From positions 1 to 64,000 of the forward strand of contig KV423931.1 in the NCBI GenBank assembly GCA_001632435.1: 64,000 bases of DNA, given 5' to 3'. The translations under genes and the position numbers were made by a program. Shown piece by piece: positions 1 to 64,000 of this stretch (its first letter is position 1; every line of letters starts with the position of its first letter). The DNA comes from Calocera cornea HHB12733. Its lineage: Eukaryota; Basidiomycota; Dacrymycetes; Dacrymycetales; Dacrymycetaceae. The notes beneath the pieces were generated by a model that was not told where the DNA came from, did no database searches, and worked only from the letters and a program-made list of their open reading frames with translations.

Positions 1-236
1 GGGGCTTTTGTGGTGGGCCGGCGGTTGGGAGTATCAAGAGGGCGTTGTAGGCTGGCACGTCGGTCGACGCCCATTCTGTCTCTCGCAGCTCACAGCCTTC
101 GATCAGCCTCCGCTGTGCACATGAATACATTCTCAGTTGCCTCCGCAATCCGCGCGTCCTCGTCGCCCATTGACTTTTGCGCGTCGTCCGCCGTAGTCCC
201 TCAGCACGTTCCAAAAGCACTCGACCACTAGGCAAG
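1..236. other. upstream region of TCP1, no gene seen
   Basis: Left edge of the window up to the TCP-1 alpha start codon. The reading frames here start only at non-ATG codons and resemble no family. It probably holds the promoter and 5' leader of the downstream gene. Confidence 0.5.
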
Positions 237-2166
237 ATGTTCCAACGCGATCCTAAGGCTGGCGTCTTTCTCGGTGGTGATCGAGTGTCTGGTCAGGACA
301 TCAGAGATCAGAATGGTACGTGTATACTCTCCTATCGCTGGAAAATGGGCTGACGAAAAGCTGGCGCGTAGTCATTGCCGCACAAGCGATCGCAAATATT
401 GTGAAGAGCTCTCTAGGGCCGCTCGGTCTTGACAAGATGCTTGTGGACAATATTGGAGTATGTATTTCCCGCTATCTGGATGACTATCGTCTGATGCTTT
501 GTATAGGAAGTGACTATCTCCAATGATGGTGCAACTATTCTCGGACTTCTCGATGTCGAGCATCCCGCCGGAAAGATCTTCGTTGACCTCGCACAAAAGC
601 AGGACAAGGAAGTCGGAGATGGCACAACATCGGTAGTCATCATTGCTGCCGAGCTTCTGCGACGAGCGAACGAGCTTGTCAAGCAGAAGATTCATCCCAC
701 AACCATCATCACAGGCTACCGTCTGGCTTGCAGGGAAGCATGCAGGTTTATGATCGACCAGATGAGCACCAAGGTGGATGCTCTCGGCCGAGAAGCTCTC
801 ATCAATGCGGCAAAGACCTCAATGTCGAGCAAAATCATTGGAAGGTGCGCTTGGACATCTTGCTCGCTGAGCATCGCGAACTAATGGTGCTGCAGCGATG
901 ATGACCTGTTTGCCCCGATGGCTGTGGATGCTATGCTCGCGGTGAAGACCGTAAACCCCAGGGGAGAGACGAAGTACCCGGTCAAGGCTGTCAATGTTCT
1001 CAAGGCACACGGGAAGAGCGCGAGGGAGTCGATGTACATCAAGGGGTATGCTCTGAACTGTACGGTAGCGAGTCAAGGTATGTCATCCGTCCACCGCCCA
1101 TATCTTCACCATTACTGACGAGATCTCGTAGCCATGAAGACGAGGATACTGAATGCCAAGATCGCATGCTTGGACATGAACCTGCAGAAGCAGCGTATGC
1201 ACCTCGGTGTCCATATTATCGTGGACGACCCCGAACAACTCGAGGAGATCAGGAAGCGCGAGTCTGAGATTACGCTGGAGAAGGTCCGGAAAATCCTGGC
1301 AACTGGCGCGAATGTCATCCTCACGACAAAGGGTATCGATGATCTTTGCTTGAAGGAATTCGTGGAGGCGGGTGCAATGGCGGTGCGAAGGTGTAGGAAG
1401 GAGGACCTCCGGCGGATAGCACGCGCGACTGGTGCGACTCTCATCTCCGACATGGGCGATCTGGACGCAAATGAGACATTCGAGGCCTCCTACCTCGGGA
1501 CTGCTGAAGAAGTCGTGCAGGAACGCATCTCCGACGACGAGCTCATTCTCGTCAAGGGTACAAAGGTCGTCAACTCCAGCTCGATCATCTTGCGTGGAGC
1601 GAACGACTATATGCTGGACGAGATGGAGCGTGCATTGCATGACACCCTCTCGATCATCAAGCGGACGCTGGAGAGCGGGCAGGTGGTGCCTGGTGGTGGT
1701 GCGGTGGAGACCGCTTTGAGCATCTATCTGGAGAACTTCGCCACCACCCTGGTAAGCACCTCACCTTTAAAGAGGAAGGTCCTGATTCTGATCGTTATGA
1801 CAGGGGTCAAGAGAACAACTTGCTATCGCTGAATTCGCCAATGCTCTTCTCATCATTCCCAAGACGCTCGCTGTCAATGCTGCCAAGGACTCGACCGACC
1901 TCGTTGCAAAGCTCCGCGCATACCATTACGCAGCACAGACTGCGCCAGTTGGCGATCCCAAGAAGGGCCTCATGAACTACGGACTCGACCTGCTGAAAGG
2001 AGAAGTTCGGGATAATGTCAAGGCCGGCATCCTTGAGCCTACCGTTAGCAAGGTGAAGAGTCTGAAGAGCGCGTTCGAGGCGGCGGTCAGCCTGTTGCGG
2101 ATTGATGATGCTATCCAGTGTGCCCCGGAGCAGAAGGGAGGCGGGGATCCGCATGATGAGATGTAG
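237..2166 (+). CDS. TCP1: TCP-1 alpha, subunit 1 of the CCT chaperonin
   Basis: Encodes one of the eight subunits of the cytosolic CCT/TRiC ring, which folds actin, tubulin and other clients in an ATP-driven cycle. Six exons: 237-315, 372-457, 507-844, 896-1077, 1132-1751 and 1804-2166, joined in frame to 555 aa, the usual length. The start is the ATG in MFQRDPKAGVFLGG, which matches the TCP1-alpha N-terminus. Visible landmarks are the ATP-binding region around NDGATIL and the group II chaperonin signature GDGTTS with the following VVIIAAELL helix, then QKIHPT and GYRLACREA in the intermediate domain. The C-terminus is charged and ends HDEM. Introns are 44-56 bp. The next gene starts about 225 bp downstream on the same strand. 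Identification is by the alpha-type N-terminus, not merely the general chaperonin fold. Confidence 0.96.
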
Positions 2167-2390
2167 TTGGTTGCTATATTACCTACAGATAATCAAGCAT
2201 ATTGCATACCTGAGCGGTGATGTTGCGCCGGTTGAATGTTAAAGCTTGGACAGTGTCACCGGCTATATTCGGGAACGTCAGGGTATCATAAGCGCGAGCT
2301 CCCCGTCCATCAACCCAAAGTCGAGCAGCAGCCTGATCCTCGCTGGCTCCCTTCACGACCCTCTTGCCCTCTCTGATCGTCTCGCCGACC

Positions 2391-3541
2391 ATGATCAGCC
2401 TCAGACATGCGGCTCTGCGGCCTGCGGCCTCCGGAATGCGCCGCACCATGGTTATCACCACCATAACCTCTCGCCGTTGGCTGAGCCTAGACTCTGTGTC
2501 GACTGAGGCAAAGTACGAGTTCATCATCACCTCCAAGCCCGACCCGACGGTCACTCTCATCACGCTCAACCGGCCGAAGGCGCTCAATGCGCTGAGCAGC
2601 CCGCTGTTCCATGAGCTGAATCATGCGCTCGCGCAGGCGGAGTTGGACAAAGACGTCGGGGCAGTCGTGCTGACTGGCAGTGAGAAGGCGTTTGCGGGTG
2701 CGTGCTAGCGCAACCAGTCGACGTGCAATGCTGATTGTAGAGCAGCTGGAGCGGACATCAAAGAGATGAAAGACAAGGAGTGTACGTGCCGCTATAGACG
2801 TCTATACCTGCCGCTCACCTTACGCTGTAGTTGCTGAAGTCTACGGGAACAACTTCCTCTCTCATTGGACCCAGATCACCGACATGAAGAAGCCTGTGAT
2901 TGCTGCGGTCAGCGGCTACGCTGTACGCCTGATCTTTATTTTTACATGCATACATACCGATTGTCCCACAGCTGGGAGGAGGCTGCGAGCTGGCAATGAT
3001 GTGCGACATCATCCTCGCCTCGCCCACCGCAAAGTTCGGTCAGCCTGAGATCAACCTCGGCGTCATCCCCGGTGCAGGCGGCACGCAGCGGCTGACGCGC
3101 GCCATCGGCAAGTCCCGCGCAATGGAGCTCGTGCTTACCGGCAGGAATATCAATGCGCAGGAAGCTGAGAAGTGGGGGCTGGTGAGCAGGGTTGTGGGGG
3201 AGGGCGAGGGCGAGGTCGTCAAGGAGGCGGTGGAGATGGCGAAGACAATTGCCAGCAAGGGCCGCTTGTCTGTCATGGCTGCCAAGGAAGGTGTCAATGC
3301 TGGTGCATACTAGAAGCTCATCTCCATTGAAGTGCACGTCAGCTAACAAATCTACAGCTTCTGAGCTCAGCCTGCACGAGGGCCTGCACTTCGAGCGCAG
3401 GCTCTTCCAGAGCTTGTTCGCCACTAAGGATCAGAAAGAGGGTACGGCGTCATCATCCCTTCAATGGCATTTGTGACTGATGATTGTACAGGGATGTCTG
3501 CTTTCGCGGAGAAGCGGAAGGCTGAGTTCACAAACCAGTAG
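2391..3541 (+). CDS. mitochondrial short-chain enoyl-CoA hydratase (crotonase family)
   Basis: Hydrates trans-2-enoyl-CoA to 3-hydroxyacyl-CoA in beta-oxidation and branched-chain amino-acid breakdown. Six exons: 2391-2697, 2746-2781, 2831-2922, 2972-3302, 3358-3441 and 3492-3541, giving 299 aa. The first ~40 residues are Arg/Ser/Thr-rich with almost no acids, which fits a mitochondrial presequence. The crotonase core follows: [12 protein letters not shown], then AAGADIKEM for the oxyanion-hole region. Both catalytic glutamates are present, in [12 protein letters not shown] and in [17 protein letters not shown]. The C-terminus [12 protein letters not shown] is the family ending. An in-frame ATG 27 bp upstream is possible only in a longer reading. 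The ATG chosen gives [11 protein letters not shown], a better presequence start. Confidence 0.95.
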
Positions 3542-3793
3542 CTGTACAATGTCTGTAAAACGTAATCTGGGGTGGGACCCAATATCATGTGTCTCCACAC
3601 AATTGTTGCGTCACTCGGCGCTCCGTTCGACAGGGCATGGCCACCACAATGGAGAACTTGGAGAGGCAACTAGCCAATACTCGATTGGATTGGTATGGAT
3701 AATCTATACAAGCCCAGTCAACGACTTGCAACCCAAGAAGTCGGAGCGAACTTACAATGCGCTATATAGTACAAGAGTCCCTTCCATCAACCC

Positions 3794-4160
3794 TCACGCT
3801 GCCTTCATCGCCGCCTTGCTCCTCTTCTTTTGACCTTCTCTAACCATGACTAATCCAATGAACGATCCTATTGCAGCAACGCCCAGGACAAGGAGCAGGG
3901 CCGGACCCCACACTGCCCATTCACGCGGGGGAAATTGGTCATGCAGCGGATGCGAGGGTGGCAGGAATGGCTATCAATGTGGTCAGCTCTGTGTGTTAAT
4001 CACGGAGTAGAAACATACCAAGAATATTGCCCATGTCGTGTAGTAGATAAGGACGAAAGATGCCACCAGGAGGAAGATGCCTCCTACGAGCTTGTCACTG
4101 ACACCCTAGAGACGCGTTCAGCACAACCCCGAAGTTGAGGGGAACGCGACAGCATACCAT
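3794..4160 (-). CDS. DPM2: DPM2, regulatory subunit of dolichol-phosphate-mannose synthase
   Basis: A small ER membrane protein that stabilises dolichol-phosphate mannose synthase, so it supports N-glycosylation, O-mannosylation and GPI synthesis. Three exons: 4160-4158, 4105-4019 and 3970-3794, giving 88 aa; family members are about 84 aa. The sequence has the two expected membrane helices, LVGGIFLLVASFVLIYYTTW and WGPALLLVLGVAAIGSFIGL, with the DPM2 landmark YYTTWAIFLPF between them and a basic tail. Exon 1 is only the start codon: the intron donor GTATGC follows the ATG directly. A longer in-frame start at 4295 adds 45 residues with no counterpart in the family and would leave less than 100 bp to the divergent gene, so it is not preferred. 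Confidence 0.9.
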
Positions 4161-4392
4161 AATACGAAGTTCTTGGAGCTTATAGATCCCTACCTTGGCC
4201 TTCAGAGGCTTTTCGGGATGCAGTAAGGGCGACAAGGGGGAGTGGTAGCTGCTTGAGATCGCCGACGACTTGCTCGTTTCAAAGGCTCCTTCCACGTCGA
4301 GAAGCGCGTGTAACTTCGTGCCGCGGGCTGCGCCACATCATCGGTCCCTGACCCTTCACTGTCGGCCCGACCTTCACTTTGTCCTGCCAACC

Positions 4393-5623
4393 ATGTCAGC
4401 CCCGAAACTGTCCTTCTCATTGGGCGCGAAAGCCAAGCCTACTGTTGGCGCAGCCCCATCACTCAAGAGGACATCGACAGCTGCATTTGGCGACGATGAG
4501 CAAGATTCGATGGACGCGGCACCTACCGCAAAGGGCTCGGGCCCTGGCTCCAAGGCGAGTGTCAACAAGCAGCTCATGGCGCAGTCTGTTGCGATGAGCA
4601 AGAAAGTCAAGCAGCAACAGGAGCAGGCAAAGAAAATTGATGAGACGGTGTTCTTATACGATGAGGTGTATGATCGGATGCAGGATGCGAAGAAAGCGGC
4701 AGAGGCAAAGCGGGAGGACGATACTCAGGAAAGGAAGGTACGTGTAACATTATAACGGCTTGCAACGGTCTTACTAATAAGTCACACATGTCTAGCCAAA
4801 ATACATCAAGGCTCTGCTGGAGTCTGCAGAGACCCGGAGACTGGACCATCTGCGCGCTGAGGAGAAGATGTACCAACGAGAACGAGAAGCGGAGGGTGAC
4901 GAGTATGCTGGTACTGAGTCATTCGTGACACAAGCGTACAAGGATCAGATTGAGGAGACGCGACGAGCTGAGGAAGAGGAGAAGAAGAGAGAGGAGGCGA
5001 ACCGTGCGAAAGCTGGCGCGACCGGCATGTCGCACTATTACAAGACGCTGCTGGAGCGCGAGTCTGCTGCGCACAATGCCGCTGTCGCCGCTACTACGAT
5101 TGGACCCAGTCTACCGAATTCCTCGAAGCACGGACCGAACCTCACTATCCAACGACCACCGGAAATGGAACCTCTGTCTGATCTGCAATTGGCTAAGGAA
5201 GCGGCATTACGTGGACAGGATGTGGAAGTGAACGACTCTGGCGAAATCGTCGATAAGCGCGAATTGCTCTTACCCGGCTTGAACCTCGCGGCGCCCAACA
5301 CCCGACGGATTGGCCTCCCGATCGACAAGGCAAAGGCGAAGCGATCGTCTGAGGAACCTGTGGTGCACCGGGCTGTGGGTGCAGCAGCGAGCCAGCGAGA
5401 GATCAGGGAGCGGCAAGCACGGCAGCTGGAACGCCAGATGGAGGAGGAAGAGCGGAGGAAGAAGGAAGAACAGGAACGGAAAGAACGCGAGGAGCTGGAG
5501 AGGAGGACTGCGAAGAGAAATGATGAAGTGTCTGTGATGAGTGCTCGGGAGCGCTACCTGGCTCGGAAGAAAGCCAGGCTTGAAACTCTGGAACAGCTGG
5601 ACGAAGCAGGTGGGCAGAATTGA
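4393..5623 (+). CDS. NSRP1/CCDC55-like nuclear speckle splicing regulator
   Basis: Two exons, 4393-4737 and 4796-5623, giving 390 aa. The N-terminus has the low-complexity LSFSLGAK start of the family. The DUF2040 region follows: ETVFLYDEVYDRMQDAKKAA, then KPKYIKALLESAETR and a long charged coiled coil with the segment GTESFVTQAYKDQ. This arrangement is typical of CCDC55/NSRP1, which in animals binds splicing factors and affects splice-site choice. In fungi the role is by inference. The C-terminal third is rich in Glu and Arg (coiled coil about residues 275-385). It is divergent from DPM2, with 232 bp between start codons. Confidence 0.87.
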
Positions 5624-6395
5624 GATAATTCATACTGTCTTAGAACGGTGGAGGACATACACTCTCAGAGATGACTTATTCTTGTAGCCTTGTATCCATA
5701 TCAATGTATGACCTCCACAGCTCATGAAGCTGTGAACCACATTTCTATTCGGGACCTTGCCCTTTATGCTCGGAGGTTGCCAAGTCAACCAGAGCGCTCA
5801 TTTGAACCAGGGTCTAAACGCCAGGCAACGGGTGTGTGGATCTCCGCTCCGATCACAATGTATACCAAAGTGTCCCTTTGGTTTCGATCATTATCAGAGC
5901 TTCTACGCATCCCCAAGTTGAGCATGCCTTGAGACCGCGTGGTGCCTTTACAATGCTGACAAATGGGCAGTGCATTGTTGGACACGCTGTGCCAATGACT
6001 CCGATGGTTTGCGCCCAATCGCCCTAGTTACTGCCCCACGTTCATCATGAACACATCGATCATGGTTGCACTAGCTATAGGTCCTGACTTTGTTGATATT
6101 ACGGAAGCCTGGAGCCGATCGAAATTTCGACAGCGGGGACGTCATCATGTCTCCGAGCCACCTATTCAACTTGTCTCAGGGTGTGAGAAAAACGGTTCCC
6201 TTGTGGCGTCTGGCCAGGGACTCTGCTTCGCGAAGTCCGGGGAGAGTGATCGAGAGTAACGCGAACGCTTCTGTTCTGCGGAGAGATTATGCGCATGCTG
6301 CATCGTAACCCACTTGACCTCTTATAAGGATTTCTTTTGGGGCCAATGCTACCGACACGTTTTCCCACAGCGATCGTCCGGCAGCAGTTTCCACT
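5624..6395. other. intergenic, no gene recognised
   Basis: Between the splicing factor and the DUF6533-like gene. Only short reading frames without family resemblance. The 3' UTR of the left gene must end here. Confidence 0.5.
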
Positions 6396-7626
6396 ATGGA
6401 TCCAGTCGCCGCTGCTGAACAGCAACGTGAGCAAACAGTATGTACAATACTCGCAACAGCTGACTAGTCCATGTCTAGTCCAAGGTGTATACTTGGGAGT
6501 CGCGTCTGTTGTACTGACTTCCTACGACGCAATCATCTTGTTGGGCGACGATATCAATTTGGTCTGGTCTCAGCCGTGGGGCTGGGCAACATTACTATTC
6601 CTCTGCAACCGTGTTGGCATCATCATACAAACATGGGTGAACTTCATACCTTCGTTCTTCAAAGACCTTGACTCGGGAAACTGCTGGAGGCTGGCTCTGT
6701 TTGAAATCTGGATCGCGCCTTGTCAGCTAATCATCATTGAGGGTAGAGCCACACATCCCGGACGGTGGAACCCGAGCTGACATCGAGCAGCAATTTTGTT
6801 GATGCGAGTCATCACTATGTACAACAATCGCATGGTCACTGCTCTCCTTCTGATTCTTTACTTATTCTGCTCGTTGGCGTCCCTCCTTGTTGTGGGGTTC
6901 ACGCTACGTGCTGCTTCCTGTGAGCTGCTTCTCGCTCTATTCCAAAGCTTGTGTATTGTGTATTGAAGTCGACCTGGCATAGTATCACCGCCTCTGCCCA
7001 ATATCCGATGCGGTGTTGTGATGGGTATGTCAATACATGGAAGATAGACTCAGGGCTAACAATCAATCTTTAGGAGACTTCAGGTCCGTTCTGAATTAAT
7101 CCATTCCCGAGAGTCTTAATCTGAGATGGCAAGGGCAGTTTCTACTGGGCATCTTGGGTGCCCGCAGTAGTCATGGAGACCACGCTCTTTGTCTTGACTG
7201 CAGCCAAAACTTACCGGGGCGCTATACTAGCCGAAAAGACAGCCCCACTTATGGTTCTTCTGTTCAGGGAGTCGGTGCTGTTCCTTTACATATGCTCTCA
7301 GCTGACGTTCCCTAAGTGGAGTTCTGTACTACGCAGGTAAGGCCTACACGTCGAAGGTGAGGACCACGCTGATCGTCGAGGCGATGATGACTAGTTGTTT
7401 TTGGTTAGTCTCCGAGCAGGACAGTACAGACACCGTTACTGATCTTTTATGCAGTTCTACTAGCAAGTACTTTGTCGCTCAGATTTCTGCGCGATGCTTA
7501 CCTCATTTAGCTTGCCAATCTTCTCAACCTCCTTCTGGCACCGGTCCGTGTTATCTATCTCTCTGCGATCCTTTTCTCAAACACTTCTCACAGCAAGCGG
7601 TCCAGGAGTGGTTCGCCGCGTGGGTA
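6396..7626 (+). pseudogene. DUF6533-type multispan membrane protein gene, 3' end decayed
   Basis: DUF6533 proteins are large basidiomycete families of unknown function with about six to seven membrane spans. The 5' part can be spliced cleanly: 6396-6426, 6479-6742, 6791-6919, 6983-7024, a possible 10-nt exon 7074-7083, then 7139 onward. The join gives family landmarks in order: LTSYDAIILLGDDINLVWSQ, FLCNRVGIIIQT, an EAILLMRVITMYNN helix, a C-containing loop, and FYWASWVPAVVMETTLFVL. Beyond about 7270 the order breaks. APLMVLLFRESVLFLY resembles the penultimate LLRDGxxYF helix, but a second similar block (RFLRDAYLI, stop, LANLLNLLL) follows near 7480-7530 with an in-frame TAG. I read this as a decayed 3' end; an intact gene with an unseen intron is still possible. 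Confidence 0.5.
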
Positions 7627-8718
7627 ACTTGCGTCATGACTCTCGAAGCTTTCTGAACTGTGCTCCCACATTCAGGCCTGTTGTCTGTGTCTCTTCCGTC
7701 ATGTGCTCGCGGTAAGCCAATTTGATTAGACAAGTGTAAAGTACTATCTTGCTTATCGGCATCCCAACCAGTCTGTTCTTGAACTTGCGCAAAGCGGCAC
7801 AAGAACACAAGCGAAAGCACGAAATTCCTACGGTCAACCCAACTAGAGTCGCTTCCACCGATTTCGAGCTGTCTCCTGCCGATTCTTGGACTAGCATCGA
7901 TCGTCGCTGATGGTAAGACCCGCCGGTGAATCAAGGATCTAGCCGAATACCCGTTCAAGCAATATACCACCCCAAGTTTAGCGATGGATCAACCCGACGA
8001 GGACGTTCAGCATATTTCTGGTGGAGATTAGTGGAGGTTTTTCAATCGAGAACGCATAGCGGGTCATGCGAGACAACATAGGATAGCCGTCATATGCATG
8101 TTTGCAGACTTATGGGCCGTGGGGCGGCAGGGCCGACGACGGCGTGAAGGCAGTCTAATCTCATTTCTGCTCGACGATACCCTTAACGAGGTCGTTCCTC
8201 TCAGACAAACCTCTGATTCTGACAGCGCCCACTCTGGCAATAGTGGCCGTGTAAGAAGGGTAAGCGTCACTAACTAGTTGTGATGCGCGCTTTTCGCGAC
8301 TGCGCGCCAAGTCTGCGGAAGCAATTAGAGGTCATCGTCAAAGAGACGCTCACCTTGGAGACTCCCGATGCAGACATTATGTGTCGCTTGACCACTACTT
8401 CTCATGCTTCTCTGGTGACTTCACTATGCGACGATGAGGTATCGACCGTCTAATGAGCTAGGTATAAGAGATGCGGTGACGATGTCGAGCAAACGGGCAA
8501 CTTTCTCCCGTCTCTGCCCTTACCACCACCCATTTGTTGAGCAGGGTGCGCAAAGCAAGCACTGTCTTCCTTGACATTGAAACTGACAAAATGATTTTCA
8601 ACAGACTCTCCAGTTGCGCTAGCGTAACTCCTCCCACCCCACAGCTGGTCTTCTTCATACCCATACCTCAACAACGCCGCCCCTATCACACGCTTGACGC
8701 GCCTAAGCTCTCACAACA
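7627..8718. other. intergenic, no gene recognised
   Basis: About 1.1 kb of sequence without recognisable coding potential before the cupredoxin gene. It carries a pyrimidine-rich stretch just before 8719 that suits a basidiomycete core promoter. Confidence 0.45.
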
Positions 8719-9431
8719 ATGCACTTCTCCACCATCCTTGCCGCTGTTGCCGCTCTTGCTCTCCCTGCTGCCGTGTCAGCACAGGGCACTGGGACCGACC
8801 ACCAGATTATTGTTGGCATGAACGGCACGCTCACGTACACGCCTGCAAACATCACTGCCGCGCTCGGTGATACTGTCACATTCGTCTTGTACGCATCTCA
8901 GTATTGCAATGTGAACCCATTGTTGACACGTTATAGTGTCCACGGAAACCACACTGTCACGCAGTCGACATTCGCGGCGCCGTGCATCTATGCCCAAAAT
9001 GCGACTGCGGGCACTGCGGGCTTCCAATCTGGATTGTACGCCTTCGTGTTGATACTCTTGTTATGACACAAGCTCATCAGTGACACAGCCAACCCGTTGC
9101 TGCAAACCAGACGCTCGTCCCAAGCGTGACAATGATGATCAACACTACAACGCCCATCTGGTTCTACTGTCAACAGGCCAATCATTGCCAGCAGGGTATG
9201 GTTGGTGCCATAAATGCTGTTGAAAGCAGCGCGAAGAGCTACGAGGCATTCAAGGCGCTTGCTGAAGGCGGCGGGACTGGTGCCGCTTCCACCAACTCAA
9301 TGAGCAGCAGCGGCAGCCAGACTTCGGCAGCTCCTTCCCCGAGCAAGACGAGTGGCGGAACGCCTAAGGTCGCGCGCGATGCTGGGATGATACTCGTTGC
9401 CGTTGGAGCTGTGGTCGCCGTCTTCCTCTAG
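8719..9431 (+). CDS. secreted GPI-type cupredoxin (serine-rich extracellular protein)
   Basis: Three exons, 8719-8888, 8937-9035 and 9089-9431, giving 203 aa. Residues 1-21 form a signal peptide ending VSAQG. The cupredoxin fold runs from about 25 to 140. A full type 1 copper set can be read: His62 in VHGNHTV, Cys117 in IWFY-C, His122 and Met127 in the C-x4-H-x4-M spacing. Then comes a Ser/Gly/Ala/Thr-rich stretch (about 160-185) and a hydrophobic C-terminus, the pattern of a GPI-anchored wall protein. Fungal relatives are abundant extracellular serine-rich proteins of mostly unknown role. Copper binding is inferred from the residues. Confidence 0.88.
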
Positions 9432-9647
9432 TCATGCATTGATAATTCGTTCACCTCCCCCGTCCGTATTCTTGGGCTGTTTGGCTACATGTCGCATTGT
9501 ATTTGCGCCCGTTAGACGCGTCGCCGTAGTCAGAGTGGAATGGTAACAGAATTCCACAACATTGGCATCAGCATGATGCGATACATGCTATAGGTCTATT
9601 GGTGGTACATGTGAGTGGAGCGTGCGTAAGTACGCTGGATTGGCGGC

Positions 9648-10648
9648 TCAAGCCCGTGCTAAGAGAGCTGTGACGCTCCCCAATGTACGTCGTAGGTCGT
9701 GGTAGTCAACATCGTGTGCTACGTACAGACGTCAGCGGAGGGGTTCATAGCAGACGGATAGGTGCTTACAATCCTCAACTTCACCCCATCTCAATATCTG
9801 GGCGTTCACTTCCACGTTCGCCGCATGTGCTGCCTCCTCAACAGTCAACCTGCCCTCGACAAGCGCCAGTGCAATAAGGAATGACTTGGTCGAGAATGTT
9901 GCCCTTTCGAGCGCGGCGAGTTGCCACGGGTCGTATTGCGCGATGTGCTCCTCGAATGCTTTCCGCGTCTCCGGCGGTTGCTGGTTGCCCAGCAGCTCTG
10001 TGAAGATACGAATCTCCACCCCGAACTTGTCCTTTGCCCATTCAATCAGAGGGATCCAATGTGTCTCCTGCAGTCGAATCAAGCCTTCTTGATCGTGCTC
10101 ATGGAAGCAAATGGTGTCGGTGTCGAAGTACCGTAACAGCTCGTTTCGAACCTTGGCATGGACCTCGTCATTGGTCATCCCGTCTATCGCTCGGGATGTC
10201 AGCGACGTCAGAGGCAACGCGTAGGTCCTGATGGAGTTTTCTTGCATATCCCATTCGTGCGCGATAAGAGAGGCCAGTAATGGCCTGCTGGAGGGGACTG
10301 CAAGCGGCTTGCCGCCCGGTGTCTTTAAGGGACGCTTGTCAAGCGTGATTATGAAGGCTTCCGGATCTGTTCATGATGGTCAGTTGTCAATTCAAGAGCC
10401 ATGCTCAAGCAGTCATGGCGCACCCTCCTTCGATGGCGTGACATGCACAGATTTCCAGAACCGCTTTTGAGTTGCTTCAGCCTCTGTTGTTGGAGCATTG
10501 AGTACTCGGTAGACTATGCCAGCCTGCTGTACTCACGACTCGCGTGTGCCACACCCTCCTCCTTCACCACCCGCCCCGTCGTCGCAAAAGACCTCCTCAG
10601 CGCCGGAGAAAGCGTTCTCCAGCTTCCAGCAGCTGGTATTCGGTGCAT
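9648..10648 (-). CDS. ATP12: ATP12, assembly chaperone of mitochondrial F1-ATPase
   Basis: Binds the F1 alpha subunit and helps build the alpha3-beta3 hexamer in the mitochondrial matrix. Four exons: 10648-10537, 10483-10424, 10366-9770 and 9718-9648, giving 279 aa. The N-terminus is Arg/Ser-rich (SPALRRSFATTGRVV), a good presequence. Conserved ATP12 blocks follow: KRFWKSV, ITLDKRPLKTPGGKPL, EWDMQE, LPLTSLTSRAIDG, LLRYFDTDTICFH, and WGEVEDSHDVDYHDLRR at the end. The last block appears only after the final splice, which supports it. A further upstream in-frame ATG at 10702 would add 18 residues; the choice between them is not settled. The gene is divergent from MSH3 with a short shared promoter. 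Confidence 0.94.
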
Positions 10649-10815
10649 GGGGACAAAGGCAAGGCGAGAGGACTGGGCGAAAGCTGGACCGAAAACGTCC
10701 AAATTGCCGCTTAGGTAACGCGTATGGAACTTACATAACCTCGCTTAGGGACGCGTCCTGATCTGGGCGCGCGCGCGGTGACTGGAATTCGTCCTCAGCT
10801 ATTCCCCCACACAGA
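10649..10815. promoter_or_regulatory. ATP12/MSH3 divergent promoter with two MluI cell-cycle boxes
   Basis: The 167 bp between the two start codons contain two perfect ACGCGT hexamers, at 10718-10723 and 10751-10756, the second followed by a CG-alternating tract. ACGCGT is the MCB element bound by the MBF complex that drives G1/S genes in yeasts, including DNA-repair genes. Their spacing, about 60-95 bp before the MSH3 start, suits control of MSH3. No experiment is available for this organism. Confidence 0.55.
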
Positions 10816-13800
10816 ATGCCGCCTGCAGCTACTCAGGATGGCAAGAAGCAGCCTATGATATCCAACTTCTTCGCCAAAGCCAAGGAGCCTCAAGCGAGTA
10901 CCACGAGGAAGAGACCGAGCTCCCCTATCGACCTGACCAGTGACGCGGAGGAGCAACCGCCCACCAAGAAGACCAAGGTCGACATCGCGGCGGTAGATGA
11001 ACGCCCGCCGAAGGTTACATCTACACCCACACCCACAGCAGTCAAAGTATCTGCAGCCCCGACTATCAAATCCAAGGCAAGAAAGCAGATCGGCAAGGCC
11101 ATCGTACAAAAATGGCGATTTAAGCCGTCTCAGGCCGAAGCGGCTCTTGCAACGAATGGCACGGCTCTCACCGGTACTGATGCCGCAGAGTACCGCAAGG
11201 CCCAAGAACGTCGCGAAATCCTGAGAAAGAAGCTTCTCGGACCCAACAACCCTCTCGCTCGTCGGTCGGAAGTCGATAGAGTGACGCCGGACCAGGGCGA
11301 CTCTCCGCTGGACGACCAAGATGAACCTGCTGCAGAGGTGGACTCCGAGGAGGAAATGCCCCCTGCCGCAGCCGAACTGCGAAAGAAATTTTCGGCTAAA
11401 GGAAAATCGAAAGGCGATGCAGGCAAAGGGAAGAGCAAAGGCAAAGGAAAGAAAGTGGTGGAGATGGGGCCGAGTGGGCTGTCATACACCCCATTGGAGA
11501 ATCAGGTGCGCAAGTTTCCTCCAACCTCGTTTCCACCCAAATGTCCATACTCTCGCAGATCCGAGAGCTCAAGAAGGCCTACCCTGACACCCTGTTACTC
11601 GTCGAAGTTGGGTATAAGTACCGCTTCTTCGGCGATGATGCGACGGTGCGTGTTGACACGCCCGCGCGCGCACACAGTTACTGAATACCATTTAGATTGC
11701 TTCGAAAGAACTTGGTATCGCCGCCTTCCCCAATCGTAACTTTATGAGCGCCAGTATACCAGTCCACCGACGTCCCGTGCACGTCAAGAAGCTCGTCTCC
11801 CGCGGCTACAAGGTCGGCGTCGTTGGCCAGACTGAAACTGCCGCTTTGAAGAAGGTCGGAGACAACCGTGGTGGCCCTTTCGTCCGGCAATTGCAAGCTT
11901 TGTATACTCCTGCGACATACGTAGACGAGGCGGACTCGCTGGACGACGATGATGCATTTGGCCAAACCACCACCCGGCCGCTGATGTGTTTGATAGAGGA
12001 ACTGAGAGGAGGTATGGGCGCTGATGAGAGGGTGCTGATTGGGATGGTGTCGGTCGTGCCTTCGACTGGAGACATCGTGTATGACGAATTTGAGGATGGG
12101 CACATGCGTTCTGAGCTGGAGGTCTGCGTCTTCCTGAGCTCCTGGTGCATATATGCTGATACAGTCCTGCAGACACGGTTGACTCATCTCGATCCTTGCG
12201 AACTTATCTTGCCCTCGAATGGACTGAGCAAGACAACGGAGCGCCTGCTGAGTCATTTTGCAGGAAATTCGTGAGTTGGAATCTTGAAATGGAAACACCA
12301 ACCTCTCATGCTCACACCTTTCTAGGGTCGCTGGCGAAAGCGTTCGAATAGAGCGTATAGCGAAAATGATGGACTATGGCCCTGCGTTCGAGATGGCTTC
12401 CAATTTCTACTCCAAAAAGGCGGAAGAGCACCCGGATGCCTCTGAGAGCTTCCGTACTGGAAAGCTCATGGCTGCTATTGCTGACCTTCCTCATACTGTT
12501 ATGTAAGTCTTCATCTATCGCACGCCCTTGCATTCCCTTACGCCTGCCAGCATCGCTTTGGCTCACTGCATTCATCATCTCACTGATTTCGGCCTCGCCG
12601 ATGCCTTCTTGCGTACCAAATTCTTCGCAGCATTCACAACTAAGGCGCATATGTTATTGGCTGGCAACACCCTGAGCAATCTGTAAGTAATGGTGCTACC
12701 GAACATGTTCACTGCTAACTTCGGGTATCTGCAGCGAGCTGTTCCGCAATCAGGATGACTTCTCCGAGCGCGGGAGTCTCATGTGGATCTTGGATAATAC
12801 GAAAACCAAATTTGGATCGCGTCTGTTGCGCTCTTGGGTTGGACGGCCTCTTGTGGATATTGATGCATTGAACGCGCGCGTTGACGCGGTTGAAGAGATT
12901 CTGTCGACATCAAGTCCTATCATTGAACAGTTACGAACCATCTTGAAAGGCACACCAGACTTGGTGAAAGGCCTTTGCAGGGTTCAGTATGGGAAGGTAC
13001 GTTTCTCTCCTTGCCTCGCAGTAAGATCAAACTTATCGTCTTAACTAGTGCCCGCCGAAAGAGCTCGCATCCCTTCTAAACGCCTTCAATCGGATTGCGC
13101 GTGCCTTTCCTCCGTTCGCGACTCCCGGTGATGTTGGATTCAAGTCCTCCATGCTGAACGATATTGTCTACTCTCTGCCAGCCATGCTGGACGTCGTGAC
13201 ACAGCTTATGCATCCTTTCGACATCCGGAAAGCACGGGACGACAACAAGGCAGAACTATGGCTGGATCCTCAGAAGTATCCCGCTATACAAGACACGAAG
13301 GATGTGAGTGCTTGTTAAGTCCTTACTAGCCGTCAAGTTCTGATTATCCTTCAGTGTATAGCAACAGTCGAGTATGAGCTGGGAGAGCATCTACATGATA
13401 GTATGGGATCCGATCTCTCCTTCCACGGTATCTCACCCAGACTCACAGTACGAAAGACACTCAAACAACCTTCGGCCAAATATGTGACTGTTTCCGGCAT
13501 AGAGGTAAGCTAATTTTCTACTTTCAATGATTGCATCTGACGGGTCGTAAAGTATCTTGTAGAAGTTTCTGGGACACAGGCAAGGAAACTTGTCCCAGCG
13601 GACTGGTCTCGGGTGTCAGCGTGAGCAGTGTTCTATCACTTCCAGAGCAAACTTAACGCATTGGGAAGTACCCGGACAGTTACTCGTTTCCATACGCCAG
13701 AGGTCCGACGCATGCTTGAAGAACGCGAGCGTCACAAGGAAAGCCTCACAGCTGGCAAGTCTATCTCAATGTCCCCGTAACCTGTTCTGACCAAACTTGA

Positions 13801-14878
13801 TAGAGGCAGAGAAGGCGTATCGGTCATTTCTTCAGGAGATGGCAGAGAGCTACGACCTGTTTCGGGACGCGACGAACAAACTCGCACTCGCAGGTGCGTT
13901 GGGTCTGCAATCCGGGGTAGTTCACCTGATGATGCTGTCCAGACTGTCTGCTCTCCCTCTCAAACATCGGAAAACAGCAGGGCTATTGTCGCCCGACCTT
14001 TGTTGAGGATGACCGCATTGAGATCATAAACGGTCGGCATCCCATGGTCGAAGCCCTCATTTCGGATCCTTTCGTACCCAACACGGTGATTTTGGGGGGC
14101 GATGGACCGAGATCGCGTATCGTCACGGGTCCCAATATGGGAGGCAAAAGCTCCTGCGTCCGTATGGCAGCACTGATTGTCATCATGGCCCAAATCGGTA
14201 GCTACGTACCGGCTGACGGTGTAACGCTTGGTGTACAAGACGCTGTCACGACACGAATGGGTGCCTCGGACGACCTCCTCAAGGGGCGCTCGACTTTTAT
14301 GGTTGAGCTGTCAGAAACCAGCGACATCCTCAAGACTGCTTCACCTAGGTCTCTGGTCATCCTGGATGAACTCGGTCGCGGAACGTCTACCTTTGACGGC
14401 ATGGCAATCGCGAGCGCGGTTCTAACTTATCTCGTGCAAGATGTCAGGGCGAAAACGTTGTTCATTACCCACTATCCTCTACTGGCCGCTGAACTGGAGA
14501 AGCAGTTTCCTACTGATATCGCCAATAACCATATGGGCTTTATCGAGGAAGAGAAGCTGGATGGCACCACAGAGATTAACTTTCTGTACAAACTCACAGA
14601 TGGAATGGCCCACGGATCGTACGGCATCGAATGTGCTCGACTAGCCGGTATGCCAGAAACGGTTCTGGAGTCAGCCGCGACTCGCTCGGCGGAGATGCGC
14701 AAGGTTGTGGAGCAGAGGACTGAAATGTCAAGGTGAACTCTCTGCGACTAGTCCCAAAGGCGAACAGCTGACACTTGGCCACTGCAGATTGCGCAAGGAG
14801 ATTGAACTCATCAAGGAATGTTTGAAAACTGGGAGTGATGAAGCGCCTGTGGCAGCACTCATGGCGACGGTGACTTAA
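10816..14878 (+). CDS. MSH3: MSH3, MutS-family mismatch-repair ATPase
   Basis: Partner of MSH2 in MutS-beta, which recognises insertion/deletion loops. Fourteen exons: 10816-11505, 11559-11645, 11696-12121, 12173-12270, 12326-12502, 12551-12682, 12735-12996, 13049-13303, 13355-13504, 13553-13620, 13669-13754, 13804-13893, 13943-14732, 14788-14878; 1133 aa. The disordered N-terminus carries a canonical PCNA-binding box, Q12-xx-I15-xx-F18-F19. MutS domain I follows ([37 protein letters not shown]), typical of MSH3 rather than MSH6. The C-terminal ATPase has Walker [10 protein letters not shown], Walker [17 protein letters not shown] and the FITHYPLL switch. The intron 13755-13803 has a GC donor (G|GCAAGT). 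The stop codon lies inside the 74-bp tandem duplication. Confidence 0.95.
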
Positions 14879-15012
14879 ATGCAATCCGACTACTGTATAT
14901 CCAACAACGCGATACCCCCCGCAAAATACCCTGTACTACGACGGTGACTTAAATGCAATCCGACTACTGTATATCCAACAACGCGATACCCCCCGCAAAA
15001 TACCCTGTACTA
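14865..15012. repeat. perfect 74-bp tandem duplication over the MSH3 stop codon
   Basis: Copy 1 is 14865-14938 and copy 2 is 14939-15012, with no mismatch that I can see. The unit begins a few bases before the MSH3 stop codon and covers its first downstream bases, so the stop and its context occur twice. Together the copies fill nearly all the space between the convergent stops of MSH3 and POL5. Confidence 0.93.
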
Positions 15013-15016
15013 GTAA

Positions 15017-18000
15017 TCATGATGAAGTCTTGACCTTTTTCTTCTTCTGTGTCTGACCGCTCGCTTCGGAATCAGCTACGCGTTTCAGCTTTTTAGGCTT
15101 GGGAGACTCGATATCGACTACATTAGTGACCAATTGGGCATTTACCACAGACGGCGTTTTTGGTTTCTTGCTGGTTGGCGCTGGTTTTGCGATCTCCATT
15201 TCGGGACGCAAAGCCTTCATAACTTCACTGGCAAGGTTGCGGACAGATGCCGCGTTGGAATGCTCCTTCTCAAGACGTACGGCGAGCGCTTTTAGTGCGG
15301 ATGGATCCCAGACAGTGTCTTGCTCGACCCCGAGAACGGTCTTGGATGACGCCCGTATGCCACGGTGCAAGCACTTAAGCAGATCGCGAACATAATCGGT
15401 GGGGAATGAAGACGCGTCTAATGCCTGACTGAGTGCTGCAAGGACGGTCTTCCGGACGGATGTGAAGAATTCGATGAGTTGCTCGCTCGACGCGTTCTGC
15501 CGGTACTCAGCATCTGCGTAACGCAAAGTGTGAAAAAATTGAACATACCTGGCTTACAGGCTGTTTGAACAAGAGGACCAACAGATCAAGAAGCTTCCGC
15601 TGATTGAAGCGGTTGACGGCATCGCGATCCACCATGAGATTCAAGATCGTGTCCCGAAGTGCCCATCCACCGACTGGAACAGAAGTGATAAGTGTGCTGA
15701 AGAGCGTCACAGGCACGCCTGGTGACCTCCGCATGACGAAGACTTTCAGGGCATCACTGTAGAAAGAGACGAGTGCGGGGCTGGCCTCCTTGCCCTGTCG
15801 TGAGAGCACTTTTGTCAAGAAGGTGCAGCAGTGCAAGACAACCGGTGCGGGGTCTACTCGACGCATTCGATCATAAACCTCCCTGAGTGTCTCCACAGCG
15901 AGCTCGGGAGTCGCTGGTTCGGGGAGTTCCTTGGCGCCGCCCAGCCTCGAAGTGAGAACACCAGTTGCTCTCTTTGAAAGCTGAGCTTCATCAGAGCTTG
16001 AAAAAAGTGCGATGTCCAGCAAGGGGACGATCAACTGCAGGAGGAGCTCGCTGGTCGGTTCATTCTTCATGAAGATATCAACGAGATCAATGACCCGGAT
16101 CCTGAAATGTGTTGCTTCTCGCTGCGCATCTAGATGACAGAGGATTAGTTGGGAACTCGTGGATCGAGACTGAAGTACGCACTTTTCTGGCCCTTCTTGT
16201 CACCCACCTGAGACCTTAACGCAGCAGCCAGCTGATCATCTAGTTGGAGCATGGTATCGTCGTCAACAATGTCCTCGTCGCTGTCATCCTCGTCATCGTC
16301 TTCTTCCTCATCAGTGTCGGCGGCCAAGCCATTTTCCCTCAGCACCTGCCCCAAGCGAGCTCGCAGGGCTGCATTGGCGGCCGTCTGAGCCTCGTCCTCT
16401 TCGTCACTGTCGTCCTCTTCATCAGTAGTCTCCTCCCCTCCATCACTTTCCGCTTCATCTGCATCGACGTTGTCTGAGTCATCATCATCGGAATGCATCT
16501 CCACATCCTCTTCTCCGTCCTCGTCATCTTCCTCGCCTGCTGATTTGCTCTCGAGTTGCTAAAATGTTTATGAGTATGGCTCTACCGACAAAAGAATCAT
16601 GACATACAGCCGCGATGAACTGGATGGTCGACGGTAGCACCTCCTTCGTCAACCCGTCGAAGACTTGTGCCACCAACTCCCTTGCGTGCCCAGTGTCGCT
16701 TTCGAGCAGCGCCATGAGCACATCCATGAGCATGTCGATGGGCGCAGCTTCGGCCTCTTCTTCAGAGTTTTCAGAAGTGCTCGCCAGCCCGAGAAGCCTT
16801 GACGTTGCGTTGAGTGCGTCCTAGACGAAATGAGCATACAACAGAGGCGGCTACGATGTGCTCAATACTTACGGGCAGAATCTCGGACACGTCGATGTCG
16901 TCGGCATAAGTTTGCAGAGTCAAATATTGCAAGACCAGTACACATGATGCCGTAGCTGCCGTCTTCTCATTTGGCTTTTCGACAATATTGCTGAGGGTCG
17001 CTGCAGCTCCGGATCGGAGCCCCACAATCTCATCGTCGGCTTCGAGCACAGGCATGACATGCTTCTTGTCTTTTGACAGCTTCTGCAATAGAGCCGTAGA
17101 CCGCCCGAACCAGTCGACGGCTTGTAGCTCGCCCGTCACCTTGCCGTTCTCCTGCGGTTTCGCTGCGGGTAACGTGAGGTTCGGGCTGAACACCCTCTGG
17201 CAGTGTGACGTACCTTTGCTTGACTTGCGTTGCGTATTGAGCAATGTCAACGAGGCATAAAGCTTTTCGCGGCACTTTTCCTGCGTGGCCGAAGAGAAGA
17301 GCGGCTCGGGCAGGGTATGCAGCTGAGCAGATATCAGACAATGGTCATCGAAAGATGACATGGAGCTCACAGAGGCAATAGAGCTCTTTGAGCTTGTCTT
17401 CTTCGTAATGAAGAAACCATGAACCGTAAGGAACTCCATGATGCTGCCAACCCATGCGTCGTTCTTCGGAATCGCGGTGTTGCGGAGTAAGTTCTGCAGT
17501 TGGTCAAGGATCCAAGCACGTTTGGTATCAATACCGGTGGCGCTGCACGAGATCAGAATTCCATCGAAAGATTTTTAATTGATACACACTTTTCAGCCTC
17601 TACACCTCCATACGCAGCTTCGAGCAAGAACTTGACATAAGCCTCTACGCCAACAGCGTCCATCGATTCGACCAGCGACTGCACAGTCTTCGTCTTGGTG
17701 ATCTGGTCAAACCGCTGATTACCGTTCTTCCCCGTCAGCTCGGCGACCAGGGTATACGCGACAGAAGGGTTGTGTTGCGTGACCTTGTGGATCTCGTCAA
17801 CAAGGGCAAGAGCAGCCTTGTGGAGGAATCGATCGGGTCGGGAAAGGTGGTTGATCCACGTTCGCATGAAGTTGGGTGTGAATATGAGCGGGAGTTGGGC
17901 AGCAGGTATGCGAGGAAGGGCCTTGGCAAAGACTTGGAAGCCCCATGACTTCCGCACGTCGGAGGCAGTCGAGGCAAATAGCGAGTCGTCCACCACCAGC

Positions 18001-19004
18001 CGGAAGAAATCTTGGAACTCACTCGGCGGCGACAGCTTCCCTTGTGATGTCGGGATGAAGTAAGAGTCCAGGACCATGTCCCAGGCGAAGTGAAGCTGAG
18101 GCTTCCATGAGCCGGAGGACTTGTTGGGCCCATCGGCCTCTTCTGCGGCAGCACCTTTGAACAGCCGCGCGATAATCGAGAGGTTCGCGGCTCCGAGCAG
18201 GTTGCTCTGCTTGAATGTGGGTGCAACCATAGGACCCCATGCCAGCTCCGGGTACATCCTCTGGAGCTTCAGGCCGAGTGCGAGCTTCTCGAGGGTCCAG
18301 TCCTTGCTACCGTTGAACACCTCGGAGCAGAGGCGAGTGATAGCGGCTTTCTTCCATGAGACGTCGGAAGCTTGCAGGGCGTCGACAGCACGTAGAACGG
18401 CCCACCACGCGCTCTCCCTCAGCCAGGTCTTCTTCTCCCCCAGGTCCATGAGCTCAGAGACAACTGTCATGAAGTCATCGAGTGTGGGAAGCAGCTTGAG
18501 CGTCGACGACCCTATGGCGGGAGGCTGTGAGCGAAAGAGCACGCCAGATTCGACGGCAGCTGTCAGCCCAAAAAGTTTCGCAAAGAGAAGATCTCGTTGT
18601 TCGGCGCCGGGGGTTCCGGCGGCAATTTGGGTGGTGCTGAGTATGAGCGAGATGACATGGGCACAGGAGATTGTCGGGATGCGTTCGAGGAGCTGCGACT
18701 CTTTGTCAGATCAGCACAAGATGCGGAGAATGCACGAGCGCACCGCTGTGAGCGCCACTGCAAACCCCATCCTGCTCTGCTCTCTGGAACTTGCCAGTCC
18801 TTTTACTAGCCGGTTAACGGCGTATTGCACATCTGCAGCGTTGAGCGCTTCGAACTGTCGCTGGACGTCTCCTTCAGCTGCGGATGGTACCGAGTGCTGA
18901 GCCTGGAACTGCTCGAGAGCCAAAAGTAGGGTCGCAGATGCATCTAGTCGCTCGGAAGTCGACCGAGATGCTAGGGTATAGTACAATGGTAGGGTTGTCG
19001 ACAT
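15017..19004 (-). CDS. POL5: POL5/MYBBP1A-type nucleolar protein
   Basis: Yeast POL5 was named a DNA polymerase by distant likeness but acts in rRNA synthesis and ribosome assembly in the nucleolus. Exons: 19004-18744, 18698-17590, 17542-16873, 16820-16608, 16558-16183, 16129-15549, 15496-15017; about 1229 aa. The N-terminal helical repeats contain the family block LNAADVQYAVNRLVKGLASS. Residues about 752-877 hold a long Asp/Glu-rich acidic tract typical of the family. The C-terminus is Lys-rich and ends KKKKVKTSS, a likely nucleolar signal. Within exon 3, 17213-17163 looks like a 51-bp intron (GTACGT to CGCAG) that is also open in frame; removing it gives 1212 aa. Joins at 17590 and 15549 were picked among alternatives. 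Confidence 0.85.
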
Positions 19005-19274
19005 CGTGAATATGAGGCAAGCGGTGGTGGTCTCTCGACCTTTTGGTTACGCAGTATGGGCCGGCAAAAGAAGACCCTGATCCCTTTCACTTTTCAACTT
19101 TTTGCTTCCATGACGAGCGCTTTTTCACATTGCATCTCACGTGATTGTTGGGTTCTGTCATTTGTTCTGTCCGTTGTGTCAACGGCGAGCTCTGGCCAAC
19201 AGACGGCATGCAATCATGCAACTATCCAATTAACATTACAGAAGCTACAGAACCACATCGCGACAGAACGATAA

Positions 19275-21600
19275 TCAAGGCAAAGGCATATCAAAAAAGT
19301 GCATGTCGAACTGCTGCTCATCATAGTACCTCGCCTTGACCGTCCGGCGGTTGAAGTACCGCCCATCCAGCTCGCGCACGCTCTTCCACGCCCCCACCGG
19401 GCCAGAGAACTTGACGAATATGCGTACTTCGTCCTCTGGGGCTACTCTGTGAGGTGCCATGTGGATGTAGACGCGCTCGACCACGCCGTGTTTCGAGCAT
19501 TCCTCGGCTGGAATGCACGTCAGTATGAGGCCAGCGATGGTGGGATAAGGCTCACCAATCTCTCCCTGCAAATCCGCGTCCACATCCTCCTTCCCCACCA
19601 TATTTCTTAAGCAAACAACTTGACTATGCTCGCCCCATCTTTCGACCTCCTCTTTGGCCTTCCCGTCTTCGTTCGCGTTGATGATCTTGCCCATAGCGGA
19701 CCGGCCGATCGCACGGGCAGGTTCGGGCTTGCCCTTCTTCGGCACCCCAACGTGCTCAACCTGCAGGGCGTGCACGATACCTGTGCCGCTGACGCCGAGT
19801 CCCTGACCTTCCCTGTGTCCCCATTTGGCCATCATGCGAGCGGCGAAGTTATGCGATTCGGCGCTGGTTCCTGAATCAGTATGCAACAGATTTCGTAGTA
19901 AGAAGGCACGCACTCGTCCGGCGTGGCACCGGCCTGGTCAGGCGCAGGCGAAGCAGGCTTAGGCGGCGGAGTACCGAGCCCCCCTCCAGGTGCAAGTGCC
20001 GCGAGTCTTGCAGCGATAGCTGCCGCTGCCTGTCGACGCTTCTCGACTTCCGGATCCAGTGCTGCAGGCGGCGCCAGTCCTGCCATCGGAGGGGGCGGTG
20101 GCATGGCAGGTGGTGGCGTGGGGGCTGAAGGAGGTGGTTGAGGCGTGGACCACGCCCAATCGTCGTCATCTGGTCCTGGTGGAGGTCGAGTGGAGCGCGA
20201 AGATGGCGGTACGGACGGAGCGGGTGGAGCTGGTGCAGGTGACGGCGGTCGAGGGGCAGTAGCTCCACGGCTCAGTGCAAGTCGGCGCTGGAAGGCTTCC
20301 TCGCCTGTTTCTGCAACAGAAGGCAGCGGTGCAGGCGGGGATGCTGCGCGAGGGGGAGTCGAAAAAGCTGGTGGAGGAGCTGGGGCTCCGCCTCGGGAAA
20401 GAGCCAGACGGCGCTGGTATGCTTCTTCGCCGGTCATATCCCTCGCCACTGCGACGGGTGCACTGGATACGAAAGATGGTGCGTCCGCAGCTGGTTTCAA
20501 TGCGGATGGCGCGAAAGAGGGTGCTCCGAGGCCACGAGGTCGAGCAGGCTCGTCATCATCGTACTCGTCACGGACACGGGCCTCAAAGCGACCTGCACGA
20601 GGTTCAGGGCGCAGACAGCGGTGCAAGAAATTCGACATACCAGCCTTACGGGGCCTCCAGCGATCGTCACCATCGCTCCCACTGGCACCCTCGTCCTCGC
20701 TGCTGTGATAGGAGCGCTTCCTCTCATACCGCCTGGCTTCCTCTCTCTCCCTCTCTTTGTAAGCTTTGTACTCGAAATAGTCGTTCGGACGTGCCGGGTC
20801 ATAGTTCTCCGTAGGATCCCAAACATTCACGTTCTGCTGTTTATTCTGCATCTTCCTGTCGGTCAAGTCCGGTATCATAAGCAGCTCATGCGCACCTTCT
20901 TCTTCTTCTTGCTCCTGCCGCCGCCGCCACCACCACCTGCACCACCGCCCCTACCACCCCTAAACCCATTCACGTCCTCATCAAGGATCATACTAGGCGG
21001 CTTGATCTTCTTCGCCCATCCGCCTTCCGCCTTGTGCTCTCCCACAGAAGGTTCATTGATGGTCGGCGGCGCGAAGACAACTGCGGTGGCGGAGATGGTC
21101 GCTGAGCTGGATACGCCGGCCGGCGCTGACCAAGCGCCTGCCGAAGTCGAAGTCGACACCGCTCCCGACGGGAGGCGTACCGCAAACGGCTTGACCGCGG
21201 CCGACTTAGGCTTGTTCACTGGCCGTCTTGTGGGCGCGAATGCGAGTGCGGCTGAGCGTCCTGTTCATGCGAGCGTCCGAGTCGCATGATGATGACGACC
21301 ACGGTTGATGGATGGGATGGTAGATGGCGGAGGAGGGAATCACGGAAGGAACATGGTCAATTTCCTGCACTGGAAGGGGGTACTGCGGGCGCTCATGCCT
21401 GGGTTGTTTGCGCTCTCCTGGCCGGCCGAATCCTTCGCTTCTTCGGCCAGAGTAAGAGCACTACTGTCTTCTGCGGCTGGAGCGGCGGCCGGCGCCGCTG
21501 AAGGCGGGGCAGACTGCAGCGCAGACGGACTGGATATTCCGTTCGAGGCGATCGCGGACGGCGCGGAGAAGTTGATTCCTCCGTATAGACCGCCCGACAT
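19275..21600 (-). CDS. SPF45/RBM17-like splicing factor (G-patch and RRM)
   Basis: Exons: 21600-21384, 21260-20896, 20845-20641, 20592-19914, 19863-19556, 19507-19275; 668 aa. The order of parts matches SPF45: a short [10 protein letters not shown] start, an [11 protein letters not shown] block, a low-complexity Gly/Lys stretch, [15 protein letters not shown], and a long Pro/Ala-rich linker. Next come a G-patch (about 492-540, [17 protein letters not shown]) and a C-terminal RRM of the UHM type. The RRM has DGRYFNRR, the R-x-F motif that binds tryptophan-bearing ligand motifs of SF3b155 and U2AF65 in animals. Two 48-bp introns (20640-20593, 19555-19508) are open in frame, so retained forms could be translated. 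The first intron (123 bp) is the least certain join. Confidence 0.84.
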
Positions 21601-22552
21601 GGTGGTGGGTATGAAGAGAGTTGAGTTGAGGGAGATGGGCGTGAGTCGACGACGGCGTGTGCGTGGTCGAAATTGAGCTGATTGCTTCCGCGTCCCTCAA
21701 GGGCGGAGATGAAGGAAACACCGGCCGAGCAACTACCCACTTGCACTGTGCCACGGAACAACCACGCACACTGGAGTAAAAGTCATAGATTTCATGCTTT
21801 CATATCCTACGCTGCATAGTCTGTTATGCAAGCGTCAAGCTGTCAGATATGGGTTTGGAGAGAAACGTGCAGCAGGCTTCGGAGTCGGGATGCAAAGATG
21901 CGAGAGCAAAGACGGAACGGAGCAGAACGAGAACGAGAACGAGACGGAGAAAGGACAAGGAAAAGAGGAAGAGAAAGGGAAGAGACTCGGGAAGAGGATG
22001 CTGATCCATTATCCTTGGAGAGAAACGTAGCGGAAGATACCAGATCCTGGGCGGGGAAACGTGAGACGTAAACCGTAAGGGCGAATTAAATCTCGGTCAG
22101 GTAAATCAGCAGCGGGCATATCCCTTTGCCAGAGGCCGATTCGGTTTCATATGCGGGTGGGGATATGGGCCGGAGGTTCGGGCCAGAAGAAATTGCGGGA
22201 GGGATTAGGGCAAGAAACGATGCACAGCTGACAGAGAAAGCAAGGGGTCGTAAGATAGATACAGTGAAGAGGGGCCGTGAGGGGGTAGATGGGAACGGTG
22301 AAATGCAGCAAGGCGGCGCGGAACGAAGGTATAGCGTGGGGAGTGCAGTGGGGGTTAGGGAGCGTGATGCCGAGTGAGCGTGCGGAGCGGCGGGCAGTGC
22401 GGGCGGGCCGGAGATCAGCGTGAAGGGATAGCGATGGCAGGGAACAGGAGGAGGAGAAAGCGGGTTGCGCATGCCGGTGCACGCCGGCGGGAGAAAGGTC
22501 ATGCAAGAATAAATAGTAGATGGGGGAGGGGGAAATTGAGGGGAAGAGAAGG
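21601..22552. other. intergenic, purine-rich, no gene seen
   Basis: Between the SPF45 start and the CDC25 stop. It has GA-rich runs, including imperfect ACGAGA repeats around 21929-21950, and only overlapping low-complexity reading frames. It should hold the SPF45 promoter and the CDC25 3' UTR. Confidence 0.5.
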
Positions 22553-24939
22553 CTATTGGCGGAAGGAGACGGCGCGCTCGAACATTGTCCTTCCGACGAG
22601 GCTCTTTGGCCTCGGGTCGAGGAAGGACGGCGGCCTGCTGGGCGGGAGGGGGATCCTATGGCAGGGCGAGTCGAGGCTGCCGAACGCGTCCTCGCTCGAG
22701 CTGTGGTCCTCGCGGACGCTGGTGAGTGCCTGCGCGGCCCCGCGCCGCTTCTTGACCGCGGCGGCGGCGGCGGTGGCCGCGAAGGGCAGCGCGGGCGGCT
22801 GGGCGATGGACTTGGGCCGCTGCATCGTGTGGTCGCCGTAGGTGTACGAGCGTGCGCGCTGCCACCTGCTGCCCTGGCGGAACTGGCCGAGGGAGGGCGA
22901 GCACGCGCCGGCGTGCCGCGGGTCGAGCATCGCGACGTACCCCTGGGGCTCGCAGTGTGCCTTTTCGGCACTCAGCGGGCGCGCCCAAAAACCACAACCA
23001 AACAAGAAAGACTCACTGGGCTGCGCTTGAAGAAGTCATAGTACCCCCCCTGGAGGACGTATATCTCGGGAAAGTGTACCTTGGGATAGCAGTGCGTGTT
23101 GAGCGCCCTGTCCTTGCTCCGGAGGTGCTTGGCGATCGTCGGCGCGCGCTTGACGCTGAACTCGCAGTGGAAGATGATCACCGTCTTCTTCTCTTCCTGC
23201 TCGTCCTCCCCGCTGCGGCTCGGCCGGGGGAGGGCGATCCCGCAGCCACTCTGCAGGAAGTAGTCCTCCACCGCGTCCGTCGTGTGGAGGTTGACGGCAC
23301 CGTCGATGTGCCCTCCGGCAAACTCGTAGTCGAACCTGCAGTCGACAATATGCAGCGCGGCGAGCTGCGCGTCGTAGTCCCCGTTGAGGACCGCCTCGAG
23401 GGTCTGGGGGGTGATACGCATGAGCCCGTCGTCCTTGACCTTATGGCACGGGAGGATCTTGCCCTCCTGCTCGTTATGTCCAAAGCCGGCAAACGGCTGC
23501 CCAGCATGCATCTGGGCCGGGCAGCTCTCGCGCTTGCTCCCCTGCTCGACGGCGCTGCGCGGCTCGCACTCGGCGGGCTCCGTCGACTTGCGCAGCGGGC
23601 GGAAGGCCGGGCTGCCATCGACGCGCGTGACGAGGCGGGTGTGGGTGCGCTTGGCATATGCGCGCTGGGCGGTGAGCAGCGGGCTGCCCTCTGCGGAGAG
23701 GTCCAGGTCGTCCGAGGACACCTCCCCAGCGCCCGCGGCGGACAGCGCACGGCGCATCGGCCCTGAGACTGCTGGCGGGCCGGGGTACAGCCCCTCCGGA
23801 TCCTGCGTGAGGATGCTGAACGCGCTCTGTGGTGCGGGGAGGACGGGGCGGTGCAGGATGCTGTCCCTATCCGGCGCGGAGGGGTTGATGCTCGGCCTGC
23901 GGGCGTAGGGGTGCGGGCGGCGCGAGATGCTCCCCTGACGCGAGCCGGGTGCGCTGCCAGCGCCGAAGTGCAGGCTGCCCGAGCCGAGGGTAGCGAACTT
24001 GTCCAGCTTGCGGGCTTTGAGCGCGACGGTGGGGCTGGAGGGCGGGGAGGAGGAGGGGAGCTCCGGGCTTAGCACAGGGAGCAGGGACTTGAGCTTGGCC
24101 GGCGGCGAGGGCTTCTTGCGCTGCGCGAGTGGGGAGGAGGGGAGCGAGCCGGACTCGTAGAGGCCCGAGAGGTCGGAGGGGTTGGACAGCGAGGAGAGCA
24201 CAGCGGGCGGGGGGGACATGTACTCGTCCGATGGGGCGGGGTGCGGGGCGGGGCTGCCGGGGAAGCCGGGCAGCGAGTCGGACGAGGTGTCGATCTCCAT
24301 CCTGTCTGTAGGGGCGGGCGAGCTGGGGGGCAGACCCTGCGGAGATCGATCAGCAACTCGTTCAGCACAAGTAGCAAGCAGGCGCACCGCGTCCCATCCG
24401 TCCTGGCCGAACAGGCCCCCTCTGCGCCTCTCCTTGCTCTGCAGCCACTGCAGGGGCAATGTGCTCCTGCTCCTCCCGCTCTTTCCCGAGCCCTTCTCGG
24501 GGCTGAGGGACGACCTGCTGTCCGCAGGCGTGGGCAGGTTGCTCACCTCGCTCCCGAACACCCTGGCAGGCGGGAGGGAGAAGGCCTTTCCCTGCTGGGG
24601 CTGGTGGGGCTGCTTGCGCTTCTTGCCCGAGTTGAGGGTGAAGTAGTCCCTCGGCGTGTTCTCCCTCTGCGCGGGCTGGATCGCGGCCAGCGCGGGCCGC
24701 CTAGGCACCTGGAGGAAGGGCGTCGGCGCGGGGGAGATGTCCATGGGGCTGGCGTCGAGGATCGGGGAGAATCGAGGGCGCGGTGGCGGGGCGGGGGACA
24801 TGGATATGCTCATGCTGGACGCGAAGGAGAGCTCGACGTCGTCGGGGATGTCGTCGTCGTAGTGTGTTGGGGAGGAGGGCTGCATGTGCCTGAAGATGGC
24901 GGGTGGCTGCTCCCGCACGGGGGAGCTGGAGAAGGACAT
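22553..24939 (-). CDS. cdc25: CDC25-type M-phase inducer phosphatase
   Basis: Dual-specificity phosphatase that removes the inhibitory Tyr/Thr phosphates of Cdk1 and triggers mitosis. Exons 24939-23017 and 22960-22553; 776 aa as read. The first ~450 residues are Ser/Pro-rich and disordered with many SP/TP sites, typical of the regulated half. The rhodanese-fold domain has DCRFDYEFAGGHIDGAVN and the C-x5-R active site HCEFSVKR (Cys592), then the CDC25-specific LQGGYYDFF and, after the intron, HCEPQGYVAM. The segment 24387-24337 has a GTGCGC donor and CGCAG acceptor, is 51 bp and open in frame; if spliced the protein is 759 aa. The C-terminal ~110 residues are Ser/Arg-rich, as in fungal orthologues. 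Confidence 0.92.
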
Positions 24940-26869
24940 CGCTGTGCGTTACTGGGAGGGTCGATTGGGTTCAATTGACGTGAATGGCTGATTGCGGGTT
25001 GATTGGTCTCGCGCTGGGGAGGCGAGGCGGTCGTGGGGTTTTCGCGTGCTCGTCGAGGGCGTCGCGGTGTGTATGAGCGTTATAACGAGGGTGGAGCTGC
25101 GAGGGCGTTAGCGTCCCGTCACTGTCGCATGGGCAGGAGAGGGCAACGAGCAACAACGAGCAACGACGAGCAACAAGAGAAAGGGACAAGCAAGGCCAGC
25201 GGCGATAAAGGACAAAAGGCGGATGGACGCGCATCCGCCTCAGGCTGTGCGGTGCGACCTCGGGCTTGCCCGCATGCGCTGTCCAACTCCCCGCCGTGGA
25301 TGTGCTCCCACCCGGAGCCGGCTTATGGGGTGGAGTAGGGCCACTCACGCGTCTGGCCAAGGACTGTCGATGGCAACGGGCCGGCCCAGCTCGCGGTCGT
25401 GAGTGTGAGGGAGGAAGGGGGCGAGGCAGAGGGCGATCCGCTCAGGGAGGTCACCGCGCGAGTGCAAGCCGGAGAACGGGTCAAAAGGCGGGAGACGCGT
25501 ACCGTTTCGCTCCACGTGCCCCAGGCGTCAGGCTCGCACGCTGGCGGGAAGAGGCGGGAAGACGGGCGAACAGCGAACAGCGAACGCGGTCGGTGGGCCG
25601 GGCGCGAGTGAATGGCTCCCAGTGCGATTCTGACCTCTTCGGATCGCCTCGGCGCCTTCCCGGGGGACGGATGCCGGTGACCGCCCTGCTGTGGCTCGCT
25701 CGCTCGCTCGCTAGGCCGACACTGGCAGCCTGCGACGACGACGCACGCTCGGTGGGACTGTGGACGCTGGGGGCGGGGGGAGGATGGCGGTCGGGGAGGG
25801 GAAGCAGAGCCGTCGCACCAGGGGGTGTTGTACGGCCCACACTGGCGTGCTCGCTCGCCCCGCCTCAACCCACCTCACTCAGCCGGGAGCCAGCCAATCC
25901 GGCGCCTCCCGCGCCCAACGCCCAAACCCAATTCCCACACCCTCCCGGGATGGAATAGAGTCCCACCGCGTCACCCCGGCCGATCCAAGGGGCCGCGGTC
26001 GGTCGGTGTCGTCTCAGGGTCTGTCTGCCCACCGCGCGGCACTAGCGACGCGCCCCCTTCGCCCGCACGTGACTGACTTATATGCTTCGTCACATGCTCC
26101 CGTGACCGGCGCGCGGGTGTTGGGCGGGGAATGTTACCAGCGTCGGTCAGGCTACCACTTCAACTTGAGGAAAATTCGGCATACAGTACAGCGCAGCACT
26201 CTGTATACCACTACTGCACGCTGGGAAACACGTTTACGAGCGGCCCTGACGCACAGGCTCAAGGCACCCAGGGATCGCCAATATATTCATCAATTTCCCC
26301 TCCCCAGTCCTTGGAGCGCCCTCCTCATACTTACTGGTGTTCAGGCATCGCGCCGGCTCAGGGCCGTCCATCGGCACTGCAGGGCACACAACATCCCCTG
26401 CGCACCTCCTGCCGCGAGAAAATGTTCTCGGGAGCTTGCAGCCTCATGGTGTCTAGGGGACGGGGGCTGGACGCTCCCGATGGACGGGCGAGTGGAGCGC
26501 CCGTGCGGCGTCTGAGCCGTAGTCCTCTGTCCGCTCCGCTCCTTCCGCCGCCTCCGCACGTCATTCCTAATATAAATATACACCTCCGCGCACCCCACCC
26601 CACTCCGGCTCGAGCGAACTCTGCCTGGCAGTTTCGTCAACGGCAGAAGATGTCGCGGCACCCGCCACGGACGCGTGGGGGGATCGGCCCTACCCCCTCC
26701 ACCAATGTCTCGGAACGCGCGGAAAGCGATAATATAACCAAGCACGCGAGAGCTGGGCATCTAATGTGACAAGCTTCTGTTACCCTTGTTGTTGCTCGTG
26801 CTGGGCTTCTGCATACCAGCCATCGGCGACTCCCGATCCCGATCCTTCTACGACAGAGGGAAGGGCCGG
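24940..26869. other. 1.9 kb GC-rich stretch upstream of cdc25, no gene seen
   Basis: Lies between the cdc25 start codon and the esterase stop codon, so it is both the cdc25 promoter and the esterase 3' region. It has a short CAACGAG-type repeat (25144-25177) and many overlapping open frames caused by GC content, none with family likeness. A long regulatory region would suit a cell-cycle gene; that is inference. Confidence 0.5.
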
Positions 26870-28234
26870 CTACACATCCCTGTACCGCGACTTGAGCGTC
26901 GCCTTGGGGTCCTCCGTCCTGATCATCTCGTCCCACCTGCGCGCCCAAATCCAATCAGCCCTCCCCCACACTCCAAAAGCGGAAAACGGGAAACGGAAAA
27001 CGGGAAACGGAAGAGGTGCTTACGGCGCAAACACGAACGGCAGGTTGTCGGGGTGCAGCTCCGGGTAGTGCTCGGCGATGGAGGCGAGGATGAGCTCGTA
27101 CAGGATCTGCAGGATGGGAGGGGTGGGTCAGTTCCAGGCACGCTCGGCTCGGCCCCTGCCCCCGCCAGCCCGCTCTAGGCCACCGCCGCAGTATCATAGC
27201 CAGAGTGGGCGCCAGCGGCGGCCCGGCGGGGCTGGCAGGTGCACTCGACTCACCCCGTACGCCTCGGCATTCACATGCAGCCCATCCTGCATGTACTTCC
27301 CCAGCCCCTCCTCCGTCCCGCCCGCGCCCTCCCACAGCTTCTCGTAGATATCGACGACCGGCACCCCGTGCGCCTCGCCGACCGCTTTGACCGCCGCCGC
27401 ATACCGCCGCGTCGTCGCCTGGTCCCTGTCCAGCGGCTCTGGGGGCGTGCGGGCGCGGAGGATGGCCCCGCGCTGGAGGGAGGAGAAGGGCGGGGGCGTT
27501 ATGAGCAGGAGCCGGGTTTGCGGCGAGTGGTAGGGCGAGGTGGGGTCCCGCACTAGGGTGAGGAGCGTGTTCATGTTTTCGGTGAATTGGGGGAGGGGAG
27601 ACTGTGCGGATGGGCATGGGCATGGGCATGAGATATCTGAGAAGAGCAGAAGGGGAAAGGGGCAAGGGGCGTACATGCTGCACTTTCGGTGGGAGGCACG
27701 CGTCGTTCGCGCCTAGAGCCCCCTCCCGCTCAGCCCCTCAGTCGTCCATAACACCACAAGCAGCAGTACGCACCGAACCAAAGAACGAGCAGCTTGATCT
27801 TCTGCGCGCCCACCTGATCGGCGCGCGGGAACACCTGGCGGAACACTTCCAACCCCCAGGCAGCGTTGTACCCCGACAGGCCGCGGTTGATGATGTCCAT
27901 CCGGCGGGCGTACTTGTCTGCGGGGCGCATGAGCTGGACGTCGTGTGCCCAAAGCGGGTAGGGTAGGGTAGGAGGACTGGGCAGGGGACGTACATGCGAG
28001 CCGTTGGGCGAACCCACCGGGCTCCCAGCCGCCCTGCGTGAGCGAGTCGCCAAAGAGCATGATCGCGTCCATGTTGCCTGCCATAGCGCTTCCCGTCTCG
28101 TTGCCAGTCAAGTTCCTGGCCCAGGAGGTTTCTGAAATGAAAGCGGTGCGTTGCTGAGTGTCTGGAATGTGCTGCCAGAAGAAACCGGCGAGAAATACGG
28201 TGATGAGCGAGAGGAAATGGAGGGCGATGTGCAT
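26870..28234 (-). CDS. IAH1: IAH1-like SGNH/GDSL esterase
   Basis: Likely hydrolyses small acetate esters such as isoamyl acetate. Exons: 28234-27994, 27917-27774, 27712-27675, 27601-27254, 27106-27024, 26936-26870; 306 aa. SGNH blocks are visible: block I FGDSLTQGG with the nucleophile Ser, block II NRGLSGYNA with Gly, block III FGANDACLP with Asn, and block V DGLHVNAEAYG with Asp and His. Unlike yeast IAH1, the first ~50 residues are an extension with a hydrophobic segment (LHFLSLITVFLAGFF), so the protein may be anchored in or secreted through the ER membrane. An internal later start is possible. Intron 5 has an AAACGG-type short repeat near 26983-27013. Confidence 0.87.
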
Positions 28235-28393
28235 CAGCCCTTGGTGGGGAGTGTCAGGGACTGCACGTGCTATACATAGACCGGGACAATGACAATGTTA
28301 CGTGACCCGCTCCCCAGGCCGCCCTCATCACCGTTCTCCATCGTCCCCTCACCGTCGCCGCACTCCCCGCCGCCGCCCTCCGCAACGTGCACG

Positions 28394-29914
28394 ATGTCGA
28401 GCAGCGCGCCCAGGCAACAGCACCGCCTGCGCCCCACGCCCTCGACGTCTTCCCACCCAGGCTCGGCATCCCCCTCCCCCTCCCCCGCACCGAGCAGCTA
28501 CACCCCAACACGCACCCACGCGCACGCGCCTTCCTCCTCCATCACCGCCTCCCGCCCCACGCCCGCGCGCCTCCCCTCCGGTCACTCCGCCCGCTCGCCC
28601 TCCTACGGCGTCGGCGTCGGCGCGAGCTCGTATGCGTACACCGCGAGCTCCGGGAGGGAGGCGTACCCGACGTTCTTGAGTGTTTGGCAGACGGCGCGGC
28701 TGCATGCTGGGTGGGCGGCGCACGGCGCGTGGGACGCGTGCAGGTGGGACTATGTGCTCAGGACCGTTGCGGGAGAGCCCGAGATCCAGATGAATGGTGC
28801 GTCCGATCTTCCCTCTGTCTGCCTGCGCTGATCGTGTGATGTGCCGCAGTCCTGAAGAGCCTCCTGTTGAACGGACTGAGCCTGGTGTCCATATTCACCT
28901 TCGACTTCCTTCTCCTCCCGCTACTGCCCTCCGAGCGTGGGCTGTGGTACCACCGCAACCTAGGCGCGCTGTATCAAGTGCTCTGGCTCTGGCCCGTCGT
29001 AGGTGCCTCGCTATGGTTCAACGTACGACTCTCCTTCAAGCTACGTATATGCATGCTAACGCGCCCCTCAGAGCATCTGGTCCACGACCATAGCGCGCAA
29101 AGCCTTCACCCTGCAGCACGGCCAGCCCGCGGTGTCCGACGCGACCTCGTACGGCGGGATGCTCAACAGCATCGCGACGAGCGCGTACCGGTTCATCTTC
29201 CTGCTGTCGTACCTCTTCCTCCAGCTCTGCCTGGCGTACGTCCCGCTCGTCGGGGGGCCTGCGGGGTTCGTCTTTACTTGCTGGGTCAATTCGTGCGTTG
29301 CTTCCTGACAACGTATGTTGAATGCGGTGCTGACTGTGGACGGACAGGTACTACTGCTTCGAGTTTGTCGGCATCGCGAGGGGGATGACGCTCAGCGAGC
29401 GCATAAAGCACCACGAAGAGCGGTGGGCGTACTACCTCGCGTTCGGTGCGTCTCCGCCCCTGCTCCTGCCTGACACGGAACTGACCCCCCGCGCACAGGC
29501 CTCCCCTCTGCGGCGCTCTGCATGTGGGGCAACAGCCTCGCCAACGCGGCCTCGTACGCGCTCGTCTTCCCCGCATTCACGATAATGGCGATGCACGCGT
29601 CGCCCGTCCCGCGGCACCCATACGCGCCCGTCGCACCCTCCCCCTCCCCTGCCCACCCCTCCTCTCCCTCCGCTGCAGGGCCCACACCGGCGCTCCTCAG
29701 CCCGTTCATCCCCATCCGCCTGCCGATCTTCAGCCCGGTCATAGTGGTCAACGAGCTGGTGGTGAAGGCTCTGAGCGTGGGGACGGGGCGGAAGCGTGCG
29801 CCCGGGGCCGGCCGAGGGTCGGCGGGGGGGCAACGCTGGGAGCAGCAGACGATGGAGATGACCGAGGAGGGGACGGAGATGGATATGCTGCGGCCGAGGC
29901 GGAAGCTCGACTAG
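28394..29914 (+). CDS. EI24-like multispan ER membrane protein
   Basis: Exons: 28394-28796, 28850-29022, 29072-29292, 29348-29445, 29499-29914; 436 aa. After ~85 disordered Ser/Pro residues come a short amphipathic region (FLSVWQTARLHAGWAAHGAW), then hydrophobic helices (LLLNGLSLVSIFTFDFLLLP, FIFLLSYLFLQLCLAYVPLV) and the EI24 landmark CWVNSYYCFEF, with YYLAFGLPSA and a long C-terminal tail. EI24/EPG-4 in animals works in ER-linked autophagy and growth control. In fungi its role is poorly known. The start could also be the in-frame ATG at 28289. It is divergent from the esterase, with a promoter of at most 160 bp. Confidence 0.82.
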
Positions 29915-29940
29915 CCCTGGCCGAGAGAGTGATCTACTAG

Positions 29941-30025
29941 ACCTTGTAACGCATTACCCGACCGTACTGTATCCCGCCCCCCCCTTGTTGTGCACTGTAT
30001 CCCTACACCAATGTACGCGTACCCC
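29941..30025. other. convergent 3' region of the EI24-like and SEN34 genes
   Basis: Short spacer between two convergent stop codons with a poly-C run near 29975. Nothing else seen. Confidence 0.4.
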
Positions 30026-31214
30026 CTAGCCAAAGTTGGCCCATTCGATAGAGAAGAAGGAGACCTGCCCGGTCCCTTCGTCCCATCCGCACAGCAGATG
30101 CGCCTTCTTGGTGGCCGTGCCCAGGCGTCCGAAAGCGATCACCTCCATGGGCCTGACCGTTCCGTCTCTGCCGGCGAGGGCCGTAGCGACGAAATGGCTG
30201 TGGTAGCGCAGGGGATCGCCGGGGTAGACGAGCCAGTCGCCGCCGAACTTGAGCCCGGGGCCGAGGTAGTGGCCGCGCTCCCAGAGGGCGCGGAAGGCGG
30301 CGCACTTTGCGCGCTCGCCCCGGGTGGTCGGGTACGTCCAGAGGCCGGCGGAGCGCGCCGCGGCGAGGGTCGCGTAGGTGCGCGGCGTGTACCACGGGAG
30401 GGAGAGCGAGGAGGAGGGGATCGTCACCCAGTGCGCGGGGTCCTTCTCGGGCGCCTTCCCCTTCGACTTGTCCAGCGCAGCAGCAGCAGCAGCAGGCTGA
30501 TCCTGCTCCTGCGGCAGCACCCCGTCCTTGTCCTCCAGCAGCTCCTCCCCCTCCTCGGCCGCCTTGGCCGCTCTGGCAGCCCGCTCCCGCTCCCTCCGCG
30601 CCTCCCTCTCCTCTCTGCGCCGCAGCGCCTCCTCGCCCAACACTGGCGGCGGGCGGCGCTCCCTCGCCTCCCTCTGCTTCTGCTGTTGGACCACCTCCTC
30701 CCGCCGGGCCGACGCCCATTCCTGGAACTGACGCGCGGAAGGGGCGGGGTAGGAGGCGCGCTCGTCGACCAGGACCGCGAGCTCTGGACGGAGCGTCAGT
30801 ACCGCTGATTCACATTGCGAGCTCGTGATGGGCTCAGGCCCGGGGCGCGGAGGGAGATCAGCCGCCGTAGTTGCAGTACAAGTCGGGGCGGAACGAAAGC
30901 GAAAAGGGAAAAGGAAGTCAACACGCACGTCGCTCAACAAGCAGCACGACCTCCTCCCTGGCCAGCAGGAGCGGCACGCCCAGGAACACGTTCTGCTGCG
31001 CCGCGGCGGGGAGGGTGCCCACCAAGGAGCCGCAGATCCGGTGCTGCGTGCGGAGGGTGGCGATGTCTACGATGCGGGCGGGTGGGGGTGAGTGGTTGGG
31101 TTGGGTTGGGTTGGGGTGGGTTGGGAGGGGAGGCGTACCGTCTACGGACCATACCAGGGCTTGTGTGCCCGAGATGTGGATGGGCACCGGGGCGGGGGCG
31201 TGCGGGGAGGACAT
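30026..31214 (-). CDS. SEN34: SEN34, catalytic subunit of tRNA-splicing endonuclease
   Basis: Cuts the 3' splice site of intron-bearing pre-tRNAs as part of the four-subunit SEN complex. Exons 31214-31139, 31066-30929 and 30783-30026; 323 aa. The N-terminal domain has VWSVDDIATLRTQHRI, CGSLVGTLP and NVFLGVPLLL, the SEN34 block. A Glu/Arg/Lys-rich coiled linker follows. The C-terminal nuclease fold has GLKFGGDWLVYPGDPLRYHS with the Tyr and His of the catalytic triad, and GTATKKAHLL with the Lys. The 145-bp second intron is long for this locus. The first intron carries a TTGGG-type tandem repeat on the + strand. Confidence 0.93.
31088..31131 (+). repeat. TTGGG-type tandem repeat in a SEN34 intron
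   Basis: Several consecutive TTGGG units, with one GGGG variant, written on the + strand inside the first SEN34 intron (31138-31067). On the coding strand it is a CCCAA array just before the acceptor. The G-rich strand could form a quadruplex; that is inference. Confidence 0.75.
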
Positions 31215-31626
31215 TGACGGTATTACTGTGCTGCCAATGTATAATAATGTCGCGCTGTGGAAGCAAGCTGATTCGATGCGGCCGGCAGGGTCGACGTCGT
31301 GTGCGCCTACCGGGCGTGGCGTCCGACGCATGTGATTTGTCCCGTCGTGTCTTGTAGGCTACATACTCCAGCGGGAAAACGTGAAAGAGAGGGCAGGCCC
31401 ACTCGCGCGCCTGTGCCAATCGGCCGCCCGCCACAGCGAGCTGCTGCATGTACTACGGTAGCTACAGTAATGTCTGGTGTGCCGTGCGGCGAGAATGCGT
31501 GCTCGGTGCAAACACAAAAAAAAGGACAATGAACAAATGCAACATATGTGCGGGCGATGCGGTTCCCGGCCTATGCACCCGCCCACGCCCCGCCCACGCC
31601 CACGTACAGGCTACAGGCTACCGCAC

Positions 31627-31660
31627 TGGCTACTGGCTACTGGCTACTGGCTACTGGCTC
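31627..31660 (+). repeat. TACTGGC short tandem repeat at the SHR3 stop codon
   Basis: About four to five units of a 7-bp ACTGGCT-type repeat, ending over the SHR3 stop codon at 31651-31653 on the minus strand. Slippage here could change the 3' end of the protein or its UTR length. Confidence 0.75.
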
Positions 31661-32569
31661 CCGCCGCCCCTGAGCCCGCGCAGCAGGCCCTTCCTCCTCC
31701 GGCCGCTCCTCCTCTTCCCCGCATGCGCCCCGCCCTTCCCGTGCCCCTCCGCGCCGTCGCCCCCGCGGCCCTTGCCCTTGAGCAGCCGGCGGCGCTCCTC
31801 GGCTCCCCGGTCCCACGTCTCGTCCTCGCCCTCTGCCCACCAGCGCCCGCCCTGCAGGAAGATGACGCCGGTGAGTGCGACGGAGCAGAAGAGGTGGGAG
31901 GAGGCGAGCTCGAGCAGGGGCGCCCGGAGCGCCAGCGGGAAGTCCGTGCTGGAGGGCCCGGAGGGCGGCGCGTACGAGGCGAAGCGGAGGATGCCTGCGG
32001 GGTGCGGGTTAGTGCGTGTAGGCTGGGCGGGGAGGGGGAGGGGGGGACGCACTGGGGATGACTGAATAGAGGTATATGAACCCCGAGAAGCCGTACAGGA
32101 CTGACCGAGCCCCGCGTGAGCGCCGTCCGAGGCTTCCTGCCAAGGGGACAGAAAGGGAGAAAGGGACTCACACAGGCTCGCCCAGTCAAACAAGCTCGCC
32201 TCGCGCGGGTCCCAGAAGTTGGTGAGGAGGACGAGGAGGCCCGCGGCGGCGAGGCCGGCGAGCACGTACAGCATGCTCGGGGCGATGCTGGCGAGGTTTT
32301 TGTAGTACACTGCCGCGGCCGCGAGGTGCTCGGGGGTCAGGGGCGGGTTCCACATTGTGAGCGAGTCGGCGGTCCAGTGGGTGCATAGTGTTCCTTTTTG
32401 GGCATGTGGGTCAGGACTGGAGTGGACTGTGGGGCAGCGATGAGGATGGAATGAAGTTACCTAGGGGACGTCAGCAGGTGTGGTGTGGTGGTATGGGAGG
32501 AGAGTGGATGTGCGGACCTAGGAAGAAAGCGGTGAGGCAGACGAGGATGATGGCCCGGAGCCCGGACAT
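31651..32569 (-). CDS. SHR3: SHR3-like ER packaging chaperone for amino-acid permeases
   Basis: SHR3 keeps amino-acid permeases folded in the ER and lets them enter COPII vesicles. Exons: 32569-32518, 32393-32172, 32100-32053, 31994-31651; 221 aa. The joined protein shows family blocks: the first membrane helix (AIILVCLTAFFLG), THWTADSLTMW, a second helix (YVLAGLAAAGLLVLLTNFW), DWASLFLYGFSGFIYLY, and a last helix before FLQGGRWWAEG. The two central blocks are restored only by splicing. The C-terminal ~50 residues are Lys/Arg/Gly-rich and cytosolic. The first intron (124 bp, donor GTCCGC) contains a further CTAG|GTAACT site, so its exact form is uncertain. Confidence 0.85.
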
Positions 32570-32908
32570 CCTGCGTTGATGCTGCTCGAGTACGCGTTGC
32601 CCGTCCTGGCGCGCTTGGTCCAAGTATCCAGTATCCAGTACTCAGTATGCAGTTTCCGTGTCCAGTATTCAGTAAGCCACTATTGTGCGATGGGCGGGAG
32701 TTGTGTTCAAGAAGAGCGGGGGGGACGACCGGTTCGTGGAGAGAGGCGGGCCCTGAAGGGAAGCGGGCTCGGCTCATTGCCGCGAGCGGAGGCAACCGAG
32801 GACGAGGATTGTTCGCCGCGCCCGTCCCCTGCCCGACACCGACACCGACAGGATCCCCCCACCGCCATAGTCGTGCTCTACGTCTGCCGATCACCTGACC
32901 GCAGGAGG

Positions 32909-33751
32909 ATGCCCCCCCTCACCCTCGCCCGCCCGCTCGCCCGTCTCCTCACCCGCCCGCCCCGCCCGCCCCGCTGCCGCCACCTCACCGGCTCGCCCTC
33001 CTCGCCCTCGCCCTTCCGCCGCCCCTCCGCAACCGCCTCCGCCGTGCCCGAGGAGGAGGGCGAGGAGGGCGAGCCGATCGAGCGCCCGCCTGCCGACCCG
33101 TGGTTCCTCCGCGGGCCAGGCGCATACAGGCCCCGCGCTCCCTCCCCGCCCCTCCCGGCCCCGACCAGCCTAGCGCCCCCGCCGCCCCCCCACTCCCCGC
33201 CACACATCATCTCCATACACGCCCACCTCGCCTCCCTCCCCCAGCTAGACCCTGCAACCATCTACGCCGGCCCGCCCATCCACCGCCCGTACAACCTGGA
33301 CGAGGCGTACGACCCGCCCAAGGGCCGCCGCGGCCGGGGGAGCAGGTACGCCGGGGAGGGGTTTGGAGAGATCAGCGGCCTCTGGAGCTGGTGGGTCGTT
33401 GCCCAGGTCAAGGAGGGCACAGAGGGCCGCGGCGCGGTCGACGCGGTCGTGCGGAGCACTCGGGCCGTGGTACGCACTCCTCTCTTTGGTGTAGGTAGCG
33501 CGGGAGGGTGGTGCTGATGCGTTGGTGCCCAGTTGACCAAACAGCACCCCGAGCTCCGCCTGCCCCCGCGCTCCCGCCGCGCCGCCCTAGACGGCTGGGC
33601 GATGCTCGACCTGGGCGACACGGCCGTGCACATCCTCTCCCGCTCCGCGCGGGACAAGTGGTTCACGGACCGCGATCTGGACCCGGAGGAGGAGAGGCTA
33701 AGGGAGATGTACGGCGGGCTGCCCTTCTGGTTTAGGACGTATACCGAGTGA
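32909..33751 (+). CDS. mitochondrial RsfS/DUF143-type ribosome silencing factor
   Basis: Two exons, 32909-33469 and 33533-33751, giving 259 aa. The first ~35 residues are Arg/Pro/Leu-rich without acids, a clear presequence. Residues about 150-245 resemble the RsfS/Iojap fold: SWWVVAQVKEG, then LDGWAMLDLGDTAVHILS, which parallels the bacterial D-W-v-v-x-D-x-G-d-v-x-V-H strand, and ARDKWFTD. Relatives bind ribosomal protein L14 of the large subunit and block premature joining; the ATP25 N-terminal domain in fungi belongs to the same fold. It is divergent from SHR3. The Pro-rich central region (about 40-115) is disordered. Confidence 0.8.
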
Positions 33752-34126
33752 GCGGCCCGCGCCGGGGCTCGGCTGCGGTTGGCGGGTGTGGGAGATCGGC
33801 ATGTTTCTCACTATGGCCCTGCTGGGTCGATCGGATCATAATACAGCACCAGTGCAATACTCTGTGGGAAGCGCCCTGGCAGGTCATGACTCATGAACGA
33901 ACATCAGCCGGTCGAACCAAACTCGCAACGAAGCATGAACGCAGTCCAAACCGTCGCGAGGAACGCGCACTAACAGCCCCTCAGGCCCCTCCTTCCTCCT
34001 TCCTCCTTCCTCCAAAGCACTCTTGCCCACACCGCCCGTCACCCTGCACTCTACAAGCCACTGGATGAGCCCGCCCTCCCAACGCACCGGACCACAGCCT
34101 CGAGCCGGGTTTCTCGCAAGGGGATG

Positions 34127-34161
34127 CACAACCACAACCACAACCACGACCACGACCACAT
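34127..34161 (+). repeat. ACCACA/ACCACG microsatellite
   Basis: About six 6-bp units, ACCACA grading into ACCACG, in the gene-poor stretch. Confidence 0.8.
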
Positions 34162-34841
34162 CCCGCCTGAACAGTACAGTACCTCTCGCCAGTGCCCAGC
34201 TCCGGCCGGCTCCGCGTGGTCGAGCCGCATGTAGTGTCGTGTCGTGTACCCCAGTGACAGTGCGCGGGGTCCGGCCCACCCCTGCAATGCCCCGGGGTCA
34301 AGTTCGTCCGACTCGCCCATAAGCCTTTTAAGTTCCTGCAATGCCGGCCTGGACCATCCCCGCTCGACGCGGCGCTGCAGCTGGTTCCAGTAGCACTAGT
34401 ACTGGGCAGGGACGCGCCCGAGTGCTCGGACACGTTCTGGAGTGGGTCTCTGCGACATACACTGTGGGTGCAGATGCAGATGGATTGGGCGGAGAAGGCG
34501 CTCAGTGGTGTACCCCGTCCCCTGTTTCCCCGGCTGGGACGCATACAGTACAGTGCAGTGCAGTACAGTACAGTGCGCATGCACAGCGTGCAGTAGTCAG
34601 GCCGCACCGGCCCCTGCCCCGCCCCGAAATGCACCATAAACGCGCTCCGTCCGCGGCCCCTCCACGTACAGCAGTACATCGGCCCGGCCTGGCGCGAACG
34701 TACAGTATCCTCTGAAGGAGTGCTCGTCCGGCGATGCTGACCGCGAAGGGGAGATGACTCGGAGCCGAGGCGTTCCTGCGCCGGCCGCTCGCGCATGGGG
34801 CACGCCGCAGAAACGCGCATCGTATACGGGGGCGGTGGCCT

Positions 34842-34862
34842 GGGGGGGGGGGGGGGGGGGGG
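34842..34862 (+). repeat. 21-base poly-G homopolymer
   Basis: An uninterrupted run of G, bounded by T on the left and CC on the right. Such runs are prone to length errors in both replication and sequencing. Confidence 0.9.
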
Positions 34863-36462
34863 CCTCACCAGGAGGAGGCGCGGCGCGTGTGGGCCTTGCT
34901 GGCATGACTATGAGTGATGTCGACTTGCGTTGGATGCTCGACGGCAAGCGCAAGAGCGAAGAGCAGGGGGGCCTGGGGGGGAGTGCGGCTTCGATGGACG
35001 AGGGCGTGGCTCGTATCGATCGGAACAGCGTGTTTCCCGCCTGTCCCGGTAGATGCGCTGACTTATCGGACCGGTAGCTTCAGCAGACCGTGTCGCCCCC
35101 TGAATCGTGGACCTTCACAATGACTCGCTTCGGAATGGTGACCACGCGGCCTCGACGGCAGGAGAAGAGCGGTATATTGGGACTTGGCAGCGTGGAAAGC
35201 CACAGCACGCTCAGCAATGCACACGAGGGCAGTGAAAGGGCGGCTGAGCGCATACCCCGCGGACAGGGAGATGATGCAGAGTCTTGCCCGGGCGCCAACA
35301 CGCTCGGCTTCGTGCCGCTCGCTCGCTCGGTCTTCCGCTTACCGTCCAATCCTCGTGGCTCACCCGAGCTCACGATAATGCAGGACCAGCAGCTTCAACC
35401 AGTCAAACAGCAAGACCGCTCGGCCCGGGCCTGACCTTCTGCTCTTCGACGTATCACCGCCCTTCCAGGCTTCGCCGAGGGCTCCCGGTTTGCAGGATGA
35501 CAGCACAATCGAATTGGGCAACTGCAGTCCCTTATTTGCATATGTCGGAGGTGCCCATGTGGTTCAGGGTCGAGACGAAGATGCAGCCTCGAGGGAGCGG
35601 AAGGGCACCGGCTGCCCATGGTCTGTCGCCGGAGCCCGAGGAGACCGACCTCAAGAGGATACATAAAAATGACCAAGGCGTAGGAGGCATGCAATTGCCA
35701 TGGAACAAATGCGTTCTGCATCCATGAGGAAAGGAGCATCCTAAGCATGTCTATCATTGTCCGAGAGCTGCCGCCCTTCCGCTGGGAAAGAGTTGGTCTG
35801 CCAACGGAGCGGCCCAGTTGATGTTGGAAACGTCATTGACAGATGAAGCAATCAGCGACGAGCGGGTGAGGGATCGACAAGCCGAGAAGGTTCTTGCGCT
35901 TATCGAGCCAGCTAGGGTGCGTTGCCAAGGGAGAGCCAGACGAAAGAATGTTCGACGAGAGCTTGTCGTAGTGCTCGACCACTGAGTGCTAAGAATAGCC
36001 TGCTTTATCGTGGCTGCTCCTAAAATGGATCGCAATTTCCAAAGGAGGCAATTTGACGCCCTAGATAACCATCGATATCGAGGTCGCGCGACCCCCTCCG
36101 GCTCCGGGCGCAACTCGCTTCCCACGGATCGCACGCAATATTAATCTGTCATTTCTGACATCTTTATTTGGCGTGCCGCACAACCTCATAAGACAGGCTC
36201 CGACGCCCCAACGGACGAAGGATACTCACACGTGCCGACTCGGCACCGTCGGTCGAATGGTGCTACGCGAGGGTGATGCGTCTCCTTCCGCAGGGTCTAG
36301 TAGCATACTAGTCCTCCAGCACAAGATGCTCTTTCTTATATGTAACTTGCTTCCCGCTCCTCCTGCTCCCGGCCTCATCCCTCTCGCCACCGACACGCTT
36401 GCACTCCTCTCTTTGCCTGGCTGCTGGTCGCTGTCCCTGCCTGACACGGCACTAGTGCAAAG

Positions 36463-37898
36463 ATGATTCTGTCGACAGAGGCTGGCAAAGTCGCCGGCGT
36501 GGTGTCATTCTACATGGCTGCCGCGCTGGTCATGGTTTTCGTGAACAAGGCAACGCTCGTCGCGAATCCCGACCTACCTCTACTCTTCATTTTCAACCAG
36601 CTTGTCCTAGCCGTCGTTCTCGTTCGTTGCTTTACTCGTGGACTATCCCTGTTCTCACATCGCATATTCAGCTTCACGTATCAGCCCTGTTCACAAAGCG
36701 CATCGACCTGCCGCAACTCTCCCTGAAAACAGCCCGGGACCTCTTCCCCGTCGTATTCGTCAATATCGTCGGGCTCGCCTTCAATACCCTCTGCCTGCGG
36801 GATGTCGAGGCGTCGTTCTTCCAGGTGAGCCCTACCAGCCTCGTTGGAATGTACTTGGCGTGCACCGGTATGTGCTGGCATGCACATGCGTCTCGGCACC
36901 TGATTCGGGCCGAGGCCCACATCACACTTCCGCTCCCGTCGGCCCTGGTCGGGGACCGCATTGAACATCAACTGACCATGCATTGTCTCAATGTAGATCG
37001 CCCGGGGCATGGTACTGCCGCTCACTATCACCGCATCCTCCCTCCAGAGCCGGTCAAGACCGTCGCTTCTCGTTGTCCTCGCGGCTACGTGTGTAACAAT
37101 AGGATTCCTGCTCGGCATCGCGCCCTCCCGCAACATACCGGCGACCGCGAAGCCCTCCGGGCTATCGCTGCTGTACGGCCTGCTCAGCGCCATCTTCATC
37201 GCTGTGCACGCTGTCCTGATCAAAAGCTCACTCGGCCATGTCGAGAACAGCGCGATCCAGCTCGCGTACTGGACGAACCTGGGCTCTGCGGCGATGCTGC
37301 TCCCCGTGCTCGTGCTCGATGGCGAAGTCGCGCGGCTTCACGAGCTCGTGACTCGCCCGGTCCTTGCTTGGGACTGGGCACCGTTCTTCTGGGGTACCCT
37401 CGTCACGGGCGTTTTCGGCTACCTGCTCTGCGTCGCGGGCCTGCTGAGCATCAAGGTGACCTCGCCCGTGACGCACATGTTCAGCTCGGTGCGTCGCCCA
37501 GCGCGTTCTCTTCACCCGCAAATCTCCTGACTAGCTCGACAGGCGGTGCGCTCCGTCCTCCAGACACTGCTCGGCGTCTGGATCTTCCGCGACGTCCTGA
37601 CCCTGTAAGTGCTGCCCTCCTGCGGCCCACTCTCTGCCTGACATCGCTCGTGTGACAGGAACCGGGTGCTGTCTATCTCGACTATCCTGTGCGTCATCTC
37701 GCCCTGAGGGTGTCTCAACACCGGGACCCTGATTGACTGGCACTCATATATAGGCTGGGCACGATATACTACACCTGGGTCAAGGCTCAGGAGATGGACA
37801 AGCCCAAAGCCGTCCAGGAACCGACGGACGAGGAGAAGGGTGAGGTGGAAGTGATGCTGAACCCTAAGGATGAGGAGGACAACGACGAGAAAGTATAA
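36463..37898 (+). CDS. GDP-fucose-transporter-like nucleotide-sugar carrier (SLC35C/DMT)
   Basis: Exons: 36463-36621, 36672-36824, 36997-37488, 37543-37604, 37659-37688, 37754-37898; 346 aa with about ten hydrophobic helices. Landmarks include YMAAALVMVFVNKATL, DLPLLFIFNQL, a NTLCLRDVEASFFQIARG segment typical of SLC35C, and the C-terminal half FSSAVRSVLQTLLGVWIFRD with LGTIYYTWVK. The charged C-terminus ends NDEKV. It should sit in the Golgi membrane and exchange a GDP-sugar for GMP. GDP-fucose is the best guess from sequence resemblance; substrate cannot be read with certainty. The donor at 36622 is GTTCGT and the third intron end (36996) is far from its donor (172 bp), longer than its neighbours. 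Confidence 0.82.
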
Positions 37899-39357
37899 CG
37901 GGCCTGACCCGCTCGATTGACGATCTTCATGACACAAGGACACTTTAGAGACTTATGGGAAAATCTTCTTGGACAATATAGCTCCGCTTTTGCTGAAAGG
38001 ACGCTAGTGTAGCCCTGGCAGCCGATGTGTGGTGCAAGTGCGGAATGTCCTCGTGTGAGAACTAGCTCAACATCACATGCCAACTGCAACCCTAACAATC
38101 GAGTTCCTCGTTGGGGGGATCTTGAGCGGGGAATCCCAACGGAAGGGGCGTTGCATCCGCGCCGTAATGTCCTGTACGGTAGTCACTAGTAGTGATAACA
38201 ATCTGTGTACATTGCAAATAGCGACCACAGCGTTGCTGCGGGATGGCAGCCGCCGGCCCGTCTGGGCGCTTTGCCGCGTGCCGAGCCGGCGGCACGGGGT
38301 CTTCTGTCCACGTGAATGGCGTGTGCATGATGGTTCGCCCCCGCGGATGCAGCTCTCTCTCGATATTGCAACACGGCTGTTGTTGGATATTCCCGATTCG
38401 TTTCCCACACTCTAACACTCCCTTCGCGAAGGACGCAACTCAATGTCGGCCCCGCCGGTGCCCCGGGAGCTGACCGTTCCGCCCAGGGCCAATGAGTCGA
38501 CCCCGCGCTAGCGAAGCAAAGTCGGTCTGCATTTGGACTTCGCTGGCAGGTGCCAACAAGAACTTTTTCCGGTCGAACCCTGCGTCAACAGGCCACCAGC
38601 CGAACAAGCAGCATTCTTGGCAGGCAGAGCAGGGCACCGCCCTCGCACTACCCTATCTCCGGAATGTAGTGAATCTGGCTCAATCGGGCGCGTCCATTTG
38701 AGCTGGCAGCTGCCAGTCCGATGGGACGGACTTCGGCTGCGTATGGCCTCATACGCTGTGTGTAACCGCGCGGCACGCGCGGATGCTTCGCCCAGGACTG
38801 GCAGTCTTTCTTCGACTGGCATGTCGGCCGGAATGCGCTGACTGGAATGCCCTTCCTATGACGCAGCACCTCCCGTGTTGGCTGCGCCGCCGACCTACTC
38901 CTCCTCCCCGCCTGATGGTGCCGTGTATCTGCCGAGCCCGCTCCTCCCGTACCTTCGGATGCGAGTTAGGATGGGGTCGTATGTGCCGCCGTCTAGCGTC
39001 ACGTATGGCTGGCCTTTCCACCCGGAGCCTGACAGGGACAGGGCAAGCCACCCTTTTGGAATGCACATCCTTATATTCGCCTCGCCCCCTGATGGCCCTC
39101 TCCGCCCTCCTTCCGCCAACGGTCGTGCCTTCCTAACTCGTCTGTGAGAAGTTGAGGAAATTGTGTTATCGCATTCCGCGCCGAACGCCGCTGCCATCTC
39201 CCAACATACGCCGACCGCGTTTCCATCGGACATCGACTTCCGCATTTGCGATACGCACATCCTTGGACCACGCTCACTCGACGCATCTCTGCGCTGATAA
39301 AAGGGCACTGCTTACCCTCCTGCCTTCAGCCGCGATCCGGAACTCCAGCAGACCAGC
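37899..39357. other. intergenic, no gene recognised
   Basis: About 1.5 kb between the carrier and the acyltransferase. Short reading frames only. A GGTTCGA-like box on the minus strand near 38572 was examined as a tRNA B box but no tRNA fold goes with it. Confidence 0.45.
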
Positions 39358-41262
39358 ATGATCGACACTGTTCTCGCCAACAGCATCGGCAAGCAGGGGG
39401 CGTATCTCCCCCTGACGCCACCATACACCCCCGCCCGCAGTCGTGTGAACAGTGCAGAGCTTCCCGCTGCCAGCGCGAGCTCAGAGAGCGCCGAAAATCA
39501 TGTGGATCCCGCGACGCACCTGCCGACGCCGCCCCACACGCCTGCCAAGCTCCCGAGCCAGGCCGTCTGGGAGCGCAGGCTCGGCGACACGGAGCTGAGC
39601 TATTTCCTCCCGAGCCGGGCGGAGGGCGTCAATGATATGTACGCATCTGTATTCCCTTGTCTGTGAAGTTAAGGCTGACCATCGTGAAGGTACCTGTGCA
39701 TCGACTTCAACGCGCCGTCCGCACTGGTGACGGACGCGCGCGTGCACACGGTGTGGGCGATCCTCCGCACGCGGCATCCCTTGCTCGGAGCACAGGTGCG
39801 CATGCAGGAGGGTGAGTATGACAGCGCCTCGTTCCGCTATTCAGCCACTGGAAGTGCAGGCGAGGAGCTCGACCGTGCGAGCGAGAACCTGAGGATCAGC
39901 ACGCAGACGAAGGATGGTAAGTACTTTCTGTCCCCGGACATTGGAATTGGCTAATCAAAGCAGAGGTGATCTTGGACTACCTGAACGGACCGAGGCTGTT
40001 GTCAAAGGAGCAGCCGGCATATCTACTCTTCGCTCGAGAACGGCCTACCTCCGCTCCGCCGGCTGACGAGACCCGTCCGACACCTGAAGCGTCTCCTCGA
40101 CTTGATACCCCCCCAGCCGTGACCGAGGGACCAGAACAAGCAGAGTTTCACTTCTGCTTGTGTACTACGCATTACCTCGGCGATGGCATGGCCTTGCACA
40201 AGACGGCGAACGAGTTCTTCCACCTGCTCGGTGGTGAGCTGAGTGAGTCCGACTTGACAGAACTCTTCGAACGCGAGTGGGCCGAGCGGTACGACCTTCC
40301 TGGCGGAGATCAGAGCCCGCTACCCGAGGCGCTGGAAGCCAAGCTCCCCCCCGTCCCCATCCGCTCCTTCGCTCCCCAAGCAGCGCACGTGGACTTCGAG
40401 AACATGAAGCGAAAGACGATCGGCGGGCACATAATGCCCCGCCAGAAGCTCGGGCCCCGCAAGACGACCGTGCCGACCGTCCCATTCTCGAAGGAGGAGA
40501 CAAAGCAGCTGCTCAAGGAATGCAAGAAACATGGAGTCACTATCAGTCATGTCATCTTTGCGTTGTGCAACCTTGTTTGGGCAGGTATCAAGCTTCCGGG
40601 AGGGGAAGCGCTGCCTACGTTAGTGGTTTTCCATTCCTTTGGAAGACCCGTGCTGAAAGAGGGTTAGGATGATGTATTCTGCGGCAAATCTGCGTCAGTA
40701 CTTCGCGCACATCCCAGAATCGCACTTCTACCTCGCCGTCGGTTACTTCAACATCATGCTCCCCTCCTTTATCCCCCGCACCCTCACGCCCTCTCAAGTT
40801 CTCTGGCACCGCTCACAGAGCGTCAAACGTCAGATGAACGCGGCCGTGGGGAGCAAGATGTTCGTGAGCCGAGCGAGGCTCATGGCTGCTGAGAGGGCAG
40901 AACAGGCAAAGCGCTGGGCGGCGGAGGACGATGCACGGGCAGCGGGGAATTGGACTCCTCCCACACCTCCGGTACCGGTGCATATGGATACACAGCCAAA
41001 AGTCCCTAGCCAGGCGCTGCTGGGGCTGTCCATGCTCGGCAACCTCGATGCCATCTACGCGCACGCGTCCTATCGGCGCCTGGAGCTCCATGGACTGACG
41101 ACCGGCAGCCGTCAGCGGGGAGGCGCGATGCTGCTCTTTGCGTATACCTTTGCCGGACGGCTTTGGCTTAGTCTGGGGTATGATGAGAATGGATTTGAGA
41201 AGGAATCGGTAGGGAGGTTCTGGAACGGTTTGCTGGAGGGAGTCAGGGAGCATTTGCTCTGA
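39358..41262 (+). CDS. CoA-dependent acyltransferase-like protein (HxxxDG)
   Basis: Exons 39358-39638, 39690-39916, 39964-40618 and 40668-41262, giving 585 aa. The CoA-dependent acyltransferase/condensation-domain motif is clear: HYLGDGMALH, with His239, Asp243 and Gly244. The N-terminal lobe has a WAILRTRHPLLGAQVRM segment that matches the typical 'raHPiLra' region. The C-terminal lobe has SYRRLELHGLTTGSRQRGG and LSLGYDENGF. This fold covers alcohol acetyltransferases, wax-type and polyketide-associated acyltransferases and peptide condensation domains. It stands alone, with no carrier or synthase gene nearby, so a soluble small-molecule acyltransferase is more likely than a synthase part. 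The substrate is unknown. The donor at 40619 is GTTAGT. Confidence 0.8.
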
Positions 41263-41724
41263 CGATGCAAACTTGTGGGGAAACAAACCGGACGGACTGG
41301 GCATTTCTAAGGACACTCGTCTGCAGTCAATGGACTTCTTCTCATTAGAATAGCATATGACATGGGCAGTGACGCAGTCCCTAACTATGTGAATGAACAA
41401 ATAATACAGATGACACAGATCTCATGGTATGGTTGGAAATAAGAACTCCAAACATTTGTGAGGCGTACATAGCAGCTGCTTGATCATGATCAAGCCGCAT
41501 ACCCGCTACCGGTCCAAGCCAAGAAGTATTGGATGCGTGGATCACCTTGTAAGCTGGTAGATACGCTTATAATAGGCTATGCTACACCGCAAGGAAACCT
41601 TCTATCGCCATGGATAAGGGCTGTCGGTACAAATACAGGCTCAAGTGTGATACAGGGGAGTCGACTGTGCTCGACATGTCGACATAAGTCTATGGTCCCG
41701 GGACAAGGAACCAACAGCAGCCTG
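41263..41724. other. intergenic, no gene seen
   Basis: Convergent 3' regions of the acyltransferase and the small secreted protein. Nothing recognised. Confidence 0.45.
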
Positions 41725-42209
41725 CTACAAAAGCATAGTAAAAACTGCCACCACAACACCCATCACCCCGCCTGAATGGGCCAGTATGGCTGTTGCACCC
41801 GAGCTCTGCGTAGATGGCGTCTCCGCAGCGGCGAACGGCGAGGGGGGAGTGAACGTGGCCGACGTCGACGCGGAATCATCATCTGCGCCAGTGAGAGGAT
41901 CGAGCGTGTGCGTCGCTCGTGTCGTGGGGAGGATCGTTTCGGATATTATGGTCGTGCTGAACGTGGTGGGGTCGTACGTGAACGACTCGGAAATGATGTA
42001 CAGCGTCGTTGCGCGGATGCTGACGGTGGGCGTGATTGCTTCTACCGAGACCGAGGCGGAGATAGTTGGTCTATTAGCGGACAAAATCAGACACGGCACA
42101 ACCAAACAGGGGACTGTGCCTACTGGGATCTGGAAGCCTCTTCGGATGCTGTTACGAGGACGAAAGCAAGGAAGAACGCTGAGAGGCGGCGAAGGCAGAG
42201 AACAGCCAT
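41725..42209 (-). CDS. small secreted Thr/Ser-rich protein, probably GPI-anchored
   Basis: Two exons, 42209-42124 and 42070-41725, giving 143 aa. Residues 1-22 are a strong signal peptide (RRLSAFFLAFVLVTASEE). The mature part is rich in Thr, Ser, Ala and Ile and has no Cys. The end is a small-residue stretch followed by a hydrophobic helix (GGVMGVVVAVFTMLL), a GPI-attachment pattern. It matches no family I know; sequence of this kind is common in fungal wall proteins. The splice restores the signal peptide, which supports it. Confidence 0.65.
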
Positions 42210-43407
42210 TTTGGATCAAACGAACGTGAGGTTGGGTGGTGCAACGTCTTTGGGAAGAGGAAGGCGTCGAGATGCAGCAGCGTCACCGTCTAGGCACCTC
42301 AGGGCTTATATCCCATGGTACCAGGAGGAGTTGAGCAAGCCAACCAGTCCATATTCGATGTTGCCCTCCGTCGTCCGAGGAGGAGGCTGCGTGCAATACC
42401 CGCCCCGCATCAGGACAACGTTCGAGCAAGCCAAGCAGCAGCACGACCGTGCCTCCCATCATTTAACAATCACATATAAGCGGCAGGTAGGTCAGGCCCT
42501 ACGCTCAGGTAGATGATCGGTATGCAGTGCAGGCGCTGTTGGTGTTTGCCTGCAGAAGCGCGTCAGGCGGGGGTGGTCGGGAGCAAAGCTCATTGGCGCG
42601 CTACCTCAGAAGCGCCCATGCGCGTCGGAGCGCCCGCAACGTCATGTCGCGCAGGGAAGACTTGGATACGAACGCTAGCTCACTTCATGCCCCGCAATCA
42701 ATCTTAAGTGCGCAGATAACGATTGCCTCTCGCTTCCCCATCATCCTTGTGCGGCCGGGGCGAAGACGTCGATGTGCGCACCGGGGGGGGCATGTACAAC
42801 AACAGCTCCACAAACATGCAACATGAGGCCAACTTGTTTCTTCCGGAGTCTCGTAACGGCCAAGAATACCAAGCGATTCTTCACGAGCCCTCAATTGAGG
42901 GGATCATAGTGGGAGCAAGCGTCATGCTGCTCGGTAACTGAGATTACATGAACACGAAACTATTGCCTGCAATTCCCAGTGTTCATCTTGGAGACGCGTC
43001 ATTCATAGGCCTTCTCGCCAGCAAGCATCTTGCGCCAGACAGCACAAGCTCCTTGACAGAAACTGATCGCCGATGTTCAAGGTAGAGTAAGAGGCTTGTC
43101 CGATCTCTCCGATGGTACCTGGCATGCTTCGACTTGTCTGGCACGATCGCCCTAGGCACGGCCAGCCTTGTGTTTTGATTGCCGATATCGCTGAGACGAG
43201 TGCCTCAGCAGTTGCGCCCATGGAGACTTTGATCGGAAACATGACCCGGACACATAGATTCGCAGGAGTCGATTGTTCCCATTCGGCTTTCAGTGCAGAT
43301 GATCTTCTGGACCGTGGCGGGCGAGGCGTGCTGAAAGGAACGGTTCGATTCATGCGGCATACATACACGGGGTGAACGGTCCTGAGGCTCGTCCACCATA
43401 TTCTCAG
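42210..43407. other. intergenic, no gene recognised
   Basis: About 1.2 kb between two small secreted-protein genes. Reading frames are short and show no family likeness. Confidence 0.45.
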
Positions 43408-43974
43408 TTACAGCAAGCGGCAGAGCACGACGCTCAGCAGCCCCAGCAGCCCCATCTTGCCTACTTCGAGGGACATCGCTCCAGAAGTAGCGCTTGCGGT
43501 CGTACTTGCCGACGTGCTGGACGACGAGGTCGACGACGCTGAAGAAGGCGATGAGAGGGAGGACATGCTTGACAGGATCGACGTGCTCGACATACTCGAG
43601 CTGCTGCCCATAGACCCGGCCGTGGGTGTCATGGGCCCGCCGGGGTTGACGCTCGTCACGCCGCTCACGCTCGATTCGCTGTTTGGCTCGGACATGGACG
43701 ACCCACTGGACACGGTCCCTGGGGTGGTCAAGCTGCCCCTACGTGTGCATCGTCAGCAACGTCCACAATGACGAGCAGTGCTAGGAGAGACGCACGAGAT
43801 AGGCGAGAAGGTGATCGGTGGCTGAGGATGCAGCGTCGGCGCGCTCTGCGTAGTGGCTTCGCCAGATTCAGTGGACACGCCAGGCTCGTTGGGCAGTGAG
43901 ACCTCACCTTGCGAGGCCACGAGCGCGGCGAGTGCGAGCACGAAGATGAGGGCGGGGAGGCGTGAGGCGAGCAT
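43408..43974 (-). CDS. small secreted Ser-rich protein, probably GPI-anchored
   Basis: Two exons, 43974-43796 and 43738-43408, giving 169 aa. A signal peptide of about 22 residues (RLPALIFVLALAALVASQG) is followed by a Pro/Ser/Thr part. A very Ser-rich tract (about 100-150, runs of SSM, SSL and SST) comes next, then a hydrophobic C-terminus (MGLLGLLSVVLCRLL). The design is the same as the gene at 41725-42209 but the sequences are not alike enough to call them paralogues by eye. Likely heavily O-mannosylated on the cell surface. Confidence 0.65.
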
Positions 43975-44556
43975 GGTCGACGGCTCTTGCTCGGTGGGTG
44001 ACGGTGGTTACGTCAAGCTATGATGGGCTTAGTGTGATTATCAGCGCGAGCTGGCAGGTTGCGAAGTCAAGCAGAGGCCGGTGAAGTGGTTTATGTATGC
44101 TCGCTCGCTGAGCCTGCGGAGAGGGTCCGGGCAGGACGGGCAGATAATATATGCTCCAGGGTGATGTATAAGTATAGATAATGGAGGAGTGGAGCGCATG
44201 CGGTCCATGCTAGCGAGCACACGACGGCGAGGAGCGGGAGAACGACGACGAAGCGCAGGAACGAGCGGCACGCGGACGCGGATTGACGAAGCAAGTACTT
44301 CTCTGTGGAAGCGCTTCGGTATATCTTGTGTAACGCCTTCATTGCGCTCTGCGCTAAACCACAATATACTACACAATACGAACCCGAAGAGAAATCAGAG
44401 CGCGTACAACAGACGAAGTTCGGGGAATCAGCTCAGGGTGGGTAAGACTGGATAGAAGGAGAGGAACGGATAAGGATACGAATACGGTCCAGCGGGGATG
44501 GGGTTCTCGGTCGCCGGAGCGGCTGCTTGACCTCGCTTTCCCCGCTGGGCTTGGCG
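43975..44556. other. intergenic, no gene seen
   Basis: Promoter of the Ser-rich protein and 3' region of the Zn2Cys6 gene. Nothing else recognised. Confidence 0.45.
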
Positions 44557-46047
44557 TCAGCCAGCAGCGGCGGTGACGGCGGTGTTGGCTTTCGGCTTAG
44601 GCGCCCTCCTCTTCTTCGCGGGAGGGGTGGGAGTAGATGTTTCCTTGAGGGGCGGCGGGCTCGCGTGAGAGGAGGCAACCTCCTGCGGAGTACGACGAGG
44701 GGTATTGCTGCCAGTATCGGCTGAAGTAGCTGGTGGGGCAACGGCATAAACTGGGGTGTAGGCTGTGGGAGCAGGACTGGCATCCATGGGAGGGGGGGCG
44801 TATGTACTATTGACGAAAACGGGTCAGTCCGATGATGCTCCTATCCAAGCGTGGCACGTACGCGTAGGCGGTTCCAATATAGGGATAGGGATAGTAACCC
44901 GCTGCAGGAGCTGTGGTCTGAGCAGGAGCTGGAGTACCGTCCGATTGGACCTGTTGAACCGCCTGGGGTATATAGTAAGAATACGCAGTGGGTACCCTAA
45001 CCATCTGAATTCAGCATTCTCTCTACTCAAACCGGCAAACCCAGCGTACCTAGCAGGGTAATAAGCGACAGCTCCGTGCATCATGTTCGAGTCAGGGCTG
45101 GAAGCAGAGTGCCCGATCGCATTGTAGCCAGATTCCGGCACTGGCGCTGCATGAGTTTAGCGAGTAGATAGCACAGGATTGATTGACGCACTCTTGCCAT
45201 CCCTCTTCTTGTATGGGCCCCTCTTGACACCCTTCTTCCTCTCCTTCCTCTGACTATCCGTGCACTGGTTGCCAATCCCATACTTCACGCAGCGCACGCA
45301 CGGCCGGCAATCGTCGCACTTCTTGCAGGCTCTCTGGCAGTTCGTACAGGCGTTCTTGACCTGATTGCGCTTCAACTTCTCAGCTTCGGTCTGCGAAGGA
45401 TTGGCTGGTGGGAAATAGGGCGGCATAGCAGGATACACCGGAACCATGGGGGGAGGGCCTGCGATCGCTCCTCTACAGTAAGGGTGGGTGGGCACAGCAG
45501 CGTAGCCGTAGGCAGGTGTGATCATCTGTGCCATCTGTGGTCCGGATGGTCCCACAGCTGGGCCGGGAAGATTGGCATGCGCGGAGGTCCCGCTAGCCTG
45601 GCGCGAGTGCGCCGAAGAACTGTCTCCGTCCTGGGTGCTATCTGGATGACCAGACGGGTCGTGTGGAGCAGGGATGCCATTATTGGCGAAGTACGGGAAT
45701 GGTGATTGCTGAGGCTGCGCGACGCTTGGGACGAACGGAGCATAGTCGCCTACGCCCAGGCTGGCTACTGGCGACGACGAGCTAGACTGGTGCGGTTGCG
45801 GATGAGCTTGCTGCAAGGCTGGCGAAACTGTATTCTGGTTGCCATTGTTCGAAGAGCGGGAGGGGTTTCTGTTTCGACCGGCGCTCGATGGGGACGATGC
45901 GGGGTTCGGTGGCGCATTAGAGGCTTTGGACGGGGTTTGAACTGCGCGGGTCGGGGAAGCGTCCGCCATTGCCGGCATGTTCTGCATCATACCGGTGTTT
46001 GGCTCTTCCTGCTGCTGCGTTATTTCACGCCCAAAGTAGCTGAGCAT
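44557..46047 (-). CDS. Zn(II)2Cys6 transcription factor with a late zinc cluster
   Basis: Exons 46047-45192, 45146-45050, 44996-44862 and 44806-44557, giving 445 aa. The binuclear cluster lies near residues 237-264: C-x2-C-x6-C-x5-C-x2-C-x8-C, preceded by KLKRNQVKNA and followed by a basic linker RKERKKGVKRGPYKKR that would contact DNA. Two further Cys sit inside the cluster loops (in RACKKC and CDDCRPC). The regions on both sides are Pro/Ser/Gln/Tyr-rich and disordered, and there is no fungal-specific middle homology domain that I can see. The cluster lies in mid-protein rather than at the N-terminus. Targets are unknown. A later start is possible. Confidence 0.83.
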
Positions 46048-46513
46048 TCCAGGCGTCGAACACGCCCGGGACGATAAGCGTCGAAGGTGCGCACAGGCGC
46101 TTGCACACGGCGGCGACAGGGAGCGGAGAGGGGCTGAGGGGGACGTCGGAGTCAAACTTTTGAAGCGGCATCCCAACCGCGCACGGGACCTTTATAACCC
46201 GCCAGTAAGAGCCCGTCCTGGGGTCTCAGCTCTCCCAAGGCACGTGCCCATCAGGAGCGATGATGCACGATAAGCCCCTGGACGGGCGTGAACAATGCGT
46301 GAACACGTTGCGCGATGATGTGCTTGGTCAACAACATCAGGTACGGGTACGGACTCAACAATAAGAGTCGGAGAATGGAATGTAAGAAAGAACGGTCCAT
46401 CAGAATTCAGCCCGCTTGGCCGGGAGCGGAAGCACATATCCACACGTCTCACCAAAGCGCGCACACAGCAACTACGGCAAGGGACGCGCCCCCGTGTATG
46501 CGCACACGCCACG
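46048..46513. other. divergent promoter region of the Zn2Cys6 gene and MSS51
   Basis: Shared upstream region of two divergent genes. No further gene seen. Confidence 0.5.
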
Positions 46514-48140
46514 ATGCTCCTCTCTCGAACACCCACTAGGCGCACCTGTTCGCGGGCGATCGCTCTGCAGAGCGGGAGGCCTGCCTTGGTCCGTCGTACT
46601 ATCTTTGGCTGGCTGAGAGGCAAAATAAAATTGGAGCCGGCAAAGCCCAAGCCCATCCTAGAGCAAGATGATCTCTTCCACGTCTTCTCCACCTCTCCTA
46701 TCCCGGCGATGCGCGAGCGAGCCCAAGTCATCAAGTCAATGGCATCGTGTCCGGTCTGCTTAGATGTCCATGGGGAGAATAAATCCGTGCAATACGACTG
46801 CCCAGATTGCGGCTGGCCGACACACTGCTCGAAAGAGCATCACGACCAGGACACCGAGCACATGAAGTACTGTGGGAGGCTGAGGGAGGTGAACGAGGAT
46901 GAGCATGATCTGCGGAGCGGGAGAGAGATGTGGGAATTCAATATGCCAGGTGAGCATATCTGTGAACATGCCGTGCTGTGGTCTGACGACTTGCGTAGGC
47001 GAGCAGGGTTACGAGGAAACCATCTCCTTCGCCAACTGGGATCTGCTATGGTACACGAGGGGTTTCCCGTCCATCGACGCCGATCGACCGCGACGGCATC
47101 TGAGCAAAGTGCTCACCTACCCGATGACGATCGCTGGCATCCTTCATCAGTACAGCGGCTTCACGACGCGGAATCAGCGTATAACGCCGGAGGGAGCTCG
47201 ATCACTCGCCGGTTCGTCCTATTAGTCTCCCATCCTGTGTCTTGCTGAGCATGATTATACAGCTCTCCGATCCGTCTTCTTCTCCGATGCTGCAATCTCG
47301 TCGCGTGAAAATGCCCTGGCGTTACAGGATACGATCCGCATATTCATCATCGGCGCACGCGCGGAGTCGTCCCTGCCACCCGAAGTCTGGGAGCAGCTCA
47401 ACTTCTGCTTCCCAAACGTCAATATGCACCTGCACTTCGTCGGGCCCCAGGCGGCTCTTCCCGAGAAGATGCCCCCGCCTGGGCCGGCCACCGAGACACC
47501 GCCCGGAGCCGCGGTCAAGGTAGCTCCTCCCCCCCCGATAGAGCAAGCAAGCACCAGCGAAGAGCCATCAACACTGGCGATCTGGACCCCTGCTACACCT
47601 GTTCTCGCGGAGGCCGGCAAACGAAGTCGCTCAGAGCTGCAGAAGTACGGCGTGCCGGCATACACGGACCCGAGGAACCGGATGTTGACGCTCACGTCCA
47701 TCCAAGCCCGGTATGAGCACCTGCACGAGCAGTTCGGGCCGTTCGACCCCTACACGGACGTCTTCTTCTTCTTCTGCCCCGGGTTTGGCTTCCCCTCGCC
47801 GACCAACCCGGATCTCCTTCAGATCCAGTCACCGGACGATTGGGCCGGTATCCTCCAGCAGCTGCTCCCGACCAAATGTGCCATCTTCGTGACCGGGTTC
47901 TCGCCAACCGACGTCGAGCGGGACGTCAAAAGTCTAGACGGCGTGCCGGGAGTAGAGGGCGAGTTTGACTGGATTCTGACTCCGGGCAACAATCCGTTCG
48001 GCAGCGAGAAATGGGATGTCGCGGATTTTGACCCCCGCGTTATGATCAGGATCAACTGGGGCGTCTGGGGAATCCGTGGGAAGCAGCGGGAAATTCTGGC
48101 CAGACACGTAGAGAAGTTTGCAGAGTCGGAGATAAGCTGA
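46514..48140 (+). CDS. MSS51: MSS51-like mitochondrial COX1 translational activator
   Basis: In yeast Mss51 binds COX1 mRNA and newborn Cox1 and couples its synthesis to complex IV assembly. Exons 46514-46949, 46999-47211 and 47263-48140; 508 aa. A basic N-terminus (RTPTRRTCSRAIALQSGR) fits a presequence. The zinc-finger region, about residues 78-120, reads C-x2-C ... CPDC ... HCSKEHH ... C, the MYND-like finger of MSS51. The C-terminal domain has NWDLLWYTRGFPSID, YPMTIAGILHQY, FFFFCPGFGF and IFVTGFSPTD. The stretch of about 305-345 is a Pro/Ala-rich insertion. It is divergent from the Zn2Cys6 gene. Confidence 0.9.
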
Positions 48141-48569
48141 GGCGTAACCAGCTGCAATGTTCTCACGTTGGGATTTGTCGATCACCACTCTTAGCATTTC
48201 GCACTACAACAATAATGACAATGGACTCGACAATGAGCTGGTCTGGACCAGCGTGACGTCGCCCGTGCAGCGCCTCGTTCTTTTCGGCAGGCTTCTGAGA
48301 GGTGGGAGCCCTTCCTAGTATGGCAGATGAGACACTGCATTGCGTACATCGAGTATTTGATTGTGTTTGTGCGAGGTGCGACAAGAATGTCGTCGTAATT
48401 AGGAGAAGTGTGACGGGTCCCGGCGCTGGCAGCGCCCACCAGGAGCGAGGCGGAGCTGGAACCCGCGAGACGGCGTCGAAGGCGGTGGCGACGCGTAGAG
48501 GGTGCGAGACGCGGAAGATGGAAGCTGCTAGGCCCCCGAAAAGGGAATTGGGTCCGCGGTCAGGCCCAA
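48141..48569. other. intergenic, no gene seen
   Basis: Distal upstream region of the HSP70 gene and 3' UTR of MSS51. Nothing recognised beyond the promoter elements listed separately. Confidence 0.45.
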
Positions 48570-48574
48570 GCGTC

Positions 48575-48628
48575 CTTCGATGCCATTCTCGAACAAATAT
48601 CTGGCTCCGTCTCTCACGCAGTTTATAA
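48575..48628 (+). promoter_or_regulatory. heat-shock element and TATA box of the HSP70 gene
   Basis: Three of four 5-bp heat-shock units are in register: TTC at 48576-48578, TTC at 48586-48588 and GAA at 48591-48593. The last two form the core TTCTCGAA. A TATA box (TTATAA) follows at 48623-48628, about 95 bp before the start codon. The layout is that of an HSF-driven promoter. Confidence 0.65.
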
Positions 48629-48721
48629 GGACCATCCTCGACGGGTGACCATGCCGCACCTTACCTCGAGTTTGCTCATCGACTTCTCCCTCTTCCCACA
48701 CCCTATACCACCTACCACAAT

Positions 48722-50665
48722 ATGTCTTCATCAAAAGCCATCGGTATCGATCTCGGTACCACCTACTCCTGCGTAGGCGTCTGGCAAAACGACCGGGTCG
48801 AAATCATCGCGAACGACCAGGGTAACCGGACGACCCCTTCCTATGTCTCCGTCTCCGACACCGAGCGTCTGATCGGTGACGCTGCCAAGAACCAGGTCGC
48901 CATGAACCCGCACAACACCGTATTCGACGCTAAGCGTCTCATCGGCCGCAAGTTCGACGACGCCGAGGTCCAGTCCGACATCAAGCACTTCCCCTTCACC
49001 GTCCTCAACCAGGGTGGCAAGCCCATGATCCAGGTCGAGTTCAAGGGTGAGAAGAAGACATTCTCGCCGGAGGAGATCTCGTCCATGGTCCTCCTGAAGA
49101 TGAAGGAGACCGCCGAGTCGTACCTCGGACAGACCATCACCAACGCCGTCGTCACCGTCCCTGCCTACTTCAACGACTCCCAGCGTCAGGCGACGAAGGA
49201 CGCCGGTGTCATCTCTGGCATGAACGTCCTCCGTATCATCAACGAGCCTACCGCCGCTGCCATCGCTTACGGTCTCGACAAGAAGACCGTTGGCGAGCGC
49301 AACGTCCTCATCTTCGACCTCGGTGGTGGAACTTTCGATGTCTCCCTGCTGACGATTGAGGAGGGTATCTTCGAAGTCAAGGCCACTGCCGGTGACACCC
49401 ATCTCGGTGGTGAGGACTTCGACAACCGCCTCGTGAACCACTTCGTCCAGGAGTTCAAGCGCAAGTACAAGAAGGACCTGTCTTCAAACGCTCGTGCTCT
49501 CCGTCGTCTCCGTACTGCCTGCGAGCGTGCGAAGCGCACTCTGTCCTCCGCTGCCCAGACCTCTATCGAGATCGACTCCCTGTTCGAGGGCGTCGACTTC
49601 TACACCTCCATCACCCGTGCCCGCTTCGAAGAGCTTTGCCAGGATCTCTTCCGCTCGACCCTCGAGCCCGTTGAGAAGGTCCTCCGCGATTCCAAGATCG
49701 ACAAGGCCAACGTCCACGAGATTGTCCTCGTTGGTGGCTCCACCCGTATTCCCCGCATCATCAAGCTCGTCTCCGACTTCTTCAACGGAAAGGAGCCCAA
49801 CAAGAGCATCAACCCCGATGAGGCCGTCGCTTACGGTGCCGCTGTCCAGGCTGCTATCCTCTCCGGCGACACCTCCGAGAAGACTCAGGACCTCCTCCTT
49901 CTCGATGTCTCCCCTCTTTCCCTCGGTATCGAGACTGCTGGTGGTGTGATGACTCCTCTGATCAAGAGGAACACGACCGTCCCCACCAAGAAGTCCGAAA
50001 TCTTCTCCACCTACGCCGACAACCAGCCCGGTGTGCTCATCCAGGTCTACGAGGGTGAGCGTGCGCGCACGAAGGACAACAACCTGCTTGGCAAGTTCGA
50101 GCTCTCTGGCATCCCTCCTGCACCCCGTGGTGTTCCTCAGATCGAGGTCACCTTCGACATCGACGCCAACGGTATCCTCAATGTCTCTGCCTCCGACAAG
50201 ACCACTGGCAAGTCGAACAGGATCACCATCACCAATGACAAGGGCCGTCTGTCGAAGGAGGAGATCGAGCGCATGGTGCGCGACGCTGAGAAGTACAAGG
50301 CTGAGGATGAGGAGGCTGCTGCTCGTATCACTGCCAAGAACGGCCTCGAGTCGTACGCATACAACCTGCGTAACTCATTGACCGACGAGAAGCTCGCCGA
50401 CAAGTTCGAGGCTGCGGACAAGGACAAGCTGAAGAAGGCCGTCGACGACGCGATTGGCTGGCTCGATGCGTCCCAGGAAGCTTCCAAGGACGAGTACGAG
50501 ACAAGGCAGAAGGAGCTTGAGGGTATCGCGAACCCCATCATGCAGAAGCTGTACTCGCAGGCCGGTGGTGCACCAGGCGGCGGGTTCCCCGGTGCGCCTG
50601 GTGCGGGCCCCGGTGGCGCACCTGGCGGCTTCGCGGACGAGCCTAGTGTTGAGGAGGTCGACTAA
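48722..50665 (+). CDS. hsp70: cytosolic HSP70 chaperone (SSA class), intronless
   Basis: A single open frame of 647 aa. All HSP70 signatures are present: [15 protein letters not shown] (ATP loop), [14 protein letters not shown], and [15 protein letters not shown]. The linker [19 protein letters not shown] follows, then the substrate domain. The Gly/Pro/Ala-rich lid ends EPSVEEVD, and EEVD is the cytosolic mark that binds TPR co-chaperones. There is no signal peptide or presequence. Codon choice is strongly biased to C- and T-ending codons compared with neighbours, a mark of very high expression. It is almost the only multi-domain gene in the window without an intron, which suits translation during heat shock, when splicing fails. 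Confidence 0.97.
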
Positions 50666-51003
50666 ATCTAGCATAATGAACGCGGGACCTGTGTAGCTTA
50701 GTATTTTCTTTTCTCTACTCCATGACTAGATCGGGCAAACGCAATGATATGCCATGAACAAGCAAGTACCTCGTGTGAAACGCAGATACCTTAGGTGTGA
50801 TTGTGCTTCCAAAAAATTTCGCGAGTGAAGGTCGTGGTCTATAGTATTCTTACGTATGCGAGCGGCCTCACGCAGACAGACACAGCGAGCATATACGTTC
50901 ATTGACTTCTTGATTCTTTACTACTACATCCTATACCGACAGCTTCTGAATCTTGGCTTCTCGGCCGGACCGCACATGCCATGCACAATAACTCCGCTCA
51001 CGT
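50666..51003. other. convergent 3' region of HSP70 and FPR1
   Basis: AT-richer than its surroundings, as expected for two facing 3' UTRs. No gene seen. Confidence 0.5.
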
Positions 51004-51698
51004 TTAGTTGATCTTGAGGAGCTCGACCTCGAAGTTCAGGGTGGAGTTGGGAGGGATGACGGACCCAGCGCCACGGGAGCCGTAAGCCTATGTATGCAGG
51101 AGAACGCTCATCAGTGTCCAGCTTTCCGATGCAAGTCAGCCGTCGGAACGCACGTAGTCAGGCGAGCAGGTGAGAATCGCCTTCTGGCCGAGGGAGAGCT
51201 GGGGCACGCCCTCGTCCCAGCCTTTGATGACGCGGCCGACACCGATTTGGGTGACGAAGGGGTCGTTGCGGTCGCGGGACGAGTCGAACTTCTTGCCGTT
51301 GGTGAGGGTACCTGGGCGGTAGCGGATGAGCGATGGACGAAAAAGGAAGGTGGATTACACATACCGACGTAGTGAATGGTCACGCTGGCAATCAGGGACG
51401 TTAGCATATATGGACCAAGAACAGCGACGGCATGTATGCTCACGTCTGCGGGGCAGGTCAGTTATGGCCAGGCAGCGCGGACGGAAGGCGAGAGTACTCA
51501 CGTCTGGTCATCCCAAAAGCGCAGCAAAAGCGTGGTTACAACTTAGAGGGTACATAGACGACGACAGCTTGGCGTGCTTACCACCAGGCTTGGGGAAGTT
51601 CTGCGCGGTACGTGATCAGCGCCATCGATCCGACATCTGTGTTGACCTAGACGTACCTTGCCGTCACCAGGAGCGATTGTCTTGATTTCAACACCCAT
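51004..51698 (-). CDS. FPR1: FKBP12 peptidyl-prolyl isomerase, spliced through two 2-nt exons
   Basis: Cytosolic proline isomerase and receptor of FK506 and rapamycin. Exons: 51698-51657, 51600-51582, 51503-51502, 51445-51444, 51384-51365, 51311-51154 and 51087-51004; together exactly 327 nt and 108 aa, the family length. The two AC dinucleotide exons complete Asp21 (G+AC) and supply two bases of Thr22 (AC+C). Without both, the conserved PKPGDTVTIHYVG is lost and the frame shifts. Each is flanked by an AG acceptor and a GTGAGT or GTGAGC donor. Active-site residues are intact (Met numbering Tyr27, Phe37, Asp38, Trp60, Tyr83, Phe100). It is the most conserved copy of the array and likely the main FKBP12. 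Confidence 0.93.
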
Positions 51699-52146
51699 TC
51701 TTGTAGAGGACGAAGTGAAAGAGCGAGGGTAGAGGAGTCGTGGGGCGGTGGTGGCAGGACGAAGGAGGGATGAACGTGTGGCCTTGGCCAGACGTGCGGC
51801 AATTTAAGTTGTTCAGCAGGGTCACAGACTCGGAAGGAGTGACGAAATCGGAAAAGAGGGTGAGGGTCTCCTTGGTCCGTCCGCCCTGTGGCGCGATTGT
51901 TGGGTCTTGGTCTCGCTCCTGCCTTTTCGGGAATGGGCTACATCATCACCACACGGCTGCGAACACAGCATCTCCTCTTCTGCATGTGCGCTCAACACAC
52001 ATGTGCCGCTGCCGCGTTCGTCCAGAACGCCAACCAAGCGCCTGGGATCAACGGCAGTTCTATGGCCGGCATTGTCGTCACAAAACTGGTGTCATTGTCA
52101 CGTACACAGATTCTTATCCTCCGACCTTCTTGGCAACACAGCACCC
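51699..52146. other. spacer between FKBP copies 1 and 2
   Basis: Contains the promoter of FPR1. No gene seen. Confidence 0.5.
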
Positions 52147-52810
52147 TCAGTTGATCTCAAGCAGCTCTATTTCAAACCTCAGAGTCGCGCCTGACGGTAT
52201 GATGGGCGGAAACCCGCGCGAGCCGTATGCCTGCCATCATTGAGATCACCCTCTCATGAAAGAAAGCAGCAGTAGCTCACATAGTCAGGCGTACAGATCA
52301 ATGTCGCCTTTTCACCGAGGGACATCCGGGGTATACCCTCGTCCCAGCCTTTGATGACCTTGCCTACACCTATCTCGGTTTCGAATGGCTGGCCGCGATC
52401 TTGGGAGGAGTCGAACTTCCTACCATCGGCTAGATAGCCTGAGACAGCGATGAGTACGGTACATAGATGACCCGCAGTGTAGCTTACCGACATAATGAAC
52501 CGTGATCCTACCACAAAACAAGTTAGTTACATGGAACGCATGTCTCAAGGAGCTGATCACGTCTACAAGCTCTGGTAAGGGCGATGTCTGCGAGTACAGC
52601 GGAAAGCACTCACACCTGTCTATCTCCCGAACGCACGCGGGACAGTGAAGTAGTGAGGCGCAGCAAAAGCGACATCATGGTGCGTCTTACCCTGTTTCTT
52701 TGGAAAGGTCTGCGTATAAGATGCAAGTTTGAGATAAGATGTTCTTATGCGAGGGACATGCTTCGCACCTGTCCGTCACCTGCTTGCATGGTCTCAACTG
52801 TGACGCCCAT
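52147..52810 (-). CDS. FKBP12 paralogue 2 of the tandem array
   Basis: Exons: 52810-52769, 52709-52691, 52619-52616, 52507-52488, 52438-52281 and 52230-52147; 327 nt, 108 aa. Exon lengths match FPR1 (42, 19, ..., 20, 158, 84), except that one 4-nt exon, ACAG, replaces the two 2-nt exons and gives Asp-Arg before ITVHYVG. FKBP landmarks are intact: [38 protein letters not shown] and [11 protein letters not shown]. All ligand-pocket residues seem kept, so it should be an active isomerase. An unused AG-AC-GT element at 52562-52561 remains in the following intron. Confidence 0.85.
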
Positions 52811-53230
52811 GTTTGACGACTTGTCTCGTTGGGGTGGTCGATAGACAGAGGCACCGCGATCTCGGTGGCTTATATGCTCGCATCGCAGTCCTTAGCTGGG
52901 GGGACAATCGGGAGAGAACCCTGCTGTATGGTATGCGGACAAACCCGCTGGCACCGGGTGCCGAAGACGCCCGCACCCTCATGGTTCAAACCACGTTTCA
53001 AAGGAGCGAAATCACCGGATCGCAGCAATCTTACTCGATCGAACACAATTAACCTCTGGTCAGTATCTGACAGTCCTGATAACATCTCGTCGGGAGGACT
53101 GCATTCGTCTATATTCAATGGAGCGACCACCGTCCAGTGTTCATGACTGGCGCCGTATACGGACAGAATCCTCCCCGCACGGTACATATTTCACATTCAA
53201 GTTGCCAGGCGTATATTCTTTGCCCCGTCT
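52811..53230. other. spacer between FKBP copies 2 and 3
   Basis: Promoter of copy 2 and decayed 3' end of copy 3. No further gene seen. Confidence 0.5.
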
Positions 53231-53893
53231 TCAGTTGATCTTAATCAACCCTATATCGAACTTTAGAATCGAGTTCAGAGGTATGAGCCCCGGAAGGCCG
53301 AGCGCGCCGTATGCCTGCGCCATTAAGGTCACCCTCTCGCGAAAGAAGTAGCAGCAGCTCACAAAGTCAGCCGTGCAGATCATTGTCGCCCTTTCGCTGA
53401 CGGACATCCGGGGAATACCTTCATCCAAGCCCTTGATGATGTTGTTCTCCCCGATCACGGTGTGGAATGGACGGCTACCGTGGGAGGTCCCGAACTTCTT
53501 GCCTCCGAACAGATAGCCTAAGATGTGACAGCTGTGGGCATAATACACGGAGCGATTGGCAGAGCATGTCACCATCATAATGAACCGTAACCCTTCAATA
53601 ACGTGCCATTATGTTGAAGGGGTGTCTCACTAGGGAAGCCCACACGTCTACAAGCCGCGTTAAGTTCCATTATGGGAGGAACTACGAAAAGCACTTACAC
53701 ATATCTGTTGTTCGATTAAACACAGGAACGCGTTGTTGTGAGCGGCAGCCTGATCGACATCGGTGAATGCTTATCGCCCTTCTTCGGAAATGTCTGTTTC
53801 AGAGTCGATAGTTGAGCACGGAATGACGGTGACAAACGGCCTAGTCCACACCTTCCTGTCACCTGCTTTCGTTGTTACGATCTCAATGCCCGT
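53231..53893 (-). pseudogene. FKBP12 pseudogene, copy 3 of the array
   Basis: The same exon plan is visible: 53893-53852, 53793-53775, 53704-53701, 53592-53573, 53517-53363 and 53314-53231, 324 nt in all. Three lesions are visible. The start codon is ACG (53893-53891) where the others have ATG. The second donor is AT instead of GT (53774-53773). One codon is missing from exon 5. The reading still gives FKBP sequence (VTVHYDG, GGKKFG, KGLDEGIPRM, KFDIGLIKIN), but Asp38 is Gly and Trp60 is Leu, so the ligand pocket is damaged. No stop codon interrupts it, so decay is recent or weak expression persists. ACG initiation is known in fungi, but the donor change would still need explaining. Confidence 0.82.
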
Positions 53894-54636
53894 TTTTTCA
53901 CGACGGGATCGGTGCGGATGACCTCTGCAGACGTAGTGCGACCTCGATGGTTTATATTCCCCCCCTCAGACCTGAGTGCGGAACGCAGGGGCGAGGGTGC
54001 GGCAGTATGGCGTGCGGACTGAACTCGCTGGCACCAAAGGCTGAACATGCCGGTGACGCTAACGGGCAGAACAATAGCCGGCTCGTATATGTCTCTGTTC
54101 TGTCTCAAGCTGATTCGCTTCGGTATTGACGGTCGTGTTCTGAGATGCTCGCAAGATGTTGGATGTCTGTGTTGTAGCTGAGAAGGCCAACAACGCCTCC
54201 TCGCCAACACTGCTTCGTTATAAACTGCTGCTAGCCTCAATTGAACATGCCTTCCCAAGCCGCGATTGAAGGACGATTTGCATAGAGTCTCGTCCAGCGA
54301 TGTTCCTGCGGTGCATAAGCTACATGGTGAAATTGGCTTCAGACACATTGCATGGGGCCAGACGGCACCATGCGAATGTGACACCTCCCGTTGCAATGCC
54401 TGCATAACGCATGGATTTTCATTCTTACGATCGTACAAAAACTCGACGTGCGTCATCAAGAAGTGTGGAGGGAAATCGGTTATTGTCTCTGCCCGTCCCC
54501 CGTCCTGTGCTGGAAAGACGGCCTATTGTCCGTTCTTGCGTCGTTGTTCGTCGCGTTCTCGCTTCTTGGCCAAGGCCTTCTCGCGTGGACTGACGTAGAC
54601 ATAGGGTTCCAGCCAAGATGGGGGAATCGGGCACCG
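53894..54636. other. spacer between FKBP copies 3 and 4
   Basis: About 740 bp, no gene recognised; an open frame on the minus strand (53875-54459) overlaps the pseudogene start and resembles nothing. Confidence 0.45.
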
Positions 54637-55262
54637 TCAAGAGATTCGGAGCAGCTCGATTTCGAATACCAGTGTTGCACCAGGAGGGATGTTAGGCGGA
54701 TAGCCACGGTTGGCATACGCCTTCCGAGATGGATTAGTGAGTAACTCGATTGCCAAGGAATGAAGTACTCACAAGGTCCGGCGTGATAGTGAGGTTCGCC
54801 TTCTGGCCTACGGAGAACTGTGGGATGCCTTGATCCCAGCCCTGGATGACTTGGCCTATGCCCAGCTCGAAGGAGAACGGTAGACGGCGGTCACGGGACG
54901 AGTCGAAGATTCTCCCATTAGTGAGCTTGCCTAAGGGGCAGGGGGTCAGGGGTCGTTATCAGGCGTGCACACCGGCACTCACCGACATAGTGTACTGTCA
55001 CGGTCTAGATCGCATATTGGATGTCAGCGCGGAGTTGCAAGCTCAAGATGGGTCCATACGCACGTCTGATTTCCATACGTGTCGAGGAACGCACGTGCTC
55101 ATTTAGCTCTCAGCTGGAAGGGGTGGGAATGACCTGCGCTTACCGCCATTCTGCGGGAAAGTCTACAGGCAGTTTTTGGTCAGGATCACCGTAGCCCACG
55201 GTCCGCTGTGGAACACGCACCGTGCCATCGCCTGGCCTGAGAGTCTCGATAGTGATAGGCAT
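54637..55262 (-). CDS. FKBP12 paralogue 4, with a single 2-nt exon
   Basis: Exons: 55262-55221, 55162-55144, 55065-55064, 55004-54983, 54930-54773 and 54720-54637; 327 nt, 108 aa. Here one 2-nt AC exon completes Asp21, and the next exon starts with ACC for Thr22. The exon of 22 nt therefore corresponds to the 2-nt plus 20-nt pair of FPR1. Pocket residues are intact ([46 protein letters not shown]). The C-terminus is RIS instead of KIN. The Cys of the LTCSPDY block is absent (LTITPDL), a minor change. Likely an active but divergent isomerase. Confidence 0.87.
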
Positions 55263-56060
55263 GATAGCGAGTCAACTTAGGCAAGCTGAGGTGGAGCAGA
55301 CAGGCTGTAAGTGGTAGAGAGGCACTGCCCAGGCGGGCGACGTGGCGTAGTAGACCTCTTGCAGTGCCTCGTTATATACACATGTCCTGGCCCAACCGAG
55401 AGTGCAGACCCGCGATGGGCAGGAGCACGATCGGTAGTTACGATCGCCCTTCCGGCGGCATCATCAACGCTCGTGAAACGAGGACGGCGGAAGCATGTTA
55501 CAGAAGGCGGACAACGAGGCGGACTCGGCGCGGCAGCCGTTGGAAGCAAGCGTTCAGGTGGTCGTCCCAGTCTGCAGTGGAGCGAGCTTATGTCGGGGAA
55601 GACGGGGAGGATGACCTGCATGGATCAGGTCGGATTGCTGTACAAGGCAGTTGAGCATGCACGCCGCTGGGATTGAAACGCGGCAAGATGTCCCGCAAGA
55701 TCCGAATGATAGCCAATTCCCTTATATGGAGCTGGGGCTGATAACCTTGCCAGCGCACACTCAGAATAACAGGCGGCACTCGGGAGTCTTCATAGCATTG
55801 ATCGCGATGACGTGCTAATCCCGTCGCGCCATTGTACGCGGGCTACGCAGCAGACCAAACAGGGAAAACGGAAAAAGGGGGTAACAAAACTAAACAGCGC
55901 TGCAGACTAACGACTACCTCGTCCTTGATGCTATCGCAATGTCCCTCCTTCCCGATCGTGAATGCGCATACGGGAATGAATAATGAGAGTCATATGACCA
56001 TATCCATCAAATCACGGCGGAAGGATCGGCCCGGATTCGGCCCGGATACTCAACAACCGC
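55263..56060. other. intergenic, no gene seen
   Basis: Promoter of FKBP copy 4 and 3' region of the B56 gene. Short reading frames only. Confidence 0.5.
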
Positions 56061-58605
56061 TCAGGTCTCTTGAGCCACGAATTCACCGTTGTCTAACGAA
56101 CGATGACTTTGTAAGTCGCGGAGCACACCGGGGTCCACTGTAACGATTCTCGGTCAGAAAGAAAAGTCACCAATTACTCAATCTGTACGTGCCTGGTAGA
56201 ACACTCTTCCGGCGAACGTGTGGGCTCGTCTGCGGTGGAGAGCCTGGCATTTCTGGGGCAGGAAGATTGGAATATGAGGGCTAAACATGCCAAATTAGGT
56301 TGAAGGGACAGCCGGCTGTTGGGGATTCAAGCGCGTACCTCAGACATCGGGACTGCGTGTGATAGCGCCGAATCATCCAGATCCACCTGTTGCAGACCCT
56401 CAGCCAGGTCCAAGGTGACATCATCAATGTCGGAATCATCGAGGGGCGGAGGTTGCGGCGGCTCCGGGAAGTCTTTCTCGAAGTCCTTGGGTAATTCTCC
56501 GTTGCAGTTCTGGATAGCCATCTCCCGCAGACGCTGCCAGTTGTCGTAGCGCGTCTGCATGTGCTGGTATTCACTGTGTCAAGGCCAGCGGAGATCAGAA
56601 GCTGCTTCGGCGGATCCTTCACGGAAGTTCACTTACATCTGACGATCGCGTTTATAGTTTTGCACGCATTCGTTGAACACTTCAGGATTCATGTCCATGA
56701 AGAGTTTCAGGGCGTTGAAGATCATGCCATGTATCGTGCTAAAAGCATGTGAGCGGCCGCAAGAGAAGAACGAACAGACTACTCACCGGTTCCAATGCGA
56801 TTTAGAGTGTTGGTAGAGTGCAGGGAAAACGATAGGGAGAATTACGCCGATGTTGTCCCCCATGAGGTTGATGATATACTCGTTGTTCCAATAATACAGC
56901 GCCCGCTCGGCAACTTGGAAGTGCTGGCTATTGACGCATCTCGCCAGCTGACGGAAAAGCGGCACCTGAATCTTGGCAAATTCACTCGGTTCAATCACAT
57001 CCAGGATCTCTTCCACTTCGTTCAGGTACATGACCTCTTTTGGAGAATTGACCTTGGGCCAATAGCGGAGGAGACCGCCCAGGACCTCCTCGGTGAGCGA
57101 GCTGTCCTTCTCGAGGAATTGCACGACACAGTATGCCAGCTGGGGGTGGTAGAGCGATAACGACCTGACCTTGTGCAAGGGCAGAAGGACGCGAGTAAGG
57201 AACACCTTGTGCTCTTCCTTGAGCGGAAGGGCGAAGCCGTTAATGATCGAGCCAAGGATTTCGAGAAGCTCGGCAATGCCGTTGTGCCGCTCCGTTTCGT
57301 AGACGAATTGGAAGAAGGTATTGTTGATCGAGCGCCGGATGAATGCGCGGAGGTTGAGGAACTTGCCGTAGATGCGGTGGAGGGTGGTCTTGAGGAAATC
57401 GCGCTCGCGCGGGTCTTCGCTGTCGAAGAGCTCGAGGAGTTGCAGGACGAATTGCTGGTCAATGTAGCGCTTCGCGATGTTCGTATTGAAGTCGGGGCTT
57501 TCAACGAACCGGAGGAAGAACTCGTAGACGATTTGGAGGTGCGGCCAAGCCAGTTCCAGAACGGGCTCGTCTTCCTCAGGGTCAAACGCCTCACCAGTAG
57601 GATTGACCTGAGGGGGTATAGAGCGGAACAGATTGGAGCCGAACTATATGCACCGCTCAGCATACCAGAACAGATGATGTGAATGATCCGGTGCTCACCA
57701 TGTTCACGACTTCGGGGTATATGGCCTCCGTGATAACGCCACGCTGGGTGGTGATATACTCGAGCAGCTCGTGCAAGGTCTGGGCCTTGATCTGCTTTCC
57801 GCGCAGGTCGGAGCTCGCGTCATTGAAATCGAAAAGGACGTTGCACTGGTGCAGTTTGCGGACGAACAATGGCGTCCGGTCGGTGGGTGGTACCTCTGCA
57901 GCTGCACATCAGCAGGAATCGCATAGATAGGTAGTGATCGGTACGTACCGCTAAAGGAGGGCAATCTTTCAATCTCCACATGCTCGGTGACGTGGAACCT
58001 GCTACTCCGCTGCTTCCTGGGCGGCTTGCCCACAATGGGTATCGTGTCCCTTGGTTGGGCATTCTTGAGCCTGCTGAGAGTCGTATTTCTGGGCGGGGTG
58101 ACGCCGTCAGCCCCCATGCCCCCCTGCCTTGGACTCCCACTGCCGAAGGGGCTCTGATAGGGCATCGGGTCCTGCGGCATCTCTGCGTTCGCAGTGACGA
58201 CGACGACAGGGGGCGCGGGGGACGTCTTTTCCGGGACGGTGGTGCCGGCAGGGGCAGCACCTACTCTCCGCTCTGGCGTGAGCGGTTGGGGCGCGGGAGC
58301 CCGCCGCGCGGCGGAATGGGAGGAGCTCGCACCAGAGGGGGGGTTCGGCTGCGCGGATTCAGCCCCACGGTTGTTGTTGCCTTTGCTGTTTGCGCTGGAG
58401 GAGCTGTTCTGGCTCGTGAGCGCGGGTGCTTGCTGCTGTTGCTGTTGCTGCGCCGCCTTGGCGTCCTTATCCTCCTTTGCTTTCTCCTTGTCCTTCTTGC
58501 TGTCAGAGGATGTTTTGCGGGTGAACTGGGACGGTGCATCAGCCTCGCACGTCAGTTAGCAAGTGGACAAGTACGCACCCCGAGGTTCTTGCCCAATTTC
58601 TTCAT
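56061..58605 (-). CDS. PP2A regulatory subunit of the B56/B' family (RTS1/par1 type)
   Basis: Directs protein phosphatase 2A to its substrates; yeast RTS1 acts in stress, cell size and cohesion. Exons: 58605-58579, 58525-57949, 57895-57699, 57643-56787, 56738-56637, 56573-56339, 56280-56193, 56137-56061; 719 aa. A disordered Ser/Ala/Gln-rich N-terminus with a poly-Gln run is followed by the HEAT-like B56 core. The core has [50 protein letters not shown] and [10 protein letters not shown]. The C-terminus [24 protein letters not shown] is restored only by the last two splices. The final intron seems to have a GC donor (G|GCACGT). Stopping at 56327 instead would lose this conserved tail. Confidence 0.92.
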
Positions 58606-59690
58606 GATAGCCAGCGGTGAGCGGGTCGGTCGGACGAGCTGCCTGATGAGAGGACGCTCGCGGTGCGCGCTGATCCGGGTGGAAAACGCGTGCTACGGCC
58701 GGCGGGACGTCTTCCACGGCGCGAATGAGGGCCGGCTGGTGGTGAGCGGAGGAGGTGGGAGGGATGCACGGACAGAGGAGGGCGGCGAGGACGTGGTTGG
58801 CGCTAGACACCCGCTGTTGTTGAGCGTCGAGGAGCGCGCGGGCCTCGTGAGAGGACCCGCTCGTTTGCCTCCGTAACACACCCTCGAATGGCTCCTTGAT
58901 GGCAAGGACCAAAACATAAGGACTCCACTTGTTTGTGTGGTCGATTGGTTCTCATCCTTTGCTTCTTGTCATTACTCTCTGAACCGGTATATAACATGCA
59001 TGCACCGAACAACGCATAATTGATCACGAGCAGAGATGCCACCCGCATTGTCGGAATTACTGGAATGTCATTGCGCGCTGGACGCGTCCCAGAGTGGATG
59101 CATCCTGAAACGATCAAGTAGAGCTTCGCTGTAGCATTTCCATCTGCAGCTACTGATGGGTTCGGATTTGTGTGGCCGCCGTAGAAGGCCCGGTCGGTAG
59201 GGAAGTGTGGGAGAATTCTGGCTTGCGTTGCTGCCCTGCGATAGCGCGGTGTCGCGTGACGTCTCGCACGCGTCTAGGGGTGCCGACTGCCTTCCCGGGT
59301 CTTACAACCAATCGATGGACCCCAGTGAAGGGCTGAACGGCGCTTGCCTGCAGGACGATGCGTGCTCCTGAAGAGCCCTGGGGTTACGTGACTGGCAGAC
59401 ATACATCGACAGGCACGAGGGGAGACGGTGATAGAGCCCGATAAGCTAAACGCCGAGCGCGGTTCTGGGGCAAGGGAGCATAGACCCGTGTTTGCGGAAG
59501 CAAAGTCGCGTGTGGGTCGCCTTGCCGCGACGGGCGACGGCGTGCAGCGCTCGCCGCCCAGCCCATACACTCCCATCGCCCGCTTTCCCACATAGTCCAT
59601 CTCACCCTACAACACCAAAACACCCGTCTCTCTCCCTCTTTTCCCCGTCTCACTCTCGTTCCCACCCTCTCTCCCTTGCTTGCGGCCCAA
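58606..59690. other. intergenic, divergent promoters
   Basis: About 1.1 kb between the B56 start and the start at 59691. The last ~70 bp (59622-59690) are almost pure pyrimidine (CT-rich), a common core-promoter pattern in basidiomycetes. No gene seen. Confidence 0.5.
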
Positions 59691-61074
59691 ATGTCAGCCG
59701 TCTACACCGTATTCACCTCGCCAAACCACGCTCCTATCCCAAATCATCTGCCAACCCTGATTGTCACGCCTCATGGTACGTCCAACACGCTCTGCGTTGT
59801 ACCCATGTTGACAGTGGCAACCAGGTCAACCCAGCAACATCCTGTACTCATACCTGCACACCAACTTCGTACGTCTCTACATCCCAAATTCACTCCATTT
59901 AGCGCTCATTATCCCCGCAGAATGCCGAAAACTATCTGTTGACGCCTTCCCCGCAAGGCGACCTCTGCGTTGCCAAGCTCTTCCCGCCCTCCCGCAACTC
60001 ACGCAGCAGCGCGACGCAATCTGACCCAGGGCACGGCACGTCCTCGACGTCCCGATCTGTGCGCTGCGAGGCGTCGCGCAACCTGAAGTGGACGATCACG
60101 AACACCGGTGTCCTGCAGCCGATCTATAAGCTCTCTCTGCCCGCGCAGGACCAGACGGATCTCCCGCTGTTCCAGATATCCAAGCCGAATCCCAACGCCA
60201 CATTCTGGAGCATGTTCTACTTCGCGTACGCGGGGCACCTCATCCCCCCCCGGCGCATCGAGGTGAGCCTTCATACCCCTCCCCAATTTTTGGCCGCGTT
60301 GCTGCGCATCCCGCGCGCGAATTCCGCCGGGTTCGCGGGTGCGCGCGAAAAGCGTTTTAGCTATTTTTAGAACTCGGCGCTCATTCTTTGTTTCAGTTTG
60401 GCAAGATCCAAAAGAATACGGCTGGTGGAGGGACGCGAATATCGATTACGGGGAAGACAGCTGAGGAGAAGGCGGTTTGGCAGACCCTGGGTGAGGGCAA
60501 CGAGGACTGCGTCGAGTGGGTCGTCCTTTGCGCTGCTTTGAACCTCCTCGAGTGCGTCTATCCTTGACATCGAGGACCATGCAATACTGATATCGGTCGC
60601 AGCGACGAAATCATCAAAGCCGCTGAAAAGGCCGCTGGAGCCGCCTCGCCCTCCCCCGCCGCCCCAGCGAACGTCCCGCGCCCGGTCGCCCAGCCCGTGC
60701 AGGCCAATGGCCGCGCCGCCCAACCGCAAGGCTCCGGCCAACCGCGGCCCGACCCGCGCAACCAGATGCCGCCGCCTCCCAACCCGCGCGTCGGCTCGGC
60801 CCCGGCGATGGTGAATGGTCGTCCGCAGCCACCGCAACAGCAGCTCCGCGCCCCTGGCGGCCCGAATCTCCTCACCCGGCCTCAGTCCGCGAACGCCGTC
60901 CCCCCCAACGGGCAGATCGCGCGCCCGCAGATGCCGCAGCAACGGCCGGCAACGTCGAATGCCCCTGGTTACCCGGCGCAACAACCGCCGCCTGCACAGG
61001 TCGGGCAGCGCCCGCCCCAGCAGCAGGGTGCGCACCACCACAACGTGCTGCAGAAATACCCGCGACGCATCTAG
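59691..61074 (+). CDS. unrecognised protein with a Pro/Gln-rich tail
   Basis: Exons 59691-59775, 59825-59868, 59921-60262, 60397-60551 and 60603-61074, giving 365 aa. The compact N-terminal part (about 1-215) reads as a globular domain: FTSPNHAPIPNHLPTLIV, then SNILYSYLHTNFNAENYLLT, LKWTITNTGVLQPIYKLSLP, TFWSMFYFAYAGHLIPPRR, and VWQTLGEGNEDCVEWVVLC. From about 225 on it is disordered and very rich in Pro, Gln, Ala and Asn, ending LQKYPRRI. No membrane span or signal peptide. I do not recognise the family. The clean splicing and sharp change in composition suggest a real gene with a regulated, flexible tail. Confidence 0.75.
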
Positions 61075-61346
61075 AGGATCGGCCGTTTCCTCACATGGGT
61101 CATTGTTTCTTGCGTACATTCTCTATTCTCTATTCGTCCCACCCTTGTGCATATTTCAGCACCTTAGCACTTGCACCTTCCCCTTTCCACACCGGCCTGT
61201 TGCTCTATAGGCACTGCTGCAGCCCTGCGCAGGTACCGCGATACCCCAAGACAGGCACCCGTTCACGCTTTTTGTTTTGTAAAGTCGATCGATCATTTGT
61301 ACTAGTACTATTGACCACCGCCATACTTATCCACGTCCCGGAATGT

Positions 61347-63310
61347 TCATGCCTTCTTGATCAATGCTTCGATTTCGTCCATGGTGACCGCTGGGACGTG
61401 ACGTCAGACAATGACCTCAGGGCAAGAGATGGCTCACATTTTGGACGCTCGAGGGGCAGTCCGAGCGCGCGGTCCCACACGAGCTGGGACAAGCAGCCTA
61501 GCGCCCGGGACACGCCGAAGATGACGGTGTAGTACTGCGTTATGGTCAGATGTGGCCCATACTCTAGTATTGGGGTACCATACCTTGAACTCCGTCAGAC
61601 CGTAATGGTACAGTAAGCAGCCAGACGTAGCATCAACATTCGGGTTAGGGTTCTTGGTCTACATGCCCATCAGACTGACAGCCCACACAAGACGTCATAG
61701 TTGTTACGCACCTTGCCGTGCTCCCTCAGCACACCCGGCGCGACCTGGTACGTCTTCTTCACCAGCTGGATGATAGGGCTCGACTCCAGCTCGGGTCGCT
61801 TATCACAGAAGTCCTGCAGAGCGATGAACCGGGGGTCGGGATCGCGCAGCACACCGTGGCCGTAGCCAGGCACGACGCTGCCGGCCTTGAGCGTCTTCCA
61901 CAGGTAGTCCTTGATCTGCTCCGGTGAGACCTCTATGCCGGAACCGATCTCCTTCTGCATCGCGAGCATCCAGCGGAGGACTTCTTGGTTGGCCAGACTG
62001 CATATAATCAGCAAACATACGAACTGGTCAGCTTTGTGAGCATACCCATGCAGGGGACCGGCAAGACCGCACAGCGCGGCGGCGTAGGACAGGTACGGGT
62101 CGGACAAGGCGGAACCCACAAGATCTAATGATTGTGTTAGACAAATCTCATAAGGTGTCGAAGTACAACACACGGGCAGTATGTGCCGACACATTGCCTC
62201 CCTCGTGATCCTATACCACACCGTCAGCAAGCATACATGATAGATGTGCTGGACAACATACACCATGAAGCGCAATATACAGCCGCAGATACTCGGTCAT
62301 CCCCTCGTTGTCTCCATAGCCAAGCATATTGGAGTAGTTGCCTAGTAGATCCCTCAGAAACGAGCATCGATGCGCCAGAGACGGGTCATACCAACAAGGT
62401 CCAGCTCCTTGTTAATCGGCGCCAGCTCCATGTCCGGATGATAGGCGTTCTTGTAAATCCTCGCCGCCAGTGCAGGAAGCCGAGCGATCAGCTTGATCGA
62501 GTCCTCGAACGCGTACTTCCAGTACTCGGTCTTCTTGATGCCCCTCTCGTACGCAGCGGCAAATTCGGACTCGAAATTCATCGCAGCAACGCCCATGGAC
62601 AGCTGGGTCATGGGGTGCAGGTCACGCGGGAAACTGGGCGAAACGGTGAGCTGTATGCAGCAACGAGAAGTCAGGGTGCATACGCGTCGACAATATCGGC
62701 AATCTTCTTGGGAAGCTCTCCGTCCTCAGCCAGTTGGCGAGACAGGTCCCGCACTTGCTCGGGACTCGGAACCTCGCCCGTCAGGAGCAGCCAGAGCATG
62801 CTCTCGGCGATGATCTCCTTGCCGCCCGGCGCAGGAGGCAACAGCTTCTGACAGTCCGGGATAGTATGTCCATGGAAGCGAATGCCCTATGCAAAATCAA
62901 CCCCGTCAGAAATCGAGATTGATTCACTGAGACTGAACGCACGGTGTTGGGATCCAGCGCAGAGCAGTGCCACAGCATGGCCTTCAAGCCACGCATCCCC
63001 CCGATGACGTTCTCGACCTTGACCTCGCCCAGCTTCGCATCGCTATGATTAAGTCGCTAGCAGCAAATCAGCTCAGCATTTTCTGTGGTAAAATGGCGCG
63101 TACCAGGTTCTTCAACTGTTCCTGCTTCTCAGGAATAACACCGGCCAAAGTTTCGCCCAGGGTCTACAGCAAGCATGATGGGGTCGCCCCGACAGCGGTA
63201 CGACAAGCACTTTCCTTAGTTGAGGCATAGCGGACCTGCGCCTGACCTAGTCGTGCAGCATTGACCCGTGCAAGATGCCCCAACGAGCGGGTTTTGAAGA
63301 GGGCTGACAT
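61347..63310 (-). CDS. CIT1: mitochondrial citrate synthase
   Basis: Condenses acetyl-CoA with oxaloacetate, the first step of the citric-acid cycle. Exons: 63310-63236, 63163-63104, 63056-62943, 62886-62684, 62633-62392, 62341-62262, 62210-62174, 62124-62046, 61997-61712, 61658-61584, 61534-61438, 61390-61347; 463 aa. Arg/Ala-rich presequence. The catalytic set is intact: His in GPLHGLANQEV, His in [12 protein letters not shown], and Asp in [26 protein letters not shown] is restored by splicing. The first intron is uncertain: I used the donor at CAG|GTCCGC, but the skipped stretch would read VRYASTKES, which looks like a normal presequence end, so another donor may be used. The protein would then be about 473 aa. 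Confidence 0.92.
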
Positions 63311-63642
63311 GGTGGGCAGTGATGGGGAAGGCGAGAGTAGGGGGATCCGGCGAGCGACCGAGGGATGTCCGGTTATATGCGCACCCTTGGAGAGCTCAGG
63401 GTCCTCACAAGGTACTGTAACTTACGCGTGTGGGGGCGTCCACCCGTGCGTTCCCGAGGCGCGTCATGTGGGGATTCTGGCGTCGGCCGCGAGCTTCCAG
63501 CCAGCGCTCTTCTTCTTTTGGAGGGCATTGTTTATGGACCAACCGCGTGTGCATTGTCGGCCTTGTCTGGAGACTAGAGTCTACACGTGCAAGCGATATA
63601 TCTACAACAGCATCTTCTCAGAAAGCCCCCCTGTCGCATCCT
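63311..63642. other. intergenic, no gene seen
   Basis: Promoter of citrate synthase and 3' end of the edge gene. Nothing recognised. Confidence 0.45.
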
Positions 63643-64000
63643 TCACAACCAGCTCGGCTTGATAACGCTGTCCAGCGTCGCCGACCCGTTGTTCAGCATC
63701 ATCCTCACATCACCCAGGAAACTCAGGGACTCCTCGAGATCAGCGAGGCCCCCCTCCAAAGCCCACATCGAATTTTCCCAGAGACGCTTCATCCCAGGCA
63801 GACCAGCTTCGATCTGCAGCAGTAGCGGGAGTGTCTTCCCCAGAGTGGCTTGGCCGTGCCAGTAGGCCTTGAGCGCTTCGTTGAGATACGCTAAGGTCCT
63901 CCGTTAGACAAAGACCCACGACAATTCGGCACCAAATGGCTCACCATGTTTGAGCTCCTCGTCGTCAGGCAGATCGGTGGCGGCTCTCTGGTAGAGCACT
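63643..64000 (-). CDS. 3' end of an unknown gene, truncated by the window edge
   Basis: Two partial exons, 64000-63945 and 63890-63643, with an intron between them. The last ~100 residues read VLYQRAATDLPDDEELKH, then AYLNEALKAYWHGQATLGK and VRMMLNNGSATLDSVIKPSW before the stop. It is mostly helical and soluble. The family cannot be told from the tail alone. Confidence 0.6.

What the first reader, a model, noticed from the sequence alone, without database searches (positions are those of the whole stretch)
51365..51600. Two consecutive 2-nucleotide exons in the FKBP12 gene
In the FPR1 gene the conserved Asp-Thr before strand 2 is built from G | AC | AC | C. Each AC sits between a good acceptor (ACCAG or CGCAG) and a good donor (GTGAGT or GTGAGC), and the introns have branch-like CTGAC and CTAAC sequences. 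Only with both exons is the total exactly 327 nt, 108 aa, with PKPGDTVTIHYVG intact. Exons this small are rare in any organism, and two in a row would need splicing by intron definition. Skipping either shifts the frame, so the array could be controlled by splicing.
Basis: partly seen in the sequence, partly recalled or inferred. Interest (0 to 1): 0.9.

Follow-up and report, generated by a model that had tools for sequence, protein, structure and literature searches.

The report
Two-base exons in a fungal gene
A jelly-fungus gene for the drug-binding protein FKBP12 appears to be assembled through two consecutive exons of only two bases each, which the public gene model misses; it is an extreme case of a known oddity and still needs RNA proof.

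Summary
Splicing both in gives a 327-nt, 108-aa FKBP12 reading PKPGDTVTIHYVG. This is the only exact-length path with all-consensus splice sites and the best fit to FKBP12 homologues; 0 of 3000 shuffles matched it under strict site rules.

One claim is wrong: it is not the only 327-nt path. A single 193-nt GC-AG intron also gives 327 nt, reading GN for DT, and is exactly the public model P0001. A spliced aligner picks either, depending on its intron cost.

The tandem copies tip the balance. Copy g4 needs one 2-nt AC exon (192 of 192 references; 188 of 192 at a harsher cost). g2 probably uses one 4-nt exon. g3, probably decaying, reads through its lost donor. The three public C. cornea models found go wrong at or beside this spot.

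The same genome also has 5-nt Rab11-like and 6-nt actin exons. One-nucleotide exons are already published, so this is a new variant of a known kind. Regulated splicing has no support here.

The parts
51657..51698 (-). FPR1/FKBP12 copy g1, exon 1 (42 nt, ATG)
51582..51600 (-). g1 exon 2 (19 nt), ends CCTGGTG before donor GTAAGC
51504..51581 (-). g1 intron a (78 nt, GTAAGC..CAG; no clear branch motif within 50 nt of its end)
51502..51503 (-). g1 exon 3, 2 nt (AC)
   Evidence: AC exon at the homologous place in g4
51446..51501 (-). g1 intron b (56 nt, GTGAGT..CAG, CTGAC 16 nt from its end)
51444..51445 (-). g1 exon 4, 2 nt (AC)
   Evidence: similar AG|AC|GTG in g2 and g3
51385..51443 (-). g1 intron c (59 nt, GTGAGC..CAG, CTAAC 20 nt from its end)
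51365..51384 (-). g1 exon 5 (20 nt)
51154..51311 (-). g1 exon 6 (158 nt)
51004..51087 (-). g1 exon 7 (84 nt, stop TAA)
51385..51577 (-). rival reading: single GC-AG intron of 193 nt (exon 2 then runs to 51578); the path of the public model P0001
52147..52810 (-). tandem copy g2; exon 3 is ACAG (4 nt, 52619-52616) or GT (52615-52614) plus AC (52562-52561)
53231..53893 (-). tandem copy g3, probably decaying (ACG at the start position, donor GT now AT at 53774-53773, Trp of KGWDEG now Leu); its exact-length path extends exon 2 by 4 nt to a GC
54637..55262 (-). tandem copy g4; one 2-nt exon AC (55065-55064), the second AC fused to the next exon (55004-54983, 22 nt)

Best explanation
g1 is an ordinary FKBP12 gene whose Asp-Thr codons are assembled as G|AC|AC|C from two consecutive, constitutive 2-nt exons. 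Each flanking intron is recognised by intron definition. Shown by sequence: consensus sites, intron lengths, frame and protein fit. Inferred: the splicing itself, its constitutive nature and its order. Introns b and c carry clear branch motifs and typical lengths, and intron a is the longest and lacks one, so I expect c and b to be removed before a. That would fuse AC+AC to exon 5 (22 nt, then 24 nt) before intron a is spliced, so the spliceosome never has to define a 2-nt exon. The tandem copies keep the same 4-nt requirement and meet it differently: 2+2 in g1, 2 with the second AC fused to the next exon in g4, probably 4 in g2, and 4 nt of read-through in g3.
For: Of 9 exact-length open paths in g1, the 2+2 path fits a profile of 155 homologue motifs best (52.4 against 41.7 bits for the GC-AG path) and is the only one with all GTRNG donors and YAG acceptors; 0 of 3000 strict shuffles match it. 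g4 independently needs a 2-nt AC exon: 39.0 bits against 24.5 for the next path; 5 of 3000 strict shuffles as good; chosen with 192 of 192 references at intron cost -9 and 188 of 192 at -14. Position 21 is Asp in 169 of 183 scorable homologues and the pair is DT in 77 of 183, GN in 0 of 183 (10 further rows lacked the motif; P0002, probably Dacrymycete, is among the 183). The public g4 model P0199 is reproduced exactly by using the donor after AC and the next acceptor, with a start inside intron a. The same genome has 5-nt exons in two Rab11-like genes and a 6-nt exon in actin. 3 of 124 distinct survey introns are 190 nt or longer; the median is 55 nt. For the order: a plant study reports that most of the microexons it analysed this way had more reads with the downstream intron removed first (PMC8831610, passage).
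Against: No RNA evidence. A spliced aligner without an exon-length prior splits on g1: 89 of 192 references chose 2+2 and 103 of 192 the GC-AG path at intron cost -9; 192 of 192 chose GC-AG at -14. Under loose splice rules 3 of 600 shuffles matched the g1 score, 57 of 600 the g4 score and 38 of 600 the g2 score. Intron a has no clear branch motif in g1 or g4, and intron sequences of g1 and g4 are not detectably similar (a: 254 of 500 shuffles as similar; b: 206 of 500), so homology of their introns rests on position. 2 of 124 survey introns were aligned with GC donors, so GC donors are not excluded here. A Dacryopinax model (P0125) also reads GN.
Confidence: 0.8

Rival explanations
1. A single 193-nt GC-AG intron joins GGTGGTAA to CGTGACC. 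The protein reads PKPGGNVTIHYVG and there are no 2-nt exons in g1.
For: The public C. cornea model P0001 is exactly this path. It also gives 327 nt, and is chosen by 103 of 192 references at intron cost -9 and by 192 of 192 at -14. g3 reads GATAA|GC into a consensus-like GDKVTVHY. Dacryopinax P0125 also reads GN.
Against: The GC sits 4 nt into the donor GTAAGC, so any GTAAGC donor offers it. Its context AA|GCACGC departs from the strong AG|GCAAGT expected of GC donors (recalled). 3 of 124 survey introns are 190 nt or longer. GN occurs in 0 of 183 homologues. In g4 there is no single-intron exact-length path. It leaves two perfect AG-AC-GTGAGY units at intron spacing unexplained.
Confidence: 0.13
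2. Both paths are used: 2+2 as the main route and GC-AG as a fail-safe that also gives a full-length FKBP12 (DT and GN isoforms).
For: Both are open and 327 nt long. g3 shows that a copy that lost the GT donor can still be read through to the GC.
Against: No transcript data; the GC is an automatic by-product of GTAAGC.
Confidence: 0.05
3. g1 is a decaying or mis-assembled copy and the dinucleotides are chance.
For: g3 beside it looks decaying (ACG at the start position, lost donor, Trp lost).
Against: All other g1 exons are intact, the protein is up to 85% identical over its full length to FKBP12 of other fungi, and 0 of 3000 strict shuffles reach the score.
Confidence: 0.02

Closest known systems
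1-nt exon of CYP621A genes in Fusarium (PMC12940212; parts 1 and 2 of 3 of the text read)
   Same: An ultra-small exon inside a conserved motif of a fungal gene, inferred from frame and conserved length, absent from public gene models.
   Different: One exon, not two in a row; 1 nt; confirmed there by RNA reads; the authors call it the first for a fungal gene.
1-nt exons of plant APC11 and VPS55 (PMC4674806 and PMC8831610; passages read)
   Same: Exons below 3 nt, missed by annotation; [quoted passage not shown] in most monocots APC11 has lost the flanking introns.
   Different: Single 1-nt exons, and VPS55 is alternatively spliced in some plants. The adjacent microexons shown in those passages are 5 nt and 12 nt in rice.
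Microexons of basidiomycete P450 genes, Phanerochaete chrysosporium (PMC1184071; passages read)
   Same: Short introns and very short exons (down to 6 bp) in a basidiomycete.
   Different: None below 6 bp in the passages seen.
Spliceosomal twin introns, or stwintrons (PMC6616335 and others; titles and starts of abstracts in the search listing)
   Same: Adjacent fungal introns removed by consecutive reactions.
   Different: Stwintrons are nested, one intron inside a splice signal of the other; here 2 coding bases separate the introns, and leaving them out gives a stop at codon 22.

Membership tests
FKBP12 (FKBP_C, PF00254) | Whole FKBP_C domain above the Pfam cut-off | tested here: met
   Predicted g1 protein 118.6 bits, profile 1-94 of 94, cut-off 21.1; GN version 113.3 bits
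FKBP12 (FKBP_C, PF00254) | Single-domain protein of about 108 aa with close FKBP12 relatives | tested here: met
   108 aa; up to 85% identical to FKBP12 of other fungi over full length; chains named FK506-binding protein 1A matched end to end, such as 5j6e_A
Ultra-small constitutive exon (as APC11, CYP621A) | Exon of 1-3 nt between consensus acceptor and donor, needed for frame and a conserved motif | tested here: met
   the GC-AG path is a second way to keep the frame, not the motif
Ultra-small constitutive exon (as APC11, CYP621A) | Inclusion seen in RNA | not testable with these tools
   No transcript collection is held; RNA support of the public models is unknown
Ultra-small constitutive exon (as APC11, CYP621A) | Conserved in related genes | tested here: inconclusive
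   g4 has one AC exon (robust); g2 has 4 nt or 2+2; other Dacrymycetes were seen only as proteins whose residues at this spot are odd (GN, AS, GT, ES or a deletion)
Stwintron | One intron splits a splice signal of another, with no exon base between | tested here: not met
   Joining exon 2 to exon 5 without the four bases gives a stop at codon 22
GC-AG intron | GC donor in a strong context, exact frame, conserved protein | tested here: inconclusive
   Frame exact, but weak context, 193 nt, and GN in 0 of 183 homologues

The most novel reading that the evidence does not exclude
The FKBP tandem array of Dacrymycetes inherited a pair of consecutive 2-nt exons. Its copies are natural variants that solve the same 4-nt problem in different ways (2+2, 2 fused to the next exon, 4, read-through), and public FKBP models across the class are wrong at this spot. 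Copies of one gene within 4.3 kb would form a ready series for how 2-nt exons arise, are spliced and are lost.
Probability: 0.5. Interest if true: 0.75.

Novelty: new variant of a known kind. Interest (0 to 1): 0.62.

Why it matters
Spliceosomes are large and a 2-nt exon cannot be bound as a unit. Two in a row would force strict stepwise intron definition and make the order of intron removal directly testable in a small gene with tandem variants beside it. It also shows an annotation fault: the three C. cornea models replace the missing 4 nt with splice-site bases, drop a beta strand, or start inside an intron, so public protein sequences of a much-used drug target family carry false residues if the reading is right. 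With the 5-nt Rab11-like and 6-nt actin exons of the same genome, it points to Dacrymycetes as a good place to study ultra-small exons.

Tried and rejected
Rejected: the stwintron reading (no exon base between introns), because it gives a stop at codon 22. Skipping exons 3 to 5 keeps the frame (100 aa in g1) and is how public model P0121 treats g2, but it removes the VTIHYVG strand. A 2+2 reading of g2 (GT+AC, 28.8 bits) is not excluded, but the 4-nt ACAG reading scores higher (32.6 bits; FKBP_C 116.1 against 112.3 bits) and has all-consensus sites; my first model of g2 (and the query) was the 2+2 one. Origin of intron c by duplication of intron b: no support (51 of 500 shuffles as similar).

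Led nowhere: viral-contig scan (three distant relatives, not used). Paper searches for FKBP12 with microexon, FRR1 introns, Dacrymycetes introns and mini-exon with basidiomycete listed nothing on this feature; only titles and starts of abstracts were seen there. Passages of PMC8042270, PMC8022950 and PMC13149111 gave no 2-nt exon. No fungal DNA collection was available, so C. viscosa and Dacryopinax gene structures could not be read.

Errors of mine: one search used wrong coordinates for g3 and printed a nonsense frame. One search repeated it with one boundary 3 nt too far (an extra Val); the aligner's g3 exons, checked (324 nt, 107 aa), are the ones to use. One search aligned the survey loci on one strand only and was redone on both. 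The 2-nt exon that one search lists in the actin-like locus L029 is not believed: it lies at the ragged start of that gene, between introns of 115 and 222 nt.

Full report
What is there. The minus strand of 51004-51698 encodes an FKBP12. Taking exons of 42, 19, 2, 2, 20, 158 and 84 nt gives 327 nt and 108 aa with no inner stop and a whole FKBP_C domain (118.6 bits). The two 2-nt exons are AC at 51503-51502 and AC at 51445-51444. Their contexts are ACCAG|AC|GTGAGT and CGCAG|AC|GTGAGC; the three introns are 78, 56 and 59 nt. The pattern YAG-AC-GTRAGY occurs twice in the whole window, both strands, and both are these. Skipping one AC gives a stop at codon 79, skipping both a stop at codon 22, and retaining intron a, b or c brings an early stop.

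Source. The top database protein is FK506-binding protein 1 of Calocera cornea HHB12733 (P0001). It is 108 aa long and differs from the prediction only at residues 21 and 22: GN against DT. Two more C. cornea proteins (P0121, P0199) lie on a contig of the same listed length (279,897 bases) and match copies g2 and g4; P0001, P0121 and P0199 are each reproduced letter for letter from the window. The window's contig is 278,698 bases. The window is therefore almost certainly C. cornea, class Dacrymycetes.

The rival. The public reading of g1 follows from a GC donor four bases inside the GTAAGC donor: GGTGGTAA|GC, a 193-nt GC-AG intron, also 327 nt. I listed all paths with GT or GC donors, AG acceptors, introns of 40 nt or more and up to three introns. 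In g1, 1534 paths gave 9 exact-length open readings. The 2+2 path scored 52.4 bits against a profile of 155 homologue motifs; the GC-AG path scored 41.7. (The profile took only motifs of the form F...G.....HYVG among the first 198 listed proteins, the Dacrymycete ones left out; those with names are largely fungal, with a few bacteria.) Only the 2+2 path has GTRNG donors and YAG acceptors throughout. With those sites required and introns of 45 nt or more, 0 of 3000 dinucleotide shuffles of the interior reached its score; with loose sites 3 of 600 did. The GC-AG path survives every shuffle by construction, since the donor hexamer was held fixed. A spliced aligner of my own, with no exon-length prior, gave 2+2 with 89 of 192 references and GC-AG with 103 of 192 at an intron cost of -9, and GC-AG with 192 of 192 at -14. 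Sequence alone on g1 therefore favours 2+2 only if consensus splice sites, intron length and residue conservation are weighed together. Of 183 homologues with a scorable motif (10 more had none), position 21 is Asp in 169, the pair is DT in 77 and GT in 1, and GN, AS and ES are found in none (P0002, probably a Dacrymycete, is in that set).

The tandem copies. Three further FKBP copies lie upstream of g1 on the same strand. g4 (55262-54637) gives 327 nt with one 2-nt exon, AC at 55065-55064, followed by a 22-nt exon that begins with the second AC. This was the best path (39.0 against 24.5 bits) and was chosen with 192 of 192 references at cost -9 and 188 of 192 at -14; 5 of 3000 strict shuffles and 57 of 600 loose ones reached its score. 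g2 (52810-52147) also gives 327 nt. There a single 4-nt exon ACAG (Asp-Arg, 32.6 bits, all-consensus sites) beats GT+AC (Gly-Thr, 28.8 bits); the aligner took the 4-nt exon with 175 of 192 references at -9 and 90 of 192 at -14, and otherwise a longer exon 2 with a GC donor and one extra residue (17 and 102 of 192). 6 of 3000 strict and 38 of 600 loose shuffles reached the g2 score. g2 and g3 keep TTGTAG|AC|GTG in the stretch where g1 has its second AC (the alignment does not put them in one column), which I read as a relic. g3 has ACG where the start should be, AT for the GT of the intron-a donor, and Leu for the Trp of KGWDEG. Its only exact-length path for this stretch runs 4 nt further to a GC and reads GDKVTVHY. 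It is probably decaying. So the four copies fill the same four bases in up to four ways.

Public models. P0001 (g1) reads GN. P0121 (g2) jumps from PKKQG to YLADG and loses the strand. P0199 (g4) starts at an ATG inside intron a (55102), yet uses the donor after AC and the next acceptor. No public model for g3 was looked for. In Dacryopinax the models read GT (P0020), GN (P0125) and ES (P0201); in C. viscosa AS (P0007) and a deletion (P0203). GN and GT fit a donor read as coding (GTAA, GTAC), and the Ser of AS and ES fits an acceptor AG read as coding before a C. That is inference from protein alone; ES could be a true conservative change. Two JGI proteins that share a listed contig length of 4197 bases (P0002, P0200) read DT; whether they come from DNA or cDNA is unknown.

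Other tiny exons in the genome. 27 of the 37 scored 250 or more and gave 127 introns and 100 internal exons. Two Rab11-like genes have a 5-nt exon (AAACC and GAACC) in the Ser-Asn-Leu codons, actin has a 6-nt exon (TTGCAG) and an Arf-like gene a 12-nt one. A 2-nt exon listed for locus L029 is not believed. Of 124 distinct introns the median is 55 nt, 3 are 190 nt or longer, and 2 were aligned with GC donors. None of these has RNA support here.

How it probably works. Introns b and c have typical length, strong donors and clear branch motifs; intron a is longer and lacks one in g1 and g4 (in g2 there are CTCAC and TTCAC, 38 and 30 nt from its end). I infer that c and b go first, by intron definition, fusing AC+AC to exon 5, and that a goes last onto a 24-nt exon. 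A plant study reports that most of the microexons it analysed this way had more reads with the downstream intron removed first (PMC8831610, passage). Regulation is possible but nothing here speaks for it; constitutive inclusion is the simpler view.

Prior work. 1-nt exons are reported for Arabidopsis APC11 (PMC4674806, passages), for APC11 and VPS55 across plants (PMC8831610, passages) and for Fusarium CYP621A (PMC12940212, parts 1 and 2 of 3 read). [quoted passage not shown] Adjacent microexons of 5 and 12 nt are shown in rice (PMC8831610). Searches under six phrasings of 2-nt exon (one unrelated paper), for microexon with 2-nt (two papers, no 2-nt exon in the passages seen), for consecutive micro-exons in fungi (two papers, listing only) and for FKBP12 with microexon (one paper, listing only) showed no report of two consecutive 2-nt exons. 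The library holds only open-licence papers, and supplements were not searched.

Noticed in passing
L040 (G000:C24 near 15841-16221, minus) and L048 (G000:C24 near 27490-27732, plus): Two Rab11-like genes each carry a 5-nt exon (AAACC, GAACC) completing the Ser-Asn-Leu codons, between GTRNG donors and YAG acceptors.
   Followed up: partly
L028 (G000:C5 near 333816-335054, minus): The actin gene has a 6-nt exon, TTGCAG, between CAG and GTAATT.
   Followed up: partly
53231-53893: FKBP copy g3: reading frame open (324 nt), but ACG at the start position, AT for GT at an intron donor, and Trp-to-Leu in KGWDEG; probably a decaying copy, or one with a non-ATG start.
   Followed up: partly
50950-55600: Tandem array of four FKBP12-like genes; Dacryopinax and C. 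viscosa proteins matching different copies share listed contig lengths, so the array may be conserved in Dacrymycetes.
   Followed up: partly
public records P0001, P0121, P0199 (C. cornea): The three public FKBP models of this array that were found appear wrong at or beside the same spot (false GN, lost strand, false start inside an intron).
   Followed up: yes
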